A program made the translations under genes and the position numbers. DNA of 64,000 nucleotides, from positions 434,001-498,000 of the forward strand of contig NZ_JADPJL010000065.1 in NCBI RefSeq assembly GCF_023073415.1. The letters are read 5' to 3'. This DNA comes from Bradyrhizobium sp. 190 (GTDB lineage Bacteria > Pseudomonadota > Alphaproteobacteria > Rhizobiales > Xanthobacteraceae). The notes below the pieces were generated by a model. It saw nothing but the letters and a program-made list of their open reading frames with translations. It was not told the origin of the DNA and did not search any database. The first letter of the stretch is position 1; each line of letters opens with the position of its first letter. Below, piece after piece: positions 1 to 64,000 of the stretch.

Positions 1-2
1 AA

Positions 3-29
3 AACAAAACGATACGGTATGGTTTTGTT
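3..29. promoter_or_regulatory. 27-bp near-perfect palindromic operator candidate
   Basis: Arms AACAAAAC (3-10) and GTTTTGTT (22-29) enclose ATAC (12-15), a central G (16) and GTAT (17-20). Only the 11/21 pair mismatches. The size and symmetry resemble TetR-family operators. The gene it controls may lie to the left of the window or be the PepSY gene to the right; the regulator is not in view. Confidence 0.5.
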
Positions 30-86
30 GTAAGCGAAGTGCGGGTTCCTGCTTTCACTGGTCCCGGTGGGGCCCGTCGCTTCGAC

Positions 87-160
87 CCGCCGCAAACGGC
101 GGTACAGCCCCGTTTGCGACACTCCGCGGCCGACCCTATGCCTCCAAAAGGGTCGGCCGC
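87..160 (+). other. Cluster of strong hairpins upstream of the PepSY gene
   Basis: Three potential RNA stems lie in the 5' region of the PepSY gene. CCGCCG (87-92) can pair with CGGCGG (97-102). The overlapping CGCAAACGG (91-99) can instead pair with CCGTTTGCG (110-118), so these two are mutually exclusive. A 12-bp stem (126-137 with 149-160) then carries an 11-nt loop containing CCTCC, which is complementary to a Shine-Dalgarno sequence. This could be a structured leader or part of a small RNA. No T-run follows, so it is not a simple terminator. Confidence 0.3.
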
Positions 161-225
161 GCGTTGTATGAGACGATCCGGCCCGTCCGCCGGCAGAGAC
201 AGGCTCAAGGATGGAGACTGCAAGC

Positions 226-831
226 ATGCGTGCCCCGAGATCTTGGAGACAGTTGCTTGCAGCCGCCCTGGTGGCGGTCATCCTCCCTGCCCCGGTCTAT
301 GCCGTAGCGTCGTCGACCGGCGAGCCAGCCTCGCTCCGCAATGAGGGCGAGGAGCGCGCTGCGTCCGACCAGCAGGCGGCCAACCGCGAGCTTGAGCTCT
401 TCCGTGGCTCGGCGATCTCGCTCAGCCAGGCGATGGCGATTGCCGAAGCCCTGCATGCCGGTGCGACGACCGCCGATGTCAGCTTCGACGGCGCGTCGGG
501 TTCACCGGTCTACCGGGTAAAGACCCTTCACCACGACCGCGTCTGGCAACACGCCATCGATGCCACGACTGGCAAGATCGTCGGCGGCGAAGCCGCCCTG
601 CCCCTGAAGGAGCTCGATGCCGAGGACCGCAGCAACCTCGTTGCACTCAAAACGATCCGGCACCGCCTGGCGGATGCCGTTCGCGTGGCCGAGCAGGCGG
701 CGGCCGGCAAGGCAATCAGCGGCGGCCTGATCCGCGAACGCAGCCGGCTGAATTTCGCGATTGTCGTCATGAGTGGCAGCGACCTGAAGGAGGTGATCCT
801 CAAGCCTCCTGGCGCCGCAAGGCGGCGATGA
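226..831 (+). CDS. Exported PepSY-domain protein
   Basis: A 201-residue protein with an N-terminal Sec-type signal peptide (about residues 1-26: basic start, Leu/Ala/Val core, then VYA), so probably periplasmic. Two PepSY-like segments follow. The first (about 75-130) has the AMAIAE...VYRVKTL...VWQHAIDATTGKIV pattern. The second (about 155-195) is more diverged. PepSY domains are usually associated with inhibition of, or binding to, peptidases or other periplasmic partners; the partner here is unknown. ATG at 226 is preferred over ATG 211 because GGAG at 213-216 lies 9 nt before it, whereas 211 has no spaced ribosome binding site. It is monocistronic; the next transcript starts at the asd leader. 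Confidence 0.75.
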   Translation: MRAPRSWRQLLAAALVAVILPAPVYAVASSTGEPASLRNEGEERAASDQQAANRELELFRGSAISLSQAMAIAEALHAGATTADVSFDGASGSPVYRVKTLHHDRVWQHAIDATTGKIVGGEAALPLKELDAEDRSNLVALKTIRHRLADAVRVAEQAAAGKAISGGLIRERSRLNFAIVVMSGSDLKEVILKPPGAARRR

Positions 832-877
832 CGGGACCCGTCTGCCACCGCTGCAGCCCGGATAAGACCGAAACCCG

Positions 878-906
878 TTGACGGCGGCGCCAAGCTGCCG
901 CATAAG
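878..906 (+). promoter_or_regulatory. Candidate promoter of the asd leader
   Basis: TTGACG (878-883) and CATAAG (901-906) are separated by exactly 17 bp. Transcription would begin about 912-915, at or next to the ATG of the leader peptide at 915. The leader would therefore be leaderless or nearly so, which fits the absence of a ribosome binding site before it. The leaderless trpL attenuator of Sinorhizobium is a known precedent. Confidence 0.55.
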
Positions 907-914
907 TCCGCGCC

Positions 915-986
915 ATGACGACTTCGACCAAAGCGACCACGAAAACCAAAGCACCCTCCGGGGGCTCGGGAGCCGTGCGCGCGTAG
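915..986 (+). CDS. Thr/Lys-rich leader peptide of asd (attenuator)
   Basis: A 23-codon frame, ATG to TAG, reading MTTSTKATTKTK then APSGGSGAVRA. Six of the first eleven codons are Thr (codons 2, 3, 5, 8, 9, 11) and Lys occupies codons 6, 10 and 12. It is followed 25 nt after the stop by a rho-independent terminator and then by asd, the branch-point gene for threonine, lysine and methionine synthesis. The layout is that of thrL- or trpL-type transcription attenuators. No Shine-Dalgarno is seen. The peptide probably acts only as a translated sensor of charged tRNA-Thr and possibly tRNA-Lys. Confidence 0.7.
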   Translation: MTTSTKATTKTKAPSGGSGAVRA

Positions 987-1019
987 TCGAACGATCGCAT
1001 TATCTGAACCGAAGCCCCG
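961..1019 (+). promoter_or_regulatory. asd: Candidate antiterminator of the asd attenuator
   Basis: GGGGCTCGG (961-969), inside the last part of the leader frame, can pair with CCGAAGCCCC (1009-1018), giving nine base pairs with A1012 bulged. This captures the 5' arm of the terminator at 1012-1019, so the two structures exclude each other. Ribosome stalling on the early Thr codons would leave 961-969 free to pair. A ribosome running to the stop at 984-986 would cover or pass this arm and let the terminator form. Confidence 0.6.
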
Positions 1020-1043
1020 CCTGAAAAGGACCGGGGCTTTTTT
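1012..1043 (+). terminator. Rho-independent terminator in the asd leader
   Basis: AAGCCCCG (1012-1019) pairs perfectly with CGGGGCTT (1032-1039) across a 12-nt loop, and six T residues follow (1038-1043). It lies between the leader peptide and the asd start at 1085, not after a structural gene, which points to conditional termination. Confidence 0.8.
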
Positions 1044-1084
1044 ATTGCCCGCAGCATTGATGCTCAACCAAAGAGGATAGACCC

Positions 1085-2110
1085 GTGAGCCACGAACCCG
1101 TTGTTGCCATTGCCGGCGTGACCGGCGCTGTCGGCGCCGAATTCATCGCCACCATAGACAGGCGCGCCTTCCCGGTCCGCAAGCTCAAGGCGCTGGCCAG
1201 CGCCCGCTCGGCCGGCAAGACCATCGATTTCCGCGGGGAGAGGATCGTGATCGAGGAGCTCACCGCAAAGTCGTTCGAGGGCGTCGACATCGCGCTGTTC
1301 TCAGCCGGCGGCGGCATTTCGCGGAAGTTTGCCCCCGCAGCGGTGAAGGCCGGCGCTGTCGTGGTCGACAATTCCTCGGCCTTCCGGATGGACCCAAACG
1401 TGCCGCTGGTGATCCCCGAGATCAACGCCAACCGCATCAGGGAGCACAAGGGCATCATCGCCAACCCGAACTGCTCGGCGATCACGGCGCTGGTGCCGCT
1501 GTGGCCGATCCACCGGCAGAACCGCATCAAGCGCATGATCGTGTCGACCTATCAGGCAGCGAGCGGCGCAGGTGCGGCCGCGATGGAAGAGCTGGTGGAA
1601 TCGACCCGCGCCTATCTCGACGGCCGGCCTTTTACGCCAAAGGTCATACCGCTCCCCTACGCCTTCAACGTCTTCAGCCACAACACGGCGATCGATCCCG
1701 AGACCGGCTACAACGACGAAGAGACCAAGGTCATCAAGGAGACCCGCAAGATCTTCGAGGACGATCAGATCGCGATCGGCGTCACCTGCGTCCGCGTGCC
1801 GGTGCTGCGCGCCCATTGCGAGGCGATCACGTTTGAATGCGAGAAGCCGATCACGGAGCATGACGTGCGCGCGATCCTGGCCAACGCGCCGGGCGTAAAG
1901 ATCGTGGACGACCGCGCAAAGAACTACTTCCCGATGCCGATCGATGCGTCAGGCCAGGACGACGTCCTGGTCGGCCGTATCCGCCGGGATCTCAGCGACG
2001 CAAGCGGCCACTCGATCTCGATGTTCGTGTCGGCCGACCAGCTCCTGAAGGGCGCGGCCTTGAACGCGATCCAGATCGCGGAGTTGCTGCCGCAACGCGC
2101 GATGGCGTGA
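1085..2110 (+). CDS. asd: Aspartate-semialdehyde dehydrogenase
   Basis: Reduces beta-aspartyl phosphate to aspartate semialdehyde with NADPH in the cytosol, the common step to lysine/diaminopimelate, threonine and methionine. The protein has 341 residues, the usual length. The Rossmann motif GVTGAVG lies near residues 11-17, and the catalytic cysteine is C130 within NPNCSAI. The downstream RVPVLRAHCEAI segment holds the conserved catalytic-site His. The start is GTG at 1085. The gene is probably controlled by the Thr/Lys attenuator immediately upstream. No partner gene follows in the same direction. Confidence 0.96.
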   Translation: MSHEPVVAIAGVTGAVGAEFIATIDRRAFPVRKLKALASARSAGKTIDFRGERIVIEELTAKSFEGVDIALFSAGGGISRKFAPAAVKAGAVVVDNSSAFRMDPNVPLVIPEINANRIREHKGIIANPNCSAITALVPLWPIHRQNRIKRMIVSTYQAASGAGAAAMEELVESTRAYLDGRPFTPKVIPLPYAFNVFSHNTAIDPETGYNDEETKVIKETRKIFEDDQIAIGVTCVRVPVLRAHCEAITFECEKPITEHDVRAILANAPGVKIVDDRAKNYFPMPIDASGQDDVLVGRIRRDLSDASGHSISMFVSADQLLKGAALNAIQIAELLPQRAMA

Positions 2111-2132
2111 GGTGGCGAGAGTTGCGGGAATC

Positions 2133-2224
2133 GTAGGGTGGGCAAAGGCGCACTTGCGCCGTGCCCGCCATCCATCAGCACCGGCGGTAAAAATGGTGGG
2201 CACGCTTCGCTTTGCCCACCCTAC
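2133..2224. repeat. Dispersed palindromic repeat, family B (full element)
   Basis: Outer arms GTAGGGTGGGCAAAG and CTTTGCCCACCCTAC enclose an inner GC-rich section with a second pair of arms (GCCCGCCAT / ATGGTGGGC). The same design recurs at 31876-31909 and 44159-44250. It sits between the converging asd and sorbosone-dehydrogenase-like genes, a typical REP-like position. Confidence 0.8.
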
Positions 2225-2228
2225 ACAC

Positions 2229-3530
2229 CTACGCGCCCGTCACGCGCCAGATGACGTTACCGACATCATCGGCCACCAGCAGCGAGCCGTCGGGGCCGAG
2301 CGTCACGCCCACCGGCCGTCCGTAGGAGACCTTCTCGTCGGGTGCGAGAAACCCGGTCAGAATATCCCGCGGCGGGCCCGACGGACGCCCGTTCTCGAAC
2401 GGCACGAAGACAACGGCGTAGCCGCTCAGCGTGCTGCGATTCCAGGAGCCGTGCTGGCCGATCACCATGCCGTCTGGAAAGCCCGGCAGCGTGCCTGATG
2501 GCATCCAGCACAGACCCAACGACGCGGTATGCCCGCCGAGCGCATAGTCCGGTTGAATCGCCTTCGCGACCATGGCCGGATCCTGCGGCACGCGGTCGTC
2601 TACCGTCTGTCCCCAGTAGCAATAGGGCCAACCGTAGAAGCCGCCATCGCGCACCGAAGTCAGATAATCCGGCGGCGTCTCGTCGCCGAGGCCGTCGCGC
2701 TCGTTGACGACGGTCCAGAGCACGCTTGTGTTGGGCTCCCATGCCAGCCCCACGGCGTTGCGCAGGCCGCTGGCAAAGATGCGGCTCGTGCCGCCAGCAA
2801 GATCGAGCTCATAGATCGCGGCCCGGCCTTGCTCGACCTCCATGCCGCCCTCGGCGATGTTGCTGAGCGAGCCGACGCCGGCATAGAGTTTCTTGCCGTC
2901 CGCGCTCGGCAGCAGGCTCCGCGTCCAGTGCCCGCCGGGCTTGAACGCCACGAGCTTCCGCCCCTCGGCGGTGATGCAGTCCGCGCCCACGGCGTAGGGA
3001 AAGGCGACCACGCCGTCGGTGTTGCCGACATAGAAGGTGTCGCCGACCAGCGCCATGCCGAACGGCTGGCTCAATCTCTCCATGAATATTCCGCGTCCTT
3101 CGGCAACACCGTCACCATCGCGATCGCGCAGCAGCGTGATGCGGTCGGCACTCACGCCGAGCGCCGCGGCACGCCGCATCGTCGCCTGCATCGCATAGTG
3201 GAACACATTCCTGATCGGCCCCGCGATCTGCGTCGCCTCGGCGACGAGGACGTCGCCGTTGGGCAGCACGTTGATCCAGCGCGGGTGGTCCAGATCTTTC
3301 GCAAACACGTTGACCTTGAGCCCGGGGGCCGCGATAGGTTTCTGACCGTCACTCCAGCCCTGCGCCGTCGGCATCTTGAGCGTCGGGATGGCGCCTTGCG
3401 GCTTCGCCGTCGGAATCGCCGGTGCATTGCCCCATGCCGGTGCAGGCGCAGATCCCTGCAGACGGCGCCACTGAAGCGCAACGGCGCCGATCAGCGCGAC
3501 GATGCGCGCAAAAATACCCGACATGTTCAT
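2229..3530 (-). CDS. Sorbosone dehydrogenase / PQQ glucose dehydrogenase-like beta-propeller
   Basis: A 433-residue protein with an N-terminal hydrophobic segment (about 5-20) and no clear cleavage site, so probably membrane-anchored on the periplasmic side. The rest matches the soluble PQQ glucose/sorbosone dehydrogenase fold: HPRWINVLPNGDVLVAEA near residue 82, DGDGVAEG, GLRNAVGLAWEP, then GFYGWPYCYWG and the C-terminal VTLGPDGSLLVADDVGNVIWRV blades. Members oxidise sugars or aldoses using PQQ; the substrate cannot be predicted. The start is supported by GGAGAA 5 nt upstream. It is monocistronic, converging on asd across a repeat. Confidence 0.8.
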   Translation of the reverse strand: MNMSGIFARIVALIGAVALQWRRLQGSAPAPAWGNAPAIPTAKPQGAIPTLKMPTAQGWSDGQKPIAAPGLKVNVFAKDLDHPRWINVLPNGDVLVAEATQIAGPIRNVFHYAMQATMRRAAALGVSADRITLLRDRDGDGVAEGRGIFMERLSQPFGMALVGDTFYVGNTDGVVAFPYAVGADCITAEGRKLVAFKPGGHWTRSLLPSADGKKLYAGVGSLSNIAEGGMEVEQGRAAIYELDLAGGTSRIFASGLRNAVGLAWEPNTSVLWTVVNERDGLGDETPPDYLTSVRDGGFYGWPYCYWGQTVDDRVPQDPAMVAKAIQPDYALGGHTASLGLCWMPSGTLPGFPDGMVIGQHGSWNRSTLSGYAVVFVPFENGRPSGPPRDILTGFLAPDEKVSYGRPVGVTLGPDGSLLVADDVGNVIWRVTGA

Positions 3531-3710
3531 GAAGTTCTCCAGATGATCGCGCGCACCCTATCCGACGGCAGGAACCGTTGGAACCTCGTCGTCAAGGCAC
3601 GAAAGCGCCGACGCACGCCGCGCACCCGGCTGGTGGCAAGAGTGCAACAGCACACGCGGGATGCTTGGAAGCCGGTAGTTATACCATCTTGGCGATAACA
3701 GCCGAATCGG

Positions 3711-3788
3711 AGAGACAGATAGTGGCGCTTTATTGTCAGAGCGCCTCCTCCCTGAACCTTTGCCCGCCGCACTGGCGGGCCTTTTTTT
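3711..3788 (+). ncRNA. Candidate trans-acting small RNA with anti-Shine-Dalgarno linker
   Basis: Hairpin GGCGCT (3724-3729) / AGCGCC (3740-3745) is followed by the single-stranded linker TCCTCCCTGAACC and an intrinsic terminator (3762-3788). No plus-strand protein gene lies upstream to use this terminator, and the nearest gene converges on it. Hairpin, CCUCC-type linker and terminator is the architecture of rhizobial base-pairing sRNAs such as the alpha-r14/suhB-like group. Membership in a named family is only a resemblance. The 5' end is uncertain. Confidence 0.5.
3762..3788 (+). terminator. Strong rho-independent terminator
   Basis: GCCCGCC (3762-3768) pairs with GGCGGGC (3774-3780) around loop GCACT, followed by C and seven T (3782-3788). 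The T-run makes it functional only on the plus strand, so it does not serve queA. It is the 3' end of the candidate sRNA. Confidence 0.8.
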
Positions 3789-3813
3789 CAAGATCAAGAG
3801 GGCGGCTTTTGCC

Positions 3814-4890
3814 TCAATGGGACCTGCGAAACAGCAGGCAGGCGTCCCCGTAGGAATAGAACCGGTACCCGCGGGCGATCGCGTGCGCATAGGCCTGCTT
3901 CATCGTGTCGAGCCCTGAGAAGGCCGACACCAGCATGAACAGCGTCGAGCGCGGCAAATGGAAATTGGTCATGAGGATATCGACCGCGCGGAAGCGATAA
4001 CCCGGCGTGATGAAGATCGAGGTCTCGCCGTCGAACGGCCGAATGGTGCCGTCTTCGGTCGCAGCGCTCTCCAATAGCCGCAGCGACGTGGTGCCGACAG
4101 CTACGATGCGCCCGCCTTTGGCGCGCGCCGCGTTCAGCGCGGATGCGGTATCGGCCGATATCGAACCCCATTCGGCATGCATCCTGTGCTCGGCGGTCTC
4201 CTCCACCTTGACCGGCAGGAAGGTCCCTGCCCCGACATGCAAGGTCAGCCGGTGCAGGTCGACGCCGCGGCCGCGCAGCGCCGCTTCCAGCTCAGGCGTG
4301 AAATGCATTCCTGCCGTCGGCGCCGCGACGGCGCCCTCATTCACGGCGAACATGGTCTGGTAGTCGGCGGCATCGCGATCGTCGGGCGTGCGCTTCGACG
4401 CAATGTAGGGCGGCAGCGGCGGCGTGCCGAGATCGGCGATGGCCTGATCCAGTGCCGGTCCGTGAAACGAGAACGACAGCGTAACCTCGCCCTCTTCGCC
4501 CTTGGCCTCGACCTCGGCATCGAGATGGCCGAGCAGGCAGACCTTGCCTTCATTGCCGAAGCGGACGACGTCGCTAGGCGCGAGTTTCTTCGCAGGCTTG
4601 ACCAGCGCCTGCCAGCGCGAGCCGTCCAGCCGCTTGATCAATGTCGCCTCGATCTTCGGCTCGGTCTCGCGGCCGATGCGGCGGCCTTTGAGTTGGGCTG
4701 ATATCACCTTGGTGTCGTTGACGACGAGCTGATCGCCCGGCTGCAGCCACTGCGGCAGGTCGGCGACGCTGCGGTCATGCAACGCGCCGTCCGGCTGCAC
4801 CACCAGCATGCGCGCTGTATCGCGCGGGCTTGCAGGCCGCAGCGCGATGCTGGTGGCGGGGAGTTCGAAGTCGAAGAGATCGGTGCGCAT
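3814..4890 (-). CDS. queA: tRNA preQ1(34) S-adenosylmethionine ribosyltransferase-isomerase
   Basis: Transfers and isomerises the ribose of SAM onto preQ1 in tRNA, giving epoxyqueuosine (queuosine pathway, cytosol). The 358-residue protein starts [11 protein letters not shown]. Characteristic segments are [13 protein letters not shown] near the N terminus, [15 protein letters not shown], the [13 protein letters not shown] motif and [11 protein letters not shown]. The C terminus is [15 protein letters not shown] at 4890 is chosen because QueA proteins begin with this [10 protein letters not shown] segment. A longer in-frame extension to 4956 overlaps a repeat and is unlikely to be translated. 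It is last in the leftward coaD-cyclophilin block; no tgt gene follows here. Confidence 0.95.
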
Positions 4891-4930
4891 GGCCCAGCCC
4901 GTCATCGCCCGCCTTGTGCGCAATTGCGCA

Positions 4931-5014
4931 CTGGGGCGGGACGATCCAGTACTCACGAATATCTCTTATAACCAAGGCCGGTGAGTACTGGATGCCCCGC
5001 TTTCGCGGCGCATG
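4931..5014. repeat. Dispersed palindromic repeat, family E
   Basis: Perfect 13-bp arms ATCCAGTACTCAC (4944-4956) and GTGAGTACTGGAT (4981-4993) are flanked by GGGGCGGGA on the left and CCCCGCTTTCGCGG on the right. Related elements occur at 49765 and 55509. It separates queA from the cyclophilin gene. Confidence 0.65.
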
Positions 5015-5038
5015 ACATTGGAGTTTGTTTCTCGTCGA

Positions 5039-5503
5039 TCAAGCCGCGTCGACGGCCATGTGCGCCTTGACGATCTTGTCGGGGTTCTGCACCGGCTCGC
5101 CGCGCTTGATCTTGTCGACGTTCTCCATGCCCGAGGTGACCTTGCCCCAGACCGTGTACTGGCCGTTGAGGAACGAAGCATCGTCGAAGCAGATGAAGAA
5201 CTGGCTGTCGCCGGAATCCGGGCTCGCGGCGCGGGCCATCGAGGTGGTACCGCGCACATGCGGCTCCTTGTTGAATTCGGCCTTCAGCTTCTGGCCGGAA
5301 CCGCCAGTGCCGGTGCCATGCGGGCAGCCGGTCTGCGCCATGAAGCCTTCGATCACGCGGTGGAACACGATGCCGTCGTAAAAACCTTCGCGCACCAGTT
5401 CCTTGATCCGGGCGACGTGGCCCGGCGCCAGGTCAGGGCGCATTTCGATGGTGACGGGGCCCTGGGTGGTTTCAAGGATCAAAGTATTTTCTGTATCAGC
5501 CAT
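5039..5503 (-). CDS. Cytoplasmic cyclophilin-type peptidyl-prolyl isomerase
   Basis: A 154-residue cyclophilin that accelerates cis-trans isomerisation at proline. No signal peptide is seen (starts MADTENTLILETTQGPVTIE), so it is cytosolic, unlike the exported paralogue at 5924. Visible motifs are FYDGIVFHRVIEGFMAQTG with the catalytic Arg in FHRVI, HGTGTGGSG, and SQFFICFDDASFLNGQYTVWG. Its start overlaps the end of the upstream hypothetical gene by 25 bp, indicating one transcript. It resembles PpiB by length. Confidence 0.93.
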   Translation of the reverse strand: MADTENTLILETTQGPVTIEMRPDLAPGHVARIKELVREGFYDGIVFHRVIEGFMAQTGCPHGTGTGGSGQKLKAEFNKEPHVRGTTSMARAASPDSGDSQFFICFDDASFLNGQYTVWGKVTSGMENVDKIKRGEPVQNPDKIVKAHMAVDAA

Positions 5504-5919
5504 GCTCTTTTCTCTTCAGGTTTGGGTGGACGTTTACGGGATCTGAAAGTGACCGCCAAAGGCCGGCCGGCAACCGCACCGCCCAGTCCCTCGGTAAATG
5601 GCAACGGCGCACAGCGTTGCAATGTTTCCATTACGGCAATTCGGTACGCAATCCGGTCGTTATCGCTAGCATTTGCGGATTCATAGGTAATCCGTGGCTG
5701 ACCAAGAATGGCGCCTGCGCGGTTGAAACTGACAATAACCGTGATGTCCATCGGGTTGGCGCGCGAGGCAGGCGGCGGCTGCCAGCACGAATACAATTTG
5801 GCGAAGACGTCCTTGATGGTGTCGAGCTGCTGTGGCTGGGCCTGCGCGTGCGCAGCCGACACTAGCCACACGAGAGCGGCGGCAAACCAGAGGGATGGCT
5901 TGCGGCGCGCCGAAATCAT
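5479..5919 (-). CDS. Exported hypothetical protein between two cyclophilins
   Basis: A 146-residue protein with a signal peptide (ARRKPSLWFAAALVWLVSAAHAQA, cleavage probably after HAQA). The mature part contains DVFAKLYSCWQPPP, ITVIVSFNRAGAILGQPRITYES and a second cysteine in ETLQRCAPLPF. The pattern resembles the C-terminal domain of TonB/TolA-like exported proteins (a CW...P start, a strand and a PLPF motif), but I do not assign it. It lies 4 bp after the exported cyclophilin gene and overlaps the next one, so it is co-transcribed with both, suggesting an envelope role. Confidence 0.8.
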   Translation of the reverse strand: MISARRKPSLWFAAALVWLVSAAHAQAQPQQLDTIKDVFAKLYSCWQPPPASRANPMDITVIVSFNRAGAILGQPRITYESANASDNDRIAYRIAVMETLQRCAPLPFTEGLGGAVAGRPLAVTFRSRKRPPKPEEKRAWLIQKIL

Positions 5920-5923
5920 GGCC

Positions 5924-6466
5924 TCACTTGACGTCGGATGCGACCTGCACCTTCACCATCTTGTCGGGATCGGCGACCGGTTCGCCGCGCTTGATCTTGT
6001 CGACCACGTCCATGCCCGACACGACTTCGCCGATCACGGTGTACTTGCCGTTCAGCGAGGCGCCTTCGGCGAACATGATGAAGAACTGCGAATTGGCCGA
6101 GTTGGGATCGCTCGTTCGGGCCATGCCGACGATGCCGCGCTTGTACGGCACGTTGGAGAATTCGGCCGGCAGGTTCGGATGTTTCGAACCGCCGGTGCCG
6201 TTGAAATTCTTGCCGTCGCCGGTCTGCGCCATGAATCCCTCGATCACGCGATGGAACGGCACGTTGTTGTAGTAGCCCTCGCGCGCCAGGAGCTTGATGC
6301 GCTCGGCATGCTGGGGCGCGAGGTCGTTCCGCAGCTTGACCACGATGCGGCCCTTGGTGGTGTCGATCACGATCGCATTCGCCTTGTCGAGATTGGCGGG
6401 CAGCGGCTGGGCGATCGCGGGAGCCACAAGGAACAGCGCGGCGAGAACGGCGAGAATTCGGATCAT
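5924..6466 (-). CDS. Periplasmic cyclophilin-type peptidyl-prolyl isomerase
   Basis: A 180-residue cyclophilin with a Sec signal peptide (MIRILAVLAALFLVAPAIAQ), so it acts in the periplasm on exported proteins, like PpiA. Motifs are VPFHRVIEGFMAQTGDG, the GTGGSKHPNLPAEF loop and NSANSQFFIMFAEG. The C-terminal part (GMDVVDKIKRGEPVADPDKMVK) is close to that of the cytoplasmic paralogue at 5039, suggesting an old duplication. It sits downstream of coaD and upstream of the exported hypothetical gene. Confidence 0.93.
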   Translation of the reverse strand: MIRILAVLAALFLVAPAIAQPLPANLDKANAIVIDTTKGRIVVKLRNDLAPQHAERIKLLAREGYYNNVPFHRVIEGFMAQTGDGKNFNGTGGSKHPNLPAEFSNVPYKRGIVGMARTSDPNSANSQFFIMFAEGASLNGKYTVIGEVVSGMDVVDKIKRGEPVADPDKMVKVQVASDVK

Positions 6467-6527
6467 GAAAACTCCGGATCGAGAGGTCGGGGACGACGAA
6501 TGCGTTGAGCGCGCTATTGCGAGAACG

Positions 6528-7025
6528 CTATTGCGAGAACTTGGCCTTCAGGCTCGCGGCAATCTGGGGCGGCACGAAGGCGGAGAAGTCGCCGCCCATC
6601 CCGGCGATCTGGCGCACCAGCGTGGCGGTGATCGGGCGGACGGCCGGCGACGCCGGGACGAACACGGTGTGCACCTCCGGCGCCATGGCCTCGTTCATGC
6701 CAGCAAGCTGCATTTCGTAGTCCATATCGGTTCCGTCGCGCAGTCCGCGAATCATGATCGTAGCGCCGACCTGACGCGCCGCAGCGACGGTGAGGTTGTC
6801 GTAGGTAGTGCAGTCGAAGGCGCAGCCTGCCTGTTGCGCGATCGGCTCACATACCGCCCGAACCATGTCGAGCCGCTCCTCGGTCGAAAACAGCGGCTTT
6901 TTGCCGGAATGGACGCCGATGGCGACAATCAGGCGGTCGCACAGCGTCACGGCGTGCCGGAGCACGTCCAGATGGCCGTTGGTGATGGGGTCGAAGGAAC
7001 CGGGATAGAGCGCGATACGGGACAT
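6528..7025 (-). CDS. coaD: Phosphopantetheine adenylyltransferase
   Basis: Catalyses the ATP-dependent adenylylation of 4'-phosphopantetheine to dephospho-CoA, the penultimate step of CoA synthesis. At 165 residues it has the usual length. The nucleotidyltransferase motif [15 protein letters not shown] lies at 7-21 with the TxGH-type NGH signature. [19 protein letters not shown] and [22 protein letters not shown] correspond to the conserved substrate-binding and C-terminal segments. It heads the leftward block that continues with the cyclophilin genes. Confidence 0.96.
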
Positions 7026-7297
7026 AGGTCCCTCCTACCCCGCCCCGGGCGGCCCGGCAAGCCGGGCTGGTTCCTCACCGGTCCGGGTTTTTATTTCGGA
7101 TCGGCCAATGAACCACTCTTGGGGCCGGGCGTCTTCCTGGGCGGGCCGGCAATGTTTCATCAGCCAATGGACGACGAAACAAAACTGGGCCGGGACGAAA
7201 CCATTTTCGGACTTGGCGAAGACAGCCGGAAACTTGCGCTGGCTACAAGTCCATCCAACGAACGACGGGCCGCGAAGGCCCACGACAGGGGACCGTT

Positions 7298-7555
7298 ATG
7301 ATCAAGGCTTTTTCCGCAATCACTGTTGCTGCGTTCATTGCTGCCGCGCTCACCGTATTGCCCGGCTTTGCCCCCCAGGTCGAAGCCAGTGTTCCGCAGG
7401 CGCTTGCCAAGGGCGACCGCCTGGATATCCGCACCGTCGGCAAGGATTGCTCACAGCAGGCCTGGCCGAATTTCGAGGCTTCCTGCCTCCGTTCGGCCGG
7501 CTCCAAGTCGATGGTGAGGGAAGCCCGCCTGGTGACTGCCGACCGTACCCCGTAA
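7298..7555 (+). CDS. Small exported protein of unknown function
   Basis: An 85-residue protein with a signal peptide (MIKAFSAITVAAFIAAALTVLPG, cleavage possibly after VEA). The mature part is about 55 residues with two cysteines (KDCSQQAWPNFEASCLR) that could form a disulfide in the periplasm. GGGGA lies 6 nt before the ATG. I do not recognise a named family. Small exported CSQQAWP-type proteins of this size are, as far as I recall, frequent in Bradyrhizobium, but no function can be given. Confidence 0.7.
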   Translation: MIKAFSAITVAAFIAAALTVLPGFAPQVEASVPQALAKGDRLDIRTVGKDCSQQAWPNFEASCLRSAGSKSMVREARLVTADRTP

Positions 7556-7657
7556 CGGCGCAATTTTCGTTCCGACCAACCTCCAAGAAACCACAGTATT
7601 GGCGAGCAGGGATGCCCCCCGCTCGCCATTTGCGTTCTGGCCGCTTTGGCTTAGCGC

Positions 7658-7746
7658 GTAGCCCGGATGGAGCGAAGCGTAATCCGGGGACGGTATCGCC
7701 GGCGGATAGACTGATCCCGGGTTGCGCTGCGCTCCACCCGGGCTAC
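7658..7746. repeat. Dispersed palindromic repeat, family A (full element)
   Basis: Arms GTAGCCCGGATGGAGCGAAG and GCTGCGCTCCACCCGGGCTAC surround a GC-rich centre. The same element recurs at 14783, 36399 and 52650, with a half copy at 11051. It lies between the small exported gene and the end of the GntR gene. Confidence 0.85.
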
Positions 7747-7755
7747 TGCGCTGCC

Positions 7756-8538
7756 TCAGGCCCGCGATCTCGTCTTGCCGGAAGTTCGCGGCGCGCGGCC
7801 GTCTGCCGGCCCCGGCTTGGCGACGCGCTTCAGCACCGACGTCACGACGTATCGGCCGGCGGGATGGATGCTTTCCGATATCTCGAACAGGCGGCCGTGC
7901 GCGTCCAGATACCGGCGGATGACTTCGAGCGCGGGCGATCCTGCTTCTGCTCCCAGCGGTTTGGCAAACTCGTTCGGAACTACCGTCGCCGCAACGGTTT
8001 GATGCACTTCGGAGGCGATCACGCCGTAACTGTCTGCAATCATGTCGCAGACCAGGCGGCGGTCTTTTCGGATGTCACTCACCGCATCCGCATAGCTTTC
8101 TTCGACATAGCAATCGACCCAGGCCAATGGCGGGCTCTTGGGCTTTGTCGATGCACGAACATAGGCGATCCGCAGCCAGCGCGACCCCGGCTGACAGCCG
8201 AGGCGCCGCGCCGCCTTGCGATCCATCACGACGGTGTCGATGCTTCTGATGTCGCGTTCGGTCGCAGCGGCCAGCGCCACGAGATCGCTCAATGAGCCGA
8301 GCGTCTGCTGAAAACTCTCCTGCGGACGTTCGCGCGTCTCAACCCGCGTGCCGGAGCCTTTCCGCCGCGAAACCGCCCCAAGCTCCGTGAGCCGACGCAT
8401 CGCCGCACGTACGGTCTGCCGGCTGACCTCGTAGCGCGCGGCAAGCTCCAGCTCGGTCGGTATCAGCCCGCCGACGGGGTATTGGCCCCGGTGGATCGCC
8501 TCCAGCAAATCGCGGGCGATATCCTCGTAAATTGGCAT
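7756..8538 (-). CDS. GntR-family (HutC/UTRA) transcriptional regulator
   Basis: A 260-residue regulator. The winged helix-turn-helix spans about residues 1-70 (YEDIARDLLEAIHRGQYPVG, then PTELELAARYEVSRQTVRAA and a wing ending KGSGTRV). A UTRA ligand-binding domain covers about 90-240, with WLRIAYVRAST and the C-terminal LEVIRRYLDAHGRLFEISES. It is transcribed divergently from the lyase/solute-binding-protein pair and very likely represses it. Two direct GTACATAT boxes in the shared intergenic region are the probable operator. The ligand is probably an intermediate of the lyase pathway (inference). Confidence 0.9.
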   Translation of the reverse strand: MPIYEDIARDLLEAIHRGQYPVGGLIPTELELAARYEVSRQTVRAAMRRLTELGAVSRRKGSGTRVETRERPQESFQQTLGSLSDLVALAAATERDIRSIDTVVMDRKAARRLGCQPGSRWLRIAYVRASTKPKSPPLAWVDCYVEESYADAVSDIRKDRRLVCDMIADSYGVIASEVHQTVAATVVPNEFAKPLGAEAGSPALEVIRRYLDAHGRLFEISESIHPAGRYVVTSVLKRVAKPGPADGRAPRTSGKTRSRA

Positions 8539-8600
8539 GTCGAACGGTTCTCTCGGTCGGGGCGACGCTTAGCACGACTTCGACGGACCGGCACCCGCGC

Positions 8601-8640
8601 TTGACAAATTTGTACATATCAATCATATGGCCGTACATAT
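8601..8640 (+). promoter_or_regulatory. Promoter and paired operator of the lyase operon
   Basis: A perfect -35 TTGACA (8601-8606) is followed after 17 bp by CATATG (8624-8629). GTACATAT occurs twice, at 8612-8619 inside the spacer and at 8633-8640 just downstream, exactly 21 bp apart or two helical turns. That places both on the same DNA face where a GntR dimer pair would block RNA polymerase. Confidence 0.65.
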
Positions 8641-8654
8641 TAACGGGGAGTGAA

Positions 8655-10013
8655 ATGACCGCGGTGGCCAGCACCATCTTCGACAGCATCCTCTATCGCG
8701 ACGTGTTCTCGACGCCGGCCATGCGCGCGGTGTTTTCCGACGACGCCCAGCTCAGGGCCTATGTGCAGGCCGAGGTGGCGCTTGCCGTGGCCCAGGGCGA
8801 AATCGGCGTAATTCCGCAAGAGGCGGCACAGGCGATCGCGCAACAGGCCCCGGCGATCGCGCTCGATAGCGAGCAGCTGAAACGCGACACCGAGAACGTC
8901 GGCTATCCCATCGTCGGCCTGGTGCGCCAGCTCTCGCAGCACCTCGGCGAAGCCGGCCGCTACGTGCATTGGGGGGCGACCACCCAGGACATCATGGACA
9001 CGGCGACGGTGCTGCAACTGCGCGAAGCGGTGGCGCTGATCGAAGCCCAGCTCGTCGAGGTCATGGCCACGCTTGCCGATCTCGCCCGCCTCCATCGCGA
9101 TACGCCGATGGCGGGGCGAACCCATCTTCAGCAGGCCCTGCCGATCACCTTCGGGCACAAGGCTGCGATCTGGCTCTCGGCGCTGCAGCGCTCCGCCGAT
9201 CGGCTCGAACAAGCCAAGCCTCGCGCCCTTCAGGCGCAGCTCGGTGGCGCAGCGGGAACGCTGGCCTCACTCGGCGCGCACGGACTGGACGTGCGTGCCG
9301 CCTATGCGCGCGTCCTCGGTCTTGCCGAACCCGATATCACCTGGCACGTCGCCCGCGACGGGCTGGTCGAACTGGTCCAGACGCTGGCGGTGATCTGCGG
9401 CGCGCTCGGCAAGATCGGCTATGACGTCATGATCCTGATGGCGACCGAGATCGGCGAGGTGTTCGAACCTTTCGCCTCGCATCGCGGCGCGTCCTCGACC
9501 ATGCCGCAGAAGCGCAATCCGATCTCGTCGGAAATTCTGCTGGCGAACGCAAAGATGTCGCGCGACGCCGCTTCGCTGATGCTCGACAGCATGGTGCAGG
9601 ATCTCGAGCGTGCCACCGGGCCCTGGCATTGCGAATGGCTCGCATTGCCCCAGGTCTGTCTTCTCACGGCCGGCTCGCTGGCACAGGCGCAATTCATGCT
9701 TTCCGGCCTGATCGTCGATCAGGCGGCGATGAAGCGAAACCTCGATTCCACGCGCGGGCTGATCGTCGCCGAAGCTGTCATGATGGGGCTCGCGCCCGTG
9801 CTTGGCCGCCAGCTAGCGCATGACGAGGTCTATGCCGCCTGCCGCGATGCGTTCGACCGTGGCGACGCGCTCCTTGAGGCATTGCTGCGGCGTCCGGCGA
9901 TCGCATCCGCCCTGCCCCACGATCGGCTCGCCGCCTTATGCGAACCATCGAACTATCTCGGAACAGCCGGGGCGATGGTGGACCGCGTGCTCGCCCGTCA
10001 CATCAAACGATAA
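8655..10013 (+). CDS. Fumarase/aspartase-superfamily lyase (PcaB- or adenylosuccinate-lyase-like)
   Basis: A 452-residue protein of the fumarase/aspartase/argininosuccinate-lyase superfamily. These homotetramers eliminate across a C-N or C-O bond, or in the case of PcaB cycloisomerise carboxymuconate. The signature GASSTMPQKRNPISSE lies near residue 280, and the HWGATTQDIMDTA segment near residue 100 carries the conserved His and Thr. ATG 8655 is selected by GGGGAG at 8645-8650; the open frame extends upstream to 8532 but without a ribosome site. It is first gene of a pair with a Bug-type binding protein. Catabolic context favours PcaB-like over purine synthesis, but the substrate is unknown. 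Confidence 0.85.
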   Translation: MTAVASTIFDSILYRDVFSTPAMRAVFSDDAQLRAYVQAEVALAVAQGEIGVIPQEAAQAIAQQAPAIALDSEQLKRDTENVGYPIVGLVRQLSQHLGEAGRYVHWGATTQDIMDTATVLQLREAVALIEAQLVEVMATLADLARLHRDTPMAGRTHLQQALPITFGHKAAIWLSALQRSADRLEQAKPRALQAQLGGAAGTLASLGAHGLDVRAAYARVLGLAEPDITWHVARDGLVELVQTLAVICGALGKIGYDVMILMATEIGEVFEPFASHRGASSTMPQKRNPISSEILLANAKMSRDAASLMLDSMVQDLERATGPWHCEWLALPQVCLLTAGSLAQAQFMLSGLIVDQAAMKRNLDSTRGLIVAEAVMMGLAPVLGRQLAHDEVYAACRDAFDRGDALLEALLRRPAIASALPHDRLAALCEPSNYLGTAGAMVDRVLARHIKR

Positions 10014-10045
10014 ACAAAACGATAAATACTTGGGAGGATCTCTTC

Positions 10046-11041
10046 ATGGCGTCCCGAATTATTGACCGCCGCGCGGTTACGTTCGGCCTGGCAGGCGCAC
10101 TCTGCATGCCGTCCATTCTTCGCGCTCAAACGAACTATCCGGACCGGCCGATCAACGTCATCGTGCCGTTCGCCGCCGGCGGGCCGACCGACGCCATCGC
10201 GCGCATCTATGCGGAATTCGTTTCGCGTGATCTCGGACAAACGCTGGTGATCGAAAACGTCGCCGGGGCCGGCGGGACGATCGGCTCGACCAGGGCCGCG
10301 CGCGCGACGCCTGACGGCTATACGATCCAGATCGGCCAGGCCGGCACGCATGTGTCCAGCGTCGGGCTCTACAAGAACCTGAAGTACAACCCCATCAAGG
10401 ATTACGAACATCTCGGACTGCTCGGCGATCTTCCGCAGGTGCTCATCGTCAAACGCGACCTTCCGCCTGATAACTTCAAGGCATTCGTGGAGTATGTCCG
10501 CGCCAACGAGGCCAAGCTCAATGCCGGCACCGCCGGGCCCGGCTCGTCGGCACACATGGGCGCAGCCATGCTGAACGTCCGGCTCGGCACCAAGGTCAAT
10601 CTGGTCTCCTATCGCGGAACGGGTCCTGCGATGAACGATCTCATCGCCGGCCAGATCGACTACATGGTCGAAGTGTCGCTCACGGCGCTGGCCCAGATTC
10701 AGGCCAAGACTGTGCGCCCCCTGGCGGTCTTCCGCTCGGCGCGGATTTCCACCATGCCCGAGGTGCCCTCCACCAACGAGTTCGGCGTTGATGGCCTCGA
10801 CTTTCCGGTCTGGCTCGGATTCCTCGCACCCAAGGGAACGCCGCAACCGATCGTGGAGCGATTGAACGCCTCGATCCGCAAGGCAACCCAGGATGCGACC
10901 CTGCGCGCCCGCCTCGCCCCGCTCGGCCTGGAAATGCCAGAGGAAGCGACCAATACCCCGACTGGCTTCCGCGACTACGTCCAGTCGGAAATCAATCGCT
11001 GGGTGCCGCTGATCCAGAAGGCCGGCTTGACCATCGATTGA
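10046..11041 (+). CDS. Tripartite tricarboxylate transporter (Bug/TctC) solute-binding protein
   Basis: A 331-residue periplasmic binding protein. The leader has RRAVTFGLAGALCMPSILRAQ, probably a Tat or Sec signal. The mature start YPDRPINVIVPFAAGGPTDAIAR is the classic Bug-family signature, followed by GTIGSTRAARATPDGYT and the LNAGTAGPGSSAHMGA ligand loop. Bug proteins bind carboxylates or related small molecules. No TctA/TctB membrane genes lie nearby, so this is an orphan binder that may feed a distant transporter. ATG 10046 follows GGGAGGA. It is 32 bp after the lyase gene, so they form one operon. Confidence 0.92.
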   Translation: MASRIIDRRAVTFGLAGALCMPSILRAQTNYPDRPINVIVPFAAGGPTDAIARIYAEFVSRDLGQTLVIENVAGAGGTIGSTRAARATPDGYTIQIGQAGTHVSSVGLYKNLKYNPIKDYEHLGLLGDLPQVLIVKRDLPPDNFKAFVEYVRANEAKLNAGTAGPGSSAHMGAAMLNVRLGTKVNLVSYRGTGPAMNDLIAGQIDYMVEVSLTALAQIQAKTVRPLAVFRSARISTMPEVPSTNEFGVDGLDFPVWLGFLAPKGTPQPIVERLNASIRKATQDATLRARLAPLGLEMPEEATNTPTGFRDYVQSEINRWVPLIQKAGLTID

Positions 11042-11050
11042 TGCCTGCGC

Positions 11051-11104
11051 GTAGCCCGGATGCAGCGAAGCGCAGTCGGGAACGGTATCTTCCGGCGGAT
11101 CAGA
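11051..11104. repeat. Family A repeat, left half only
   Basis: GTAGCCCGGATGCAGCGAAG and about 35 further bp match the left half of family A elements (compare 14783). The right arm is missing. The truncated copy runs into the 3' end of the DUF1127 gene (stop at 11100). Confidence 0.65.
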
Positions 11105-11330
11105 TGCCTCGCGGGTCGGTATCTCGGTTCGAGGCAACGTAGTCAATCTCGCCGCGAGTAGTACCGATATCCTTCAGCTCCCAGTCGCTCAGGTCGCACA
11201 AGGCGGTTTGCAACCTCTGGCGTTCGCGCCGTTCCTGAAACGCATCCCAATATTTCTTGAAAAAGCTGGATACGCGCTGCGTCGATGCGGCGGCCCGTCC
11301 CAACCCTGCTTCACTATAGATCGTGCTCAT
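11100..11330 (-). CDS. DUF1127 (YjiS-like) small protein
   Basis: A 76-residue basic, Arg-rich protein. The core FFKKYWDAFQERRERQRLQTALCDLSDWELKDIGTTRGEI shows the DUF1127 pattern (helix, then LSDxxLxDIGxxRxEI). Small DUF1127 proteins in alphaproteobacteria have been linked to RNA turnover and phosphate or carbon metabolism; nothing here fixes the role. AAGGGAGA lies just upstream of the start. A degenerate family A repeat touches its 3' end, so the last residues (SNRDTDPRGI) may derive from the repeat. A second, shorter DUF1127 protein is encoded at 41253. Confidence 0.85.
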   Translation of the reverse strand: MSTIYSEAGLGRAAASTQRVSSFFKKYWDAFQERRERQRLQTALCDLSDWELKDIGTTRGEIDYVASNRDTDPRGI

Positions 11331-11498
11331 CGCCGTATCTCCCTTGGGTGTTGTTTCTACCCAAGCGAGGCTGCCAAGGCATCGAAGGGCACGCTTGACA
11401 TTTGGCTTACATTTTCCTCACCAGCGGCTTATTCTTTGCGCTCTAAGCGGTGCCAGAGCTCCCGGCAGAGATGGGAGTTGTCCCAAGGGAATGGCAGC

Positions 11499-13070
11499 TT
11501 GCGCTATCTTTTCGAGGCGTTCGCGTTCGACACTGACCGGCGCGAGCTGCATCGCGGGACGGACGTCGTCTCCATCGCGCCCCAGGTCTTCGACCTGCTC
11601 GATTACCTGATCCGCAACAGGGAGCGCGTCGTCAGCAAGGATGACCTCATCAGCGCCATCTGGAATGGGCGTATCGTATCCGATGCTGCATTGACGACCC
11701 GCCTGAATATCGCTCGGAGCGCGATCGGCGATACCGGCCATGAACAGCGCCTCATCAAGACCCTGCCGCGCAAGGGCTTCCGTTTTGTCGGTCCCGTGCT
11801 GGAAGCGCAGGATCCCGCAGGCGGGGTAGTTGCCGACAACCCGGTAGAACCGTCGAAAGTCGCCCTTACACTCCCCGATAAACCCTCTATCGCCGTACTA
11901 GCGTTTCAGAACATGAGCGGCGATCCGGATCAGGAATACTTCGCTGACGGCATGGCCGAGGACATATTGACGGGGCTTTCACGGCATCGCTGGCTATTCG
12001 TAATCGCTCGTAACTCAAGCTTCACATACAAGGGTCGCGCCGTGGACGTGCGCCAGGTCGGGCGCGAGCTTGGCGTACGGTATGTGTTGGAGGGGAGCAT
12101 CAGGCGCTTCAGTACCCGCGTCCGCTTCACTGCGCAGCTCGTCGATACGGCAACCGGCAACCACGTGTGGGGCGAGAAGTACGACGGAAAAGCGGAAGAC
12201 TTGTTCGACTTGCAGGACCGGATAACCGAGGCGGTGGTAGGCATTCTGGAACCGACAATCCAGCTTGCTGAAATCGAGCGCACGCGGCGAAAGCGACCCG
12301 AGAATTTGGGCGCTTACGACTACTATCTGCGCGCCCAGGCGCTGACCGATGCATTTACGCGTAACAGTGTTCAGGCGATGCTGAACAACTGTCTTCAAGC
12401 GATCACACTCGATCCAACGTTTGCTCCGGCCTACGCCTTGGCGGCGCGCGCCTACATACAGAGGCATACGCAAGGTTGGGTTGTTGACGAGCCGAGAGAA
12501 CATGCCGAGGTTCTCGATCTCGTCGAACGTGGTCTTCGCGCAGACCGCCTCGATCCGCTCATGCTCGGCACTGCTGGTCACTGCTTTGCCTGGTTCGCCC
12601 ATGACCTTGCGAAAGGCATCGCCTACATCGACGAGGCGCTATCCGTGAATCCAAACCACGCGCACGCCTACTTGCAAAGCGGCGTCGTCAGGACGCGGGC
12701 CGGTGATACGGAAGTTGCTATCAAGCACCTCAACCATGCGAGACGCCTCAGCCCGCGAGATTCTCGTGGTTACGCGATCTTTCAGGCGTTGGCGTTGGCG
12801 CACCAACTCGGTGGAAATCTCGAAATGGCAAGTGACTGGGCCCATCGAGCCGTGCAGCACAATCCGAACTATCTGCCCGGCTGGGTCGTTCTGGCTTCGA
12901 GCGCAGCCTCGATTGGCAGAGACGCAGAGGCGAAGGCGGCCGCGCAAACGTTGCTCGGACTCGACCCGCAATTCTCAATAAGACGGCTCATTCGCCGTTA
13001 TCCGATCGCCATGCGCGACAAGTTCGAGCCTTATTACGAAGGGCTTCGCCGCGCTGGTGTTCCTGATTAA
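11499..13070 (+). CDS. CadC-like winged-helix regulator with TolB-N and TPR region
   Basis: A 523-residue protein. Residues 1-95 are an OmpR/CadC-type winged helix (RYLFEAFAFDTDRREL, then VFDLLDYLIRNRERVVSKDD and RSAIGDTGHEQRLIKTLPRKGFRFVG). About 120-260 match the TolB-N/FlgO-like domain found in adenylate-cyclase-like regulators (SIAVLAFQNMSGDPDQEYF, VRYVLEGSIRR). The rest is TPR repeats. No transmembrane segment is obvious. The start is taken as TTG 11499 because AAGGGA ends 8 nt before it and homologues begin MRYLFE; the frame stays open upstream without a good start. Targets are unknown. Confidence 0.85.
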   Translation: MRYLFEAFAFDTDRRELHRGTDVVSIAPQVFDLLDYLIRNRERVVSKDDLISAIWNGRIVSDAALTTRLNIARSAIGDTGHEQRLIKTLPRKGFRFVGPVLEAQDPAGGVVADNPVEPSKVALTLPDKPSIAVLAFQNMSGDPDQEYFADGMAEDILTGLSRHRWLFVIARNSSFTYKGRAVDVRQVGRELGVRYVLEGSIRRFSTRVRFTAQLVDTATGNHVWGEKYDGKAEDLFDLQDRITEAVVGILEPTIQLAEIERTRRKRPENLGAYDYYLRAQALTDAFTRNSVQAMLNNCLQAITLDPTFAPAYALAARAYIQRHTQGWVVDEPREHAEVLDLVERGLRADRLDPLMLGTAGHCFAWFAHDLAKGIAYIDEALSVNPNHAHAYLQSGVVRTRAGDTEVAIKHLNHARRLSPRDSRGYAIFQALALAHQLGGNLEMASDWAHRAVQHNPNYLPGWVVLASSAASIGRDAEAKAAAQTLLGLDPQFSIRRLIRRYPIAMRDKFEPYYEGLRRAGVPD

Positions 13071-13735
13071 GGCCGCCCAAAGCAAAGGCACCACTCAGAA
13101 ACTGTCCAGAGGGGTGCACGCGCGATGTCGCCTATGGCACAAAGCCGACGTGCCCGCCGCCGCTGCCGATGTTCGCGTTCGGGCGCAGCTCTGACTGATC
13201 GGAGTCACCAGACGGCGGCAGACTGTGGGTTCTTCCCTACACCTCACGCTCGAAATTTCCTCGGGTACCGCCGCGAATTTCTGCCAGCGCGAGGATTGAT
13301 CGTAAGAAATGTCCACATCGGAAAGCCCCGTGCCCGTCGAGGCGTTTTTTGGCCGCCCGTCGCGTTTGGCAGCGGTCTGTTCACAGCCGATGCAACCCCG
13401 GCAGCGGCGTTTGGTGCTCGATATACCAAGCACTCGACTAATCCGTAAAAACGACCACGCATATTCACCGCCGTTCCGCTTCCAGGTCACAGCGTTCCGA
13501 GGAGCGTTGCACCAGGCAATTCTTGCTTGCGCGCCCCGACGAGATACATGCCCTTGGCTGCGGTACAGGGGGCTGGGTTGAGCCAACGCGGTTTTCTCGC
13601 CGGAGCGCGCACACAAGAGAGCTCCTCTGTTCGCGATATTATGAAAACTGAACCGTTCGGAAAAGCCGGCAATCTGGATGTACCAATTTTGGTAGTGCTG
13701 CCAGCTGTCAGAACCGATCCGGCTCATGTTCGCGG
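13071..13735. other. 665-bp stretch without a convincing gene
   Basis: Short frames on both strands lack ribosome sites, family motifs or consistent codon use. The segment around 13120-13170 (GATGTCGCCTATGGCAC and following) looks like decayed remnants of a sequence commonly found next to CadC/cyclase-like genes in Bradyrhizobium. That is a recollection and not a firm identification. Confidence 0.4.
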
Positions 13736-13846
13736 CTAGGGAGCAATCCCGATCCCGATGCCGATCCCGATAATCGCCAGCGATATGACGATCACCAGCA
13801 CGTCAATCGTCAGCCATGTGGGTATGCGCTTTGCAGGTTGGGTCAT
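13736..13846 (-). CDS. 36-residue single-span membrane protein
   Basis: The frame reads MTQPAKRIPTWLTIDVL, then a hydrophobic stretch VIVISLAIIGIGIGIGIAP to the stop. One transmembrane helix with a positively charged N terminus predicts an N-in topology. GGAGGG 8 nt before the ATG is an excellent ribosome site, which is the main reason to call it. The Gly/Ile heptad-like IGIGIG end could support helix packing. It is just downstream, on the same strand, of the exported protein gene ending at 13994. No homologue is recognised. Confidence 0.55.
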   Translation of the reverse strand: MTQPAKRIPTWLTIDVLVIVISLAIIGIGIGIGIAP

Positions 13847-13993
13847 AGCGTGTGCCCTCCGCAGCCACGTTATGTACCGGAAGAGCGCAAGTGGCTGTGA
13901 ACGAGTTCACATGTTTGAACAATCGCTGCCGTCATCGCCAGGCTCCCGCGTCGATAGCGCTCACGCTGATCACCGGGATACCACCGTTCGCCG

Positions 13994-14551
13994 CTAATGC
14001 ATCATTCTGTGGGATGATCTTCGGTGAACTGTCACTCCAATCAGCACCGCTGACAGCGCCATCAACATGATGATCACCATGATGATAGTCCTGGTCTTCA
14101 TCAGCGATGGCTCTTCAACCGCCGCCGGCCTGGTCCGGTGCTGCGGCAGTTCTTTGTCGGGCCAGCGATCCAGGATCGTCACAATCGGCTCTGACGGCAT
14201 CGCCGCCATGCTGTTTGCCCATTTGCGCAAATCATCTGGCGTTAGCGTTCCGTTGGCTCCCGTCGGCACCGGGCTGGGGTCGACCACTTCAACCTTTACT
14301 TCCGGCTTGGGTCTAGCGTTGGCTTTATGCAACGCCTCGATCCGCTTCGCCCTTGCGGCCGCCACTTTTTTAAGACGGTGCGAGGCACGCGGCGAGGCAT
14401 CCCAGCAGCGACCCTTGCCATGCCAGTACAGATACGAGGTGCGATAGACGTTGCGGGCCTCCGCTTTGGTCATGCAGTCTTTCGATGCATGCGCGGCGGC
14501 TGGCGACAACAACAGTACAACAGCAATGGCGACAATACGCATGTTCGGCAT
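13994..14551 (-). CDS. Exported hypothetical protein with C-terminal membrane helix
   Basis: Starting at MPNMRIVAIAVVLLLSPAAAHA the protein has 185 residues, with a signal peptide and then a conserved-looking block KDCMTKAEARNVYRTSYLYW...CWDASP. A basic, Ala-rich helix and a proline-containing linker (DPSPVPTG) follow. Near the C terminus IIMVIIMLMALSAVLIGV forms a transmembrane segment, giving a periplasmic domain tethered by its end. ATG 14551 or 14542 fits the signal peptide better than the longer frame to 14611. The TKAEARxVYRTxYLYWHG block is familiar from Bradyrhizobium hypotheticals, but the function is unknown. Confidence 0.7.
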   Translation of the reverse strand: MPNMRIVAIAVVLLLSPAAAHASKDCMTKAEARNVYRTSYLYWHGKGRCWDASPRASHRLKKVAAARAKRIEALHKANARPKPEVKVEVVDPSPVPTGANGTLTPDDLRKWANSMAAMPSEPIVTILDRWPDKELPQHRTRPAAVEEPSLMKTRTIIMVIIMLMALSAVLIGVTVHRRSSHRMMH

Positions 14552-14782
14552 GATCGAGAGCCGTACCTGTTCTATGTGCCCGGCAATCTTATCGCACCGT
14601 GGGTCGGTCACAACGAAACCTGCGTATTAAGCTTGGCGATTAAGCTTGATGTGCGCTGTGCAGGTTAATTCTGGAACAGCAAGGGCATCCGGCCGGGGCC
14701 CACAACGCGGCAAAAACCAGCCGCGACTTTTGTTTTGACCCAAGCAGACGACGGCGCCCTTCCCCTTTGCAGGCTTATGCGC

Positions 14783-14874
14783 GTAGCCCGGATGCAGCGA
14801 AGCGAAATCCGGGAACAGTCTCGCCAGCGGATAGGGTGGTAATCCCGGGTTGCGCTGCGCTCCACCCGGGCTAC
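14783..14874. repeat. Dispersed palindromic repeat, family A (full element)
   Basis: Arms GTAGCCCGGATGCAGCGAAG and GCTGCGCTCCACCCGGGCTAC. It lies at the 3' end of gyrA. The remaining bases of the 14552-14897 gap hold nothing further that I can support. Confidence 0.85.
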
Positions 14875-14897
14875 TCACCATCACAAGGCCGGCGGCG

Positions 14898-17627
<2,730 letters not shown>

Positions 17628-17643
17628 AGGGGAAATCCGGTCA

Positions 17644-17659
17644 ATTCTCAGCTGAGAAT
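17644..17659. promoter_or_regulatory. Perfect 16-bp palindrome at the gyrA promoter
   Basis: ATTCTCAG|CTGAGAAT is perfectly self-complementary with no loop, so it reads as a DNA operator and not an RNA hairpin. On the gyrA strand it begins 17 bp before the start codon and directly follows TATATG, a plausible -10, so a bound protein would cover the start of transcription. Confidence 0.45.
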
Positions 17660-17831
17660 CATATAGCGCATTGGGGGTCCGATAACCACCCCGAAGCGCT
17701 CCGGATCGGCTGTTTTTCCGCCCGTTTTTTCATGGACTTACGGGATCGGAAGCGCCTTGCGGCGGGCTAGCTGGAGCGGACATTTTCAGGCCCCGAAAAG
17801 GAGCCGCCGGAACGCTGTTTCCTGCATCGGC

Positions 17832-18230
17832 CTAATGGCCGAAAACCACCGCGTGCATGATCCGGCCCGGCAGGAAGGTGAACAGGCCGGCGACGACAAG
17901 CCCTCCCGTGAAGATGCCGATCATCGTCTTGCGGTGACGGCTCACATTGTGACTGCGCGCGGCAACGACTGCGACCGGCAGCAGCACCAAAACCATGATC
18001 GACAGCAGATGGATCGGGCTCCAGGGGCCGAGCAAGCGGATCTCGTGGATCCAGAACGAACTGGCGGCGACGACAGCCATCAGGCCTACCCAGATCCAGC
18101 CGACCGTTCGATGCGGTAGCGTTCCCTTCGGCGCGGCGAACTGGACGACGCCAAGGGCGAACGCGGCCATCGCAGCCAAGGCATGAACTGGTATTACGGG
18201 ACCAGCATCTAGCAGCGGCGCGAGGCTCAT
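17832..18230 (-). CDS. DUF2306-type integral membrane protein
   Basis: A 132-residue protein with four predicted membrane spans (about 12-32, 42-60, 68-90 and 107-128). It has DUF2306-like features: PVHALAAMAAFALGVVQF, LPHRTVGWIWVGLMA, WIHEIR...SPIHLLS and HRKTM. Conserved His residues in and next to spans suggest a quinone- or heme-like site, but no function is established. It lies downstream of, and on the same strand as, an HxlR regulator. A 19-bp inverted repeat lies 69 bp upstream of the start, so the HxlR protein is a candidate regulator. Confidence 0.85.
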   Translation of the reverse strand: MSLAPLLDAGPVIPVHALAAMAAFALGVVQFAAPKGTLPHRTVGWIWVGLMAVVAASSFWIHEIRLLGPWSPIHLLSIMVLVLLPVAVVAARSHNVSRHRKTMIGIFTGGLVVAGLFTFLPGRIMHAVVFGH

Positions 18231-18298
18231 GGAAGACGCTCCGAAACTCGATTGCGGGCGCGATTAGGTGCCGCGGAGAGCGTTAGATCGAGCTCCTA

Positions 18299-18317
18299 AT
18301 GTTAATATCATTAACAT
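18299..18317. promoter_or_regulatory. Inverted-repeat operator upstream of the DUF2306 gene
   Basis: ATGTTAAT (18299-18306) and ATTAACAT (18310-18317) are perfect arms around ATC. It is the only AT-rich symmetric site in this gap. The location 69-87 bp upstream of the DUF2306 start suits a transcription factor site. Confidence 0.5.
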
Positions 18318-18507
18318 CGATCAAAAGTCAAAACGTGGAACCGCAATCGAAGTGGACTTAAAATCAAACTGTTGGAGGGCATTCCCGCGAACGTAGGCGA
18401 GCGAAGCGCACGCTCGCCCGCCGCCGCAATCCCCGGGAAAAGTCGAGGCCCAAAGCAGAACCGTCGTCGCAATGGCTGTGCAACAGCGGGTTTGATCGGG
18501 CTACTGG

Positions 18508-19218
18508 TCAAGCAGCAGGACGCCCAAACGGCAGATAATCGCGGCCGAGTTGTCGATGGAGCTGCAGCCAGATGGGAAGCTGTCGCGCCATCCGTCGATC
18601 GCCCTCGATCGACAATGCTTTCCCCTCGACCTCCTGCCAACTCACCTGCCCGAGATAAAGCCTGACAAGGGTAGCAACATCGCCGCGAACGGTCAGATCG
18701 ACGGTATATCCCGGATCCTTGAAGCAGATATCGACGCCTGTCCGTTCGAGGATCAGCCACATGATGCGTAACGTCGTTCGGCTTTTGGGAACGCCGGAGA
18801 ATTCGAAGCGGATCACCACACGACGCTCCGGCAACGCGCCGATGTCCACGCGCTTGCGCATTCGCCACATCAGCAGGCCGGGATTCAGATCGTCGGCGGT
18901 GAGCCGATCGCGAGCGTGCGCCAAGCCCCAGCGCGAGAGATCTCGCAAGACGTCGTGAAACGCTTCGCCTGACGGCGTCAGCCAATATTCACAGCCTGTA
19001 TCGTTGGGGTGAGTTCTTCTTGCGACGATTCCGTTTTCTTCCAATTGCCGCAGGCGCTCGGCCAGAAGAGACCGCGACATCAGCGGCACCCCGCGATGAA
19101 TGTCATTGAAGCTATGTGCGCCCAACATCAACTCGCGCAGCACGAGCGGCGTCCAACGTGTGGCGAAGACCTCGGACGCCTTTGCGATCGGGCAGAACTC
19201 GCCGTAACCGCCTTTCAT
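18508..19218 (-). CDS. HxlR-family winged-helix regulator with C-terminal SCP2-like domain
   Basis: A 236-residue regulator. Residues 1-105 are an HxlR winged helix: CPIAKASEVFATRWTPLVLRE, then HSFNDIHRGVPLMSRSLLAERLRQLEENGIV and a wing ending in EYWLTPSGEAF. The remaining 130 residues (VVIRFEFSGVP...GDVATLVRLYLGQVSWQE) resemble the SCP2/sterol-carrier-type ligand domain found in longer HxlR proteins. It is divergent from the exported alpha/beta hydrolase, with an AGTCCA/TGGACT inverted repeat between them. It probably senses a hydrophobic molecule handled by the hydrolase (inference). Confidence 0.9.
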   Translation of the reverse strand: MKGGYGEFCPIAKASEVFATRWTPLVLRELMLGAHSFNDIHRGVPLMSRSLLAERLRQLEENGIVARRTHPNDTGCEYWLTPSGEAFHDVLRDLSRWGLAHARDRLTADDLNPGLLMWRMRKRVDIGALPERRVVIRFEFSGVPKSRTTLRIMWLILERTGVDICFKDPGYTVDLTVRGDVATLVRLYLGQVSWQEVEGKALSIEGDRRMARQLPIWLQLHRQLGRDYLPFGRPAA

Positions 19219-19254
19219 GGCGGGAATTCAAACATCTTTGGGTCGCAGGGACCA

Positions 19255-19271
19255 GTCCAGATTTTGGACTT
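19255..19271. promoter_or_regulatory. Inverted repeat in the HxlR/hydrolase divergent region
   Basis: AGTCCA (19255-19260) and TGGACT (19266-19271) are separated by GATTT. It lies 36 bp from the HxlR start and 71 bp from the hydrolase start, so one bound dimer could control both directions. Confidence 0.5.
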
Positions 19272-19342
19272 GTCGCCATCAGGCGTTCGGCAAACGATGC
19301 GGTCGAGCGGAACCCCAAAGCGAGCAGCTTGTGGAGGGATCC

Positions 19343-20200
19343 ATGTGGCAGCGTAGCCATGGTCTTGCAGGTCTTTCACGCCGGCAGGCGTTAGCAGCGT
19401 TCGGCGGGGCGGCAATGTTGGCCGCAGCAATCCCGGATGCCTCGAATGCGCGGTCGCGAGAGGACAACAGGATGACCTATGTACTGATCCATCCGGCCTG
19501 GTTCGGCGGCTGGTGCTGGAAAAAGCTGACGCCGCTGCTGCGTGCGCAAGGGCACGAGGTGTTCACTCCGACGCTGACCGGGCTCGGCGAGCGCGCGCAT
19601 TTGGCAAGGCCGGAAACCGGGCTTGAAATGCACGTCCGCGACATCATCAACGTCATCGAATACGAGGACCTGCGCAACGTCATCCTTGTCGGCAACAGCT
19701 CGGGCGGGATGGTGATTACTGGCGTCGCCGATCACATGCCTGAACGGATCGCACATGTAGTCTTTCTCGACGCCTTCGTGCCGACGGATGGCCAGAGCAT
19801 GCTGGACGTGATCCCGCCCGATCGTCGGCCCGCTCTGGAAGCATTCGTGCAGAAAGAAGGCAACGGCTGGCTGCTGCCGCGTTTCGCGCCGCCGCCATGG
19901 GAAAAACTTGTCACCGAAACCTGGCAAGTGACGGAAAAGGCGGACCTCGATTGGATACTGCCCCGGCTGTGCCCGACACCGTTCGGCCATTTCAAGGAGC
20001 CGGTGAAGCGCAGGAATCCTGCCGCCGAGAAGTTGCCACGCACCTACATCCGCACCCAGTGGCCGCATCCGGGCTTCGATCGTTATGCGGGGGCTGCGAG
20101 CGCGGCGGGGTGGCAATCACGCAAAATCGCGAGCTCACACCTGCCATACATCACGCATCCAAGCGAACTGGCGGCCCTGCTGCAGGAAGTCGCGGGCTGA
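19343..20200 (+). CDS. Exported alpha/beta hydrolase (salicylate-esterase/EstC-like)
   Basis: A 285-residue protein with a twin-arginine leader (LSRRQALAAFGGAAMLAAA). The hydrolase domain begins TYVLIHPAWFGGWCWKKL, with GHEVFTPTLTGLGERAHL typical of the EstC/pyrethroid-hydrolase-like group. The nucleophile elbow is GNSSGG, and the C-terminal SSHLPYITHP supplies the probable catalytic His. It is likely exported folded via Tat; tatABC is in this window. ATG 19343 is preferred because GGAGGGA precedes it and it directly gives the Tat leader. The substrate is unknown. It is divergent from the HxlR gene. Confidence 0.88.
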   Translation: MWQRSHGLAGLSRRQALAAFGGAAMLAAAIPDASNARSREDNRMTYVLIHPAWFGGWCWKKLTPLLRAQGHEVFTPTLTGLGERAHLARPETGLEMHVRDIINVIEYEDLRNVILVGNSSGGMVITGVADHMPERIAHVVFLDAFVPTDGQSMLDVIPPDRRPALEAFVQKEGNGWLLPRFAPPPWEKLVTETWQVTEKADLDWILPRLCPTPFGHFKEPVKRRNPAAEKLPRTYIRTQWPHPGFDRYAGAASAAGWQSRKIASSHLPYITHPSELAALLQEVAG

Positions 20201-20269
20201 CGGCGTTGCGCGCAACCGCGCCAACACATTTGAACGCTGCAGAGGCCATGCTGTGGCTACAAACTGAAA

Positions 20270-20312
20270 CAGGCGAACCCTTGCACCCCTCTGGGGGCGA
20301 AGGATTCGCCTG
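20270..20312. terminator. Long hairpin between converging hydrolase and ssb genes
   Basis: CAGGCGAACC (20270-20279) pairs with GGATTCGCCTG (20302-20312) with one bulge, and an inner CCCC/GGGG extension continues the stem. T-runs are weak on both strands, so it is only a probable bidirectional terminator. Confidence 0.4.
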
Positions 20313-20342
20313 CCGTCTTTGCAGAAAGTGTCTACCTACATT

Positions 20343-20834
20343 CTAGAACGGAATATCGTCGTCCATGTCGCTGTTGCGCGCGCCGGCCGCGACCGGGCGC
20401 CGCGGCGCGGAGCTGACCGACCCGCCGGAACCGAAGTCACCGCCGGAATCGTCGGAGCCGAAACTGCCGCCACCGCCGCCGCTGCGGCCATCGAGCATGG
20501 TCAGGGTCGAGTTGAAGCCCTGCAGCACGACTTCGGTCGAGTACTTTTCGACGCCGCTCTGATCGGTCCATTTGCGGGTCTGCAGCGCGCCCTCGATGTA
20601 AACCTTGGCGCCCTTCTTCAGATACTGCTCGACAATCTTGCAAAGCGGTTCGGAGAAGATCACGACGCGATGCCACTCGGTCTTTTCCTTGCGCTCGCCG
20701 GTGCCCTTGTCGCGCCAGGTCTCCGAGGTCGCTATGCTCAGATTGGCAATCGGCCGCCCGTCCTGTGTCCGCCGGATTTCAGGATCCTTGCCGAGGTTGC
20801 CGACCAGAATCACCTTGTTCACGCTTCCCGCCAT
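20343..20834 (-). CDS. ssb: Single-stranded DNA-binding protein
   Basis: Binds ssDNA as a tetramer in replication, recombination and repair. The 163-residue protein begins [21 protein letters not shown] and contains the OB fold to about residue 110, a Gly/Ser-rich linker ([21 protein letters not shown]) and the acidic tip DMDDDIPF that recruits partner proteins. ATG 20834 matches the family start; the longer frame to 20885 does not. About 200 bp upstream lie a LexA-type box overlapping a candidate -35, and a further sigma-EcfG-like promoter. Confidence 0.96.
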
Positions 20835-21036
20835 CGCCGCTCTCCACTCGATATCGCCGGCAAAAATCATTGATTGGGCCGCCACATGCCGGCCGCCTTC
20901 AATTCTTGACCTGTCGCCAGTTCTTGACCTGTCTTGTTGTCCGCTCGCTACGTCCGCTTCCGGACATCTGAAGCGACCCTATACGCTCGCAAGCCCCGCC
21001 GACTTAGCGATCCCTCGGCAAGTCGGCGGTTATCCA

Positions 21037-21074
21037 CATATAGCACCGCCCTGGTCAATGTTCCAACTTTGTTC
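21037..21074 (-). promoter_or_regulatory. ssb: Candidate ssb promoter overlapped by a LexA box
   Basis: On the plus strand GTTC (21060-21063), 7 bp, GTTC (21071-21074) is the alphaproteobacterial SOS box GTTC-N7-GTTC. Read on the ssb strand, TTGGAA (21066-21061) and TATATG (21042-21037) are 18 bp apart and the box covers the -35. This predicts LexA repression of ssb. Confidence 0.6.
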
Positions 21075-21151
21075 CCGCAATTCACGTCGCCGTGAGCCGA
21101 ATTCGCGCTCAACTCGATGGCGACTTCAATTCGCCGCAATTAAGTCTAGAA

Positions 21152-21177
21152 AACGCCAAAATGGAACCGGGAGTTCC
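21152..21177 (-). promoter_or_regulatory. Sigma-EcfG-type promoter facing ssb
   Basis: Read on the minus strand, GGAAC (21177-21173), 17 bp, CGTT (21155-21152) matches the general-stress consensus GGAAC-N16/17-CGTT exactly. No good gene lies before ssb in that direction, so it could give ssb a second, stress-induced transcript. A chance match is possible. Confidence 0.4.
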
Positions 21178-21364
21178 GCACGCTAACGGGAATAACGTAT
21201 ATAGATCATGAGCTTGGCTCCATACTTTGGTTCATGAGTGTTGCAATCGGGAGACGCAATTTTCCCGCGAGTCGCGCTATAGAAATTGCTCAGCGGCGCG
21301 GTGCTCGCGTCATCACGGGAACGCTTCGGGACCAAGGGAAGCGGCCAAGAGCTGGAGATAGAGG

Positions 21365-22117
21365 ATGAAAAAGTTTCTGTTAGGTACGGTTGCTCTCATT
21401 GCGTTCGCTGCCCCTGCGGCGGCTGCTGACCTCGCTGCGCGTCCTTACACCAAGGCGCCGCCGGCGCCGATCGCCGTCGTGTACGACTGGAGCGGTTTTT
21501 ACATCGGTGCCAACGGTGGTTGGGGTACGAGCCGCAAGTGCTGGGATTCGGTGTCGCCTACTCCCTTCTTGATCGGCCATGAGGGTTGCCATGACGCGGA
21601 CGGCGGCACCGCCGGCGGTCAGCTCGGTTATCGCTGGCAGGCCAGCAGCTGGGTGTTCGGCCTCGAAGCCCAGGGCAACTGGGCGGACTTCCGGGGCAGC
21701 AATGAGAGCATACTTTTCCCCGGCTTCGCGAACGAATCGAAGATCGACGCCTTCGGCCTGTTCACCGGTCAGGTCGGCTGGGCCGCCAACAACGTTCTGT
21801 TCTATGTCAAGGGTGGTGCGGCCGTTACCGCGGATCGTTTCCGCATCCGCGATATTCCCACGGGCGCTATAATCGGCACCACGGGTGATGACACCCGCTG
21901 GGGCGCCAGCGTCGGCGCGGGCCTCGAATTCGGCTTCGCCCCCAACTGGTCGGCCGGCATCGAATACAACCATCTGTTCATGCAGGACCGCACCCACACC
22001 TTCGTCGACCCCGTGGTCGGCGGCGTCGTCGGTGTCGATCGCATCAGGCAGGACGTCGATGTGGTCACGGCGCGCATCAACTACCGCTTCGGCGGCCCGG
22101 GCATCACGAGGTACTGA
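21365..22117 (+). CDS. Omp31-type outer-membrane beta-barrel protein (copy 1)
   Basis: A 250-residue porin-like protein with a Sec signal peptide (MKKFLLGTVALIAFAAPAAA). The conserved mature N terminus is ADLAARPYTKAPPAPIAVVYDWSGFYIG. Omp31/25-type motifs follow: GGWGTSRKCW, GGQLGYRWQASSWVFGLEAQGNWADF, NVLFYVKGGAAVT, FAPNWSAGIEYNHLFMQD and a C-terminal VTARINYRF strand ending near Tyr. Such proteins are abundant outer-membrane structural porins in Brucella and rhizobia. A tandem paralogue follows at 22347, and a third copy is at 31203. An intrinsic terminator ends this gene. Confidence 0.93.
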   Translation: MKKFLLGTVALIAFAAPAAAADLAARPYTKAPPAPIAVVYDWSGFYIGANGGWGTSRKCWDSVSPTPFLIGHEGCHDADGGTAGGQLGYRWQASSWVFGLEAQGNWADFRGSNESILFPGFANESKIDAFGLFTGQVGWAANNVLFYVKGGAAVTADRFRIRDIPTGAIIGTTGDDTRWGASVGAGLEFGFAPNWSAGIEYNHLFMQDRTHTFVDPVVGGVVGVDRIRQDVDVVTARINYRFGGPGITRY

Positions 22118-22144
22118 TCTTCGCTTTCAGCAAACCGAATACCG

Positions 22145-22172
22145 AAAGGCCGGCCTCGCGCCGGCCTTTTTG
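22145..22172 (+). terminator. Terminator of porin copy 1
   Basis: AAAGGCCGGC (22145-22154) and GCCGGCCTTT (22160-22169) around loop CTCGC, followed by further T. It is almost identical to the terminator after porin copy 2. Confidence 0.85.
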
Positions 22173-22346
22173 TTTGGTTGTACCGCGGCCTGGTCAATAC
22201 TCGCATCGGTTGCATCGCGCATACATTTGCCGCGGATGTGGTTTTTCGGCGACAGCCTTTTGCGATCTCTTCACGTATATGGAACCGCAACCTCAAATTG
22301 ACGGCTGAGGAAGTTTGCGTTGAAGAGCCGCGAAAGGAAAAACGAA

Positions 22347-23099
22347 GTGAAGAAAATTCTGCTGACCACCACTGGTTTGATCGCGCTCGGGATGGCGCCC
22401 GCGATCGCCGCCGATCTTCCCGCAAGGGCCTACACCAAGGCGCCGCCGATGGCGGTTGCCGTGTACAACTGGGGCGGCTTCTACGCCGGCGTTAACGGCG
22501 GCTGGGGATCGAGCCGCAATCGTTGGGACGAGACCAGCCTCGGCGTCGCTCTCTCGATGGGCAGTCATGACGCAACCGGCGGCACTGTCGGTGGTCAGAT
22601 CGGCTACCGCTGGCAGGCTGCTTCGTGGGTGTTCGGCGTGGAAGCGCAGGGCAACTGGGCTGACTTCCACGGTAGCAATGCGATCCCGCTTGTTGTTCCG
22701 TCGATCACCAACGATACTCGTGTCGATGCCTTCGGACTGTTCACCGGTCAGGTCGGCTATGCCGCGAACAACGTCCTGTTCTACGTCAAGGGCGGCGCCG
22801 CCGTGACCTCCAATCGCTACCGTATGCTCGCGACCGGCACCGGTGTCCAGCTTGCCAACAGCGTCGATGAGACCCGTTGGGGTGGCGTGGTCGGCGTTGG
22901 CCTAGAATATGGCTTCGCCCCGAACTGGTCGGCCGGCATCGAATACAATCACATGTTCATGCAGGACAAGACCTATAACTTCGTGAGCAACGGCGCCTTC
23001 GTCCTGGCCCCGGCTGGATCGCTGCTTGCCCAGAGCCGCATCCGTCAGGACGTTGATGTGGTCACCGCTCGCATCAACTACAAGTTCGGCGCGTACTGA
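22347..23099 (+). CDS. Omp31-type outer-membrane beta-barrel protein (copy 2)
   Basis: 250 residues, the same length as copy 1 and collinear with it: signal peptide KKILLTTTGLIALGMAPAIA, mature start ADLPARAYTKAPP, then WGGFYAGVNGGWG, QIGYRWQAASWVFGVEAQGN, FTGQVGYAANNVLFYVKGGA and a final VTARINYKFGAY. The start is taken as GTG 22347 because it yields the MKK signal peptide matching the paralogue, with AAGGA about 10 nt upstream; ATG 22320 would add nine charged residues. It is the product of a tandem duplication that also copied the terminator. Confidence 0.92.
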   Translation: MKKILLTTTGLIALGMAPAIAADLPARAYTKAPPMAVAVYNWGGFYAGVNGGWGSSRNRWDETSLGVALSMGSHDATGGTVGGQIGYRWQAASWVFGVEAQGNWADFHGSNAIPLVVPSITNDTRVDAFGLFTGQVGYAANNVLFYVKGGAAVTSNRYRMLATGTGVQLANSVDETRWGGVVGVGLEYGFAPNWSAGIEYNHMFMQDKTYNFVSNGAFVLAPAGSLLAQSRIRQDVDVVTARINYKFGAY

Positions 23100-23131
23100 C
23101 CTCCGCGTCACCTGAGTTCCCAAGATTGAGA

Positions 23132-23160
23132 AAAGGCCGGCCTTGCGCCGGCCTTTTTTT
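23132..23160 (+). terminator. Terminator of porin copy 2
   Basis: AAAGGCCGGC (23132-23141) and GCCGGCCTTT (23147-23156) around loop CTTGC with a continuous T-run (23154-23160). It isolates porin transcription from uvrA. Confidence 0.88.
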
Positions 23161-23248
23161 GTGCGGCGCTGCTGACTGCTGCTGCCAAAAAAATAGCAGT
23201 GCAAACAATCCGTTGATGATTCGCACACGGCACTGGAAATTCCTCATC

Positions 23249-23263
23249 GTTCTTCCTATGTTC
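23249..23263 (+). promoter_or_regulatory. uvrA: LexA (SOS) box upstream of uvrA
   Basis: GTTC (23249-23252), 7 bp, GTTC (23260-23263) matches the alphaproteobacterial LexA operator and lies 88 bp before the uvrA start. uvrA is a standard member of this regulon. Confidence 0.75.
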
Positions 23264-23351
23264 CGACTTTCAATCATCGGCGCCTGATCCCGGCCTGCCC
23301 GGAAATGCGCGCCCAACGTGGCGCGCGCCTGCACGCCTGGAAAATGCCGAT

Positions 23352-26336
<2,985 letters not shown>

Positions 26337-26352
26337 GGATCAGTTGCGCACG

Positions 26353-27123
26353 ATGACTGACTCTCCATTTCTCCAGTCTTTCGTGGCTCCGATTTGCCGA
26401 TTTACAGGAAATCACGATGTTACTGTAGAGGAGCTCTACGGTACGTGCTTTCTTATTGGCTCCGATGGAATTTTTCTTACGGCTCGACATGTGCTCGAAA
26501 AGGTCTTCACCGAAATCAAAGCACGTGGTGGTTCTGCGGGAGCTTTTCCGATGCAAGTCGTTTCTGATCGAGTAGTGAGTCTCGCGGCAACAATTCTGGA
26601 TTATGAATTCGCGCCTGAGCCCTTTGACATAGCTGTATTCACCACTGCGTATCGCTCCAACACGCCATTCCGCCTCGTCCAGCGAACGGTCGAAGTTTGG
26701 CAGGATGTTGCCGCAATGGGATATCCTGCGTCGAACGTGCACAAGTCTGCGGAGAGACTTGAAATACAGCAGCGTGCCCACAAAGGATACATTCAGCGCT
26801 GCATTCCTGCCGGACGTCTACACCCAGGCAACCACCCAAATTGCTTTGAACTGAACTTTTCTATCACTAACGGGCTCAGTGGATCGCCTTTGTTTATCTA
26901 TCGAGGCGCCACTGATGAGGTAATCGGCGTATGCACGCATTCTCACGAGTCGCGCATCGTGCTCCATTCACATATGGATGTAATTGAGGAAAATGCAGAA
27001 TTTCATGAAGTGATATCACGCGTCGAAGAGTTTGGAATAGCGCAGGATCTTCGCCCGTTGATCGACTGGGCACCCGGCTGTCTGAATGGCCGTACGATTG
27101 GTCAAGTAATGCAGCAGGTTTAG
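26353..27123 (+). CDS. Trypsin-like serine protease of foreign base composition
   Basis: 256 residues, no signal peptide, so cytosolic. A chymotrypsin-fold catalytic triad can be read: H46 in LTARHVLEK, D92 in PFDIAVF and S176 in NGLSGSPLF. The C-terminal 60 residues carry ICTHSHES-like VCTHSHESRIVLHS and no PDZ domain. Third positions are clearly more A/T-rich than in uvrA (for example the codons around 26440-26500), suggesting acquisition by transfer. It starts 16 bp after uvrA, and a family C repeat abuts its stop. Related cytosolic proteases act in stress or anti-phage modules, but no partner gene is present, so the role is open. Confidence 0.8.
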   Translation: MTDSPFLQSFVAPICRFTGNHDVTVEELYGTCFLIGSDGIFLTARHVLEKVFTEIKARGGSAGAFPMQVVSDRVVSLAATILDYEFAPEPFDIAVFTTAYRSNTPFRLVQRTVEVWQDVAAMGYPASNVHKSAERLEIQQRAHKGYIQRCIPAGRLHPGNHPNCFELNFSITNGLSGSPLFIYRGATDEVIGVCTHSHESRIVLHSHMDVIEENAEFHEVISRVEEFGIAQDLRPLIDWAPGCLNGRTIGQVMQQV

Positions 27124-27188
27124 GATGGGTGGAGCGGAACGATACCCCATCACTGTGACAATGGGGTCTCGCTTCGCTCTACCCACCT
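27122..27188. repeat. Dispersed palindromic repeat, family C
   Basis: GGATGGGTGGAGCGGAACGA and TCGCTTCGCTCTACCCACCT are imperfect arms around CCCCATCACTGTGACAATGGGG. It touches the stop codon of the protease gene. Related copies lie at 27636 and 29344. Confidence 0.7.
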
Positions 27189-27212
27189 AAACCCTTACTC
27201 CGCGATCGCCCG

Positions 27213-27539
27213 CTACACCGTCCAATAATGCGGATGCGGGCGCGAGCGGTCGCCCCAGTCGAAGGATTCTTCATCGAGTTCGGACGGGCCGGCGCGCAGA
27301 TCTTCCGGCGTCACATCGGTTTGGTAGGCCTGACGCGCGGGATCGAATCTGAGGGCGTCCCACCGGATCGGACAATGGTGGTGGCTGCCGAGCAGCCCTC
27401 CGGTCTTGATGACGGCGTAGGCTACCGTTCCGCTGGCCTTGTCGAGCATCAGGCGTTCGATGAAGCCGAGCCTTGTGCCGTCGCGCCCGTAGACGCTCAC
27501 GTGCTCGACGCGATCACTGGGCACCAGGGTATGAGGCAT
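27213..27539 (-). CDS. PRC-barrel domain protein
   Basis: A 108-residue protein. The first 75 residues form a PRC-barrel: VEHVSVYGRDGTRLGFIERLMLDKASGTVAYAVIKTGG, then HHHCPIRWDALRFDP. The tail is acidic (ELDEESFDWGDRSRPHPHYW). PRC-barrels mediate protein or RNA contacts, as in RimM and photosynthetic reaction-centre H. Stand-alone copies in Bradyrhizobium are usually unassigned. ATG 27539 gives the family start; the longer frame extends into a repeat. Confidence 0.85.
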   Translation of the reverse strand: MPHTLVPSDRVEHVSVYGRDGTRLGFIERLMLDKASGTVAYAVIKTGGLLGSHHHCPIRWDALRFDPARQAYQTDVTPEDLRAGPSELDEESFDWGDRSRPHPHYWTV

Positions 27540-27635
27540 GGCGTCCTCCCCGTTTTTGTCTGTTTTCTCCTTGGCATTATAGCACAGGCGGGCCCGGCAT
27601 GTGCGGTGTCCGGTCGCCGCGGCGCACGGACGCAT

Positions 27636-27718
27636 GTAGGATGGGTAGAGCGCAGCGAAACCCATCAATCCCGCGCGCGGAGGGAGGATGGTATCGCTTC
27701 GCGCTCCACCCATCCTAC
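27636..27718. repeat. Dispersed palindromic repeat, family C (full element)
   Basis: GTAGGATGGGTAGAGCGCAG and GCTTCGCGCTCCACCCATCCTAC are the arms, with an inner CCCATCAATCCCGCGCGCGGAGG section. It separates the PRC-barrel and beta-propeller genes. Confidence 0.8.
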
Positions 27719-27723
27719 GGCCT

Positions 27724-28671
27724 CTACCGCCGCAGAAACGTCCCGAACGCGCGGGGCCCGTCGCCGACCTTGATCTCGCCGGTCACCTTCAGCTCGGTCG
27801 CATCGATCACGCTGATCGAGTTGCTTTCCCAGTTCGCCACGATGATGCGCCGGCCGTCCGTCGTCGCCGCGATCCCTTCCGGGTAATCGCCGACCTTGAC
27901 GCGCTTGACCGGCGCCAGCGTTATGAGATCGAACACGCTGACGGTGCCGTCATACTGGTCGGTGACGAAGCCGCGCCCTTGCGCGAGTGCGACCGCATAG
28001 GGGCGCAGGCCCGTCTTCACGCGCCCGATCTCGCTGTTCTTGGCGATATCGATCACGGACACGTCGTTCGAGCCGACATTGGCGGTGTAGGCGCGCCGGC
28101 CCTCGGCATCGATGGTCATGCCAAACGGGCGCTCTCCGACCTTGATCGTGGCCCGCCGCTGGCGCGTCGCGGTGTCGATGACGGACACGCTGTCGGCGTC
28201 GCGGTCCGCCGAGAGCAGGAGCCGCCCGTCCGGCGTCACCGCGAGGCCCGACGGCGAGGCGCCGACCGCGATATCGGCGATCACGCGCTGCGCTACCGGA
28301 TCGATCACCCGCACCGCCGCGGCGTACCAGTCGGCCACGTAGACGGTGGCGCCATCCGGCGCCACTGCGACACCGAGCGGACCACCGCCGGTGTTGATCC
28401 TGCCTACGACCCGGCGTGCGGCGGCATCGATCACCGTCAGCGCCTTGGCGTCGGGGCTCGTCACATAGGCGAAGCGTCCATCCGGCGTGATGGCGACGCC
28501 CGCGGGCTTGCCGCCAATCGCGATGGTTGCGACCGGCTGCAAGGATGTGAGATCCACGACCGTCAGGTTTTCGCTGAGCTGATTGGTGACGAAGGCTTCC
28601 TCGGCCCACGCCTGCCCGGTCCAGGCGGTACCGATGCTGGCGACGAGCGCCGCCAGAGCGATCGGCCGCAC
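27724..28671 (-). CDS. YncE/YVTN-type seven-bladed beta-propeller, exported
   Basis: A 315-residue protein with a signal peptide (VRPIALAALVASIGTAWTGQAWA) and then seven YVTN-like blades. Each contains a VAITPDGRFAYVTSPDAKALTVID-type unit (FVTNQLSENLTVVDL, YVADWYAAAVRVID, LLSADRDADSVSVID and others). It is periplasmic. The start is taken as GTG 28671, three nt after the TGA of the SRPBCC gene and with GGAAG upstream, which indicates translational coupling; the frame extends upstream only inside that gene. YncE-like propellers accompany PQQ dehydrogenase or metal-related systems, but no dehydrogenase gene is next to it. Confidence 0.85.
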   Translation of the reverse strand: MRPIALAALVASIGTAWTGQAWAEEAFVTNQLSENLTVVDLTSLQPVATIAIGGKPAGVAITPDGRFAYVTSPDAKALTVIDAAARRVVGRINTGGGPLGVAVAPDGATVYVADWYAAAVRVIDPVAQRVIADIAVGASPSGLAVTPDGRLLLSADRDADSVSVIDTATRQRRATIKVGERPFGMTIDAEGRRAYTANVGSNDVSVIDIAKNSEIGRVKTGLRPYAVALAQGRGFVTDQYDGTVSVFDLITLAPVKRVKVGDYPEGIAATTDGRRIIVANWESNSISVIDATELKVTGEIKVGDGPRAFGTFLRR

Positions 28672-28673
28672 GA

Positions 28674-29216
28674 TCAGCTTCCGCTTTCGACCTTCTTCTT
28701 CAGCGCCTCGAGGCCCGCGCGATAAAGCCCGCTCACCGCCTTCACGGCGGCCTGGTCGCTCAGCTCCGGCGGCGGATCGTTGTTCGGAAAGCCGCGATAG
28801 AACGCGCCGGCCCACTCCAGGCTGCTGCCCTTGCCGTCGGCGCTGGGGGTTACGGTCAGGGTGGACGAATAGTTGGTGACCGGCAGCACCTTCACATCCA
28901 CGGCGGTGATCCGGTACGAATAGGTCATCTTCTCGGCATCGTATTTGTAGAGTTCCTCATCGACGGTCGCACCATCAGCCAGCGTCAACCGCCGCGTGGC
29001 CTCGATCGCGTTGCCTTTGTCGCCCGCGGTCTTGCTGACCGGCGGCAGCCAGCTCATGTCCTGAAAATTGCCGATCGCGGCCCACACCTTGGCCGGCGGC
29101 GCATTGATCTCGATCGATTCCCGCACCTTCTGGCGGGTCGGCCCATGCGCCCAGGCTGCGCCTATCACTGCCAGCGCCGCCACCACGGCCCCCACCCTCG
29201 CGAGCGTCGTCCTCAT
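28674..29216 (-). CDS. Exported SRPBCC (MxaD-like) protein
   Basis: 180 residues with a signal peptide (TLARVGAVVAALAVIGAAWA). The START/SRPBCC fold is seen in KVRESIEINAPPAKVWAAIGNFQDMSWLPPV, then RLTLADGATVDEELYKYD and the closing helix AAVKAVSGLYRAGLEALKKK. Exported members include MxaD of methanol oxidation clusters, which assists electron transfer between dehydrogenase and cytochrome. Together with the coupled beta-propeller it resembles the accessory part of a PQQ-dehydrogenase cluster whose catalytic genes are elsewhere (inference). Confidence 0.82.
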   Translation of the reverse strand: MRTTLARVGAVVAALAVIGAAWAHGPTRQKVRESIEINAPPAKVWAAIGNFQDMSWLPPVSKTAGDKGNAIEATRRLTLADGATVDEELYKYDAEKMTYSYRITAVDVKVLPVTNYSSTLTVTPSADGKGSSLEWAGAFYRGFPNNDPPPELSDQAAVKAVSGLYRAGLEALKKKVESGS

Positions 29217-29343
29217 GTCGCTTCCTCACTGTGTCTTGTTGGCCCGCGCTAGCCGCGCAGCGGCGTTACCGTAACGCATTTTCAGACCAAAGGAGGCTGG
29301 TTTGTGGCAACGCCTGGACGCGCGGGTTGCGTCGGATAATACC

Positions 29344-29416
29344 GTAGGATAGGTGGAGCGAAGCGATACCCATCACTTCTTGAAATGGCGGGTTTCGCTT
29401 CGCTCTACCCACCTAC
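29344..29416. repeat. Dispersed palindromic repeat, family C
   Basis: GTAGGATAGGTGGAGCGAAG and GCTTCGCTCTACCCACCTAC are imperfect arms around ACCCATCACTTCTTGAAATGGCGGGT. It is downstream of the AAA ATPase gene. Confidence 0.75.
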
Positions 29417-29420
29417 GTGC

Positions 29421-30197
29421 TCACTCCTCCATCGCCGCTTCCACAAACCCCGCCGGGTCCTGGCAAAATTCCCGCATGACCTTGTAGTGATCGGTCTCCT
29501 TCACCGTCACTGGCTCCAGCCCGTACTTCGTCAGCCGCAACAGCGTCGCGTTCGGATACGCCATCAGCATCGGCGAGTGCGTGGCCATGATGATCTGGCA
29601 ATGGCCGATATTCTCCATCCGCCGTATCAGCTTCAAAAACTCGATCTGGCGCGCGGGCGACAGCGCGGATTCCGGTTCGTCGAAAATAAAGATGCCCTGT
29701 TTCTGGCAACGCTCCTCGAAGAAACGCAAAAACCCTTCACCGTGAGAATGGGACAGGAAGTCCGGCGGAGGGCCTCCTCCCATTGGATATTTCTGGGCCA
29801 TCTCGTCTAAGTATCGGGCAACCGAGAAAAAGCTTTCGGCACGGAAAAACCAGCCATTGGTGATTTTGGGTAGCCAGCTCGCCCGCAACGCGCTGGACAA
29901 TCGGCCTCCCATTTTTTCCAACGCCCATGAGTGGTCGACCGTCATGTACCCCTTGCCGCCGCCGGCTTCGTCATAGCCGGCGAGCACGGCGATGCCCTCG
30001 AGCAAGGTGGATTTGCCGGTGCCATTCTCGCCGACGATGATCGTGATCGCCCGGTCGAAACTCAGCTCGAAATCATCGCGCAGCAAGGGCAAGCAGAACG
30101 GATAGGCCTCGCGGTTGGTGATCCGCGATGGCTCGAGCCAGATGCGCTTGAGATATGGCGCCGGCAGGTTGATTGGGCGATTTCGTTTGGAAGCCAT
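29421..30197 (-). CDS. COG3910-type ABC/AAA ATPase
   Basis: A 258-residue soluble ATPase. The N-terminal segment (YLKRIWLEPSRITNREAYPFCLPLLRD) precedes Walker A GENGTGKST at 56-64; Walker B IFIFDEPESALSPA lies near 180, followed by IMATHSPMLMA. This SMC/RecF-like small ATPase group is widespread and uncharacterised; the short length leaves only a brief lid region with no coiled coil. It is divergent from a 107-residue hypothetical with 80 bp between. ATG 30197 begins MASKRNRPINLP. Confidence 0.82.
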   Translation of the reverse strand: MASKRNRPINLPAPYLKRIWLEPSRITNREAYPFCLPLLRDDFELSFDRAITIIVGENGTGKSTLLEGIAVLAGYDEAGGGKGYMTVDHSWALEKMGGRLSSALRASWLPKITNGWFFRAESFFSVARYLDEMAQKYPMGGGPPPDFLSHSHGEGFLRFFEERCQKQGIFIFDEPESALSPARQIEFLKLIRRMENIGHCQIIMATHSPMLMAYPNATLLRLTKYGLEPVTVKETDHYKVMREFCQDPAGFVEAAMEE

Positions 30198-30277
30198 TGG
30201 CTCGGATCCCGGGGAAACAAAGTGGTTCGACACGGTTATACAGGGAAAGTCGTACAATCCTAGATGGCACGCCCGCC

Positions 30278-30601
30278 ATGCAAAGCGCCACCTACACCCT
30301 CTTCCGCAACGCCATCCTCGGCGAGCAGCAGATCGTCTGCCGCTACGACGGCCGCCTCCGCGAACTATGTCCGCACATCATCGGGACCAACAAGCGTGGC
30401 GACGAAGTCGTTCTGGCCTGGCAGTTCGGCGGCGAGAGCTCAGGGCCGCTGCCGCAGTGGCGGTGCCTGAAGCTGGCCAACGTCAGCAATGCCTGTGCGC
30501 GCCAAGGCCGTTGGCATGAGGGCGGGTCGCATCGCACGACGCAGACCTGCGTCAGCGATATCGATCTCGATATCAACGTTCACGTCCGCAAGCGGCGTTG
30601 A
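30278..30601 (+). CDS. Hypothetical 107-residue protein, WYL-like core
   Basis: It begins MQSATYTLFRNAILGEQQIVCRYDG and continues ELCPHIIGTNKRGDEVVLAWQFGG. The pattern of a small beta-rich domain (REXCPHIIGxxxxGxEVVLAWQ) is similar to WYL-type sensory cores, but without a helix-turn-helix. Its last third has CxxxxxxxCARQGRWH and a C-terminal VHVRKRR. I do not recognise a named family. It is divergent from the COG3910-type ATPase and may share its promoter region. ATG 30278 is the first start consistent with the domain. Confidence 0.65.
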   Translation: MQSATYTLFRNAILGEQQIVCRYDGRLRELCPHIIGTNKRGDEVVLAWQFGGESSGPLPQWRCLKLANVSNACARQGRWHEGGSHRTTQTCVSDIDLDINVHVRKRR

Positions 30602-30755
30602 AGCGACGCTGCGCAGGAGGGCTAGACCGTTTGGACCGCCAAATGCCGTCTGGGGCGCTGCGCCAAGCCGTAAAGCCATTGCGCAGGGGAGGCCGGAGTG
30701 TTTTCGCTGAACCTGTATGCTCGTGTGCGTTTTTGTTTGCGCTGCGCCCTCTATT

Positions 30756-30828
30756 CATTGCGAGCGAAGCGAAGCAATCCATGCGCCGCCGCAAAGAAAG
30801 AGTGGATTGCTTCGCTTCGCTCGCAATG
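30756..30828. repeat. Dispersed palindromic repeat, family D, perfect 26-bp arms
   Basis: The arm at 30756-30781 (starting CATTGCGAGCGAAGCGAAGC) is perfectly complementary to 30803-30828, with a 21-nt loop. It is the most exact of the palindromes in the window. Confidence 0.85.
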
Positions 30829-31202
30829 ACGTGGAGAGGCCGCCGCGCATACTAAACACCCGCACACGCGCGCGTAACGACCTCAATCGCACGAACACAG
30901 TCACAGCTCTCTCGCAGATCGAGAACACATCACGCGCCACACGCCGCCGCACTGCTGTCGAAATAGCAACCTGCCCGCGCCAATGCGCGGACGCGCTTCG
31001 GTCCAATTTTCGCCGGCATACGCAACGTATGGTTAACCCGCAAGCGAACGTTCTCACATCCGCGCAAACGTCGCTTGCAGACGGCTCTTCGGGGGCGCGT
31101 TCGCGCCCGCTTTCACAAACGATACGTCACCATGCCGGTGCGATCGGTTCGCTATCGAGCCCGCAGGGGGTTATACGAATGTTCAACTTTAGGGGACAAG
31201 AA
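30829..31202. other. Long 5' region of the third porin, with two hairpins
   Basis: No gene is seen. Two RNA-like stems stand out. GCAAGCGAACGTT (31040-31052) pairs with AACGTCGCTTGC (31067-31078) with one bulge. GGGCGCG (31093-31099) pairs with CGCGCCC (31102-31108) and is followed by GCTTT. They could belong to the porin leader or a small RNA. AGGGGA lies 6 nt before the porin start at 31203. Confidence 0.3.
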
Positions 31203-31865
31203 ATGAAACAACTACTTCTAGCTGGTGTGGCCCTCTCGGTCGCGACCGCGGCCTCGGCCGCCGACATGCGGGCGCGGCCCTATTCCAAAGCGCCCCCGGC
31301 GGCTGTGGTTGCGGCGTATAACTGGTCCGGCTTCTATATCGGCGCGATGGGCGGCTATGGCTGGGACAGCGGGGATGCCAGCGGCGGCTTCGGCGGCGGC
31401 ACTATCGGCTACAACTGGCAATTCCCAGGCAGTCAGTTCGTTTTCGGTCTCGAAGTCGACGCCGCCGGCGCCAGCATCAAGGACAGCCTCACCCTAGACG
31501 ACGGCTTCGGCATCGTGGCCACGGAGGAGCTCAAGATCAACTCGTTCGGCAGCGTGACCGGCCGCGCGGGCTTCGCATTGGATGCGGCCCTCATCTACGC
31601 CAAGGGCGGTTATGCGTGGGCCAACAGAAAGGACTCCGTTTCAGTGCCAGCGTTCGGCGTGTCGATTTCGGATAGCCAGTCTCACACTGGATACACCATC
31701 GGCGGCGGCCTCGAATATTTGTTCACGCCGAACTGGTCGGCCAAGGGCGAATACATGTACACCAGCCTCGGCGGCAAGACCTACAATCTGGGCGGCGAGC
31801 TGTTTGACTCCGGCACCATCGACTTCCACACCATCAAGGTCGGGGTGAACTATCACTTCAGGTAA
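31203..31865 (+). CDS. Omp31-type outer-membrane beta-barrel protein (copy 3)
   Basis: A 220-residue porin-like protein, 30 residues shorter than copies 1 and 2. Signal peptide KQLLLAGVALSVATAASA; mature start ADMRARPYSKAPPAAVVAAYNWSGFYIG. Barrel motifs are GGYGWDSGD, GGTIGYNWQFPGSQFVFGLEVD, ALIYAKGGYAW, YTIGGGLEYLFTPNWSAKGEY and a C-terminal IKVGVNYHFR strand. It is more diverged from the tandem pair, so an older paralogue. It has a long upstream region with two hairpins and a family B repeat just after its stop. Confidence 0.92.
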   Translation: MKQLLLAGVALSVATAASAADMRARPYSKAPPAAVVAAYNWSGFYIGAMGGYGWDSGDASGGFGGGTIGYNWQFPGSQFVFGLEVDAAGASIKDSLTLDDGFGIVATEELKINSFGSVTGRAGFALDAALIYAKGGYAWANRKDSVSVPAFGVSISDSQSHTGYTIGGGLEYLFTPNWSAKGEYMYTSLGGKTYNLGGELFDSGTIDFHTIKVGVNYHFR

Positions 31866-31875
31866 GTCGAGAACT

Positions 31876-31909
31876 GTAGGGTGGGCAAAGCGTAGCGTGC
31901 CCACCCTAC
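31876..31909. repeat. Dispersed palindromic repeat, family B (minimal form)
   Basis: GTAGGGTGGGCAAAGCG and CGTGCCCACCCTAC face each other with only a TAG centre, so only the outer arms of the family B element remain. It separates the porin gene from the converging PPC-protein gene. Confidence 0.75.
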
Positions 31910-31926
31910 GGGCCCTCACTCTGGGC

Positions 31927-32784
31927 TCACACAACCTCGAGCACCAGCTCCATCGTCATCAGCACCGGATTGTCGCCGCGCATCAGCCGGCCTTCGGCGA
32001 TGCCGCCGAGATAATCGACCAGCGCGACGTCGAGCTCCGCCTGCAGCGTGCCATCAGCGCTGGATGCGACGGTGCCGGCCTTGATCGCGAGTTCGGTCGC
32101 AAACGGCACGACACTCCGCCCATCGGTGAAATGCGCGCCAATGGTGGAACCGACGCCGCCGTGAATCCGCGCGCGCAGGATTCCGTGCTGCCGGCAGAAG
32201 GTCTCCAGCGCCGCGGCAAAATCCTGATTCGGTCGTAGCCGCAGCGCGAAGGCGCGGCGCTCGGCCTTCACATCCGTGCCAGCGCGCGCGACGGGACCGA
32301 ACAACTTGAAATTGGTCTCGGCATCGGGCTCGGCCACAAACATCGCGCCGTCGATGCCGAACGCTTCTACCGCGAACGATTCGGCGACGATGCTCTCCTC
32401 GGGCAGAATGTGGCCGCCGTGCAGATGTCCGTCGGCCTCAGTCCACAGCCCATGGCAATGGAAGAACGGTGCACCATCGCGCTCGCCGAGCGTCATCGCG
32501 CCGAGCTTGAGCCGCGTAATGCCGGAGGGCCGAAAGGTGTCGCTGTAGAACGCCGCATTGGCGCCGGTCTTCGACAGCGCCGGCATCACATAGGCGAACG
32601 GCCCAAGCGCCCCTCCCCGCATGCTCAACACGCCACCTGAGAATCCAGCTTCCGCAAAGCCGCGGCGCGCGGCCTCCAGCAGCGGCAGGCCGGCGGCAAG
32701 CGTGAATGAAAACGCCCGGCCCCGCGCCTCGACCCATTGGATGCGTTCGGGCACCGCCGCGCCGGGCTGGTCAATGCTGCGCAT
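31927..32784 (-). CDS. PPC/DUF296-domain protein (duplicated domain)
   Basis: A 285-residue protein with two PPC/DUF296-like segments. The first (about 20-140) contains FTLAAGLPLLEAARRGFAEAGF, GGVLSMRGG and the metal-binding-like HCHGLWTEADGHLHGGHILPE. The second (about 165-280) contains FALRLRPNQDFAAALETFC, the GGVGST loop and MRGDNPVLMTMELVLE. PPC domains are found in plant AT-hook proteins and as bacterial single-domain proteins of unknown role. It starts 3 bp after the acyl-CoA synthetase stop, so it belongs to that operon and may handle its product (inference). Confidence 0.8.
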   Translation of the reverse strand: MRSIDQPGAAVPERIQWVEARGRAFSFTLAAGLPLLEAARRGFAEAGFSGGVLSMRGGALGPFAYVMPALSKTGANAAFYSDTFRPSGITRLKLGAMTLGERDGAPFFHCHGLWTEADGHLHGGHILPEESIVAESFAVEAFGIDGAMFVAEPDAETNFKLFGPVARAGTDVKAERRAFALRLRPNQDFAAALETFCRQHGILRARIHGGVGSTIGAHFTDGRSVVPFATELAIKAGTVASSADGTLQAELDVALVDYLGGIAEGRLMRGDNPVLMTMELVLEVV

Positions 32785-32787
32785 CCC

Positions 32788-34428
32788 TCAGGTACCCGTC
32801 GACTTCGCAACGAGCTCAAGCAACCCTCGCGCCTCGAGTTCATCGCGGACCAGCCGCTTCGGAATCTTGCCGTAGCCGGATTTCGGCAGCGCCTCCCAGA
32901 AGAAGAAGCGCTTCGGCATCTTGTAGCGCGGCACCTTCGGCGCCAGGAACGCGGCCAGCTCCGCCTCGCCCACCGCGGCCGCGCCTTCGCGTGCGACGCA
33001 GACGGCAACGCCGACCTCGCCCCAGAACGGGTCGGGCACACCGAGAACGGCGACCTCGCCGATCGCCGGGTGCGTGAGAATCTTCTCCTCGACCTCACGC
33101 GGATAGATGTTGGAGCCGCCGGAGATGTACATGTCCGAGGCGCGGCCGGTGATATAAACGAATCCCTCCTCGTCCATGTGGCCGAGATCGCCGGTACGAA
33201 ACCAGCCGTCGCGAAACGCCTTCGCGTTGGCCTCGGGGTTGTCGTAGTAGCCGGCGAACACGGCGGGACCAACCACGCAGATCTCGCCGGTCTCGAAGGG
33301 CTTGAGCTCGCGCCCGTCGTCGCCCTGGATCGAGACCTGCATGCCCGTGCGCTCGAAGCCGCAGGTGCCGATGCGAGCCTGCGGGCCGTCCTCAGGGTCG
33401 TGCAGGCTGGCCGGCATCACCGTGATGTTGCCGGTAACCTCGCCGAGACCGAAATACTGCACCAGCACCGGGCCGAGCTTGGCGAGCGCCGCCTTCTGGT
33501 CCTCGCGATACATAGGTGCACCGGCATAGATCACGAAGCGCAGCGAGGAGTGATCGAATTTATCGACTGCGGGATGCTCGACCATCATCTTCAAAATGGT
33601 CGGCACCGTAAAAATGTTGCTGACGCGGTGCGCCTCGATCAACCGGAACGCTTCGGTGATATCGAATTTCTCCGAGGGCAGCAGGATGGTCGGCACGCCG
33701 CGCGCGGCCTGCACGAGCTGGTGCACGCCGGCGCCGTGCGACAACGGCGCGACCACCAGCGAGGCATCGGTCTCCGTCGTGCCCGGCATCAGGTCGGCGA
33801 GATGATTGGTGACGACGAAGGCCATCTGGCCATGGGTGAGGACCGCCGCCTTGGAGCGGCCGGTGGTGCCCGAGGTGAAGAAGAACCAGCAGGGATCGTC
33901 GTAGTCGACCGCCGCATTCTCGACCCTGGCGCCGGCCTGCGACGCGATCGCCTCGCTCACCGCCCGCTCGCCAAACGTCCCCTCGCCGATCCGCCAGATG
34001 AATTCCAGCGCCGGATTGGCGGCCGCCGTGGCGTGATCCGGAAAATCGCCATGGCACAAGAAAGCCTTCGCGCCGGAGGCGGTGGCGAGATAGGCGACCT
34101 CGTCCGGCATCAGGCGAAAATTGGTCGGCACCCAGACCGCGCCAAGACGAAAGGCCGCGAACATCGACCAGAACATCTCGTCGCAATTCTTGGAATGGAC
34201 CAGGATGCGGTCGCCCTTGACGACGCCCCGCGCGGCGAGGCCCGCCGCCAGCGCGGAGACGTGACCATCGATCTCGCGCCAGGTCCAGGATTTGTCGCCC
34301 CAGATAAAGCCGATGCGGTCGCCATGGCGGCGGGCATTCTGGGTCAGCATATGCGCCAGATTCATCACCCGGCGCGACATCCGCGCCAGGCCGCCGCGCG
34401 GGGTGGGATTAGTCACGGTTTCAGTCAC
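32788..34428 (-). CDS. AMP-forming acyl/aryl-CoA synthetase
   Basis: A 546-residue ANL-superfamily enzyme that activates a carboxylate as acyl-AMP and transfers it to CoA. Motifs are FFTSGTTGRSKAAVLTH (P-loop, near 210), the QYFGLGEVTG motif near 345, GWFRTGDLGHMDEEGF near 430, ISGGSNIYPREVEE near 462 and the catalytic Lys in KSGYGKIPKR near 525. The N-terminal half resembles feruloyl- or long-chain-acid ligases; the substrate is uncertain. It is first in a two-gene operon with the PPC-domain protein. Confidence 0.9.
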   Translation of the reverse strand: MTETVTNPTPRGGLARMSRRVMNLAHMLTQNARRHGDRIGFIWGDKSWTWREIDGHVSALAAGLAARGVVKGDRILVHSKNCDEMFWSMFAAFRLGAVWVPTNFRLMPDEVAYLATASGAKAFLCHGDFPDHATAAANPALEFIWRIGEGTFGERAVSEAIASQAGARVENAAVDYDDPCWFFFTSGTTGRSKAAVLTHGQMAFVVTNHLADLMPGTTETDASLVVAPLSHGAGVHQLVQAARGVPTILLPSEKFDITEAFRLIEAHRVSNIFTVPTILKMMVEHPAVDKFDHSSLRFVIYAGAPMYREDQKAALAKLGPVLVQYFGLGEVTGNITVMPASLHDPEDGPQARIGTCGFERTGMQVSIQGDDGRELKPFETGEICVVGPAVFAGYYDNPEANAKAFRDGWFRTGDLGHMDEEGFVYITGRASDMYISGGSNIYPREVEEKILTHPAIGEVAVLGVPDPFWGEVGVAVCVAREGAAAVGEAELAAFLAPKVPRYKMPKRFFFWEALPKSGYGKIPKRLVRDELEARGLLELVAKSTGT

Positions 34429-34527
34429 AGGGAATCAACCATCACGCTTCGAAAAACAGACATGGAACACCTCATGGCAACGATAGCAGAAAGCCCGGCA
34501 CCTGCTCAAATCCGCCGCGGGCCGACG

Positions 34528-34656
34528 TCACCGTACGCCCGTCCCCTTGCAACGCTGGCACTTGACGACCCTGTCACCCTTCTTCAGCAAGCCCTTGCCC
34601 TCGCAATTCTTGCATTTCTGCTTCTTCTTGATGTTGGGGCCTTTTTCATTGGCCAT
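34528..34656 (-). CDS. 42-residue DnaJ-type zinc-ribbon protein
   Basis: The frame reads MANEKGPNIKKKQKCKNCEG, then KGLLKKGDRVVKCQRCKGTGVR and a stop. It contains two CxxCxGxG knuckles (CKNCEGKG and CQRCKGTG), the zinc-binding repeats of the DnaJ central domain, and is strongly basic. One pair of knuckles can hold a single Zn ion. No J-domain is present. It lies 99 bp upstream of the acyl-CoA synthetase gene on the same strand. It may bind nucleic acid or unfolded protein (inference). Confidence 0.7.
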   Translation of the reverse strand: MANEKGPNIKKKQKCKNCEGKGLLKKGDRVVKCQRCKGTGVR

Positions 34657-34742
34657 GATAATCCCCGGCAAGTGTTGCACGCATCACCATAGCCAACTCC
34701 GCACTCCCGTCCATAAGCCCGCAAACGGTTTAAGGGATCACC

Positions 34743-35258
34743 ATGGTTACCCGTCGAAAGCTGATATTGTCAGGCACAGCCGCCGTGCTGGCCGTTACCT
34801 TGCCGCACCCTGCGTTTGCGGCCGACGACCCCGCCGGCATCCTCACCGCGATCTACACCCGCGTGGCCAAGGGCAAGGGCGGGGGCGCGTTTGTGATCCA
34901 GACCAAGGCCGCGAAGGCAAAGTATCTGTCGAAATCGCTGATTGGGCTTTGGGCCAAGGCGGATGCCCGCACGCGAAAGGGCGATGGCGGGCCGGTCGGT
35001 TTCGATCCCGTCACCAACTCGCAGGACCCGGACGTGAAATCATTCAAGGTGGCTGCAGAGAAGCAGGAGGCCGACAAGGCCGTCATCGCCGTCACGATCG
35101 ACAGCCACCAGCGGCTGCGGCCGAAGGTAGCCGACCAGACCATTCGCTATGATTTCGTCCGTGAGCCCGGCGGATGGAAGATCGATGAGATCAAAGGTGC
35201 CGTGGACGGCGAAGCGTGGTCGCTCCGCGCAATAATCACCGACTTTCTAAAATACTAG
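34743..35258 (+). CDS. Exported DUF3828-like protein
   Basis: A 171-residue periplasmic protein with a leader RRKLILSGTAAVLAVTLPHPAFA, whose RRK plus hydrophobic core could be Tat or Sec. The mature domain starts DDPAGILTAIYTRVAKGKG, has SKSLIGLWAKADA, then GFDPVTNSQDPDVKSFKVAAEK, and ends IRYDFVREPGGWKIDEIKGA. The final strand pattern W-K-I-D-E-I is that of DUF3828/NTF2-like exported domains. No enzyme function is suggested. It is monocistronic, with a hairpin after the stop and a converging gene. Confidence 0.78.
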   Translation: MVTRRKLILSGTAAVLAVTLPHPAFAADDPAGILTAIYTRVAKGKGGGAFVIQTKAAKAKYLSKSLIGLWAKADARTRKGDGGPVGFDPVTNSQDPDVKSFKVAAEKQEADKAVIAVTIDSHQRLRPKVADQTIRYDFVREPGGWKIDEIKGAVDGEAWSLRAIITDFLKY

Positions 35259-35272
35259 AACCTTGAACGGTT

Positions 35273-35300
35273 GCCTGCCGATCCTGCAGGACCGGCAGGC
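35273..35300. terminator. Hairpin between converging DUF3828-like and SPW genes
   Basis: GCCTGCCG (35273-35280) and CGGCAGGC (35293-35300) pair, and TCC/GGA extends the stem across one mismatch to a TGCA tip. No T-run on either side; likely a bidirectional terminator or an RNA end-stabiliser. Confidence 0.45.
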
Positions 35301-35312
35301 CATCATCGTAAA

Positions 35313-35714
35313 TTACTGCGGATGGTTGGCCAGTTCCTGGTCGCTCAACCGCCAGTCCTGCCAGAGCTGAAGCGCGCCTAGCAGGACGACGATTGCACCG
35401 AGAGCAACATGCCAGGCCCGAAGCACGTCGTCACCGGCATAGCCAAGGACGAATGGTGAGGCCATCAGCCAGAGGCCGAGCGCGATCTCGCCCACCTCCT
35501 CCCAGCGCTGCAGTGCGACATATTCGAGCTGGGCCAAGCCGAAGACCAGCATACCCACCACGAACGTATTGAGGATCATGGTGCTGCGTTCGGCGTCCAT
35601 CACATCGTGGCTGGAGAAAGGAAACCACGGCGATATCACGATCAGCACGCCAAGCAGCATGCCGAACCAGTCTTCCCACGTGCGATGTTTGTTGAAGAAA
35701 CCAAAGCCCGACAT
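35313..35714 (-). CDS. SPW-repeat membrane protein
   Basis: A 133-residue membrane protein with four helices. Two tandem SPW-type units are visible: EDWFGMLLGVLIVISPWFPF near 15-34 and EVGEIALGLWLMASPFVLGY near 80-99. Each places S-P-W/F at the end of a helix, as in SPW-repeat proteins. The C-terminal stretch (GAIVVLLGALQLWQDWRLS) is the last span. ATG 35714 follows GGGGAGG at 6 nt. Function is unknown; related proteins are often stress-regulated. Confidence 0.88.
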   Translation of the reverse strand: MSGFGFFNKHRTWEDWFGMLLGVLIVISPWFPFSSHDVMDAERSTMILNTFVVGMLVFGLAQLEYVALQRWEEVGEIALGLWLMASPFVLGYAGDDVLRAWHVALGAIVVLLGALQLWQDWRLSDQELANHPQ

Positions 35715-36124
35715 AGTAAACCTCCCCTTGAAAAGAGGCATACGTCGGCGGCCGCGATCACAGCATTTCCGATATCGAACCCAGACCCGGCCGCTTCGGC
35801 GGCGTATGTCATCCGAAAGACGTAGGAACCCCATAACCCCTTGCAAGGCCTCGCCTGCAAAGATCGCGCGAGCGGAAACCGCCTGCGCCCCTGTTGCGCT
35901 GCACCAGCCGTTGCAGACTGATCTCCAGCGCCTTGCGGAAATCGGCAATCGCGCCCGCTCGATCGCCGAGCCGCATCCTGGGCCTGGCCACGGTTGTTCC
36001 AGGAATAGGCGTCGGCCGGATCGTATTGCAGCGCCTTCCCCCTTCGTCGCCCCCCTTCGTCGCCGGTTTGCATCGGTGGGTTCACGTCCCTAAATGAGAC
36101 GGTGAATCATTTGGGAATCGCCGC
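35715..36124. other. 410-bp gap containing TPR-gene remnants
   Basis: Apart from the decayed TPR fragment listed separately (35900-36037), I see no further gene in this stretch. It holds the upstream region of the SPW gene and the short leader of the GNAT gene. Confidence 0.4.
35900..36037 (-). pseudogene. Frameshifted TPR-protein fragment
   Basis: One minus-strand frame reads KALQYDPADAYSWNNRGQA. After a shift near 35985 the next frame reads RMRLGDRAGAIADFRKALEI. Joined, these make a single good tetratricopeptide unit. No start, stop or further repeats remain in frame, so it is the residue of a larger gene. Confidence 0.6.
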
Positions 36125-36394
36125 ATGGCCGTCCGCGACAACAAGGCTCAAAACCGCTTCGAACTCGACGTCGACGGTGCGGTGGCGTTCGCGAATTATC
36201 GCGTCACGCCCGCGGCTGTTATCATCACCCATACGGAGACGCCCCGCGCGCTGCGTGGCCGTGGCATCGCTTCCGAACTGGTCAGGGGCGCGCTCGAACT
36301 GATCCGCGCCGACGGACGCAAGGTCATCGCCGGCTGCGGCTTTGTCGTGGATTATCTACGCAGAAACCCGGAATTTGCCGACCTGATGGGGTGA
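36125..36394 (+). CDS. GNAT-type N-acetyltransferase, YjdJ-like
   Basis: An 89-residue minimal acetyltransferase of the GCN5-related YjdJ/NATD1 group. RFELDVDGAVAFANYRV opens the fold, HTETPRALRGRGIASELVRGAL is the acetyl-CoA pyrophosphate-binding motif (Q/RxxGxG/A), and VIAGCGFVVDYLRRNPEFADL is the family's closing CxFVxxYxxxxP motif. Its substrate is unknown. It is monocistronic, followed by a family A repeat. Confidence 0.93.
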   Translation: MAVRDNKAQNRFELDVDGAVAFANYRVTPAAVIITHTETPRALRGRGIASELVRGALELIRADGRKVIAGCGFVVDYLRRNPEFADLMG

Positions 36395-36398
36395 CACC

Positions 36399-36483
36399 GT
36401 AGCCCGGATGGAGCGAAGCGCAATCCGGGATAAGTCTCTCGCCGCGAGAAGTCCCGGATTTCGCTTCGCTCCATCCGGGCTAC
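36399..36483. repeat. Dispersed palindromic repeat, family A (full element)
   Basis: GTAGCCCGGATGGAGCGAAG and CTTCGCTCCATCCGGGCTAC are perfect 20-bp arms. It lies between the converging GNAT and FAH-family genes. Confidence 0.87.
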
Positions 36484-36490
36484 GTATCCG

Positions 36491-37282
<792 letters not shown>

Positions 37283-37329
37283 TGGCGTCCTCCTTGTTCT
37301 GCGAGTCTTCTTGTCCCGCCAGCATCTAC

Positions 37330-37364
37330 AGCGTTTTCTCCACGAAGTGGATACCGTTTGCGCG
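37330..37364. repeat. Fragment of dispersed repeat family F
   Basis: AGCGTTTTCTCCACGAAGTG and the following ATACCGTTTGCGCG match, in shortened form, the pattern of a reversed element at 41475-41551 (GCGTTTTC, then CACGCGAACCGG). Confidence 0.5.
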
Positions 37365-37385
37365 TTGTTGCATTGCAATTGCACC

Positions 37386-37420
37386 AAAAAAGAAGGCCCG
37401 CGTCGCCGCGGGCCTTCTTA
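37386..37420 (-). terminator. Terminator of the DUF3597 gene
   Basis: AGAAGGCCCGCG (37391-37402) and CGCGGGCCTTCT (37407-37418) form a perfect 12-bp stem. Read on the minus strand it is followed by six T (37391-37386), as expected for the leftward DUF3597 transcript. Confidence 0.85.
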
Positions 37421-37456
37421 TGTGTGAACCGGGTTATGTGTGAACCGGGCGAAGCG

Positions 37457-37852
37457 TCAGTGCTTGATATCAGCCGGCAGCTTGCCGCCATTGGCGGCCA
37501 GCTTGGCCATGACCTGCTTGTGCAGCCAGATGTTCATGCTCGCGGAATCGTTGCTGTCGCCGGTGTAGCCGAGCTCCTTCGCGAGATCCTTGCGCGCAGC
37601 GAGGCTGGAATCGATGTCGAGCGCCTTCATCAGGTCGACGATCGAGGTACGCCACGCCAGCTTCTCACCCTTGGCGGTCACCGCCTTGTCCAGGATCGGC
37701 GCAACGTCGACGGTCGCGGCAGCAGGTGCAGCGCCCGCACCAGACGATCCAGCGCCCGCCGCCTCGCCGCCGCCGGCAGCTGCGCCGCCGGCCGGTGCAG
37801 CGTCAGCTTTGGTGCCGAAGATACCGCTCATGATTTTTCCGAAAATACTCAT
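37457..37852 (-). CDS. DUF3597-family protein
   Basis: 131 residues. It begins SIFGKIMSGIFGTKADA, the family's start, then an Ala/Gly-rich flexible linker (about 20-45), and the conserved C-terminal domain VDVAPILDKAVTAKGEKLAW, TSIVDLMKALDIDSSLAARKDLAKELGY, MNIWLHKQVMAKLAANGG. The domain is a small helical bundle of unknown function, LysM-associated in some relatives. It is soluble, with no signal peptide. ATG 37852 is supported by homologous starts; a strong terminator follows. Confidence 0.9.
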   Translation of the reverse strand: MSIFGKIMSGIFGTKADAAPAGGAAAGGGEAAGAGSSGAGAAPAAATVDVAPILDKAVTAKGEKLAWRTSIVDLMKALDIDSSLAARKDLAKELGYTGDSNDSASMNIWLHKQVMAKLAANGGKLPADIKH

Positions 37853-38146
37853 CGTTCGCTCCCAATGACTTGTAGCTGGGTGACTTGAAGATGGTGAGTC
37901 TTTAGCGGCACTGTTTGACCGGCAGCGCCACGCCGGGATCATTCATGAGTTTAACCACCCCGACGTGACTTGCCAATGTAACATTCACCTAAGCGTGAGT
38001 GCGTTTGTTCCTGTTTGGGGGTACGCTGTCAGCTCAGTTCGCGACATGGCCAGTTTCGCGTCTGGCCTGATCGTGATCGTTTTATGAAACGGCGCTTGGC
38101 GTCTTTCGGTTGGCGCACAATGCGACCCACGAGGGAGTCAGCGACC

Positions 38147-39058
38147 ATGGCGACATCTCACGGCAATGTCACATCGATGGCGCAGGGCGGACCAGACACC
38201 GCCGCCGCGCCCGTTATCCGAACCATCGGCCTATCGGAACTCCATCGGGCCTTGCAACTCGGCTGGGAAGATTTCAAAGCCGTGCCAAGCCACGCCATCA
38301 TCCTGTGCATCATCTATCCCGTGCTCGGATTGATGCTCGCACGCGCCGTGCATGGCTATTCGGTGCTGCCACTGCTGTTTCCGCTCGCCGCCGGCTTTGC
38401 CCTGCTCGGCCCGTTTGCTGCGCTCGGCCTCTACGAAATGAGCCGTCGTCGCCAACGCGGCGAACAGGCAACGGCCTGGGATGCGCTCGAGGTGCTGCGC
38501 TCGCCGTCATTTGGTGCGATGCTTGGCCTCGGCGTGCTGCTGCTGACGCTTTTCGTGACCTGGGTGACCACCGCGCAGGCGATCTACATCGCCGCGTTCG
38601 GCTATGCAGGCTCGACCGGTATTTCCGATTTCGCCGAACGTGTGCTGACGACGCCGCAGGGTTGGTGGCTGATCGTGGTCGGCTGCGGTGTCGGCTTCCT
38701 GTTCGCCCTCGTCGCGCTGTGCATCAGCGTGGTGTCGTTCCCGTTGATGCTCGACCGTCATGCCGGCGCCGGCGATGCGATGGTGACCTCGCTGCGCGCG
38801 GGTGCACGCAATCCCGTGCCGATGGCAGCCTGGGGATTGATCGTCGCGGTGCTGCTGGTGGTGGGATCGTTGCCGGCCTTCCTCGGCCTTGCCATCGTCA
38901 TTCCCCTGCTCGGGCACGCCACGTGGCATCTCTATCGGGAGACGATTGAGCCGGAACTCAATCCGCAGCCGCTTCCGCCCCGCGCGCACCGCGAACGCAA
39001 GCCTGCCGCCGATTTCCCCGCCAATCTGTTCCCCTGGCGGCACAAGAACAGCGCGTAG
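38147..39058 (+). CDS. DUF2189 multi-span membrane protein
   Basis: 303 residues. The N terminus is soluble and ends PVIRTIGLSELHRALQLGWED, the DUF2189 signature. Six membrane spans follow at about 58-78, 82-105, 128-150, 170-200, 230-255 and 258-280. The DUF2189-specific LLGPFAALGLYEMSRRRQRGE lies after span 2, and FPLMLDRHAGAGDAMVTSLRA before span 5. The C terminus is Pro-rich (NPQPLPPRAHRER). ATG 38147 with GAGGGAG upstream is preferred over in-frame upstream starts. No function is known; the gene is often near cytochrome oxidase genes elsewhere. Confidence 0.88.
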   Translation: MATSHGNVTSMAQGGPDTAAAPVIRTIGLSELHRALQLGWEDFKAVPSHAIILCIIYPVLGLMLARAVHGYSVLPLLFPLAAGFALLGPFAALGLYEMSRRRQRGEQATAWDALEVLRSPSFGAMLGLGVLLLTLFVTWVTTAQAIYIAAFGYAGSTGISDFAERVLTTPQGWWLIVVGCGVGFLFALVALCISVVSFPLMLDRHAGAGDAMVTSLRAGARNPVPMAAWGLIVAVLLVVGSLPAFLGLAIVIPLLGHATWHLYRETIEPELNPQPLPPRAHRERKPAADFPANLFPWRHKNSA

Positions 39059-39083
39059 GGTGCAGGGAACTCGATTTGAAAAG

Positions 39084-39112
39084 ACCGCCGGTCGATACCT
39101 GACCGGCGGTTT
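39084..39112 (+). terminator. Probable terminator of the DUF2189 gene
   Basis: ACCGCCGGTC (39084-39093) pairs with GACCGGCGGT (39101-39110) around GATACCT. Only TTG follows, so efficiency may be moderate. Confidence 0.55.
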
Positions 39113-39289
39113 GCCATTCGCGATGCGCAGCAGCGCCCGGATGGCAGGTTAACGATGAATTGACCGTCCGGACAGCAATGCATGCAAAGCCGTGATGAGA
39201 AGCCTTGTTTTGGCCGCTCTTGCTTCGAACATTCGGTGTGGTTTCGACACTAACGTCGATGGCGAATCGACCTTGGAGCGAACGACACG

Positions 39290-40105
39290 ATGACCTCTCG
39301 CTTTTCCATCCGCGCGTTGACCATGGGCGCGCTGCTGCTGACAGTCGCAGCGCCTTCGTTCGCGGCGCCCTGCGGTACCGGCTCGTTCGAAGCCTGGCTC
39401 GAGGACTTCAAGAAGGAAGCCGCCACCAAAGGGATTTCGGCGTCCGCAATTCAGACCGGCCTGACCGGCGTCGTCATCGACAAGAGCGTGCTGGCCCGCG
39501 ACCAGTCGCAAAAGGTCTTCACGCAAAGCTTCGAGGAATTTTCCGGCCGCATGGTCCCGCCGCGGCTTGCACGCGGCGCCAACATGCTCAAGCAATACGG
39601 CTCGGTGCTCGGGCGCATCGAACAGGCCTATGGCGTACCGGGCGAGGTGCTGGTGGCGATCTGGGGCCTGGAAACCGATTACGGTGTCAACATCGGAAAA
39701 TTCCCGACTATCCGCGCGCTGGCTACACTCGCCTATGATTGCCGTCGCACCGACATGTTCAAGGCCGAGTTGATGGATGCGCTTCGCATCGTTGAGCGCG
39801 GCGATATCGCCCCTCAGGAAATGCGCGGCGCGTGGGCCGGTGAAATCGGCCAGACCCAGTTCATGCCGTCGTCCTACATCAAGTTCGCAGTCGATTTCGA
39901 CGGCAATGGACGTCGCGATCTCCTGCGCAGCCCGCCGGACGTGCTCGCCTCGACTGCAAACTTCCTCGCCGGCCATGGCTGGCAAAAGGGCAAGGATTGG
40001 GAGCCCGGCAGCGCCAATTTCGCCGTGATCAAGGAGTGGAACAAGAGCGAGGTCTACGCGAAGACCATCGGCTCTTTCGCCACGCAGCTTTCGCGCGCGC
40101 CTTGA
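39290..40105 (+). CDS. Lytic murein transglycosylase, MltB-like (GH103)
   Basis: A 271-residue periplasmic enzyme that cleaves the MurNAc-GlcNAc bond with formation of anhydro-MurNAc. Signal peptide FSIRALTMGALLLTVAAPSFA. The catalytic Glu lies in AIWGLETDYGVN near 125, and the second GH103 motif is WAGEIGQTQFMPSSYIKFAVDFDGNGRRDL near 185-215. SxxDVLASTANFLAGHGW is the conserved end. No SPOR or peptidoglycan-binding domain is attached. A strong palindromic terminator follows, shared with the converging small exported gene. Confidence 0.93.
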   Translation: MTSRFSIRALTMGALLLTVAAPSFAAPCGTGSFEAWLEDFKKEAATKGISASAIQTGLTGVVIDKSVLARDQSQKVFTQSFEEFSGRMVPPRLARGANMLKQYGSVLGRIEQAYGVPGEVLVAIWGLETDYGVNIGKFPTIRALATLAYDCRRTDMFKAELMDALRIVERGDIAPQEMRGAWAGEIGQTQFMPSSYIKFAVDFDGNGRRDLLRSPPDVLASTANFLAGHGWQKGKDWEPGSANFAVIKEWNKSEVYAKTIGSFATQLSRAP

Positions 40106-40117
40106 ACAGAACAATTC

Positions 40118-40148
40118 AAAGGGCCGATCTCAAGTCGATCGGCCCTTT
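40118..40148. terminator. Bidirectional terminator between converging genes
   Basis: AAAGGGCCGATC (40118-40129) and GATCGGCCCTTT (40137-40148) form a perfect 12-bp stem around TCAAGTC, with A/T ends suited to both strands. Confidence 0.75.
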
Positions 40149-40158
40149 GCAGGCCAAT

Positions 40159-40422
40159 CTACTTCGCAGTACCCACGTGCATCGCCTTGCTCAGATGCGC
40201 TGCGCAGGCACCCGCCTTGCCGTTCAGCATGGCATCCTGCGCAGCGGCAATTTCCTTCTGAGCGGCGATCTTGCCCTCGCCGTCCGCCATGTTCTCGATC
40301 ATTGTTTCAGTCTTGCTCAGATTGTCGCCGCTGCAGCCCGCTTTTACTCGCGCGGCGTCGGCTGGAGAGACGGCATATGCCAGGGCAGCTATCGCAATGG
40401 CTGCGAGCAATTTGTTGAGCAT
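40159..40422 (-). CDS. Small exported protein, unknown family
   Basis: 87 residues, signal peptide LNKLLAAIAIAALAYAVSPADA, and a mature part of about 64 residues. This contains RVKAGCSGDNLSKTETMIENMADGEGK, AQKEIAAAQDAMLNGKAGACAAHLSKAM: two cysteines that may form a disulfide between two amphipathic helices. I have no function to offer, though similar short helical periplasmic proteins are common in Bradyrhizobium. It converges on the MltB-like gene. Confidence 0.75.
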   Translation of the reverse strand: MLNKLLAAIAIAALAYAVSPADAARVKAGCSGDNLSKTETMIENMADGEGKIAAQKEIAAAQDAMLNGKAGACAAHLSKAMHVGTAK

Positions 40423-41252
40423 GGTAACTCCCGTTTTGTTTTTGGACAGACAGCGTCATTGCTGCCTGCAAAAGCAATTGTTCGCCGAAGCGGGAGAACT
40501 TCAGAATGAACTTCGCGCGAGGTTGTGAGCGCAGCGCGCAGAGGCCTTATGCGGAATCGTGCTTTTTCATTACGGTCTGGTAACGAAGGCAGGCGCGTCT
40601 TGCGACGATCGCCTTCGATCGCGTTATCAATCATTCCACCGCAACGATAGTCGACAGCGGCAAGCGCACCAGCGACGCAGACGACGAGCGATAGGCCGAA
40701 TGAGTCGGGGCTACCTCGTGCATGACACGCCGCAAGGCACCCGCGCACATGGTCCGTTTCGCGTGGGCCGTGTTGACATATTAGCCTGTCAGACACATTC
40801 GCCGTCGCTGCCGAGCCTTGAATTCAGCGTAATTCGCGACCTGTAATAATGAATATATATTCATTCCTGAGCGATGGATTGCATGCGATTCGCGCATAAG
40901 AAAGTTTCAAAAAGACCGTCATTTGAAGCACATTTCGTGCGCACCCGGCGCTTGCGGACTTCTGTACAGCCTTCCTGATTGCCACTTGGCAGACGGCAAG
41001 GGTTAATCTTGAAATTACAAAAACCCGCAAATTTACGGCATAAATTGCATGAACAGGGCACGCCAGCGAGGACGCGGGTCGCCTGATCCGACAGCCATGC
41101 GCAAAGGTTAAGCGGATCCTACCGTAGTCATGCGTTCTAGGATTAGCTGCACCGCAACATCGGAACTTCTGCACTGCGGTATCTAAGTCTATATTCATTT
41201 CAACGATGAAGCCGTCCTCCAAGAGCTGAATCGAAACTGCAAGGAGACTACG
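40423..41252. other. 830-bp gap with an AT-rich palindrome and no clear gene
   Basis: Short frames on both strands lack ribosome sites and domain patterns. The minus-strand segment around 40590-40690 gives residues IDNAIEGDRRKTRLPSLP but no start signal, so I do not call it. A conspicuous site is the 18-bp palindrome at 40848. The last part presumably contains the promoter of the DUF1127 gene at 41253. Confidence 0.4.
40848..40865. promoter_or_regulatory. Perfect 18-bp AT-rich palindrome
   Basis: AATGAATATATATTCATT is fully self-complementary. It is isolated in a gap, about 390 bp before the DUF1127 gene. Sites of this kind are typical of MarR/LysR-size dimeric regulators, but no adjacent regulator exists here. 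Confidence 0.4.
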
Positions 41253-41405
41253 ATGTTACTCTCGCTCATCCGCATGATCCAGGCGTTCCGGGATTATCAG
41301 CGCAATGTCAGCGAACTGTCCCAGCTCAGCGATCGCGAACTGGCCGATATCGGGCTCGATCGTTCGGACATTCCGCGTGTTGCCGCCGGGACCTATACGG
41401 CCTGA
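41253..41405 (+). CDS. 50-residue DUF1127 protein
   Basis: Reads MLLSLIRMIQAFRDYQRNVS, then ELSQLSDRELADIGLDRSDIPRVAAGTYTA. The LSDRELADIGLDRSDI core is the DUF1127/YjiS consensus, found in 45-70-residue alphaproteobacterial proteins. AAGGAG lies 6 nt before the start, an ideal ribosome site. Stand-alone short DUF1127 proteins have been tied to stress and phosphate responses through RNA binding in related bacteria. A GC-rich hairpin follows. Confidence 0.88.
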   Translation: MLLSLIRMIQAFRDYQRNVSELSQLSDRELADIGLDRSDIPRVAAGTYTA

Positions 41406-41432
41406 TTTTTTTCAGCCGCCTGACGAACGGAT

Positions 41433-41456
41433 AACGCCCGCCCCGCTGCGGGCGTT
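41433..41456 (+). terminator. Probable terminator of the short DUF1127 gene
   Basis: AACGCCCGC (41433-41441) pairs with GCGGGCGTT (41448-41456) around CCCGCT. GTCGTTTCC follows, a weak T tract. Confidence 0.5.
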
Positions 41457-41474
41457 GTCGTTTCCAGTCTTTGG

Positions 41475-41551
41475 TTTGACGCGTTTTCTTCACGCGAACC
41501 GGCATTCCACCCACGGATTGAGTCCGAGGGCATGCTTTGCTCGAAAACGCT
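41475..41551. repeat. Dispersed repeat, family F
   Basis: TTTGACGCGTTTTCTTCACG at one end and TCGAAAACGCT at the other are arms with CGCGAACCGG near the left. The pattern is one I associate with a repeat common in Bradyrhizobium genomes; a shorter copy is at 37330. It lies just upstream of trmFO. Confidence 0.5.
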
Positions 41552-41594
41552 ATGGTAGGTGCACTAGACCTGAAAACGCGCTAACCCTGCGCGC

Positions 41595-43028
41595 ATGATT
41601 TCCTCAACTCCCCAAACTGACACCGTCCATGTGATTGGCGGCGGTCTAGCCGGTTCGGAAGCCGCCTGGCAGGTCGCCAATGCGGGCGTTCGCGTCGTCC
41701 TGCATGAGATGCGCCCGTTGCGGATGACCGAGGCGCACCGCACCGAGGGCCTCGCCGAACTCGTCTGCTCCAATTCGTTCCGCTCGGACGACGCCGCCAA
41801 CAACGCCGTCGGCCTGCTGCATGCCGAGATGCGCCGGCTGGGCTCGCTGATCATGCGCTGCGCCGATTCCAATCAGGTGCCCGCGGGCGGGGCGCTGGCG
41901 GTTGACCGCGATGGATTCTCCGCAGCCGTCACCCGCGCCCTGCACGACCATCCCCTGATCGAAATCGACCGCGCCGAAATCGCCGGTCTGCCGCCTGCCG
42001 AATGGAGCAATGCGATCGTCGCGACCGGCCCCCTCACCTCGGCGTCGCTGGCCGAGGCGATTCGCGAGCTGACGGATGAGAACGCGCTGGCGTTCTTCGA
42101 TGCGATCGCCCCGATCGTGCACAAGGATTCCATCGACATGTCGGTGGCGTGGTTTCAGTCGCGTTACGACAAGGTCGGGCCCGGCGGCACCGGCGCCGAT
42201 TACATCAACTGCCCGATGACGAAAGAGCAGTATGACGCCTTTGTCGCCGCGCTCCTGGCCGGCGAGAAGGTGGATTTCAAGGATTGGGAGACCAACACGC
42301 CCTATTTCGACGGCTGCCTGCCGGTCGAAGTGATGGCCGAGCGCGGCCACGAGACGCTGCGGCACGGACCGATGAAGCCGGTCGGGCTGACCAATCCGCA
42401 CAACCCGACCGTCAAGCCCTACGCCATCGTGCAGCTGCGGCAGGACAACAAGCTCGGCACGCTCTACAACATCGTCGGTTTCCAGACCAAGCTGAACTAT
42501 GGCGCGCAGCAGCGCGTGTTCCGCACCATTCCGGGCCTCGAGAACGCCGAATTCGCCCGGCTCGGCGGCCTGCACCGCAACACCTTCCTGAACTCGCCAA
42601 AACTCCTCGATGGGCAGTTGCGCTTGCGCGCACAGCCGCGGCTGCGCTTCGCCGGCCAGATGACCGGCTGCGAGGGCTATGTGGAATCCGCCAGCATCGG
42701 CCTGATCGCAGGCCTCTACGCCGCGGCAAACGCGCGGGCGCAGTCGCTCGAACCGCCGCCCGTGACCACGGCGCTGGGCTCGCTGCTCGGGCATATTACC
42801 GGGGGCCATATCGAGACGTCAGAGGCCGGAACGCGCTCATTCCAACCGATGAATATCAATTTCGGTCTGTTCCCGCCGCTTGCGAGCTTGCCGACCAAGA
42901 AAGCGGATGGCACGCGGCTGCGCGGCAATGAGAAGACGGTTGCCAAGAAGCAGGCGCTCAGCGCCCGGGCGCTCACCGATCTCGATCGCTGGATCGCCGA
43001 TCATCTTCGTGTAGCGGCGGCGGCGTAA
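41595..43028 (+). CDS. trmFO: Methylenetetrahydrofolate-tRNA-(uracil-5)-methyltransferase
   Basis: A folate- and FAD-dependent enzyme methylating U54 of tRNA (T-loop). 477 residues, the usual length. The FAD-binding motif [16 protein letters not shown] lies at 11-26, followed by [15 protein letters not shown] and [10 protein letters not shown]. The catalytic/flavin Cys region is [12 protein letters not shown] near 206, with [32 protein letters not shown] and the [11 protein letters not shown] end. The next gene starts 4 bp after the stop, so the two are co-transcribed. Confidence 0.97.
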
Positions 43029-43032
43029 CACC

Positions 43033-44130
43033 ATGAGCTTGCCGAAAGATGACGCCGCCATTCTGTCGGCGCGATGGACCGAAGGCGTGCTGCTGAAGCG
43101 CGACGTGTTCTCGACCGTCGAACGCGGCCGGTTTCGCGATGATGCCGGCGAGGTCGACGCGGTGCTGCGCCGGCTCGATCAGGTGCCGCTGTGGTCCTAC
43201 CCGCTCGCCCGCCATCTGTTTGCCCGCGAACGCCGCGCGCTGACGCTGGCGCGCGATCTCGACGTTGGCCCGAAACTGCTCTGGGCCGGCCGAAATGCGC
43301 TGGTGCGCGGCTTCATCGACGGCGTCGCGCTGCATCTGGCCAAGCCCCATGGCGAGCTCGCCTATTTCCGCTCCGCCAAGCTGGCCCTGCGCAAGCTGCA
43401 CCGCGCCGGCATCTGCCATAACGATCTAGCCAAGGAGCAGAACTGGCTGCGCGGCAGCGATGGCCGCGCCTATGTGACCGATTTTCAACTGGCGGCCTGC
43501 TTCAAGACAAGAAGCCGCCTGTTCCGGATCGCGGCCTATGAGGATTTGCGCCATCTGCTGAAGCACAAACGCAGCTATGCGCCACAGGCGCTGACCCCGA
43601 TGGAGCGCAAGATTCTCGCGCGCAAATCCTTGGTCGCCAGCATCTGGCTCAAGACCGGCAAGAAGGTCTACCAGGCCGTCACTCGCGGCCTGTTCAACTT
43701 CACCGATCGCGAAGGTGGCGGCCGCCGGCTGGTCAACGACGCGCCCGTCCTGATCGACCTGATTAGGAAGAACCCTGACGTGCGCGACACCGCCATTGTC
43801 GCATTCGCCGACCGCCGCACCGGCGTGGGGCTGTACGCTTTTGTCGAGGCCGACAATGTCGCGCTGGAAAAGCAGTTGCGCAGCGAACTGTCCTCTGCCA
43901 AGGGCGTCAAGCCACCGGAGCATATCCAGGTGGTGCACGCCTTGCCGCGCGATGCCGCCGGCAAGCCGCGCACCGAGATTCTGCAACTCGTCGCGATGAA
44001 CCAGCTCGACCTGATCGAGCCGCTGATCACGAGCGAGGTCGACCGCGCGTTCCTGAAAGACATTCTGGAGAGCCGCAAGAATTTGCGGGACCGGTTCAAT
44101 TTCGAGAGCAGCGAGTTGAACTCGCGTTAG
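43033..44130 (+). CDS. RIO-like kinase fused to an AMP-binding-C-like domain
   Basis: A 365-residue protein. Residues 60-160 form a kinase-like core: RGFIDGVALHLA, then the catalytic loop HNDLAKEQN (H129-N137, D131 as base) and DFQ (D150-Q152) in place of DFG. The C-terminal part (about 245-330) looks like the small domain of acyl-CoA synthetases: DTAIVAFADRRTGVGLYAFV, PPEHIQVVHALPRDAAGKPR, with K311 at the position of the catalytic Lys. The large adenylating domain is missing. It is cytosolic and translationally close to trmFO. Its substrate is unknown; some database entries would call it simply a serine/threonine kinase. Confidence 0.75.
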   Translation: MSLPKDDAAILSARWTEGVLLKRDVFSTVERGRFRDDAGEVDAVLRRLDQVPLWSYPLARHLFARERRALTLARDLDVGPKLLWAGRNALVRGFIDGVALHLAKPHGELAYFRSAKLALRKLHRAGICHNDLAKEQNWLRGSDGRAYVTDFQLAACFKTRSRLFRIAAYEDLRHLLKHKRSYAPQALTPMERKILARKSLVASIWLKTGKKVYQAVTRGLFNFTDREGGGRRLVNDAPVLIDLIRKNPDVRDTAIVAFADRRTGVGLYAFVEADNVALEKQLRSELSSAKGVKPPEHIQVVHALPRDAAGKPRTEILQLVAMNQLDLIEPLITSEVDRAFLKDILESRKNLRDRFNFESSELNSR

Positions 44131-44139
44131 GTACTCCAG

Positions 44140-44271
44140 CGTCATTGCGGCAGAAATCGTAGGGTGGGCAAAGGCACGCAGTGCCGTGCCCACCATCAAG
44201 CGTCATCCTGATCTGCAGATGGTGGGCACGCTCCGCTTTGCCCACCCTACGATTCTTGCCGCAATGACGGT
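44140..44271. repeat. Nested palindrome: family B element inside a second palindrome
   Basis: The family B element (44159-44250; arms GTAGGGTGGGCAAAG / CTTTGCCCACCCTAC) is surrounded by outer arms CGTCATTGCGGCA (44140-44152) and TGCCGCAATGACG (44257-44269). Inner arms GCCGTGCCCACCAT / ATGGTGGGCAC add a third level. Confidence 0.8.
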
Positions 44272-44281
44272 CTGAGCTTCG

Positions 44282-45145
44282 CTACCCGCCGAACTCCCGC
44301 GATCGCGACGCCCGCCACAACGTCCACAAGGTCTGCAACCGCGACGTCGTGTACGGCACGAAAGGATCGACGTCCGCACGCGACATGCGCTTCAGATCGT
44401 GGCGGACCAGCGCCAGCGGCAGGAACACCGGCCGCACCTGCGGCGGCACGTGTGAGAGCAGCTCGAAGGCCGTGCCGAGATGCTTTCGGGCGTCTCCCAC
44501 CAATTGATCGATCGCGGCGCGCGCATTTGGTGTCTGCTTGCCGGAAAAAACTTGCTCCATCCCGCTGCCGTGTTGCTGCAGCAACTGCAGCGGCAGGAGC
44601 AGTTGCCGCCGCGCGGCATCGAGCGGCAGCGCTGCGATGACATGCGCCATGCCTTGGGCCAGCCCGGCATGGCGCGCGATATGGTCGATCACGGCCGATG
44701 GCGGCGTTACGATCCGCGCGCCGAGCGAGAACAGCACCGAGGAGGTGTCGGTGACATAGCCTTCCAGCGCCGCCATCGACGGCATCGGATCGTTGTAGAG
44801 GTCGAACTGATGCTCCTCGATCAGCCGCGACAGCGGCTCAACCGGCAGGCGGAATTCGCCGATGGTCTGCAGCAGTTCGGCCGCGACCGGATTGCCTTCG
44901 ACGCCGCCATGGCCGGCGCCTTCCAGCATGTCGGTCCACCATTGCAGCCGTATTTCGCCCGGCAACGGCTGGCTGACCTGCTCGCGCACGCGCGATATCT
45001 CGACATTGAAGGCGTAGACCGACAGCAGCGCGCGGCGCTGGCTCGCCGGAAGAAACAGCGTCGATGCGTAGCGGGCGAAGTCGTGCGTGCGCACCAGATC
45101 GGCGCAGAACGCGGCGGAATCCTTCGACGTCGCCGCCCCGCTCAT
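44282..45145 (-). CDS. Squalene/phytoene-synthase-like protein, NDUFAF6 type
   Basis: A 287-residue protein with the trans-isoprenyl-diphosphate synthase head-to-head fold: RYASTLFLPASQRRALLSVYAFNVEISRVRE near 25-55, LQWWTDMLEG near 70, HQFDLYNDPM near 112 and DTSSVLFSLGARI. The aspartate-rich DxxxD motifs are reduced, as in the non-catalytic NDUFAF6 group and unlike true phytoene synthases. NDUFAF6 is a complex I assembly factor in mitochondria. Its start overlaps the NDUFAF3-type gene by 4 bp (ATGA), so they are coupled. Confidence 0.82.
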   Translation of the reverse strand: MSGAATSKDSAAFCADLVRTHDFARYASTLFLPASQRRALLSVYAFNVEISRVREQVSQPLPGEIRLQWWTDMLEGAGHGGVEGNPVAAELLQTIGEFRLPVEPLSRLIEEHQFDLYNDPMPSMAALEGYVTDTSSVLFSLGARIVTPPSAVIDHIARHAGLAQGMAHVIAALPLDAARRQLLLPLQLLQQHGSGMEQVFSGKQTPNARAAIDQLVGDARKHLGTAFELLSHVPPQVRPVFLPLALVRHDLKRMSRADVDPFVPYTTSRLQTLWTLWRASRSREFGG

Positions 45146-45525
45146 GGCACCGCGATCAACGCCGCCGCGACCCGCCGGCGCTCGCCCAGCATGATGTTGT
45201 AGGTGCGGATCGCAGGTCCGGTCTGCATCGCATCGAGCACCACGCGCACGGCGCGCAGCGCCTCACGAAGGCCCCGCGGCGGCACCCAGACTTCAGTGCC
45301 GGTGCCGACGATCAGCGTGTCGATGGAATTGGCGGCCTTGAATACGCGCGCAAGCGAATATTCGTCGATCTCCGCAGGCCTGGTCACCTGCCAGGTCCAG
45401 ATCGCATCCGGCAGGCACAACAGCGAGCCGCGATGCGACATGTCGGCGAAGGCGAAGCCACCCTTGCCGTAGGCTTCGATCGGCGCCGACCTCGGAAGAT
45501 GCGGAGCGTCCGAGGATGTGGCCAT
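45142..45525 (-). CDS. Mth938/DUF498 protein, NDUFAF3 type
   Basis: 127 residues: a single Mth938-like domain with IEAYGKGGFAFADMSHRGSL, then VFKAANSIDTLIVGTGTEVWVPPRGLREALRA and TYNIMLGERRRVAAALIAV. This is the bacterial form of NDUFAF3, a complex I assembly factor. In alphaproteobacteria it commonly follows secDF. It lies 2 bp after secF and overlaps the NDUFAF6-type gene, so the order is yajC-secD-secF-NDUFAF3-NDUFAF6 in one transcript. Molecular function in bacteria is not established. Confidence 0.85.
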   Translation of the reverse strand: MATSSDAPHLPRSAPIEAYGKGGFAFADMSHRGSLLCLPDAIWTWQVTRPAEIDEYSLARVFKAANSIDTLIVGTGTEVWVPPRGLREALRAVRVVLDAMQTGPAIRTYNIMLGERRRVAAALIAVP

Positions 45526-45527
45526 GA

Positions 45528-46550
45528 CTACTTCTTTGCCGGCGTATCCGGCTTCTTCGCAGGCGTATCCGGCGCGTCGCGGTGCTCACCGACGCCGAGA
45601 TAAATCAGGATCGGCGCCGCGATGAAGATCGAGGTGTAGGTGCCAACCAGCAGCGCGCCGAACACCATGACGGCCGTAAAGCTGTGGATCGCGTGTCCAC
45701 CGAACAACAACAGCGCCAGCAACGCCAGCGTCACCGTGACGTGGGTGATGATCGAGCGCGACAGGGTCGAATTGATGGATTCGTTCAGCAGTTGCGGCAT
45801 CGGCATTTTCTTGTAACGCCGCAGCATTTCCCGGATGCGATCGTAGATCACGACCGTATCGTTCAGGGAGTAACCGAGAATCGTCAATAACGCGGCAATA
45901 CTCGTGAGGTCGAAATCGACCTGCGAGATCGACATGAAGCCGATCGTCAACACGATATCGTGGACGTTGGCGATCATGGCGCCGAGCGCGAACTGCCATT
46001 CGAACCGGAACCAGAGATAGATCAGGATTGAGAAAATCGCGAGCATCATGCCGAGCATGCCGTAAGCCAGCAATTCGCCGGAGACGCGCGGCCCCACCAC
46101 TTCGACGCGGCGATATTCCACGGTGTCGCCGAGCGCACCGCGGACCTTCTGCACCGCTACCTGCTGCGCGGCGTCTCCCCCGGGCTGTTCGGCTACGCGT
46201 ATCAGTACGTCGGCCGGGCCGCCGAACTGCTGCAACTGAATGTCGCCGAGCCCGAGATTGCTCAGTGACGCGCGCATTGCGCCGATGTCGGAGGAACCGG
46301 ACTTGGACTGCACCTCAAGCAGCGTGCCGCCCTTGAAGTCGATGCCGAAATTCAGCCCGTGGGTGAAAAACAGCACGATCGCGAGGATCGAAAGAGCCGC
46401 GGAGATCGGGAAGCTGATGCGACGAAAGCGCGTGAAATCGAAATGCGTGACGTCAGGGACGATGCGCAAGGGCGGCAACAGGTCCAGCACGCTGACCACG
46501 GTCAGCACGATAATCAGAATGCCAAGTCCAATGAGAACGTATTCAGTCAC
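45528..46550 (-). CDS. secF: Protein translocase subunit SecF
   Basis: The smaller partner of SecD, which uses the proton gradient to help complete Sec-dependent export. 340 residues from GTG 46550 with the SecF pattern: one N-terminal span (TEYVLIGLGILIIVLTVVSV), a periplasmic domain beginning FTHGLNFGIDFKGGTLLEVQS, and five more spans carrying LGYSLNDTVVIYDRIRE. GTG 46550 has AGGAA upstream and lies 11 bp after the secD stop. A start at 46592 would overlap secD by 31 bp and is less likely. The tail contains two TPAKKPDTPAKK-like repeats. Confidence 0.93.
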   Translation of the reverse strand: MTEYVLIGLGILIIVLTVVSVLDLLPPLRIVPDVTHFDFTRFRRISFPISAALSILAIVLFFTHGLNFGIDFKGGTLLEVQSKSGSSDIGAMRASLSNLGLGDIQLQQFGGPADVLIRVAEQPGGDAAQQVAVQKVRGALGDTVEYRRVEVVGPRVSGELLAYGMLGMMLAIFSILIYLWFRFEWQFALGAMIANVHDIVLTIGFMSISQVDFDLTSIAALLTILGYSLNDTVVIYDRIREMLRRYKKMPMPQLLNESINSTLSRSIITHVTVTLALLALLLFGGHAIHSFTAVMVFGALLVGTYTSIFIAAPILIYLGVGEHRDAPDTPAKKPDTPAKK

Positions 46551-46561
46551 AAACCAGATTC

Positions 46562-48160
46562 CTAGATCGGCACGGTTTTGGGCCGCTTCCACCGCACCCA
46601 GCCGGCGACGATCAGGCTGGTGAGCGTAAACGCTGTAAAGACCGTGGTGATGATGCCGATGCCGAGCGTGACGGCGAATCCGCGGACCGGACCGGTGCCG
46701 ATATAGAACAGCACCGCGGCGGCGATGAAGGTAGTGATATTGGAGTCCAGAATAGTCGCCAGTGCGCGCCTGAATCCGGCATCAATCGCCGAAATCGCAT
46801 TGCGCCCGCCGCGCAGTTCCTCACGGATGCGCTCGTAGATCAGCACGTTGGAATCGACCGCGATACCAACGGTCAGCACGATGCCGGCGATGCCGGGCAG
46901 CGTCAGGGTAGCATTCAGCAGCGACAGAATGCCGAAGATCATCGCGACGTTGATGGCAACCGCGATATTGGCGAACACGCCGAACAGCCGGTAGGTCAAA
47001 AGCATGAACGCGACGACCAGGATCGAGCCGACGTAAGCCGCGAGTTTGCCCTTCTCGATTGAATCCTGGCCAAGACCGGGACCAACGGTGCGTTCCTCGA
47101 TCACGGTCAGCGGCGCCGGCAGCGCGCCGGCGCGGAGCAGCAGCGCCAGCTCGTTGGCCTGCTGCACCGTGAAGCTGCCGGAAATCTGGCCTTGCCCGCC
47201 GGTGATCGGCTCGCGGATCACGGGGGCAGAGATCACCTTGTTGTCGAGGATGATGGCAAAGGGTTGCCCGACGTTCTCCGACGTCGCTTGCGCGAATTTG
47301 CGCGAGCCCGAACTATTGAACTTGAAGCTCACGATCGGCTCGTTGGTGCGCTGGTCGAAGCCCGGCTGCGCGTCGGTGAGATCGCCGCCCGATACCAGTA
47401 CCTGCCTCTTGATGAGGTAGGGCACCTTCGGCGATTGCTCGCTCATCAGAACTTCCGAATCGGCCGGCACCCGTCCCTGTTGCACCTGATCCGGCGAGAC
47501 CGACGGATCGACCATGCGGAATTCCATCTTGGCGGTCTGGCCGAGGATGCGCTTCAACTCGGTTGGATCCTGCAAACCCGGCACCTGGACCAGGATACGA
47601 TCGGTGCCTTGCCGCTGGATCAGAGGCTCGACAGTGCCCAACTGGTTGATACGGCGCTCGACGATCTGGATCGACTGTTCGATCGTTTGCCGTATGCGCT
47701 CGGTAATGGCGGCTTGCGGCACCGTGAGGCGGATCAGGCCGCCGCCGGCATCCGAGACTTCGAGGCTGCGCTGCCCTGAGGAGCCGAGCAGACCGCCAAG
47801 CGGCTGCGACAGCTCGCGCAGCTTGGTGAGGGCCGCCTGCTGATCACTCTCCTTGACGCGGACTTCGGCGGCGTCGCCGCGGACGGCAAGGCCGGTATAG
47901 CCGATCTTGGCATCACGCAGCACGCGGCGGACTTCGTCGCGCACCTGATCGAGCTTTTCCTTCTTCACATAGTTGGAATCGACTTCGAGCAGCAGGTAGG
48001 AACCGCCCTGCAGATCGAGGCCGAGCACGATGTGGCGCTGCGCCCAGAGCGGCCAGGTCTTCACCTTGTCCTGGGGGAAGAAATTCGGAACGGCGAACAG
48101 GCAGACGACGAGCGCCGTCATAATGATCGCCAGCGCCTTCCACCGCGTGAAATACAACAT
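46562..48160 (-). CDS. secD: Protein translocase subunit SecD
   Basis: A 532-residue membrane protein with a short cytoplasmic tail, a first span (ALAIIMTALVVCLFAVPNF) and a large periplasmic P1 domain with GLDLQGGSYLLLEVD and the paired-repeat region to about 350. Five more spans follow with YRLFGVFANIAVAINVAMIFGIL, LPGIAGIVLTVGIAVDSNVLIYERIRE and TVFTAFTLTSL. It forms the SecDF complex with the next gene and works with YajC encoded upstream. Length and all core motifs are normal. Confidence 0.97.
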   Translation of the reverse strand: MLYFTRWKALAIIMTALVVCLFAVPNFFPQDKVKTWPLWAQRHIVLGLDLQGGSYLLLEVDSNYVKKEKLDQVRDEVRRVLRDAKIGYTGLAVRGDAAEVRVKESDQQAALTKLRELSQPLGGLLGSSGQRSLEVSDAGGGLIRLTVPQAAITERIRQTIEQSIQIVERRINQLGTVEPLIQRQGTDRILVQVPGLQDPTELKRILGQTAKMEFRMVDPSVSPDQVQQGRVPADSEVLMSEQSPKVPYLIKRQVLVSGGDLTDAQPGFDQRTNEPIVSFKFNSSGSRKFAQATSENVGQPFAIILDNKVISAPVIREPITGGQGQISGSFTVQQANELALLLRAGALPAPLTVIEERTVGPGLGQDSIEKGKLAAYVGSILVVAFMLLTYRLFGVFANIAVAINVAMIFGILSLLNATLTLPGIAGIVLTVGIAVDSNVLIYERIREELRGGRNAISAIDAGFRRALATILDSNITTFIAAAVLFYIGTGPVRGFAVTLGIGIITTVFTAFTLTSLIVAGWVRWKRPKTVPI

Positions 48161-48212
48161 CGAGTAGACCCGTCAGACCCAGGAAAAATGCGCCGCGGTT
48201 GCGGCGCGTAAA

Positions 48213-48578
48213 TCAGCTCGCGGACGTCTCGTCCTTGGCGGTTTCAGCTTTTTCCTTGGCCGGCTCGCCCTTGGCGCGGACGCCGGAAATCATCTGCCGC
48301 ATCTGCCGCACGCGGACACCGTCCGAAATCTCGAACTCGATCTGGTCGTCATCGACAACCTTGGTCACCTTGCCGACGAGGCCGCCCGAGGTCACCACCG
48401 TGTCGCCGCGGCGGATATTCTTCACGAGTTCCTGATGATCCTTCACCTTTTTCTGCTGCGGGCGCAGAATCAGGAAATACATGATCACGAAGATCAGCGC
48501 GAACGGCAGCAACGACATCAACATGCTGTTGGCATCGCCACCGGCTGCAGCCTGGGCGTACGCAGGGGTAATCAGCAT
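48213..48578 (-). CDS. yajC: Preprotein translocase accessory subunit YajC
   Basis: 121 residues. A single N-terminal span (MLMSLLPFALIFVIMYFLILRPQ) is followed by the YajC core KKVKDHQELVKNIRRGDTVVTSGGLVGKV and EISDGVRVRQMRQMISGV. The tail is a charged helix (EPAKEKAETAKDETS). It is the first gene of the yajC-secD-secF operon. ATG 48578 corresponds to the usual LITPAYAQ start. It is divergent from the DUF815 ATPase gene, which begins at 48772. Confidence 0.96.
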   Translation of the reverse strand: MLITPAYAQAAAGGDANSMLMSLLPFALIFVIMYFLILRPQQKKVKDHQELVKNIRRGDTVVTSGGLVGKVTKVVDDDQIEFEISDGVRVRQMRQMISGVRAKGEPAKEKAETAKDETSAS

Positions 48579-48771
48579 TCGAACAATCCTCGTGAGACGG
48601 GAAAGAACCGGCCATGCCTGGGCATAGGGCTTGGGCACGTCGCCGGTTCGGGCAAATTCGCGCGGACTATAGCGGCGGCGGGCCCAATTGCAACGTGGCC
48701 CGCCCCCTCATTTAGGCCGCTTGCGGGACCATCCAAGGCCCGATAAGGCTGCGCGGTCAGGAACTGCAAAA

Positions 48772-49743
48772 ATGTCCAAAAAAGCCAAGAAAACAACGGC
48801 TCGCGCCACCCCCAAAGCAGCCTCGCGAGCCATTGCAAAAACCGCGACAAAACGTCCGGCAAACAGCCTTAACGGTGCCACGGCCGAGCGGATCGCCACG
48901 GCACTGGAAGCTATCGCCGGTCACCTTTCCGCAGCCTCTCCGGCGGGTGGGACCGCTGAGTCGTTCGGCTCCGCCGACGCCTTTGTCTGGCATCCGGACG
49001 GACGCCTTTCGCCGGTGCCGCGCGTCAGCCGCGTCGACCTCGGCCTGCTCAGGGGTATCGACCGGATGCGGGATATCCTGATCGAAAACACCGAACGCTT
49101 CGCCGACGGCCTGCCCGCCAACAACGCGCTGCTCTGGGGCGCCCGCGGCATGGGCAAATCCTCGCTGGTGAAGGCAACTCACGCCAATATCAACATCGAC
49201 CGCAAACCGGCCGACCGGCTGAAGCTGATCGAGATCCACCGCGAGGATATCGAGAGCCTGCCGGGCCTGATGGATCTCCTGCGCAGCTCCGATTTCCGCT
49301 TCATCGTGTTCTGCGACGACCTCTCTTTCGACGGCAACGACGCTTCCTACAAGTCGCTGAAGGCGGTGCTGGAAGGCGGTATCGAGGGACGTCCCGACAA
49401 CGTCATCCTCTACGCCACCTCGAACCGGCGGCACCTGCTGGCGCGCGAGATGATCGAGAACGAACGCTCGACCGCGATCAACCCGGGCGAAGCGGTCGAG
49501 GAGAAGGTGTCGCTGTCGGACCGTTTTGGTCTCTGGCTCGGCTTCCATCGCTGCAGCCAGGACGAATATCTGGCGATGGTACGCGGCTATTGCGGCCATT
49601 TCGGCATCGAGATGGGCGACGAGGAGCTGGAGCGCGAGGCGCTGGAATGGTCGACCACCCGTGGCTCGCGGTCGGGCCGCGTCGCCTGGCAGTTCACGCA
49701 GGAACTGGCGGGACGGCTGGGTGTGAGGCTTTCGGGGAAGTGA
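48772..49743 (+). CDS. DUF815-family AAA ATPase
   Basis: 323 residues. A basic N-terminal tail (residues 2-30, Lys/Ala/Arg/Thr-rich) may bind nucleic acid. The ATPase domain begins GLLRGIDRMRDILIENTERFADGLPANN, with Walker A LLWGARGMGKSSLVKA near 135 and Walker B RFIVFCDDLSFDGND near 180. ATSNRRHLLAREMIEN is sensor 1, and the C-terminal SRSGRVAWQFTQEL is the sensor 2 region. This AAA family is conserved in proteobacteria and unassigned in function. It is monocistronic. Confidence 0.9.
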   Translation: MSKKAKKTTARATPKAASRAIAKTATKRPANSLNGATAERIATALEAIAGHLSAASPAGGTAESFGSADAFVWHPDGRLSPVPRVSRVDLGLLRGIDRMRDILIENTERFADGLPANNALLWGARGMGKSSLVKATHANINIDRKPADRLKLIEIHREDIESLPGLMDLLRSSDFRFIVFCDDLSFDGNDASYKSLKAVLEGGIEGRPDNVILYATSNRRHLLAREMIENERSTAINPGEAVEEKVSLSDRFGLWLGFHRCSQDEYLAMVRGYCGHFGIEMGDEELEREALEWSTTRGSRSGRVAWQFTQELAGRLGVRLSGK

Positions 49744-49764
49744 CGCGGTCGTGCCCTACCCCTG

Positions 49765-49858
49765 GCGTCATCCCCGCGAAGGCGGGGACGCCGCGGCTTC
49801 ACGGCTCAATCGCACGTGCTCTGGAATACTGGATCGCCCGGTCAGGCCGGGCGACGAC
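49765..49858. repeat. Dispersed palindromic repeat, family E
   Basis: CGTCATCCCCGCGAAGGCGG and the inner segment TGGAATACTGGATCGCCCGG, ending GCCGGGCGACGAC, match the family seen at 4931 and 55509 in shortened form. Confidence 0.65.
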
Positions 49859-49896
49859 AGTGGTGGGTGTGGCGACGCCGCTGCGCAGCTAGCCGA

Positions 49897-51264
49897 TCAC
49901 GCCCCGTTCAGGAATTGAAGCGGGTCAACCGGTGAAGATCCCTTGCGGATCTCGAAGTGGAGCTGCGGCGATCCCACCTCGCCAGATTGACCCGATTTGG
50001 CAATGATCTGGCCGCGCTTGATCGTATCGCCGCGCTTTACCAGCAGTTCACTCGCATGGGCATATGCGGTGACGTAACCGTTGGAATGCCGCACCAGAAC
50101 CAGATTGCCGTAACCCTTGAGCTCGTTACCGGAATAGGCAACCACGCCGTCTTCCGCCGCCTTCACCGGCGTGCCTTCGGGCACCGCCAGGTTGATGCCG
50201 TCATTCGACTTGCCGTTGGTCTTGGCGCCGTAGCTGGTGATCACCTTACCGCGCACCGGCCAGCGGAAGGTCGGCAGCGCGCCGGTGGCTTCGCTCGGCT
50301 TGATCGACGCGGGTTCGGCGGCGGGCTTTTCTTCCACGACATTGGTGGTGGCGGACGCCAGCCGCGCGCTCTGCGGCGGACCGCCGGCGGACGCCATCTT
50401 GGTGGCTGGTGCTGCAACCTGGGCAACCGGCTGGGCGGGTGCGGCGGCAACGGGCTGCGCCACTGGCGCAACGGCCGCGGACCTCGAACCGGGCACGGTG
50501 AGCTTCATGCCAAGGCTGAGCTTGGCGGATTGATCGAGATTGTTGGCCTTGGCGAGTTCGGTAACCTGGACATTGTTCCGGCGCGCGATGCTCATCAGCG
50601 TATCGCCGCGATTGACAATATGAACGCTCGGCGGCGTGGCCGCAGCGGCGACCGGCTTGCTGGCCGGGGGCGCGAGCGCCGGCGCGGCCGCAGCCACCGC
50701 GGTCTGCCGCGGAATGATCAGTTGCTGGCCGGGCGACAGCACGCGCGGTCCCTTGTAGCCATTGGCCTGCAGGATCGCGGCAGATGAAACGTTGTAGCGC
50801 TTGGCCAGAATGTCGAGCGTGTCGCTGGTGCCGACGATGATCGTGGTGCCGTTCGGCGCAGCCGGACGCGCGGCCGCTACCGAGCGCGGCGGTACCGTGG
50901 CGGTGGTCTCGATGGGGGAATGGGACGGCGGCGCATAGGACGAAATCCCGCGCCCTCCTCCCGACACCCCGCCCGAACTGGCCGGATAGGCGGGCGGTGC
51001 AGCAACGGCTGGCGGCGGCAAGGCCTGGGACTGGAATTGCGGCGTGGACGCCTGCGGCCGGGCGTATTCCGGCGACTCGCGGCGTTCTGCGGCGGGCGAC
51101 CGCACCGAACCGGTCGCTTCGGGCTGCGAGGCAAAGGGATTGGAGAAATCGGAAAAGCGCGTCTGCATATCGGCGCTGCAGCCGGCAAAGCCGACCGACA
51201 TCAGCGCCAGCACCGCGACCTGCGGCATCCGACGCGAGCGAAGCAACTCGGCGACACGGGACAT
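49897..51264 (-). CDS. NlpD-like LytM lipoprotein with two LysM domains
   Basis: A 455-residue lipoprotein: leader then the lipobox VGFAGC. A Pro/Ala-rich linker is followed by two LysM motifs (IIVGTSDTLDILAKRYNVSS near 150 and HIVNRGDTLMSIARRNNVQV near 215) and a LytM/M23 domain at about 340-455. The zinc ligands of active M23 enzymes appear lost: NDGINLAVPEGTPV replaces HxGxD, and QLHFEIR replaces HxH. It is therefore probably a non-catalytic activator of amidases, like NlpD or EnvC. Downstream of pcm as in many proteobacteria (nlpD-pcm). Confidence 0.88.
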   Translation of the reverse strand: MSRVAELLRSRRMPQVAVLALMSVGFAGCSADMQTRFSDFSNPFASQPEATGSVRSPAAERRESPEYARPQASTPQFQSQALPPPAVAAPPAYPASSGGVSGGGRGISSYAPPSHSPIETTATVPPRSVAAARPAAPNGTTIIVGTSDTLDILAKRYNVSSAAILQANGYKGPRVLSPGQQLIIPRQTAVAAAAPALAPPASKPVAAAATPPSVHIVNRGDTLMSIARRNNVQVTELAKANNLDQSAKLSLGMKLTVPGSRSAAVAPVAQPVAAAPAQPVAQVAAPATKMASAGGPPQSARLASATTNVVEEKPAAEPASIKPSEATGALPTFRWPVRGKVITSYGAKTNGKSNDGINLAVPEGTPVKAAEDGVVAYSGNELKGYGNLVLVRHSNGYVTAYAHASELLVKRGDTIKRGQIIAKSGQSGEVGSPQLHFEIRKGSSPVDPLQFLNGA

Positions 51265-51373
51265 GGTTACTCACTCGTACGCAACAAAATACTGTTTTGA
51301 GTAAACACGTATCGAGTAAATAACCGCTTAACCCTTGGAATAAGATGTTGGCGGGAACTGCCAATCCGGGCTT

Positions 51374-52018
51374 CTACAGCTCGCGCGCAATTCCCGGCAG
51401 GGCTGGGACGAAGCGGACATCGACCAATTCCTTGCGCTCGAACCCGCTGTCCGTCCTGATCATCCTGACCAGCGTCTGGCTGCCGTGATGGGGGCCGACC
51501 GGCGCGATCAGGATGCCGCGCGGCACCAGCCGCTCCAGCAGCTTTTCCGGAATTTGCTCCATCGCGGCGGTGACGATGATGCGGTCGAAATCGCCCGCGC
51601 CCGCCGGTATGTCGAAGCCGTCGCCGTACATCACCTCGATATTGTAATAGCCGAGCGCTTCGAGCCGGTCGCGGGCCGTGTCCGCCAGCGTCCGGTAGCG
51701 CTCGATGGTCAGGACATGCGCGCACAACCGCGACAGCACCGCGGCCTGATAGCCGGAGCCGGTACCGATCTCGAGGACCTTGTGGCCCTTTTGCAGTTGC
51801 AGTTGCTCGGTCATGTAGGCCACCACGAAGGGCTGGCTGATGGTCTGCCCGCAGGCGATGCCGAGCGCGCTGTCCCGGTAGGCATGACCGCGATCGCCAG
51901 CCGCCACGAAAACCTCCCGCGGCACCGCTTCCATGGTGCGCAGCACCGCCTGATCGCTGATCCCCCGCCGCCGCAGGGTGAGCTGAAACATCATTTTCTC
52001 GGGCGGTTCTTGCGACAT
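51374..52018 (-). CDS. pcm: Protein-L-isoaspartate O-methyltransferase
   Basis: Methylates isoaspartyl residues in damaged proteins with SAM, allowing repair. 214 residues. The pattern is [33 protein letters not shown] near 35-65, then the SAM motif [19 protein letters not shown] and the [13 protein letters not shown] end. It is in the neighbourhood of surE and the NlpD-like gene, the conserved stationary-phase survival cluster (surE-pcm-nlpD). A GGAAC palindromic region lies upstream. Confidence 0.95.
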
Positions 52019-52110
52019 TGCGGTCTCGCGGCGGGCTCAGGCCTCGCCGAGATGTAATAGCCTGCGCGCACTTAAGGAAGAATTTCCTCAAGATTTCGGT
52101 TCCTGCTAAG

Positions 52111-52136
52111 GGAACCGTTGTCGCGCCCGCGGCGTT
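52111..52136 (+). promoter_or_regulatory. Sigma-EcfG-type promoter of the response regulator gene
   Basis: GGAAC (52111-52115), 17 bp, CGTT (52133-52136) matches the alphaproteobacterial general-stress consensus. Transcription from about 52143 would leave a leader of roughly 110 nt before the ATG at 52256. Confidence 0.6.
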
Positions 52137-52255
52137 AGGGCACGGCAAATCCACAGCCGGAGCCTTTGCTTCAAAGCGTGCCGGTTCATGTCGACGTTGC
52201 GCCAAGGGGTGTTTTTTGCGAACCTCAAAGCCTTGGAAGGGCAAGGATTCCCCTC

Positions 52256-52633
52256 ATGATAGCGACACGGCCGGCGGGCTGTTCTGTTTTCCTCGTTGAA
52301 GACGAGGTTATGATCCGGATGATGGTCGCTGACATGCTGGAAGAGCTGGGCCACAGCGTAGCTGCCGAGGCCGGCGAAATCGGTGAAGCGGTCAAGCTGG
52401 TGCAATCGACCGAATTCGATCTCGCCATTCTCGACGTCAACGTCAACGGCAAGGTGATCACGCCGGTGGCCGAACTGATCACGGCGCGCAACCGGCCGTT
52501 CATCTTTGCAACCGGCTACGGCTCCTCCGGCCTGCCCCAGGAATATCGCGACCGCCCCGCGCTGCAGAAGCCATTCCAGCTGGAAACACTGGCTCAGGTC
52601 ATCGCCGCGACCATGAAGAGCGCGCCGGTTTAG
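52256..52633 (+). CDS. FAT GUY-type single-domain response regulator
   Basis: A 125-residue receiver domain with no output domain. The acidic pocket is E15-D16-E17, the phospho-acceptor D60 (LAILDVNVNG), T86 and K105 (LQKPF). The segment PFIFATGYG carries the FATGY signature of the FAT GUY family, whose members (for example SdrG of Sphingomonas) modulate the PhyR-EcfG general stress response. The candidate EcfG promoter upstream agrees with this. ATG 52256 is selected because the longer frame lacks a ribosome site and precedes the receiver fold. Kinases are not encoded nearby. Confidence 0.88.
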   Translation: MIATRPAGCSVFLVEDEVMIRMMVADMLEELGHSVAAEAGEIGEAVKLVQSTEFDLAILDVNVNGKVITPVAELITARNRPFIFATGYGSSGLPQEYRDRPALQKPFQLETLAQVIAATMKSAPV

Positions 52634-52649
52634 GCGGCGCGTTGCGAAC

Positions 52650-52738
52650 GTAGCCCGGATGGAGCGGAGCGCAATCTGGAGGCGATCTCGCAAGCCGACA
52701 AGCCGATCCCGGATTGCGCTCCGCTCCATCCGGGCTAC
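52650..52738. repeat. Dispersed palindromic repeat, family A (full element)
   Basis: GTAGCCCGGATGGAGCGGAG and GCTCCGCTCCATCCGGGCTAC are the arms. It lies between the converging response-regulator and surE genes. Confidence 0.85.
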
Positions 52739-52755
52739 TGCGCAGTCGCTTCACG

Positions 52756-53523
52756 TCATTTCAGCGTCGTCGTCAGCGCTTCCGAGAACGCTTCATCGGT
52801 CCGATCGAGCCGCAGCGGCGTGACCGATACATAGCGTGCAGCAAGTGCGGCAAGGTCGGTGCCTTCGGCCGGCGTATCCATCATCGCGGCGCGCTCGAAG
52901 CCGATCCAGAAATAGGGATTGCCGCGGCCATCGTGGCGCTTGTCGACCTTGAGGAAGCCGAGATTGCGCTTGCCCTGCCGCGTCACGCGAACGCCGTTGA
53001 CCTGGTCCGGCGTGCAGGCCGGAAAATTGACGTTGATCACAGTGTTCTTCGGCACGCCCGCATCGATCACCTTGCGCAGGATGTCCGGACCGAATTTCAG
53101 CGCGGTGTCCCACAGCGGCGCGTGACGGGTCTCGATGGAAAATTCCTGGCTCAGTGCAAACGACGGGATTCCCAGGATCGTGCCTTCGAGGGCACCGGCG
53201 ATGGTGCCGGAATAGACGACATCCTCGGCCACGTTGCGGCCCTTGTTGACGCCGGACAGCACCAGATCGGGCATCTTCTCGCCGAGGATGTGGCGCGAAC
53301 CCATGATCACGCAATCGGTCGGCGTGCCCCGCACCGCGAAATGGCGCGGACCGACTTCGCGCAGCCGCAAGGGATCGTTCAGCGACAGCGAGTGCGAGAC
53401 GCCGGACTGATCGAGCTCCGGCGCCACGATCCAGACGTCGTCGGACAGCGCGCGGGCGATCTCCTCGACGATCTTCAAGCCCGGGGCATGGATGCCGTCG
53501 TCGTTGGTGCAGAGAATTCGCAT
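52756..53523 (-). CDS. surE: 5'/3'-nucleotidase SurE
   Basis: A metal-dependent nucleotidase linked to stationary-phase survival. 255 residues. The metal-binding motif [16 protein letters not shown] lies at 3-18, then [16 protein letters not shown], and [25 protein letters not shown] near 90-115. [23 protein letters not shown] and the [15 protein letters not shown] end match the family. It is downstream of serS and a hypothetical gene on the same strand, in the usual serS-surE-pcm order. Confidence 0.96.
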
Positions 53524-53619
53524 CCGTCAAAATGCCTTCTGGTTCAGGTCGCGGCAGGCTCTTGCCTTTGGGCGTCGTCTTATCCGGCTATCGCGGCTGA
53601 GGCAAACCGGCCCATTTCC

Positions 53620-54084
53620 TCATGTTTTCTTCACCCAGACGCGCCAAGGACGCGCGAATCTAGCGCCGCCGTCGATTTTCATCTGCAGGTCTGGCGATTC
53701 CTGCTTTGGCCGCTCGAGAGGCTGTGGACTCACGGCCTCCGGTGGTGCCGGAGGCGGCTGCGGCGGCTCAACGGTAGCAGGCCGCTCCGGCTTCGGCGGC
53801 GGAGACGGTGCGATGGGCTCGATCGCTACAACCGGCGGCGGCGCTACCGATGTCGATTCCGCCTGCGTGTGCGGATGTCGCGTTCGCGCAACCGCCAGCC
53901 CCTTGTCGAAATCCGCAGCGTTAAGCCACTCCTTGGCATGCATGCGCTCGATCAGATCGTCGTCCCACAGGCGCGCCACTTCGATATCGAAGGCGCCCAT
54001 CAGCCGCTGGTCGATCAATTGCATCCCGTGGCCGGTAACAGCCCATTGCCTCCCGATCCAAAGGATGTCGCGATGCAATGCCAT
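53620..54084 (-). CDS. Hypothetical proline-rich protein between serS and surE
   Basis: 154 residues. The N-terminal part (about 1-70) has a compact-looking IGRQWAVTGHGMQLIDQRL and RLWDDDLIERMHAKEWLNAADFDKGLAVA. The rest is a Pro/Glu/Ala-rich low-complexity stretch (PPPKPERPATVEPPQPPPAPP) ending FARPWRVWVKKT. No signal peptide or membrane segment. It starts 12 bp after serS, suggesting co-transcription, and has no family I recognise. Confidence 0.65.
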   Translation of the reverse strand: MALHRDILWIGRQWAVTGHGMQLIDQRLMGAFDIEVARLWDDDLIERMHAKEWLNAADFDKGLAVARTRHPHTQAESTSVAPPPVVAIEPIAPSPPPKPERPATVEPPQPPPAPPEAVSPQPLERPKQESPDLQMKIDGGARFARPWRVWVKKT

Positions 54085-54096
54085 TTTCGCCTTGCG

Positions 54097-55428
54097 CTAT
54101 TTGTCCCGCTCGATCGTCTTGAGCCCGCCCATATAGGGCTGCAACATTTCGGGCACCGCGATCGCGCCGTTTTCCTGCTGATAGGTTTCCATGACCGCGA
54201 TCAGCGCGCGGCCGACCGCTGTGCCGGAGCCGTTCAGCGTGTGCACGAAGCGCGGCTTGCCGTCGGGCCCACGCGAGCGCGCGTCCATGCGGCGCGCCTG
54301 GAAGTCGCCGCACACCGAGCAGCTCGAGATTTCGCGATAAGCGCCGCCCTCGCCCTGCCCCGGCATCCAGACCTCGATGTCGTAGGTTTTTTGCGCGGAG
54401 AAACCCATGTCGCCAGAGCACAGCGTCATCACGCGGTAATGCAGATCGAGCCGTTTGAGCACTTCCTCGGCGCAAGACAGCATGCGCTCATGTTCGTCGC
54501 GGCTGGTCTCAGGCGTTGCGATCGACACCAACTCGACTTTTGTAAACTGATGCTGTCGGATCATGCCGCGGGTATCGCGGCCTGCCGCGCCCGCTTCCGC
54601 GCGAAAGCACGGCGTCAGCGCGGTCAGCCGCATCGGCAGCTCTTTTTCGTCGACGATGGATTCGCGAACGAGATTGGTCAGCGAGACTTCGGCGGTGGGA
54701 ATGAGACCGAGACGTTCGGTCTTCAATCGTTCGTCGGGCGCCACTAGCAATTCGCCCTTGATAGCCCAGAACTGGTCGTCCTCGAATTTCGGCAATTGGC
54801 CCGTGCCGAACATCACAGCGTCGCGCACTAGCAACGGCGGGTTGACCTCGATGTAGCCATGCTCGTTGGTGTGCAGATCGAGCATGAACTGTCCGATCGC
54901 GCGCTCGAGCCGCGCCAACCCCTTCTTCAGCACCACGAAGCGGGCGCCACTCAATTTCGCGGCCGCCTCGAAATCCATGTAGCCGAGCGCGCCGCCGAGA
55001 TCGTCATGCGGCTTCGGCGTGAAGGCATAGTTGCGGATCTTGCCGTAGACGTGGCGCTGCACATTGCCCTGCTCGTCTGCGCCTTCGGGCACATCGTCGA
55101 GCGGCAAGTTCGGGATAGCTGCGAGCTCTTCCCCCAACTCCTCGTCGGCCGTCTTGGCTGCAAGCTCGAGCCCCGGCATCGTGGTCTTGAGTTCGGCGAC
55201 TTCCTCCATCAGCTTGTTGGCGCGCGCGTCATCCTTGGCCTTCTTGGCCTCGCCGATTTCCTTCGACGCCGCATTGCGCCGCGCCTGCGCTTGCTCCGAC
55301 GCGAGGATCGCCGCACGGCGTTTTTCATCGATCGTCAGCAGCGCAGCCGACAGCGGCGCCAGCCCGCGGCGCTTCAGTCCGGCATCGAACGCCTGGGGGT
55401 TGTCGCGGATCGATTTGATGTCGTGCAT
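54097..55428 (-). CDS. serS: Seryl-tRNA synthetase
   Basis: Class II synthetase charging tRNA-Ser and tRNA-Sec. 443 residues. The N-terminal long helical arm (about 30-110, with [22 protein letters not shown]) contacts the tRNA. Motif 2 is [21 protein letters not shown] near 272-292, and motif 3 is the [20 protein letters not shown] end near 405-425. Length and organisation are normal. It precedes the hypothetical gene and surE and follows the tat genes in reading order. Confidence 0.97.
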
Positions 55429-55508
55429 AGCGGGTCAGGTCCTCAAGCGTGCGCGTTGGAAGTCAACCCATTATGTTGACATTCAACGGTGCGCCTCCGT
55501 ACCACACC

Positions 55509-55610
55509 CGTCATCACCCGCGAAAGCGGGTGATCCAGTATTCCAGAGCAGATGCGATAGAGTCGAGAGGCCTCGGTGTACTGGATTCCCCGCTTTCGCG
55601 GGGAATGACG
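55509..55610. repeat. Dispersed palindromic repeat, family E (full element)
   Basis: CGTCATCACCCGCGAAAGCG faces CCGCTTTCGCGGGGAATGACG, with inner arms ATCCAGTA / TACTGGAT. It lies between serS and tatC. Confidence 0.75.
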
Positions 55611-55636
55611 GCCGATTAGGGGGCGAGAACGACGCC

Positions 55637-56458
55637 CTACTCGGCCGGGTTGGTTTCCGGAGGCGGGCTGGCGGGCGGTGTGCCTGACGCGGCCTGCGCG
55701 GCCGCGGCCTTCTTTTCCACCATGCGGACCGCGACGATCGCGCCCTCGTACAGCAATAACAGCGGTATCGCGAGCGAGGCCTGGCTGATGACATCGGGCG
55801 GCGTCAGAACGGCGGCGATCACGAAGGCGATCACGATGAAATAGCGCCGCTTCTCGCGAAGCATCTGCGAGGTGACGATGCCGATCCGCCCCAAAAGCGT
55901 CAGGATCACCGGAAGCTGGAACGCGATGCCGAACGCGAAGATCAACGACATCATCAGCGACAAATATTCGCCGACCTTCGGCAACAACTGGATCTTCGCA
56001 CTCTCATCGCCGCCCATCTGCTGCATGCCGAGCGAGAACCGCACCAGCATCGGCAGCACGATGAAGTAAACCAGTAGCGAGCCGAGTATGAAGAAGAACG
56101 GCGTGGCGACCAGGTAAGGCAGGAACGCACCGCGCTCATGCTTATAGAGGCCGGGCGCCACGAACATGTAGATCTGCCCGGCAACGATCGGGAACGAGAT
56201 GAAGGCAGCGCCGAACATCGCCAGCTTCAATTGCGTCAGGAAATATTCCAACAGCGCGGTATAAATGAATGTCGAATTCTCGGCGCCCGCCACCCAGACG
56301 AAGGGCCAGACCAGCACGTTGTAGATCTGCTTGGCGAAGAAGAAGCAGAAGATGAACGCAATACCGAAGGCCAATAGCGCCTTGATCAGCCGCGAGCGCA
56401 GCTCGATCAAATGATCCATCAATGGCGCCTTGCTGGCCTCGATGTCCTCGACGGTCAT
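55637..56458 (-). CDS. tatC: Sec-independent translocase subunit TatC
   Basis: The signal-peptide-binding core of the Tat export system. 273 residues with six spans. The family start [20 protein letters not shown] is followed by span 1 ([16 protein letters not shown]), a periplasmic loop ending [39 protein letters not shown], then [14 protein letters not shown] and [23 protein letters not shown]. The C terminus is Pro-rich. It overlaps tatB by 4 bp (ATGA). Confidence 0.97.
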
Positions 56459-56973
56459 GACGCTTTGGCGTCCTTGAGAACGTCAGGCGCCGCCGGCGCG
56501 ATATCCTGCGCCGCCGCCTGAACTTCACGCGTGATCACAAGTGGCTCGGACGCCGCCGCATGCGCCTCGGCTTCCGCAAAGGTCTCCGGCGTCGGTGCGG
56601 CCGGCGTTGTCGGGGTGACGGGTTCGCCGATCGCGGACGCCACCTGCGCGTCGTTGGGTTGGGTGGCGGCAGGCTTGTCGATGTCGCCGATCTGCAGGGC
56701 GTCGCCGACATCCTTCTGCAGCGAGGTCATGACGTTGGCGGGGGAGAGGCCTGTCGCCACGTCCTTGACCTCGTCAAAGCTCTTCTTGAGGTCGGCCATT
56801 TCGGCCTCGCGCATGGCCTCCTGAAACTGGCCCTGGAATTCGGACGCCATCTTGCGCGCCTTGCCCATCCATTGTCCGACCATGCGCAGCACGCCCGGCA
56901 GCTCTTTCGGGCCGATGGCGATCAGCGCGACAACCGCGATGACGACCAGTTCACTCCACCCGATGTCGAACAT
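56455..56973 (-). CDS. tatB: Sec-independent translocase subunit TatB
   Basis: 172 residues. The short N-terminal helix is [33 protein letters not shown] with the conserved Glu and Gly-Pro hinge. An amphipathic helix (AREMASEFQ-like segment [31 protein letters not shown]) and a long Ala/Pro/Thr-rich tail follow, typical of TatB and longer than TatA. It forms the receptor with TatC, which it overlaps; tatA lies upstream at a gap of 103 bp. Confidence 0.95.
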
Positions 56974-57076
56974 GAATTCTTCCGCTCGCGCGAGACGTCC
57001 GCGCCCAAATCCCTATTTAGCAAGATTTGGGGACGCCCGCGCCTTTTCTCAAACCGGCTTTCAACCGATGTCCGGT

Positions 57077-57319
57077 TCAGACAGCCTTGCTGCCGACATC
57101 CGTCCGTGCCGCCGTCGGCGCCGGCGTTGCATTGTGGTCGATGCTCTTCACCGGCTCGGCGGGCTTTTCGGGTGCCTTGTCATCGTCCTGCAAGCCCTTC
57201 TTGAAGGACTTGATGCCCTGCGCGACATCACCCATCAGGTCCGAAATCTTGCCGCGGCCGAACAACAGCAGGACCACTGCGATCACGACGATCCAGTGCC
57301 AAATGCTAAGCGAACCCAT
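57077..57319 (-). CDS. tatA: Sec-independent translocase subunit TatA
   Basis: 80 residues. The N-terminal helix [42 protein letters not shown] is the standard TatA membrane and amphipathic segment with the FGRGK hinge. The charged tail is short. It forms the pore-forming oligomer for folded substrates such as the Tat-exported hydrolase at 19343. ATG 57319 is used because family members begin MGSLSIWHW; the longer frame adds five residues without support. Confidence 0.96.
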
Positions 57320-57467
57320 CCTGCAACCCTCCAAAAAAGAGACGGCCGGCTTCCGGCCAAGCTTTGGCGGAAGGTAGGCCCGAGAGGTATCAAAAACAAG
57401 GACCCCTGCCGCGGCAAATCGCTGTCGCGGCTACGTATTATGGCTATCATTAACCCCGATTGCGGGG

Positions 57468-58220
57468 CTAGCCGGCTGAGCCTTCAGAACCAGTTCCACC
57501 GCCCTCTTCGGGATCGGCGGCCGGCGCCAGCAGGAGTTCCAGAGTATCGCCGGCGTCGAGCGGATCCTCGTCCTCACGCAACGCCACGTCGTCGGACGGC
57601 GTCGGAACGCTGAATCCGGAGGGCAGCCGCGAATCCAGTAGCCCCGTACCCTTCAACTCTTCCAGGCCCGGCAGGTCGCCGAGCGCTTCCAGGCTGAACT
57701 GCGACAGGAACGCTTCGGTCGTGCCGAAGGTGAGCGGCCGGCCCGGCGTCTTGCGACGACCGCGGGGACGGATCCAGCCGGTTTCCAGCAGCACATCCAG
57801 CGTTCCCTTGGACGTGATCACGCCGCGGATCTCCTCGATCTCGGCGCGCGTCACCGGCTGGTGATAGGCGATGATCGCAAGCACCTCGATCGCCGCCCGC
57901 GACAGGCGCCGTGTCTCCGTGCTTTCGCGCGTCATCAGCCACGACAGATCGCCGGCGGTGCGAAAGGTCCATTTGTTGGCGACGCGCACCAGGTTGACGC
58001 CGCGCGGAGCATATTCCGCCTGCAGTTGCGCCAGCGCCGCCTTGACGTCGACGCCATCGGGCATGCGCTTGGCAAGCGTCGCCTGATCGATCGGCTCGGC
58101 AGAGGCAAACAGCAGCGCTTCGAGAAGCCGCAATTCCTCGGGCCGCGCCTCAACTTCGATATTCTGGTCGATGGGATGATCCTCGGCATCTTCCATGCGT
58201 TTTTCCGCCAGGCTTGCCAT
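57468..58220 (-). CDS. scpB: Segregation and condensation protein B
   Basis: The kleisin-partner subunit of the SMC-ScpAB condensin, acting on chromosome segregation. 250 residues. Two winged-helix domains are visible: RPEELRLLEALLFASAEPIDQATLAKRMP near 30 and AAIEVLAIIAYHQPVTRAEIEEIRGV near 110. TTEAFLSQFSLEALGDLPGLEELKGTGLL is the conserved end. ATG 58220 follows GGAAGGAG; the GTG at 58238 overlaps the scpA stop and has no ribosome site. It follows scpA on one transcript. Confidence 0.95.
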   Translation of the reverse strand: MASLAEKRMEDAEDHPIDQNIEVEARPEELRLLEALLFASAEPIDQATLAKRMPDGVDVKAALAQLQAEYAPRGVNLVRVANKWTFRTAGDLSWLMTRESTETRRLSRAAIEVLAIIAYHQPVTRAEIEEIRGVITSKGTLDVLLETGWIRPRGRRKTPGRPLTFGTTEAFLSQFSLEALGDLPGLEELKGTGLLDSRLPSGFSVPTPSDDVALREDEDPLDAGDTLELLLAPAADPEEGGGTGSEGSAG

Positions 58221-58237
58221 GGCTAGGTCTCCTTCCA

Positions 58238-59065
58238 CTACTCGACCGTCATATCCGGCGCGGGCATCGCTGCCTGCGGCGGACGCTTACGAAAATACAG
58301 CGGCGCGAACGCCTCTTTCTGGTTCAATTCCATCTCGCCTTCGCGCACCAGTTCGAGTGCAGCGGCGAAGCTCGACGCAAACACCGTCGCCCGCTGCGAG
58401 GGATCGACGACGTAGCTGAGCAGGAAATCGTCGAGGCAGCTCCAGTCCCCGGCCTCGGTCATGCCGACTAGCCGCTCCAGCGAGGCGCGTGCCTCGGCCA
58501 GCGACCACACCGTGCGCTTGGCCAGATGCACCGTCGCCAGCACGCGCTGCTGGCGCTGTACGGAATAGGCGGTGAGCAGATCGAACAGGGTTGCGGTGAA
58601 TTTGGGGTGACGGATTTCGGCGATCGATTCCGGATTGCCGCGCGGAAAGATATCGCGCTGGAACTGCGGGCGGTTCATCAGCCGGTTGGCGGCTTCGCGG
58701 ATCGCCTCGAGCCGGCGCAGCCGGTTGGCAAGCGCGGTCGCCATTTCTTCCGCACTCGGTCCGTCCGGCGTGGGTGGTTCAGGCAGCAGCAGGCGTGATT
58801 TCAGGTAGGCGAGCCAGGCAGCCATCACGAGGTAATCGGCTGCGAGTTCGAGGCGGATCTTTCGCGCGGCCTCGATGAACGTCAGATACTGGTCGGCCAG
58901 CGCCAGGATCGAAATCTTGGCGAGATCGACCTTCTGCTGCCGCGCCAGCGTCAGCAGCAGGTCGAGCGGGCCTTCATAGCCCTCGACGTCGACGACGAGC
59001 GCCGCCTCGCTGTCGGTGATTTGGGCGGGCCGTCCGGTTTCAAACGATAGAATCTCAGCCGTCAT
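58238..59065 (-). CDS. scpA: Segregation and condensation protein A
   Basis: The kleisin of the SMC-ScpAB complex. 275 residues: the N-terminal GYEGPLDLLLTLARQQKVDLAKISILALADQYL segment binds the SMC neck, DYLVMAAWLAYLKSRLLLPEP is the following helix region, and the C-terminal winged helix (VFASSFAAALELVREGEMELNQ) contacts the SMC head. Its start overlaps the nagZ stop by 4 bp, indicating coupled translation. Confidence 0.95.
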   Translation of the reverse strand: MTAEILSFETGRPAQITDSEAALVVDVEGYEGPLDLLLTLARQQKVDLAKISILALADQYLTFIEAARKIRLELAADYLVMAAWLAYLKSRLLLPEPPTPDGPSAEEMATALANRLRRLEAIREAANRLMNRPQFQRDIFPRGNPESIAEIRHPKFTATLFDLLTAYSVQRQQRVLATVHLAKRTVWSLAEARASLERLVGMTEAGDWSCLDDFLLSYVVDPSQRATVFASSFAAALELVREGEMELNQKEAFAPLYFRKRPPQAAMPAPDMTVE

Positions 59066-60084
59066 GCCGTTCCTACCCGATCCATCAACGCTTCAAGTTC
59101 AGCCCGTGCCGCCTGCCGGTCGAAGGGCTCGGGCTGTTTTCGCGAGGCCAGCGCCCGCCTGGCGCGATCCAGGGCTTCGCCCGCCAGCTCCGGCGTCTCG
59201 CGCGCCACGTCGCGCATCTCGTCGAGCCTGCCGTTGCAATGCAGGACCATGTCGCAGCCGGCGTTGACGATGGCGCGGGTCCGCTCGGCGATCGATCCCG
59301 CCAGGGCATTCATGGACACGTCGTCACTCATCAACAAGCCTTGGAACCCAATTACGCCGCGAATCACCTGCCGGATGATTGTCGCAGAAGTCGTCGCCGG
59401 TTGGGCGGGGTCAAGCGCGCTAAACACAACATGTGCGGTCATCGCCATCGGCAGGTCCGCCAGCGGTTGAAAGGCCGCGAAATCGGTCCGTTCCAGCTCA
59501 TTGCGCGACGTATCGACCGTCGGAAGCTGGTGATGGCTGTCGGCAGTGGCCCGGCCGTGACCGGGAATATGCTTCAGAACCGGCAGGACGCCGCCCTGTT
59601 CCAGTCCCTCGGTGACGGCGCGGGCGATCGCCGCGACCTTGGCCGGCTCGGTTCCATAGGCCCGGTTGCCGATCACGGCGTCGGCCCCAGCCACCGGGAC
59701 GTCCGCCAGCGGCAGGCAGTCGACGGTGACGCCGAGGTCGATCAGGTCAGCCGCGATCAGCCGCGAGCTGAGCCGCGCAGCCTTTAGCCCCAGCGCCTTG
59801 TCGAGGTCGTAGAGCGCGCCGAACACGGCGCCAGGCGGATAGACCGGCCAGTGCGGCGGCCCAAGCCGGGCGACCCGCCCGCCTTCCTGGTCGATCAGCA
59901 CCGGCGCATCCGCCTCGCTCAGGCAATTCCGCATTTCCCCAACAAGCGCAGCGACTTGATCGGGGGTCTCGATATTGCGTTTGAACAGAATGAAGCCCCA
60001 CGGCCGCATCCCACGGATGAACTCGCGCTCCGTGGCGCTCAGTTCCAGTCCCGATACGCCCGTGATGAATGCGTGGCTGCTCAT
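59062..60084 (-). CDS. nagZ: Beta-N-acetylhexosaminidase
   Basis: A cytosolic GH3 enzyme removing GlcNAc from anhydromuropeptides in peptidoglycan recycling. 340 residues. GRVARLGPPHWPVYPPG near 70 and the catalytic motif KHIPGHGRATADSHHQLP near 166-183 (with the His-Asp pair on the mobile loop) are present. LLMSDDVSMNAL near 255 has the nucleophile Asp in the DD pair. It lies upstream of scpA in the nagZ-scpA-scpB operon, a usual alphaproteobacterial arrangement. Confidence 0.96.
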   Translation of the reverse strand: MSSHAFITGVSGLELSATEREFIRGMRPWGFILFKRNIETPDQVAALVGEMRNCLSEADAPVLIDQEGGRVARLGPPHWPVYPPGAVFGALYDLDKALGLKAARLSSRLIAADLIDLGVTVDCLPLADVPVAGADAVIGNRAYGTEPAKVAAIARAVTEGLEQGGVLPVLKHIPGHGRATADSHHQLPTVDTSRNELERTDFAAFQPLADLPMAMTAHVVFSALDPAQPATTSATIIRQVIRGVIGFQGLLMSDDVSMNALAGSIAERTRAIVNAGCDMVLHCNGRLDEMRDVARETPELAGEALDRARRALASRKQPEPFDRQAARAELEALMDRVGTA

Positions 60085-60131
60085 GGGGGCCGATTAGGCC
60101 CCTCGCAGCCCCGGGGTCAAGGAAACCGCCG

Positions 60132-61622
60132 TTAATTCCTTTGGACGAAGCACTGCCCGCCGGCAGATTTCAGGCTGCTGCAGACCTGCGCCGCCTCCTC
60201 GGACGAGCCGAACGGGCCGGCGAAGGCGCGGTAATAGACGCCCTTTTCGCCGAGATCGACGCGTTTCACCAGCGACGAGTGCGGCCCCAGCACGCTCGGG
60301 AACTTACCCTGGAGCGCGCGATAGGAGGCCTGTGCGTCGGCTTCGTTCTTCTGCGAGGAGACCTGAACCAGATAGCCGCCGCTGGTCGGAGCCGGAGCGG
60401 CCGTCTGGGCCGGATTGGTCGCCGCCATCCGGGCCGGCGGCGCGGAATCGGGCGCTTGTCCTGCTTGGGGAGCGAGCGACATCGGCGTATTGGCGCTGGC
60501 ATTGGCGGATGCCGGGTTACGCGCCGGCGGTACGGTGGGACCGGGACCAGGAGCCGCGGCCTGGGCAGCGACGGATCGCGTCGGCAGCGCTGGCCTCTGC
60601 GGCGCGTTGGCGCCTGCCGGGATACCGCCGTTCTCGGCAGCGTCGCCCTTGACCGCGAGCGTCCTGATCCTGCGCGGTTCGTTGTTCGGCATCGTGCCGT
60701 TGGCGGCCGAAGCCATCGGCGCCGACGGAGAAACACTCGAGGCCGGCGGCGGGTTGGCGTTCTGGTTCAGCGGCGGAAACACCACGCGCGGCCCGCCGGA
60801 CCTCGAATTGACGTCGACCGGAGTTTCTTCGCGCGACACCAGCTTCTCGCCGCCATCGCCCGACAGCATGCGGTCGGGGGTCTTGCCAGCGCCGGCGTCT
60901 GATGGCGCCGGCACCACCTTGGTCGGGCTGTTGTCGGCCCTGATGATCGGCGGCTCGCCACTGCGGGGCGAACCGACAAAGGTGCGGTAGGCAAAAGCAG
61001 CCCCGGTCCCCACCACTGCCAGCGCCAGCACGGCGGCGACCGTCATCAGGCCGCTCGAGCGCTTCTTCGGCGCGGGCTCTTCCTCATATTCGCCCTGGTA
61101 GGCGTAGGGATCGTCCGGATAGGCCGGATCGCGCTGATAGTCGTGCTCACCGGTCTCTAACCGTCCATACAGCGCATCGTCGTAGCGCGACGGGTCCTGC
61201 TGCTGCTCGTCGGCATATTGTTGCTGAGGCTGCTCGTAATAGTCCTGCTCGGGCGGCGCTTGATGCGCGGGCGCCTGCGGCGGCTGGGCCGCGTAGCGAT
61301 GCAAGGGATGCACCGGCGCCGGCTGGTACTCCGGCTCGTCATCGTATTCCTGCGGCAGCGGCGGCGGTGGCAGCGGAGTTTCGTGGCGCGCGCGCTGCAT
61401 CCATGCCGGCGGGCTCAGAGGAGCATCGGGCAACTCTTCCGGCGGATCATACTGCTGTGGCCGCACGTTGGCGCGCGACTGCAGCGGGTACGGCGCGGAT
61501 TTGGCCGCGGCCCCGACCGGATCGGTCTGCCCGATCAGCCTTGCGAGCTCGGCAAGCGGATCACCCTCGCCGCGATCCTGGTCGGCGGAGGGAAAATGTC
61601 GGTCCTGATATCGATCAGCCAT
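60132..61622 (-). CDS. SPOR-domain envelope protein
   Basis: 496 residues. A long acidic/Pro/Gln/Tyr-rich cytoplasmic region (about 1-190) is followed by one membrane span (SGLMTVAAVLALAVVGTGAAFAY near 202), a Pro/Ala-rich periplasmic linker, and a C-terminal SPOR domain (about 415-496): YLVQVSSQKNEADAQASYRAL, VYYRAFAGPFGSSEEAAQVCSSLK. SPOR domains bind denuded peptidoglycan glycans at the septum, so it is a division or envelope factor. ATG 61622 is preferred over the frame start at 61655. It lies between argS and nagZ in the expected order. Confidence 0.92.
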   Translation of the reverse strand: MADRYQDRHFPSADQDRGEGDPLAELARLIGQTDPVGAAAKSAPYPLQSRANVRPQQYDPPEELPDAPLSPPAWMQRARHETPLPPPPLPQEYDDEPEYQPAPVHPLHRYAAQPPQAPAHQAPPEQDYYEQPQQQYADEQQQDPSRYDDALYGRLETGEHDYQRDPAYPDDPYAYQGEYEEEPAPKKRSSGLMTVAAVLALAVVGTGAAFAYRTFVGSPRSGEPPIIRADNSPTKVVPAPSDAGAGKTPDRMLSGDGGEKLVSREETPVDVNSRSGGPRVVFPPLNQNANPPPASSVSPSAPMASAANGTMPNNEPRRIRTLAVKGDAAENGGIPAGANAPQRPALPTRSVAAQAAAPGPGPTVPPARNPASANASANTPMSLAPQAGQAPDSAPPARMAATNPAQTAAPAPTSGGYLVQVSSQKNEADAQASYRALQGKFPSVLGPHSSLVKRVDLGEKGVYYRAFAGPFGSSEEAAQVCSSLKSAGGQCFVQRN

Positions 61623-61738
61623 CGTGATGATGCATCCCCTACGGGACAGCGCCAACTCGCCATGTCAAACAAACCATGACGAGCGGCCCCTGCCAGATAC
61701 CCCCACGAACCCCCATTCGTGACGGCCTTCGCCCCTGC

Positions 61739-63532
61739 CTACCGCATCTCGGTCGGAGCGTGGACGCCGAGAACGGCTAAGCCCGATGCCAGAACCGAGA
61801 CGACGCCCTGGACCATAGCCAGCCGCGCCCTCGTGATCTCTGCATCATTAGTTATAATGAAGCGTAAATAGGGCAAATCCCGCCCTTTCGTCCACAACGC
61901 GTGAAATTCACTGGCCAAATCATATAGATAAAAAGCGATTCGGTGCGGTTCATGTGCGACCGCCGCCGCCTCGACCATCCGGGGATAGAGCGCCAGCCGC
62001 TTCAAAAGATCCAATTCGGCCGGATCGGTCAGCAAGCCCACCGGGGCATCCCCCAGATAGGCCGCCCGGGCCGCGTCGTCCTCCGGAAGATCGGGAACCA
62101 CCTCTCGGGCATTCTTGAAGATCGAATGGCCGCGGGCATGCCCGTACTGGACGTAGAAGACGGGATTGTCCTTCGATTGTTCGAGCACCTTGGCGAGGTC
62201 GAAATCGAGCACCGCGTCGTTCTTGCGGAACAGCATCATGAACCGCACGGCATCCGAACCGACCTCGTCCACCACCTCGCGCAGCGTGACGAAATCGCCG
62301 GAGCGTTTCGACATCCGCACCTGTTCGCCGTTGCGCAACAGCCGCACGAGCTGCACGACCTTGACGTCGAGCGCGGCCTTGCCACCGCTGACGCCCTTCA
62401 CGGCTGCCTGCATGCGCTTGATGTAGCCGCCATGATCGGCGCCGAACACGTCGATCATGTCGAGGAAGCCGCGATCGACCTTGTTCTTGTGATAGGCGAT
62501 GTCGGAAGCAAAATAGGTATAGGCGCCGTCCGACTTGATCAGCGGACGATCGACATCATCGCCATAGGCGGTGGCGCGGAACAGCGTCTGGATGCGGTCC
62601 TCGTAATCCTCGACCGGCTTGCCTTTCGGCGGCGGCAGGCGGCCTTCGTAGATGTCGCCCTTGGCGCGCAGGAAATCGATGGTCTCGGTGACCTTGTTGT
62701 TGCCGGTCTCGATTAGCGACCGCTCCGAGAAGAACACCTCGTGCTTGATATTGAGCGCGGCGAGATCGCCCCTGATCATGTCCATCATCATGGCGATCGA
62801 CTTCGCGCGCACAATCGGCAGCCAGGCGCTTTCTGACATCGCCTTCAGCTTGTCGCCATACTCCGCGGCCAGCGTTTGCCCGACGGGGACGAGGTAATCG
62901 CCGGGATAGAGCCCTTCCGGAATTTCGCCGATGCTCTCGCCGAGCGCCTCGCGGTAGCGCAGGAACGCGGAGCGCGCGAGCACATCGACCTGCGCGCCGG
63001 CGTCGTTGATGTAATATTCGCGCGTGACGTCGTAGCCGGCAAAGTCAAGCAGACCGCACAGCGCGTCTCCGAACACGGCGCCGCGGCAGTGACCGACATG
63101 CATCGGCCCGGTCGGATTGGCCGAGACGTATTCGACATTGACCTTGGCGCCGTGGCCGATCGCGCTTTTGCCGTAAGCTGCGCTTTCGCGCAGCATTGTC
63201 AGCAGTTCGTCCGCCCAGACCTGAGGCTTCAAAGTGAGATTGATGAAGCCGGGACCGGCGACCTCGACGGAAGCCACCAGATCGTCGGCGCGCAATTTTT
63301 CCGCGATTTTATCGGCGAGCTCGCGCGGCTTGGCCTTGGCGTCCTTGGCCAGCACCATCGCGGCATTGGTCGCCATGTCGCCATGGCTCGCATCGCGCGG
63401 CGGCTCAACCACGACGCGGGAGAAATCGATGCCGGCGGGCCATTGGCCCTCGGCCGCGAGCGCGGCGCAGACCGCGTGCACGCGCGCCAGCGCGTCGGCA
63501 AACAGATGTTGTGGGGCTGACTTGTCGGACAT
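61739..63532 (-). CDS. argS: Arginyl-tRNA synthetase
   Basis: Class I synthetase charging tRNA-Arg. 597 residues. The HIGH-like motif [21 protein letters not shown] is near 130. The KMSKS position reads [12 protein letters not shown] near 408. The N-terminal Add1 domain (about 15-110) and the C-terminal anticodon-binding domain with [21 protein letters not shown] are in place. It lies 9 bp after dgt and upstream of the SPOR gene, all in one direction. Confidence 0.97.
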
Positions 63533-63541
63533 GGCCGCCGC

Positions 63542-64000
63542 CTAACGCAAATCCGGGGTCGAGTCAAAAAGCCTTTGGTGCTCGATCAAGGCGAAACGGT
63601 CGGTCATTCCGGCGATGAAATTACCGATCCGGCGCGCCCGCTCGCCCTCGCTCTCGCGCTCTGACCCTTCGACCCATTCGGGCGGCAGGTCGCCCGGGGA
63701 GGTCTGGTAGCGCGCGAACAGGTCGAACAGGATCCCTTCCGCCTCGCCCATCACCCGCATGACGCGAGGGTGGCGGTACATATGCAATTTCAGGAACGCC
63801 TTGATCGCGGCCTCCTCCTCCGCGACCTCGGGCGGGAAGGCGACCAGCGGCTGATGGTGGTGACGGACGTCATACGCCGATTGCGGTCTCGCCGCCGCAA
63901 GCCGCCTGCCCGCCTCCGACATGACCGCCCCGATCATGTAGGAGATCAGCTCCCGCACCAGTTCCGCGCCGCGCCTGGCATCGTCGAGATTGGGATAATG
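63542..64000 (-). CDS. dgt: dGTP triphosphohydrolase-like protein, C-terminal part
   Basis: The stop is at 63542 and the frame continues past the window edge, so only about 150 C-terminal residues are present. They include [53 protein letters not shown] and the end [19 protein letters not shown], which match the helical C-terminal region of the dGTPase/HD-hydrolase-like family. The HD metal site lies outside the window. Upstream neighbour of argS. A GTG at 63958 is internal and not the start. Confidence 0.85.

Follow-up and report, generated by a model that had tools for sequence, protein, structure and literature searches.

The second asd gene of Bradyrhizobium sp. 190 is preceded by a short open reading frame (ORF) rich in threonine and lysine codons and by an intrinsic terminator. 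We propose that this leader is a ribosome-mediated transcription attenuator, similar to thrL, that reads Thr and Lys codons and controls the second asd, and we give this reading a probability of about 85%. It is the most likely reading because its parts are conserved, its alternative pairing is supported across lineages, and its codons fit its structures. The other asd of the genome shows no leader of this type. An earlier note on this DNA had already taken the element for a threonine/lysine attenuator, and our analysis supports that view. The window, i.e., the whole stretch analysed, is 64,000 nt of Bradyrhizobium sp. 190 (contig NZ_JADPJL010000065.1, positions 434,001 to 498,000, forward strand).

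Organization of the asd leader

All parts of the element are on the + strand of the window. The sigma-70-like promoter (878-906) has a -35 hexamer, TTGACG (878-883), a 17-nt spacer and a -10 hexamer, CATAAG (901-906), and the sequence predicts a transcription start at or just upstream of the ATG of the leader. The leader ORF (915-986) starts with this ATG at 915, has 23 codons and a TAG, and encodes MTTSTKATTKTKAPSGGSGAVRA. Because the predicted start leaves no room for a Shine-Dalgarno sequence, the ORF is probably leaderless. Codons 2, 3, 5, 8, 9 and 11 specify Thr and codons 6, 10 and 12 specify Lys; the six Thr and three Lys codons thus make up a putative sensor block in codons 2-12 (918-950). 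The intrinsic terminator (1011-1043) consists of a hairpin at 1011-1040 (pairing 3:4) and a run of six T's at 1038-1043. A probable Shine-Dalgarno sequence, AGAGGA (1072-1077), precedes the GTG start codon of asd (1085-2110) at 1085. The promoter, the 23-codon frame (six of its first twelve codons Thr, three Lys), the terminator and asd, all claimed in the earlier note, are borne out base for base. The gene upstream of the leader (211-831, same orientation) encodes a PepSY protein.

The leader RNA can form alternative structures. In the fold of 913-1050, segment 1 (950-956) pairs with segment 2 at 961-966. In the antiterminator, segment 2 (961-979, the 5' arm) pairs with segment 3 (996-1018, the 3' arm), and the 3' end of segment 3 doubles as the 5' arm of the terminator. 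The fold pairs 961-966 with 1013-1018, 967-969 with 1009-1011, and 975-979 with 996-1000. The earlier note had proposed pairing of GGGGCTCGG (961-969) with CCGAAGCCCC (1009-1018). These coordinates are right, and the pairing is longer than was claimed, since GUGCG (975-979) also pairs with CGCAU (996-1000); for this reason the stop codon (984-986) is at the tip of the antiterminator in the fold of the window sequence. The terminator stem, AAGCCCCG (1012-1019) opposite CGGGGCTT (1032-1039), and its T-run are confirmed: the hairpin has a free energy of -18.6 kcal/mol compared to a mean of -9.4 for shuffled sequences (z -3.8), and none of 200 shuffles was as good. A simple scan for terminators in the window, with a loop limit of 8, did not list this terminator, presumably because its loop and bulge together exceed the limit.

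We suggest that the leader could work as follows. Transcription would begin at or near the ATG, and the leader would be translated without a Shine-Dalgarno sequence. If charged tRNA-Thr or tRNA-Lys were short, a ribosome would stall in codons 2-12 and mask segment 1. With segment 1 masked, 961-979 would pair with 996-1018, the terminator would not form, and asd would be transcribed. If Thr and Lys were plentiful, the ribosome would continue as far as the stop codon and break the antiterminator, whose tip this codon occupies; the terminator at 1011-1043 would then form, releasing a short transcript of approximately 130 nt. We infer that the leader senses charged tRNA, and either amino acid might be the one that matters more in cells.

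The gene downstream of the leader encodes an aspartate-semialdehyde dehydrogenase (407.9 bits to NCBIfam TIGR01296, cut-off 324.2; Pfam PF01118 and PF02774). The gene said in the earlier note to be controlled does follow the leader; however, it is a second copy and not the sole asd of the genome. The other asd (G000:C54:95175-96167) is approximately 45% identical to it, and the 400 nt upstream of that gene show no leader of this kind; the short frame richest in Thr and Lys there has four such codons among its first 14. No such leader was seen by eye upstream of hom or of the main aspartate kinase gene of this genome; for the second aspartate kinase in the same check, the start codon is uncertain. 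Of 98 Bradyrhizobium genomes, 92 have Asd of the window type (five of the others have only the approximately 45% identical copy and one has no match); family-wide it occurs in 8 of 149 genomes, from 2 of 47 genera (E <= 1e-100), which leaves little to compare in Rhodopseudomonas and Nitrobacter, the relatives suggested in the earlier note.

Attenuators that depend on translation of a leader are a known class. The asd leader is like E. coli thrL in having an ORF with regulatory codons, 1:2/2:3/3:4 logic, a terminator upstream of an aspartate-pathway gene, and the same stall curve. It differs in having Thr and Lys rather than Thr and Ile codons, in preceding asd rather than thrA, and in its leaderless start. 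The leader also resembles trpL/rnTrpL of Sinorhizobium, a case of rhizobial ribosome-mediated attenuation in which, according to sections of PMC7298713, the leader mRNA starts at AUG; that leader differs in its Trp codons and in its target, trpE, and the same sections name a Bradyrhizobium TrpL. Parts of PMC4842269 report 192 start sites in B. japonicum that coincide exactly with start codons. In the portion of an alphaproteobacterial RNA motif study consulted here (PMC1273637), an ilvB leader peptide is mentioned and a Thr leader is not.

The closest precedent comes from S. meliloti. SEP5, seen by ribosome profiling, is a translated upstream ORF that lies in the 5'-UTR of an "aspartate dehydrogenase" gene and includes six Thr and three Lys codons; the relevant parts of PMC10117765 propose it as a possible leader peptide, call it conserved only in Sinorhizobium and, in contrast to the present work, describe no RNA structure for it. 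An ORF of S. meliloti Ak57 that ends in RKTTAKTTTKTV (six Thr, three Lys) is directly upstream of an annotated aspartate-semialdehyde dehydrogenase gene, and we infer that this ORF is SEP5. The Sinorhizobium leader differs from that in the window: it precedes an asd of the other type (approximately 42% identical to that of the window), its codon block reaches the stop codon, and it has no T-run. The record came from a plasmid collection that, as a source of asd, yielded only Asd proteins of at most 52% identity and was useful solely for this record. The statement in the earlier note that no Thr attenuator had been described for alphaproteobacterial asd must therefore be narrowed: a Thr/Lys upstream ORF was suggested once, in Sinorhizobium (in the part of PMC10117765 cited above), and the Bradyrhizobium element is undescribed in the literature searched. 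Titles and abstract openings listed in searches of open-licence literature gave no account of the Bradyrhizobium element, of such a family across the class, or of Lys leaders upstream of dapA. Rfam models at gathering scores, including Thr_leader and other leader families, matched nothing in the window or in 19 related loci, and neither did the models of metabolite riboswitches and the T-box. A permissive Rfam scan of 860-1090 returned only asX2, on the opposite strand (E 0.1).

Conservation in Bradyrhizobium and other genera

The leader is conserved together with the window-type asd. R1, a covariance model built for the leader, matches 93 of the 98 Bradyrhizobium genomes (E <= 1e-10), and the five genomes with no match (G032, G041, G048, G053 and G097) all lack the window-type asd. 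The sixth genome without this asd (G091) still has a leader match, which a contig end may explain. Two genomes (G071 and G076) have two window-type asd copies each, and every one of these copies has a leader match immediately upstream.

We compared 110 asd loci. One search of the genus contributed its 30 best loci, and a second search contributed the best 80 among 575 relatives. These loci were all chosen via asd, lean toward close relatives and overlap in species, giving 91 distinct leader sequences; 76 of the 80 named records among them carry Bradyrhizobium titles. The count of R1 matches across the 98 genomes is less selected. A leader ORF with at least four Thr codons and a terminator are present in all 110 loci. 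The ORF has 22-24 codons, except in one locus (L098) for which the script chose an upstream in-frame ATG. The promoter, TTGACn with a 17-nt spacer and a -10 hexamer, is likewise present in 110/110, so that the 17-bp spacing in the earlier note, which we also read in the window, is matched throughout; the end of the -10 hexamer is 8 nt upstream of the ATG in 97 of them. The distance from the T-run to the asd start codon is 20-90 nt (median 37). Because just 20-21 nt follow the T-run in the three tightest loci, we judge a separate promoter for asd to be improbable there.

The regulatory codons have been retained, as the earlier note had asked of close relatives. Among the 83 of the 91 distinct leaders that have exactly 23 codons, five positions are nearly invariant: Thr5 (81/83), Lys6 (83/83), Thr8 (81/83), Lys10 (82/83) and Thr11 (83/83). 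Thr8 is encoded by ACG in 52 of these leaders, by ACC in 28 and by ACT in one; Lys6 and Lys10, where they are Lys, are always AAA. Over codons 2-13, distinct changes comprise 11 synonymous and 20 non-synonymous ones, giving no strong coding signal block-wide. Thus, the coding signal is in Thr5, Lys6, Thr8, Lys10 and Thr11 and not in the block as a whole.

Codon content of this kind is rare by chance. In the window, 571 ATG-to-stop stretches of 13-45 codons were counted on both strands, and the asd leader alone has at least six Thr and Lys codons among its first twelve. In 399 kb of related loci, all 84 such frames, with nested ATGs counted separately, are at the leader position.

Leaders of this type are also found well beyond the genus. 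In a class-wide sample, Asd of the window's subfamily was found in 28 of 385 genomes (E <= 1e-115), two of which are Bradyrhizobium. A Thr/Lys leader ORF is at the same place in 17 of the 26 genomes of other genera, representing 11 families (L155, L156, L157, L160, L162, L163, L164, L166, L167, L169, L170, L171, L172, L180, L184, L185 and L186). Eight of the 26 loci have no visible leader (L158, L159, L161, L165, L181, L182, L183 and L187), and one (L168) was given no verdict in this tally, its asd being cut near a contig end. Fourteen of the 17 leaders were flagged by an ORF filter; the other three (L162, L166 and L171), with no more than 2-3 Thr and 2-3 Lys codons apiece, were recognised by eye. 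The filter also flagged a frame in L158, which we rejected because it has no Thr/Lys block. Examples of leaders are MRFATKTTTTKTTTFGGPARTCA (L180, read from the second ATG) and MPSFMFKKTTTTTKTTAGGACAELFG (L184). In addition to the class sample, another genus of the family (L117) has a leader. In these 18 non-Bradyrhizobium leaders the best promoter match ends 6-10 nt upstream of the ATG, a figure somewhat biased by the choice of the best match. Weak R1 matches at other loci (L119, L120, L138, L140, L141, L145-L150, L152-L154, L174 and L175) were judged by eye to be ordinary terminators or chance.

Alternative pairing and codon placement

Taken singly, most of these sequences say little about the antiterminator. 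That of the window is not beyond chance alone: 38 of 200 shuffles fold equally well, and its pairing is matched by 42 of 200. For the fold tests we used 28 leaders selected for diversity (18 from other genera and 10 from Bradyrhizobium), and singly only eight of them pass at no more than 10 of 200 shuffles; the mean expected number of pairs is 13.5 for their own sequences and 6.7 for shuffled ones. In an alignment of 42 Bradyrhizobium rows picked for diversity (A1), 89.1% of cells pair in the antiterminator compared to 40-50% when the arms are slid, and covariation is not beyond chance (score 0.032 versus 0.035 for shuffles). Because the single-sequence shuffles are mostly not significant and there is no covariation within the genus, the structural case rests on comparison between lineages.

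A MAFFT alignment of the distant leaders (A2) placed the arms poorly; no pairs were counted from it, and we used a swap test instead, in which arms are exchanged between leaders. For 15 leaders, one per genus, the 2:3 duplex has a mean of -36.4 kcal/mol with its own partner and -31.7 when swapped, and none of 20000 permutations reached the own pairs. The result was again 0/20000 with all 28 leaders. The positions of arm 4 were set by hand in seven leaders for this test, and three rows (L167, L170 and L001) run against the trend. The earlier note had suggested looking for covariation of terminator and antiterminator among relatives; between lineages the antiterminator arms do change together, and within Bradyrhizobium there is no covariation beyond shuffles. 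The competing 1:2 pairing is seen as a fold in the window and is supported between lineages by its own swap test (0/20000 permutations). For the window's own leader (L001), the 1:2 script took a different local hairpin.

Simulated stalling indicates how the codons are placed relative to these structures. We folded each RNA as far as the point where the 3' arm of the terminator begins, with the sequence masked through 13 nt past the first A-site base. At the best Thr or Lys stall codon, 2:3 pairing is predicted to be at least 80% of its maximum in 28/28 leaders and at least 95% in 27. In 7 of the 28 leaders, single sensor codons give less than half-maximum pairing; most of these are codons 2-3 or the final codon of the block. 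In the leader of the window, antiterminator pairing is predicted to stay close to its maximum as long as the A site is inside codons 2-12 and to collapse once the A site has passed them.

The informative part of these calculations is the position at which pairing collapses relative to the codons; the zero pairing at the stop codon arises by construction, because the ORF is masked there. In the 10 Bradyrhizobium leaders, Thr and Lys account for 89 of 130 codons before the half-maximum point and for 1 of 91 after it. The corresponding counts in the 18 leaders from other genera are 145/250 and 7/179, and they change to 149/268 and 3/161 with an offset of 10 and to 132/232 and 20/197 with an offset of 16. 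E. coli thrL, the positive control, gave the same stall curve when the score was the pairing between the final 24 nt and any upstream sequence, and four asd leaders scored in this way also gave it.

A classical attenuator should terminate without a ribosome. In folding without a ribosome, 20 of the 28 leaders retain at least half of their maximal 2:3 pairing, so that the folding fails to reproduce termination without translation. However, thrL itself keeps 8.6 of 11 in the thrL calculation, and the folding therefore says little about that state. Overall, the features of an attenuator found here are a codon-rich leader ORF, an intrinsic terminator (in the window and the Bradyrhizobium loci), mutually exclusive 2:3 pairing, competition by segment 1, and the placement of the codons.

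Other readings of the leader and a related leader upstream of dapA

The output of the leader could differ between lineages. A run of TTTTT follows the hairpin in only 5 of the 18 non-Bradyrhizobium leaders. Because the other 13 lack it, intrinsic termination is not the output common to all, and the sequences suggest that lineages without a T-run perhaps act at another level, maybe translation. Stalling in the leader might then mainly govern whether the ribosome-binding site of asd is open, rather than termination. In six of the 13 leaders without a T-run (L160, L162, L167, L169, L172 and L180), and also in L163, the Shine-Dalgarno sequence of asd is covered by an exact inverted repeat of the form GTCTCC...GGAGAC. 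The script that found these repeats assigned start codons crudely and may miss some, and two more loci (L156 and L166) resemble them by eye. The Sinorhizobium leader, also without a T-run, contains TCTCTCCCCG, for which CCGGGGACAG and the Shine-Dalgarno sequence CGAGGAGAGA are alternative pairing partners. However, the window and likewise the other Bradyrhizobium loci compared have a strong hairpin followed by T's (six in the window), and no such repeat was seen in the window. We consider translational control an unlikely main output of the leader.

It is less likely still that the promoter, short ORF and terminator form an independent gene of approximately 130 nt, for a small RNA or a small protein, with asd merely downstream. 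Such a unit would have its own promoter and terminator, as this one does; the leader match in G091, where no asd was found (maybe at a contig end), would fit; and portions of PMC7298713 describe a terminated trp attenuator RNA in Sinorhizobium that acts in trans. On the other hand, the unit is directly upstream of asd in all 110 loci (which were chosen via asd) and in 11 other families, its codons fit the pathway of the downstream gene, and in some loci the 20 nt from T-run to start codon leave little room for a promoter. The leader RNA might still have a side role in trans. Lastly, the terminator could belong to the PepSY gene (211-831), which has the same direction and for which the scan listed no + strand terminator before the leader, and the Thr-rich frame could be beside it by coincidence, a reading made barely credible by the single such frame among 571 in the window, the 84 of 84 at the leader position in 399 kb, and the class-wide conservation.

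The attenuator reading gives a testable answer to how the supply of Thr and Lys is sensed in Bradyrhizobium and other Alphaproteobacteria. The asd leader would be a new and widely shared example of established attenuation, and a sister that responds to lysine may be more surprising.

Such a sister appears to exist, and it counts in favour of attenuation at asd. Following weak R1 matches, we found a second leader in the genome of the window (G000:C50:67344-67467, minus strand), upstream of a second dapA (206.2 bits to TIGR00674, cut-off 206.15; PF00701); another dapA of this genome, at G000:C65, scores 321.3 bits. The second DapA protein identified 19 loci in the family, and 17 of them, including that of the window's genome, have the sister leader; the two without one (L205 and L206) were left unfolded. 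Three loci found via the leader (L137, L143 and L151) are outside this tally and are among the 20 leaders folded. In a class sample, a Lys-bearing leader frame precedes dapA in 9/9 others, two of them (L218 and L221) read by eye, and each has at least one Lys within codons 8-14; the frame has no nearby stop in L218, and the ORF is short in L221 and L222.

We lean slightly toward the view that Alphaproteobacteria share an undescribed family of leaderless, ribosome-mediated attenuators on second copies of aspartate-pathway genes, with Thr/Lys leaders on asd, Lys leaders on dapA, and the lineages that lack a T-run rewired to translation. As part of this joint reading, and with the same guarded preference, the dapA leader would sense lysine by means of conserved Lys codons, in some cases just one, which raises the question of whether a single Lys codon can suffice as a sensor. 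These bacteria would then have a lysine sensor that depends on leader translation rather than on a riboswitch and that feeds a reserve branch produced only when supply is short. The two leaders suggest that one attenuator layout was perhaps adapted to two steps of one pathway.

The dapA leaders show several of the features described above for asd. TTTTT follows the hairpin in 17 of 20, and only 3 of 20 keep half of the 2:3 pairing without a ribosome. Singly, 5 of the 20 pass at 10 of 200 shuffles. With a ribosome stalled at a Lys codon, predicted 2:3 pairing is at least 80% of its maximum in 19 of 20 leaders and at least 95% in 13. In swap tests with dapA leaders, 6 of 20000 permutations reached the own pairs for 2:3, and none of 20000 did so for 1:2 (14 leaders).

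Leaders upstream of second gene copies

The genome of Bradyrhizobium sp. 190 (G000) contains two copies each of the genes for aspartate kinase (contigs C56 and C80), asd (C46 and C54) and dapA (C65 and C50), with both members of each pair being above the family cut-off or clear paralogues. Two of these second copies have an attenuator-like leader. The leader upstream of the second dapA contains Lys codons and is related to the asd leader (G000:C50:67344-67467, minus strand; loci L121 and L188), and a related leader also precedes the second dapA in relatives (loci L189-L204 and L216-L224). The number of conserved Lys codons in the dapA leaders ranges from a single one to a few. A terminator follows most of these leaders, which are probably lysine attenuators.

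In two other Bradyrhizobium genomes, G071 (contigs C255 and C310) and G076 (contig C1), the asd of the window is present twice. Because each copy has its own match to the leader covariance model just upstream, we conclude that leader and asd were duplicated together.

Lys codons and surroundings of the asd leader

Among the 83 distinct Bradyrhizobium asd leaders of exactly 23 codons, the conserved Lys codons 6 and 10 (930-932 and 942-944 in the window) are AAA and never AAG. This exclusive use of AAA occurs in a G+C-rich genus. If AAA is a rare or slow codon, its use at these positions might sharpen the sensor.

At several loci (e.g., L086, L090, L093, L096, L100 and L110), the interval from the terminator to asd contains a palindromic repeat of the form GCATGATCCGGAAAAGTGG...GATCATGC or similar. 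Further Bradyrhizobium loci have palindromic repeats at the same position, and both terminator and asd are undisturbed. One contig titled Frankia sp. RB7 (L076, JAUEPE010000002.1) contains a Bradyrhizobium-type asd with its leader and appears to be either mislabelled or misassembled.

Other types of leader

The Thr/Lys upstream open reading frame preceding asd in Sinorhizobium (L214:1169-1460) has no T-run behind it. One stretch there has two alternative pairing partners, an arm of a nearby hairpin and the Shine-Dalgarno sequence of asd, and this suggests control of translation.

A third type of leader, composed of a short open reading frame (MIKSSRTFNRNHMTRFGWAVGGVAR), a hairpin and a T-run, is found at locus L173 (G021:C1:6600155-6600290, minus strand). 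Locus L142 has the same arrangement, and the next open reading frame there encodes a 96-amino-acid protein that we take to resemble a DUF1127 protein.
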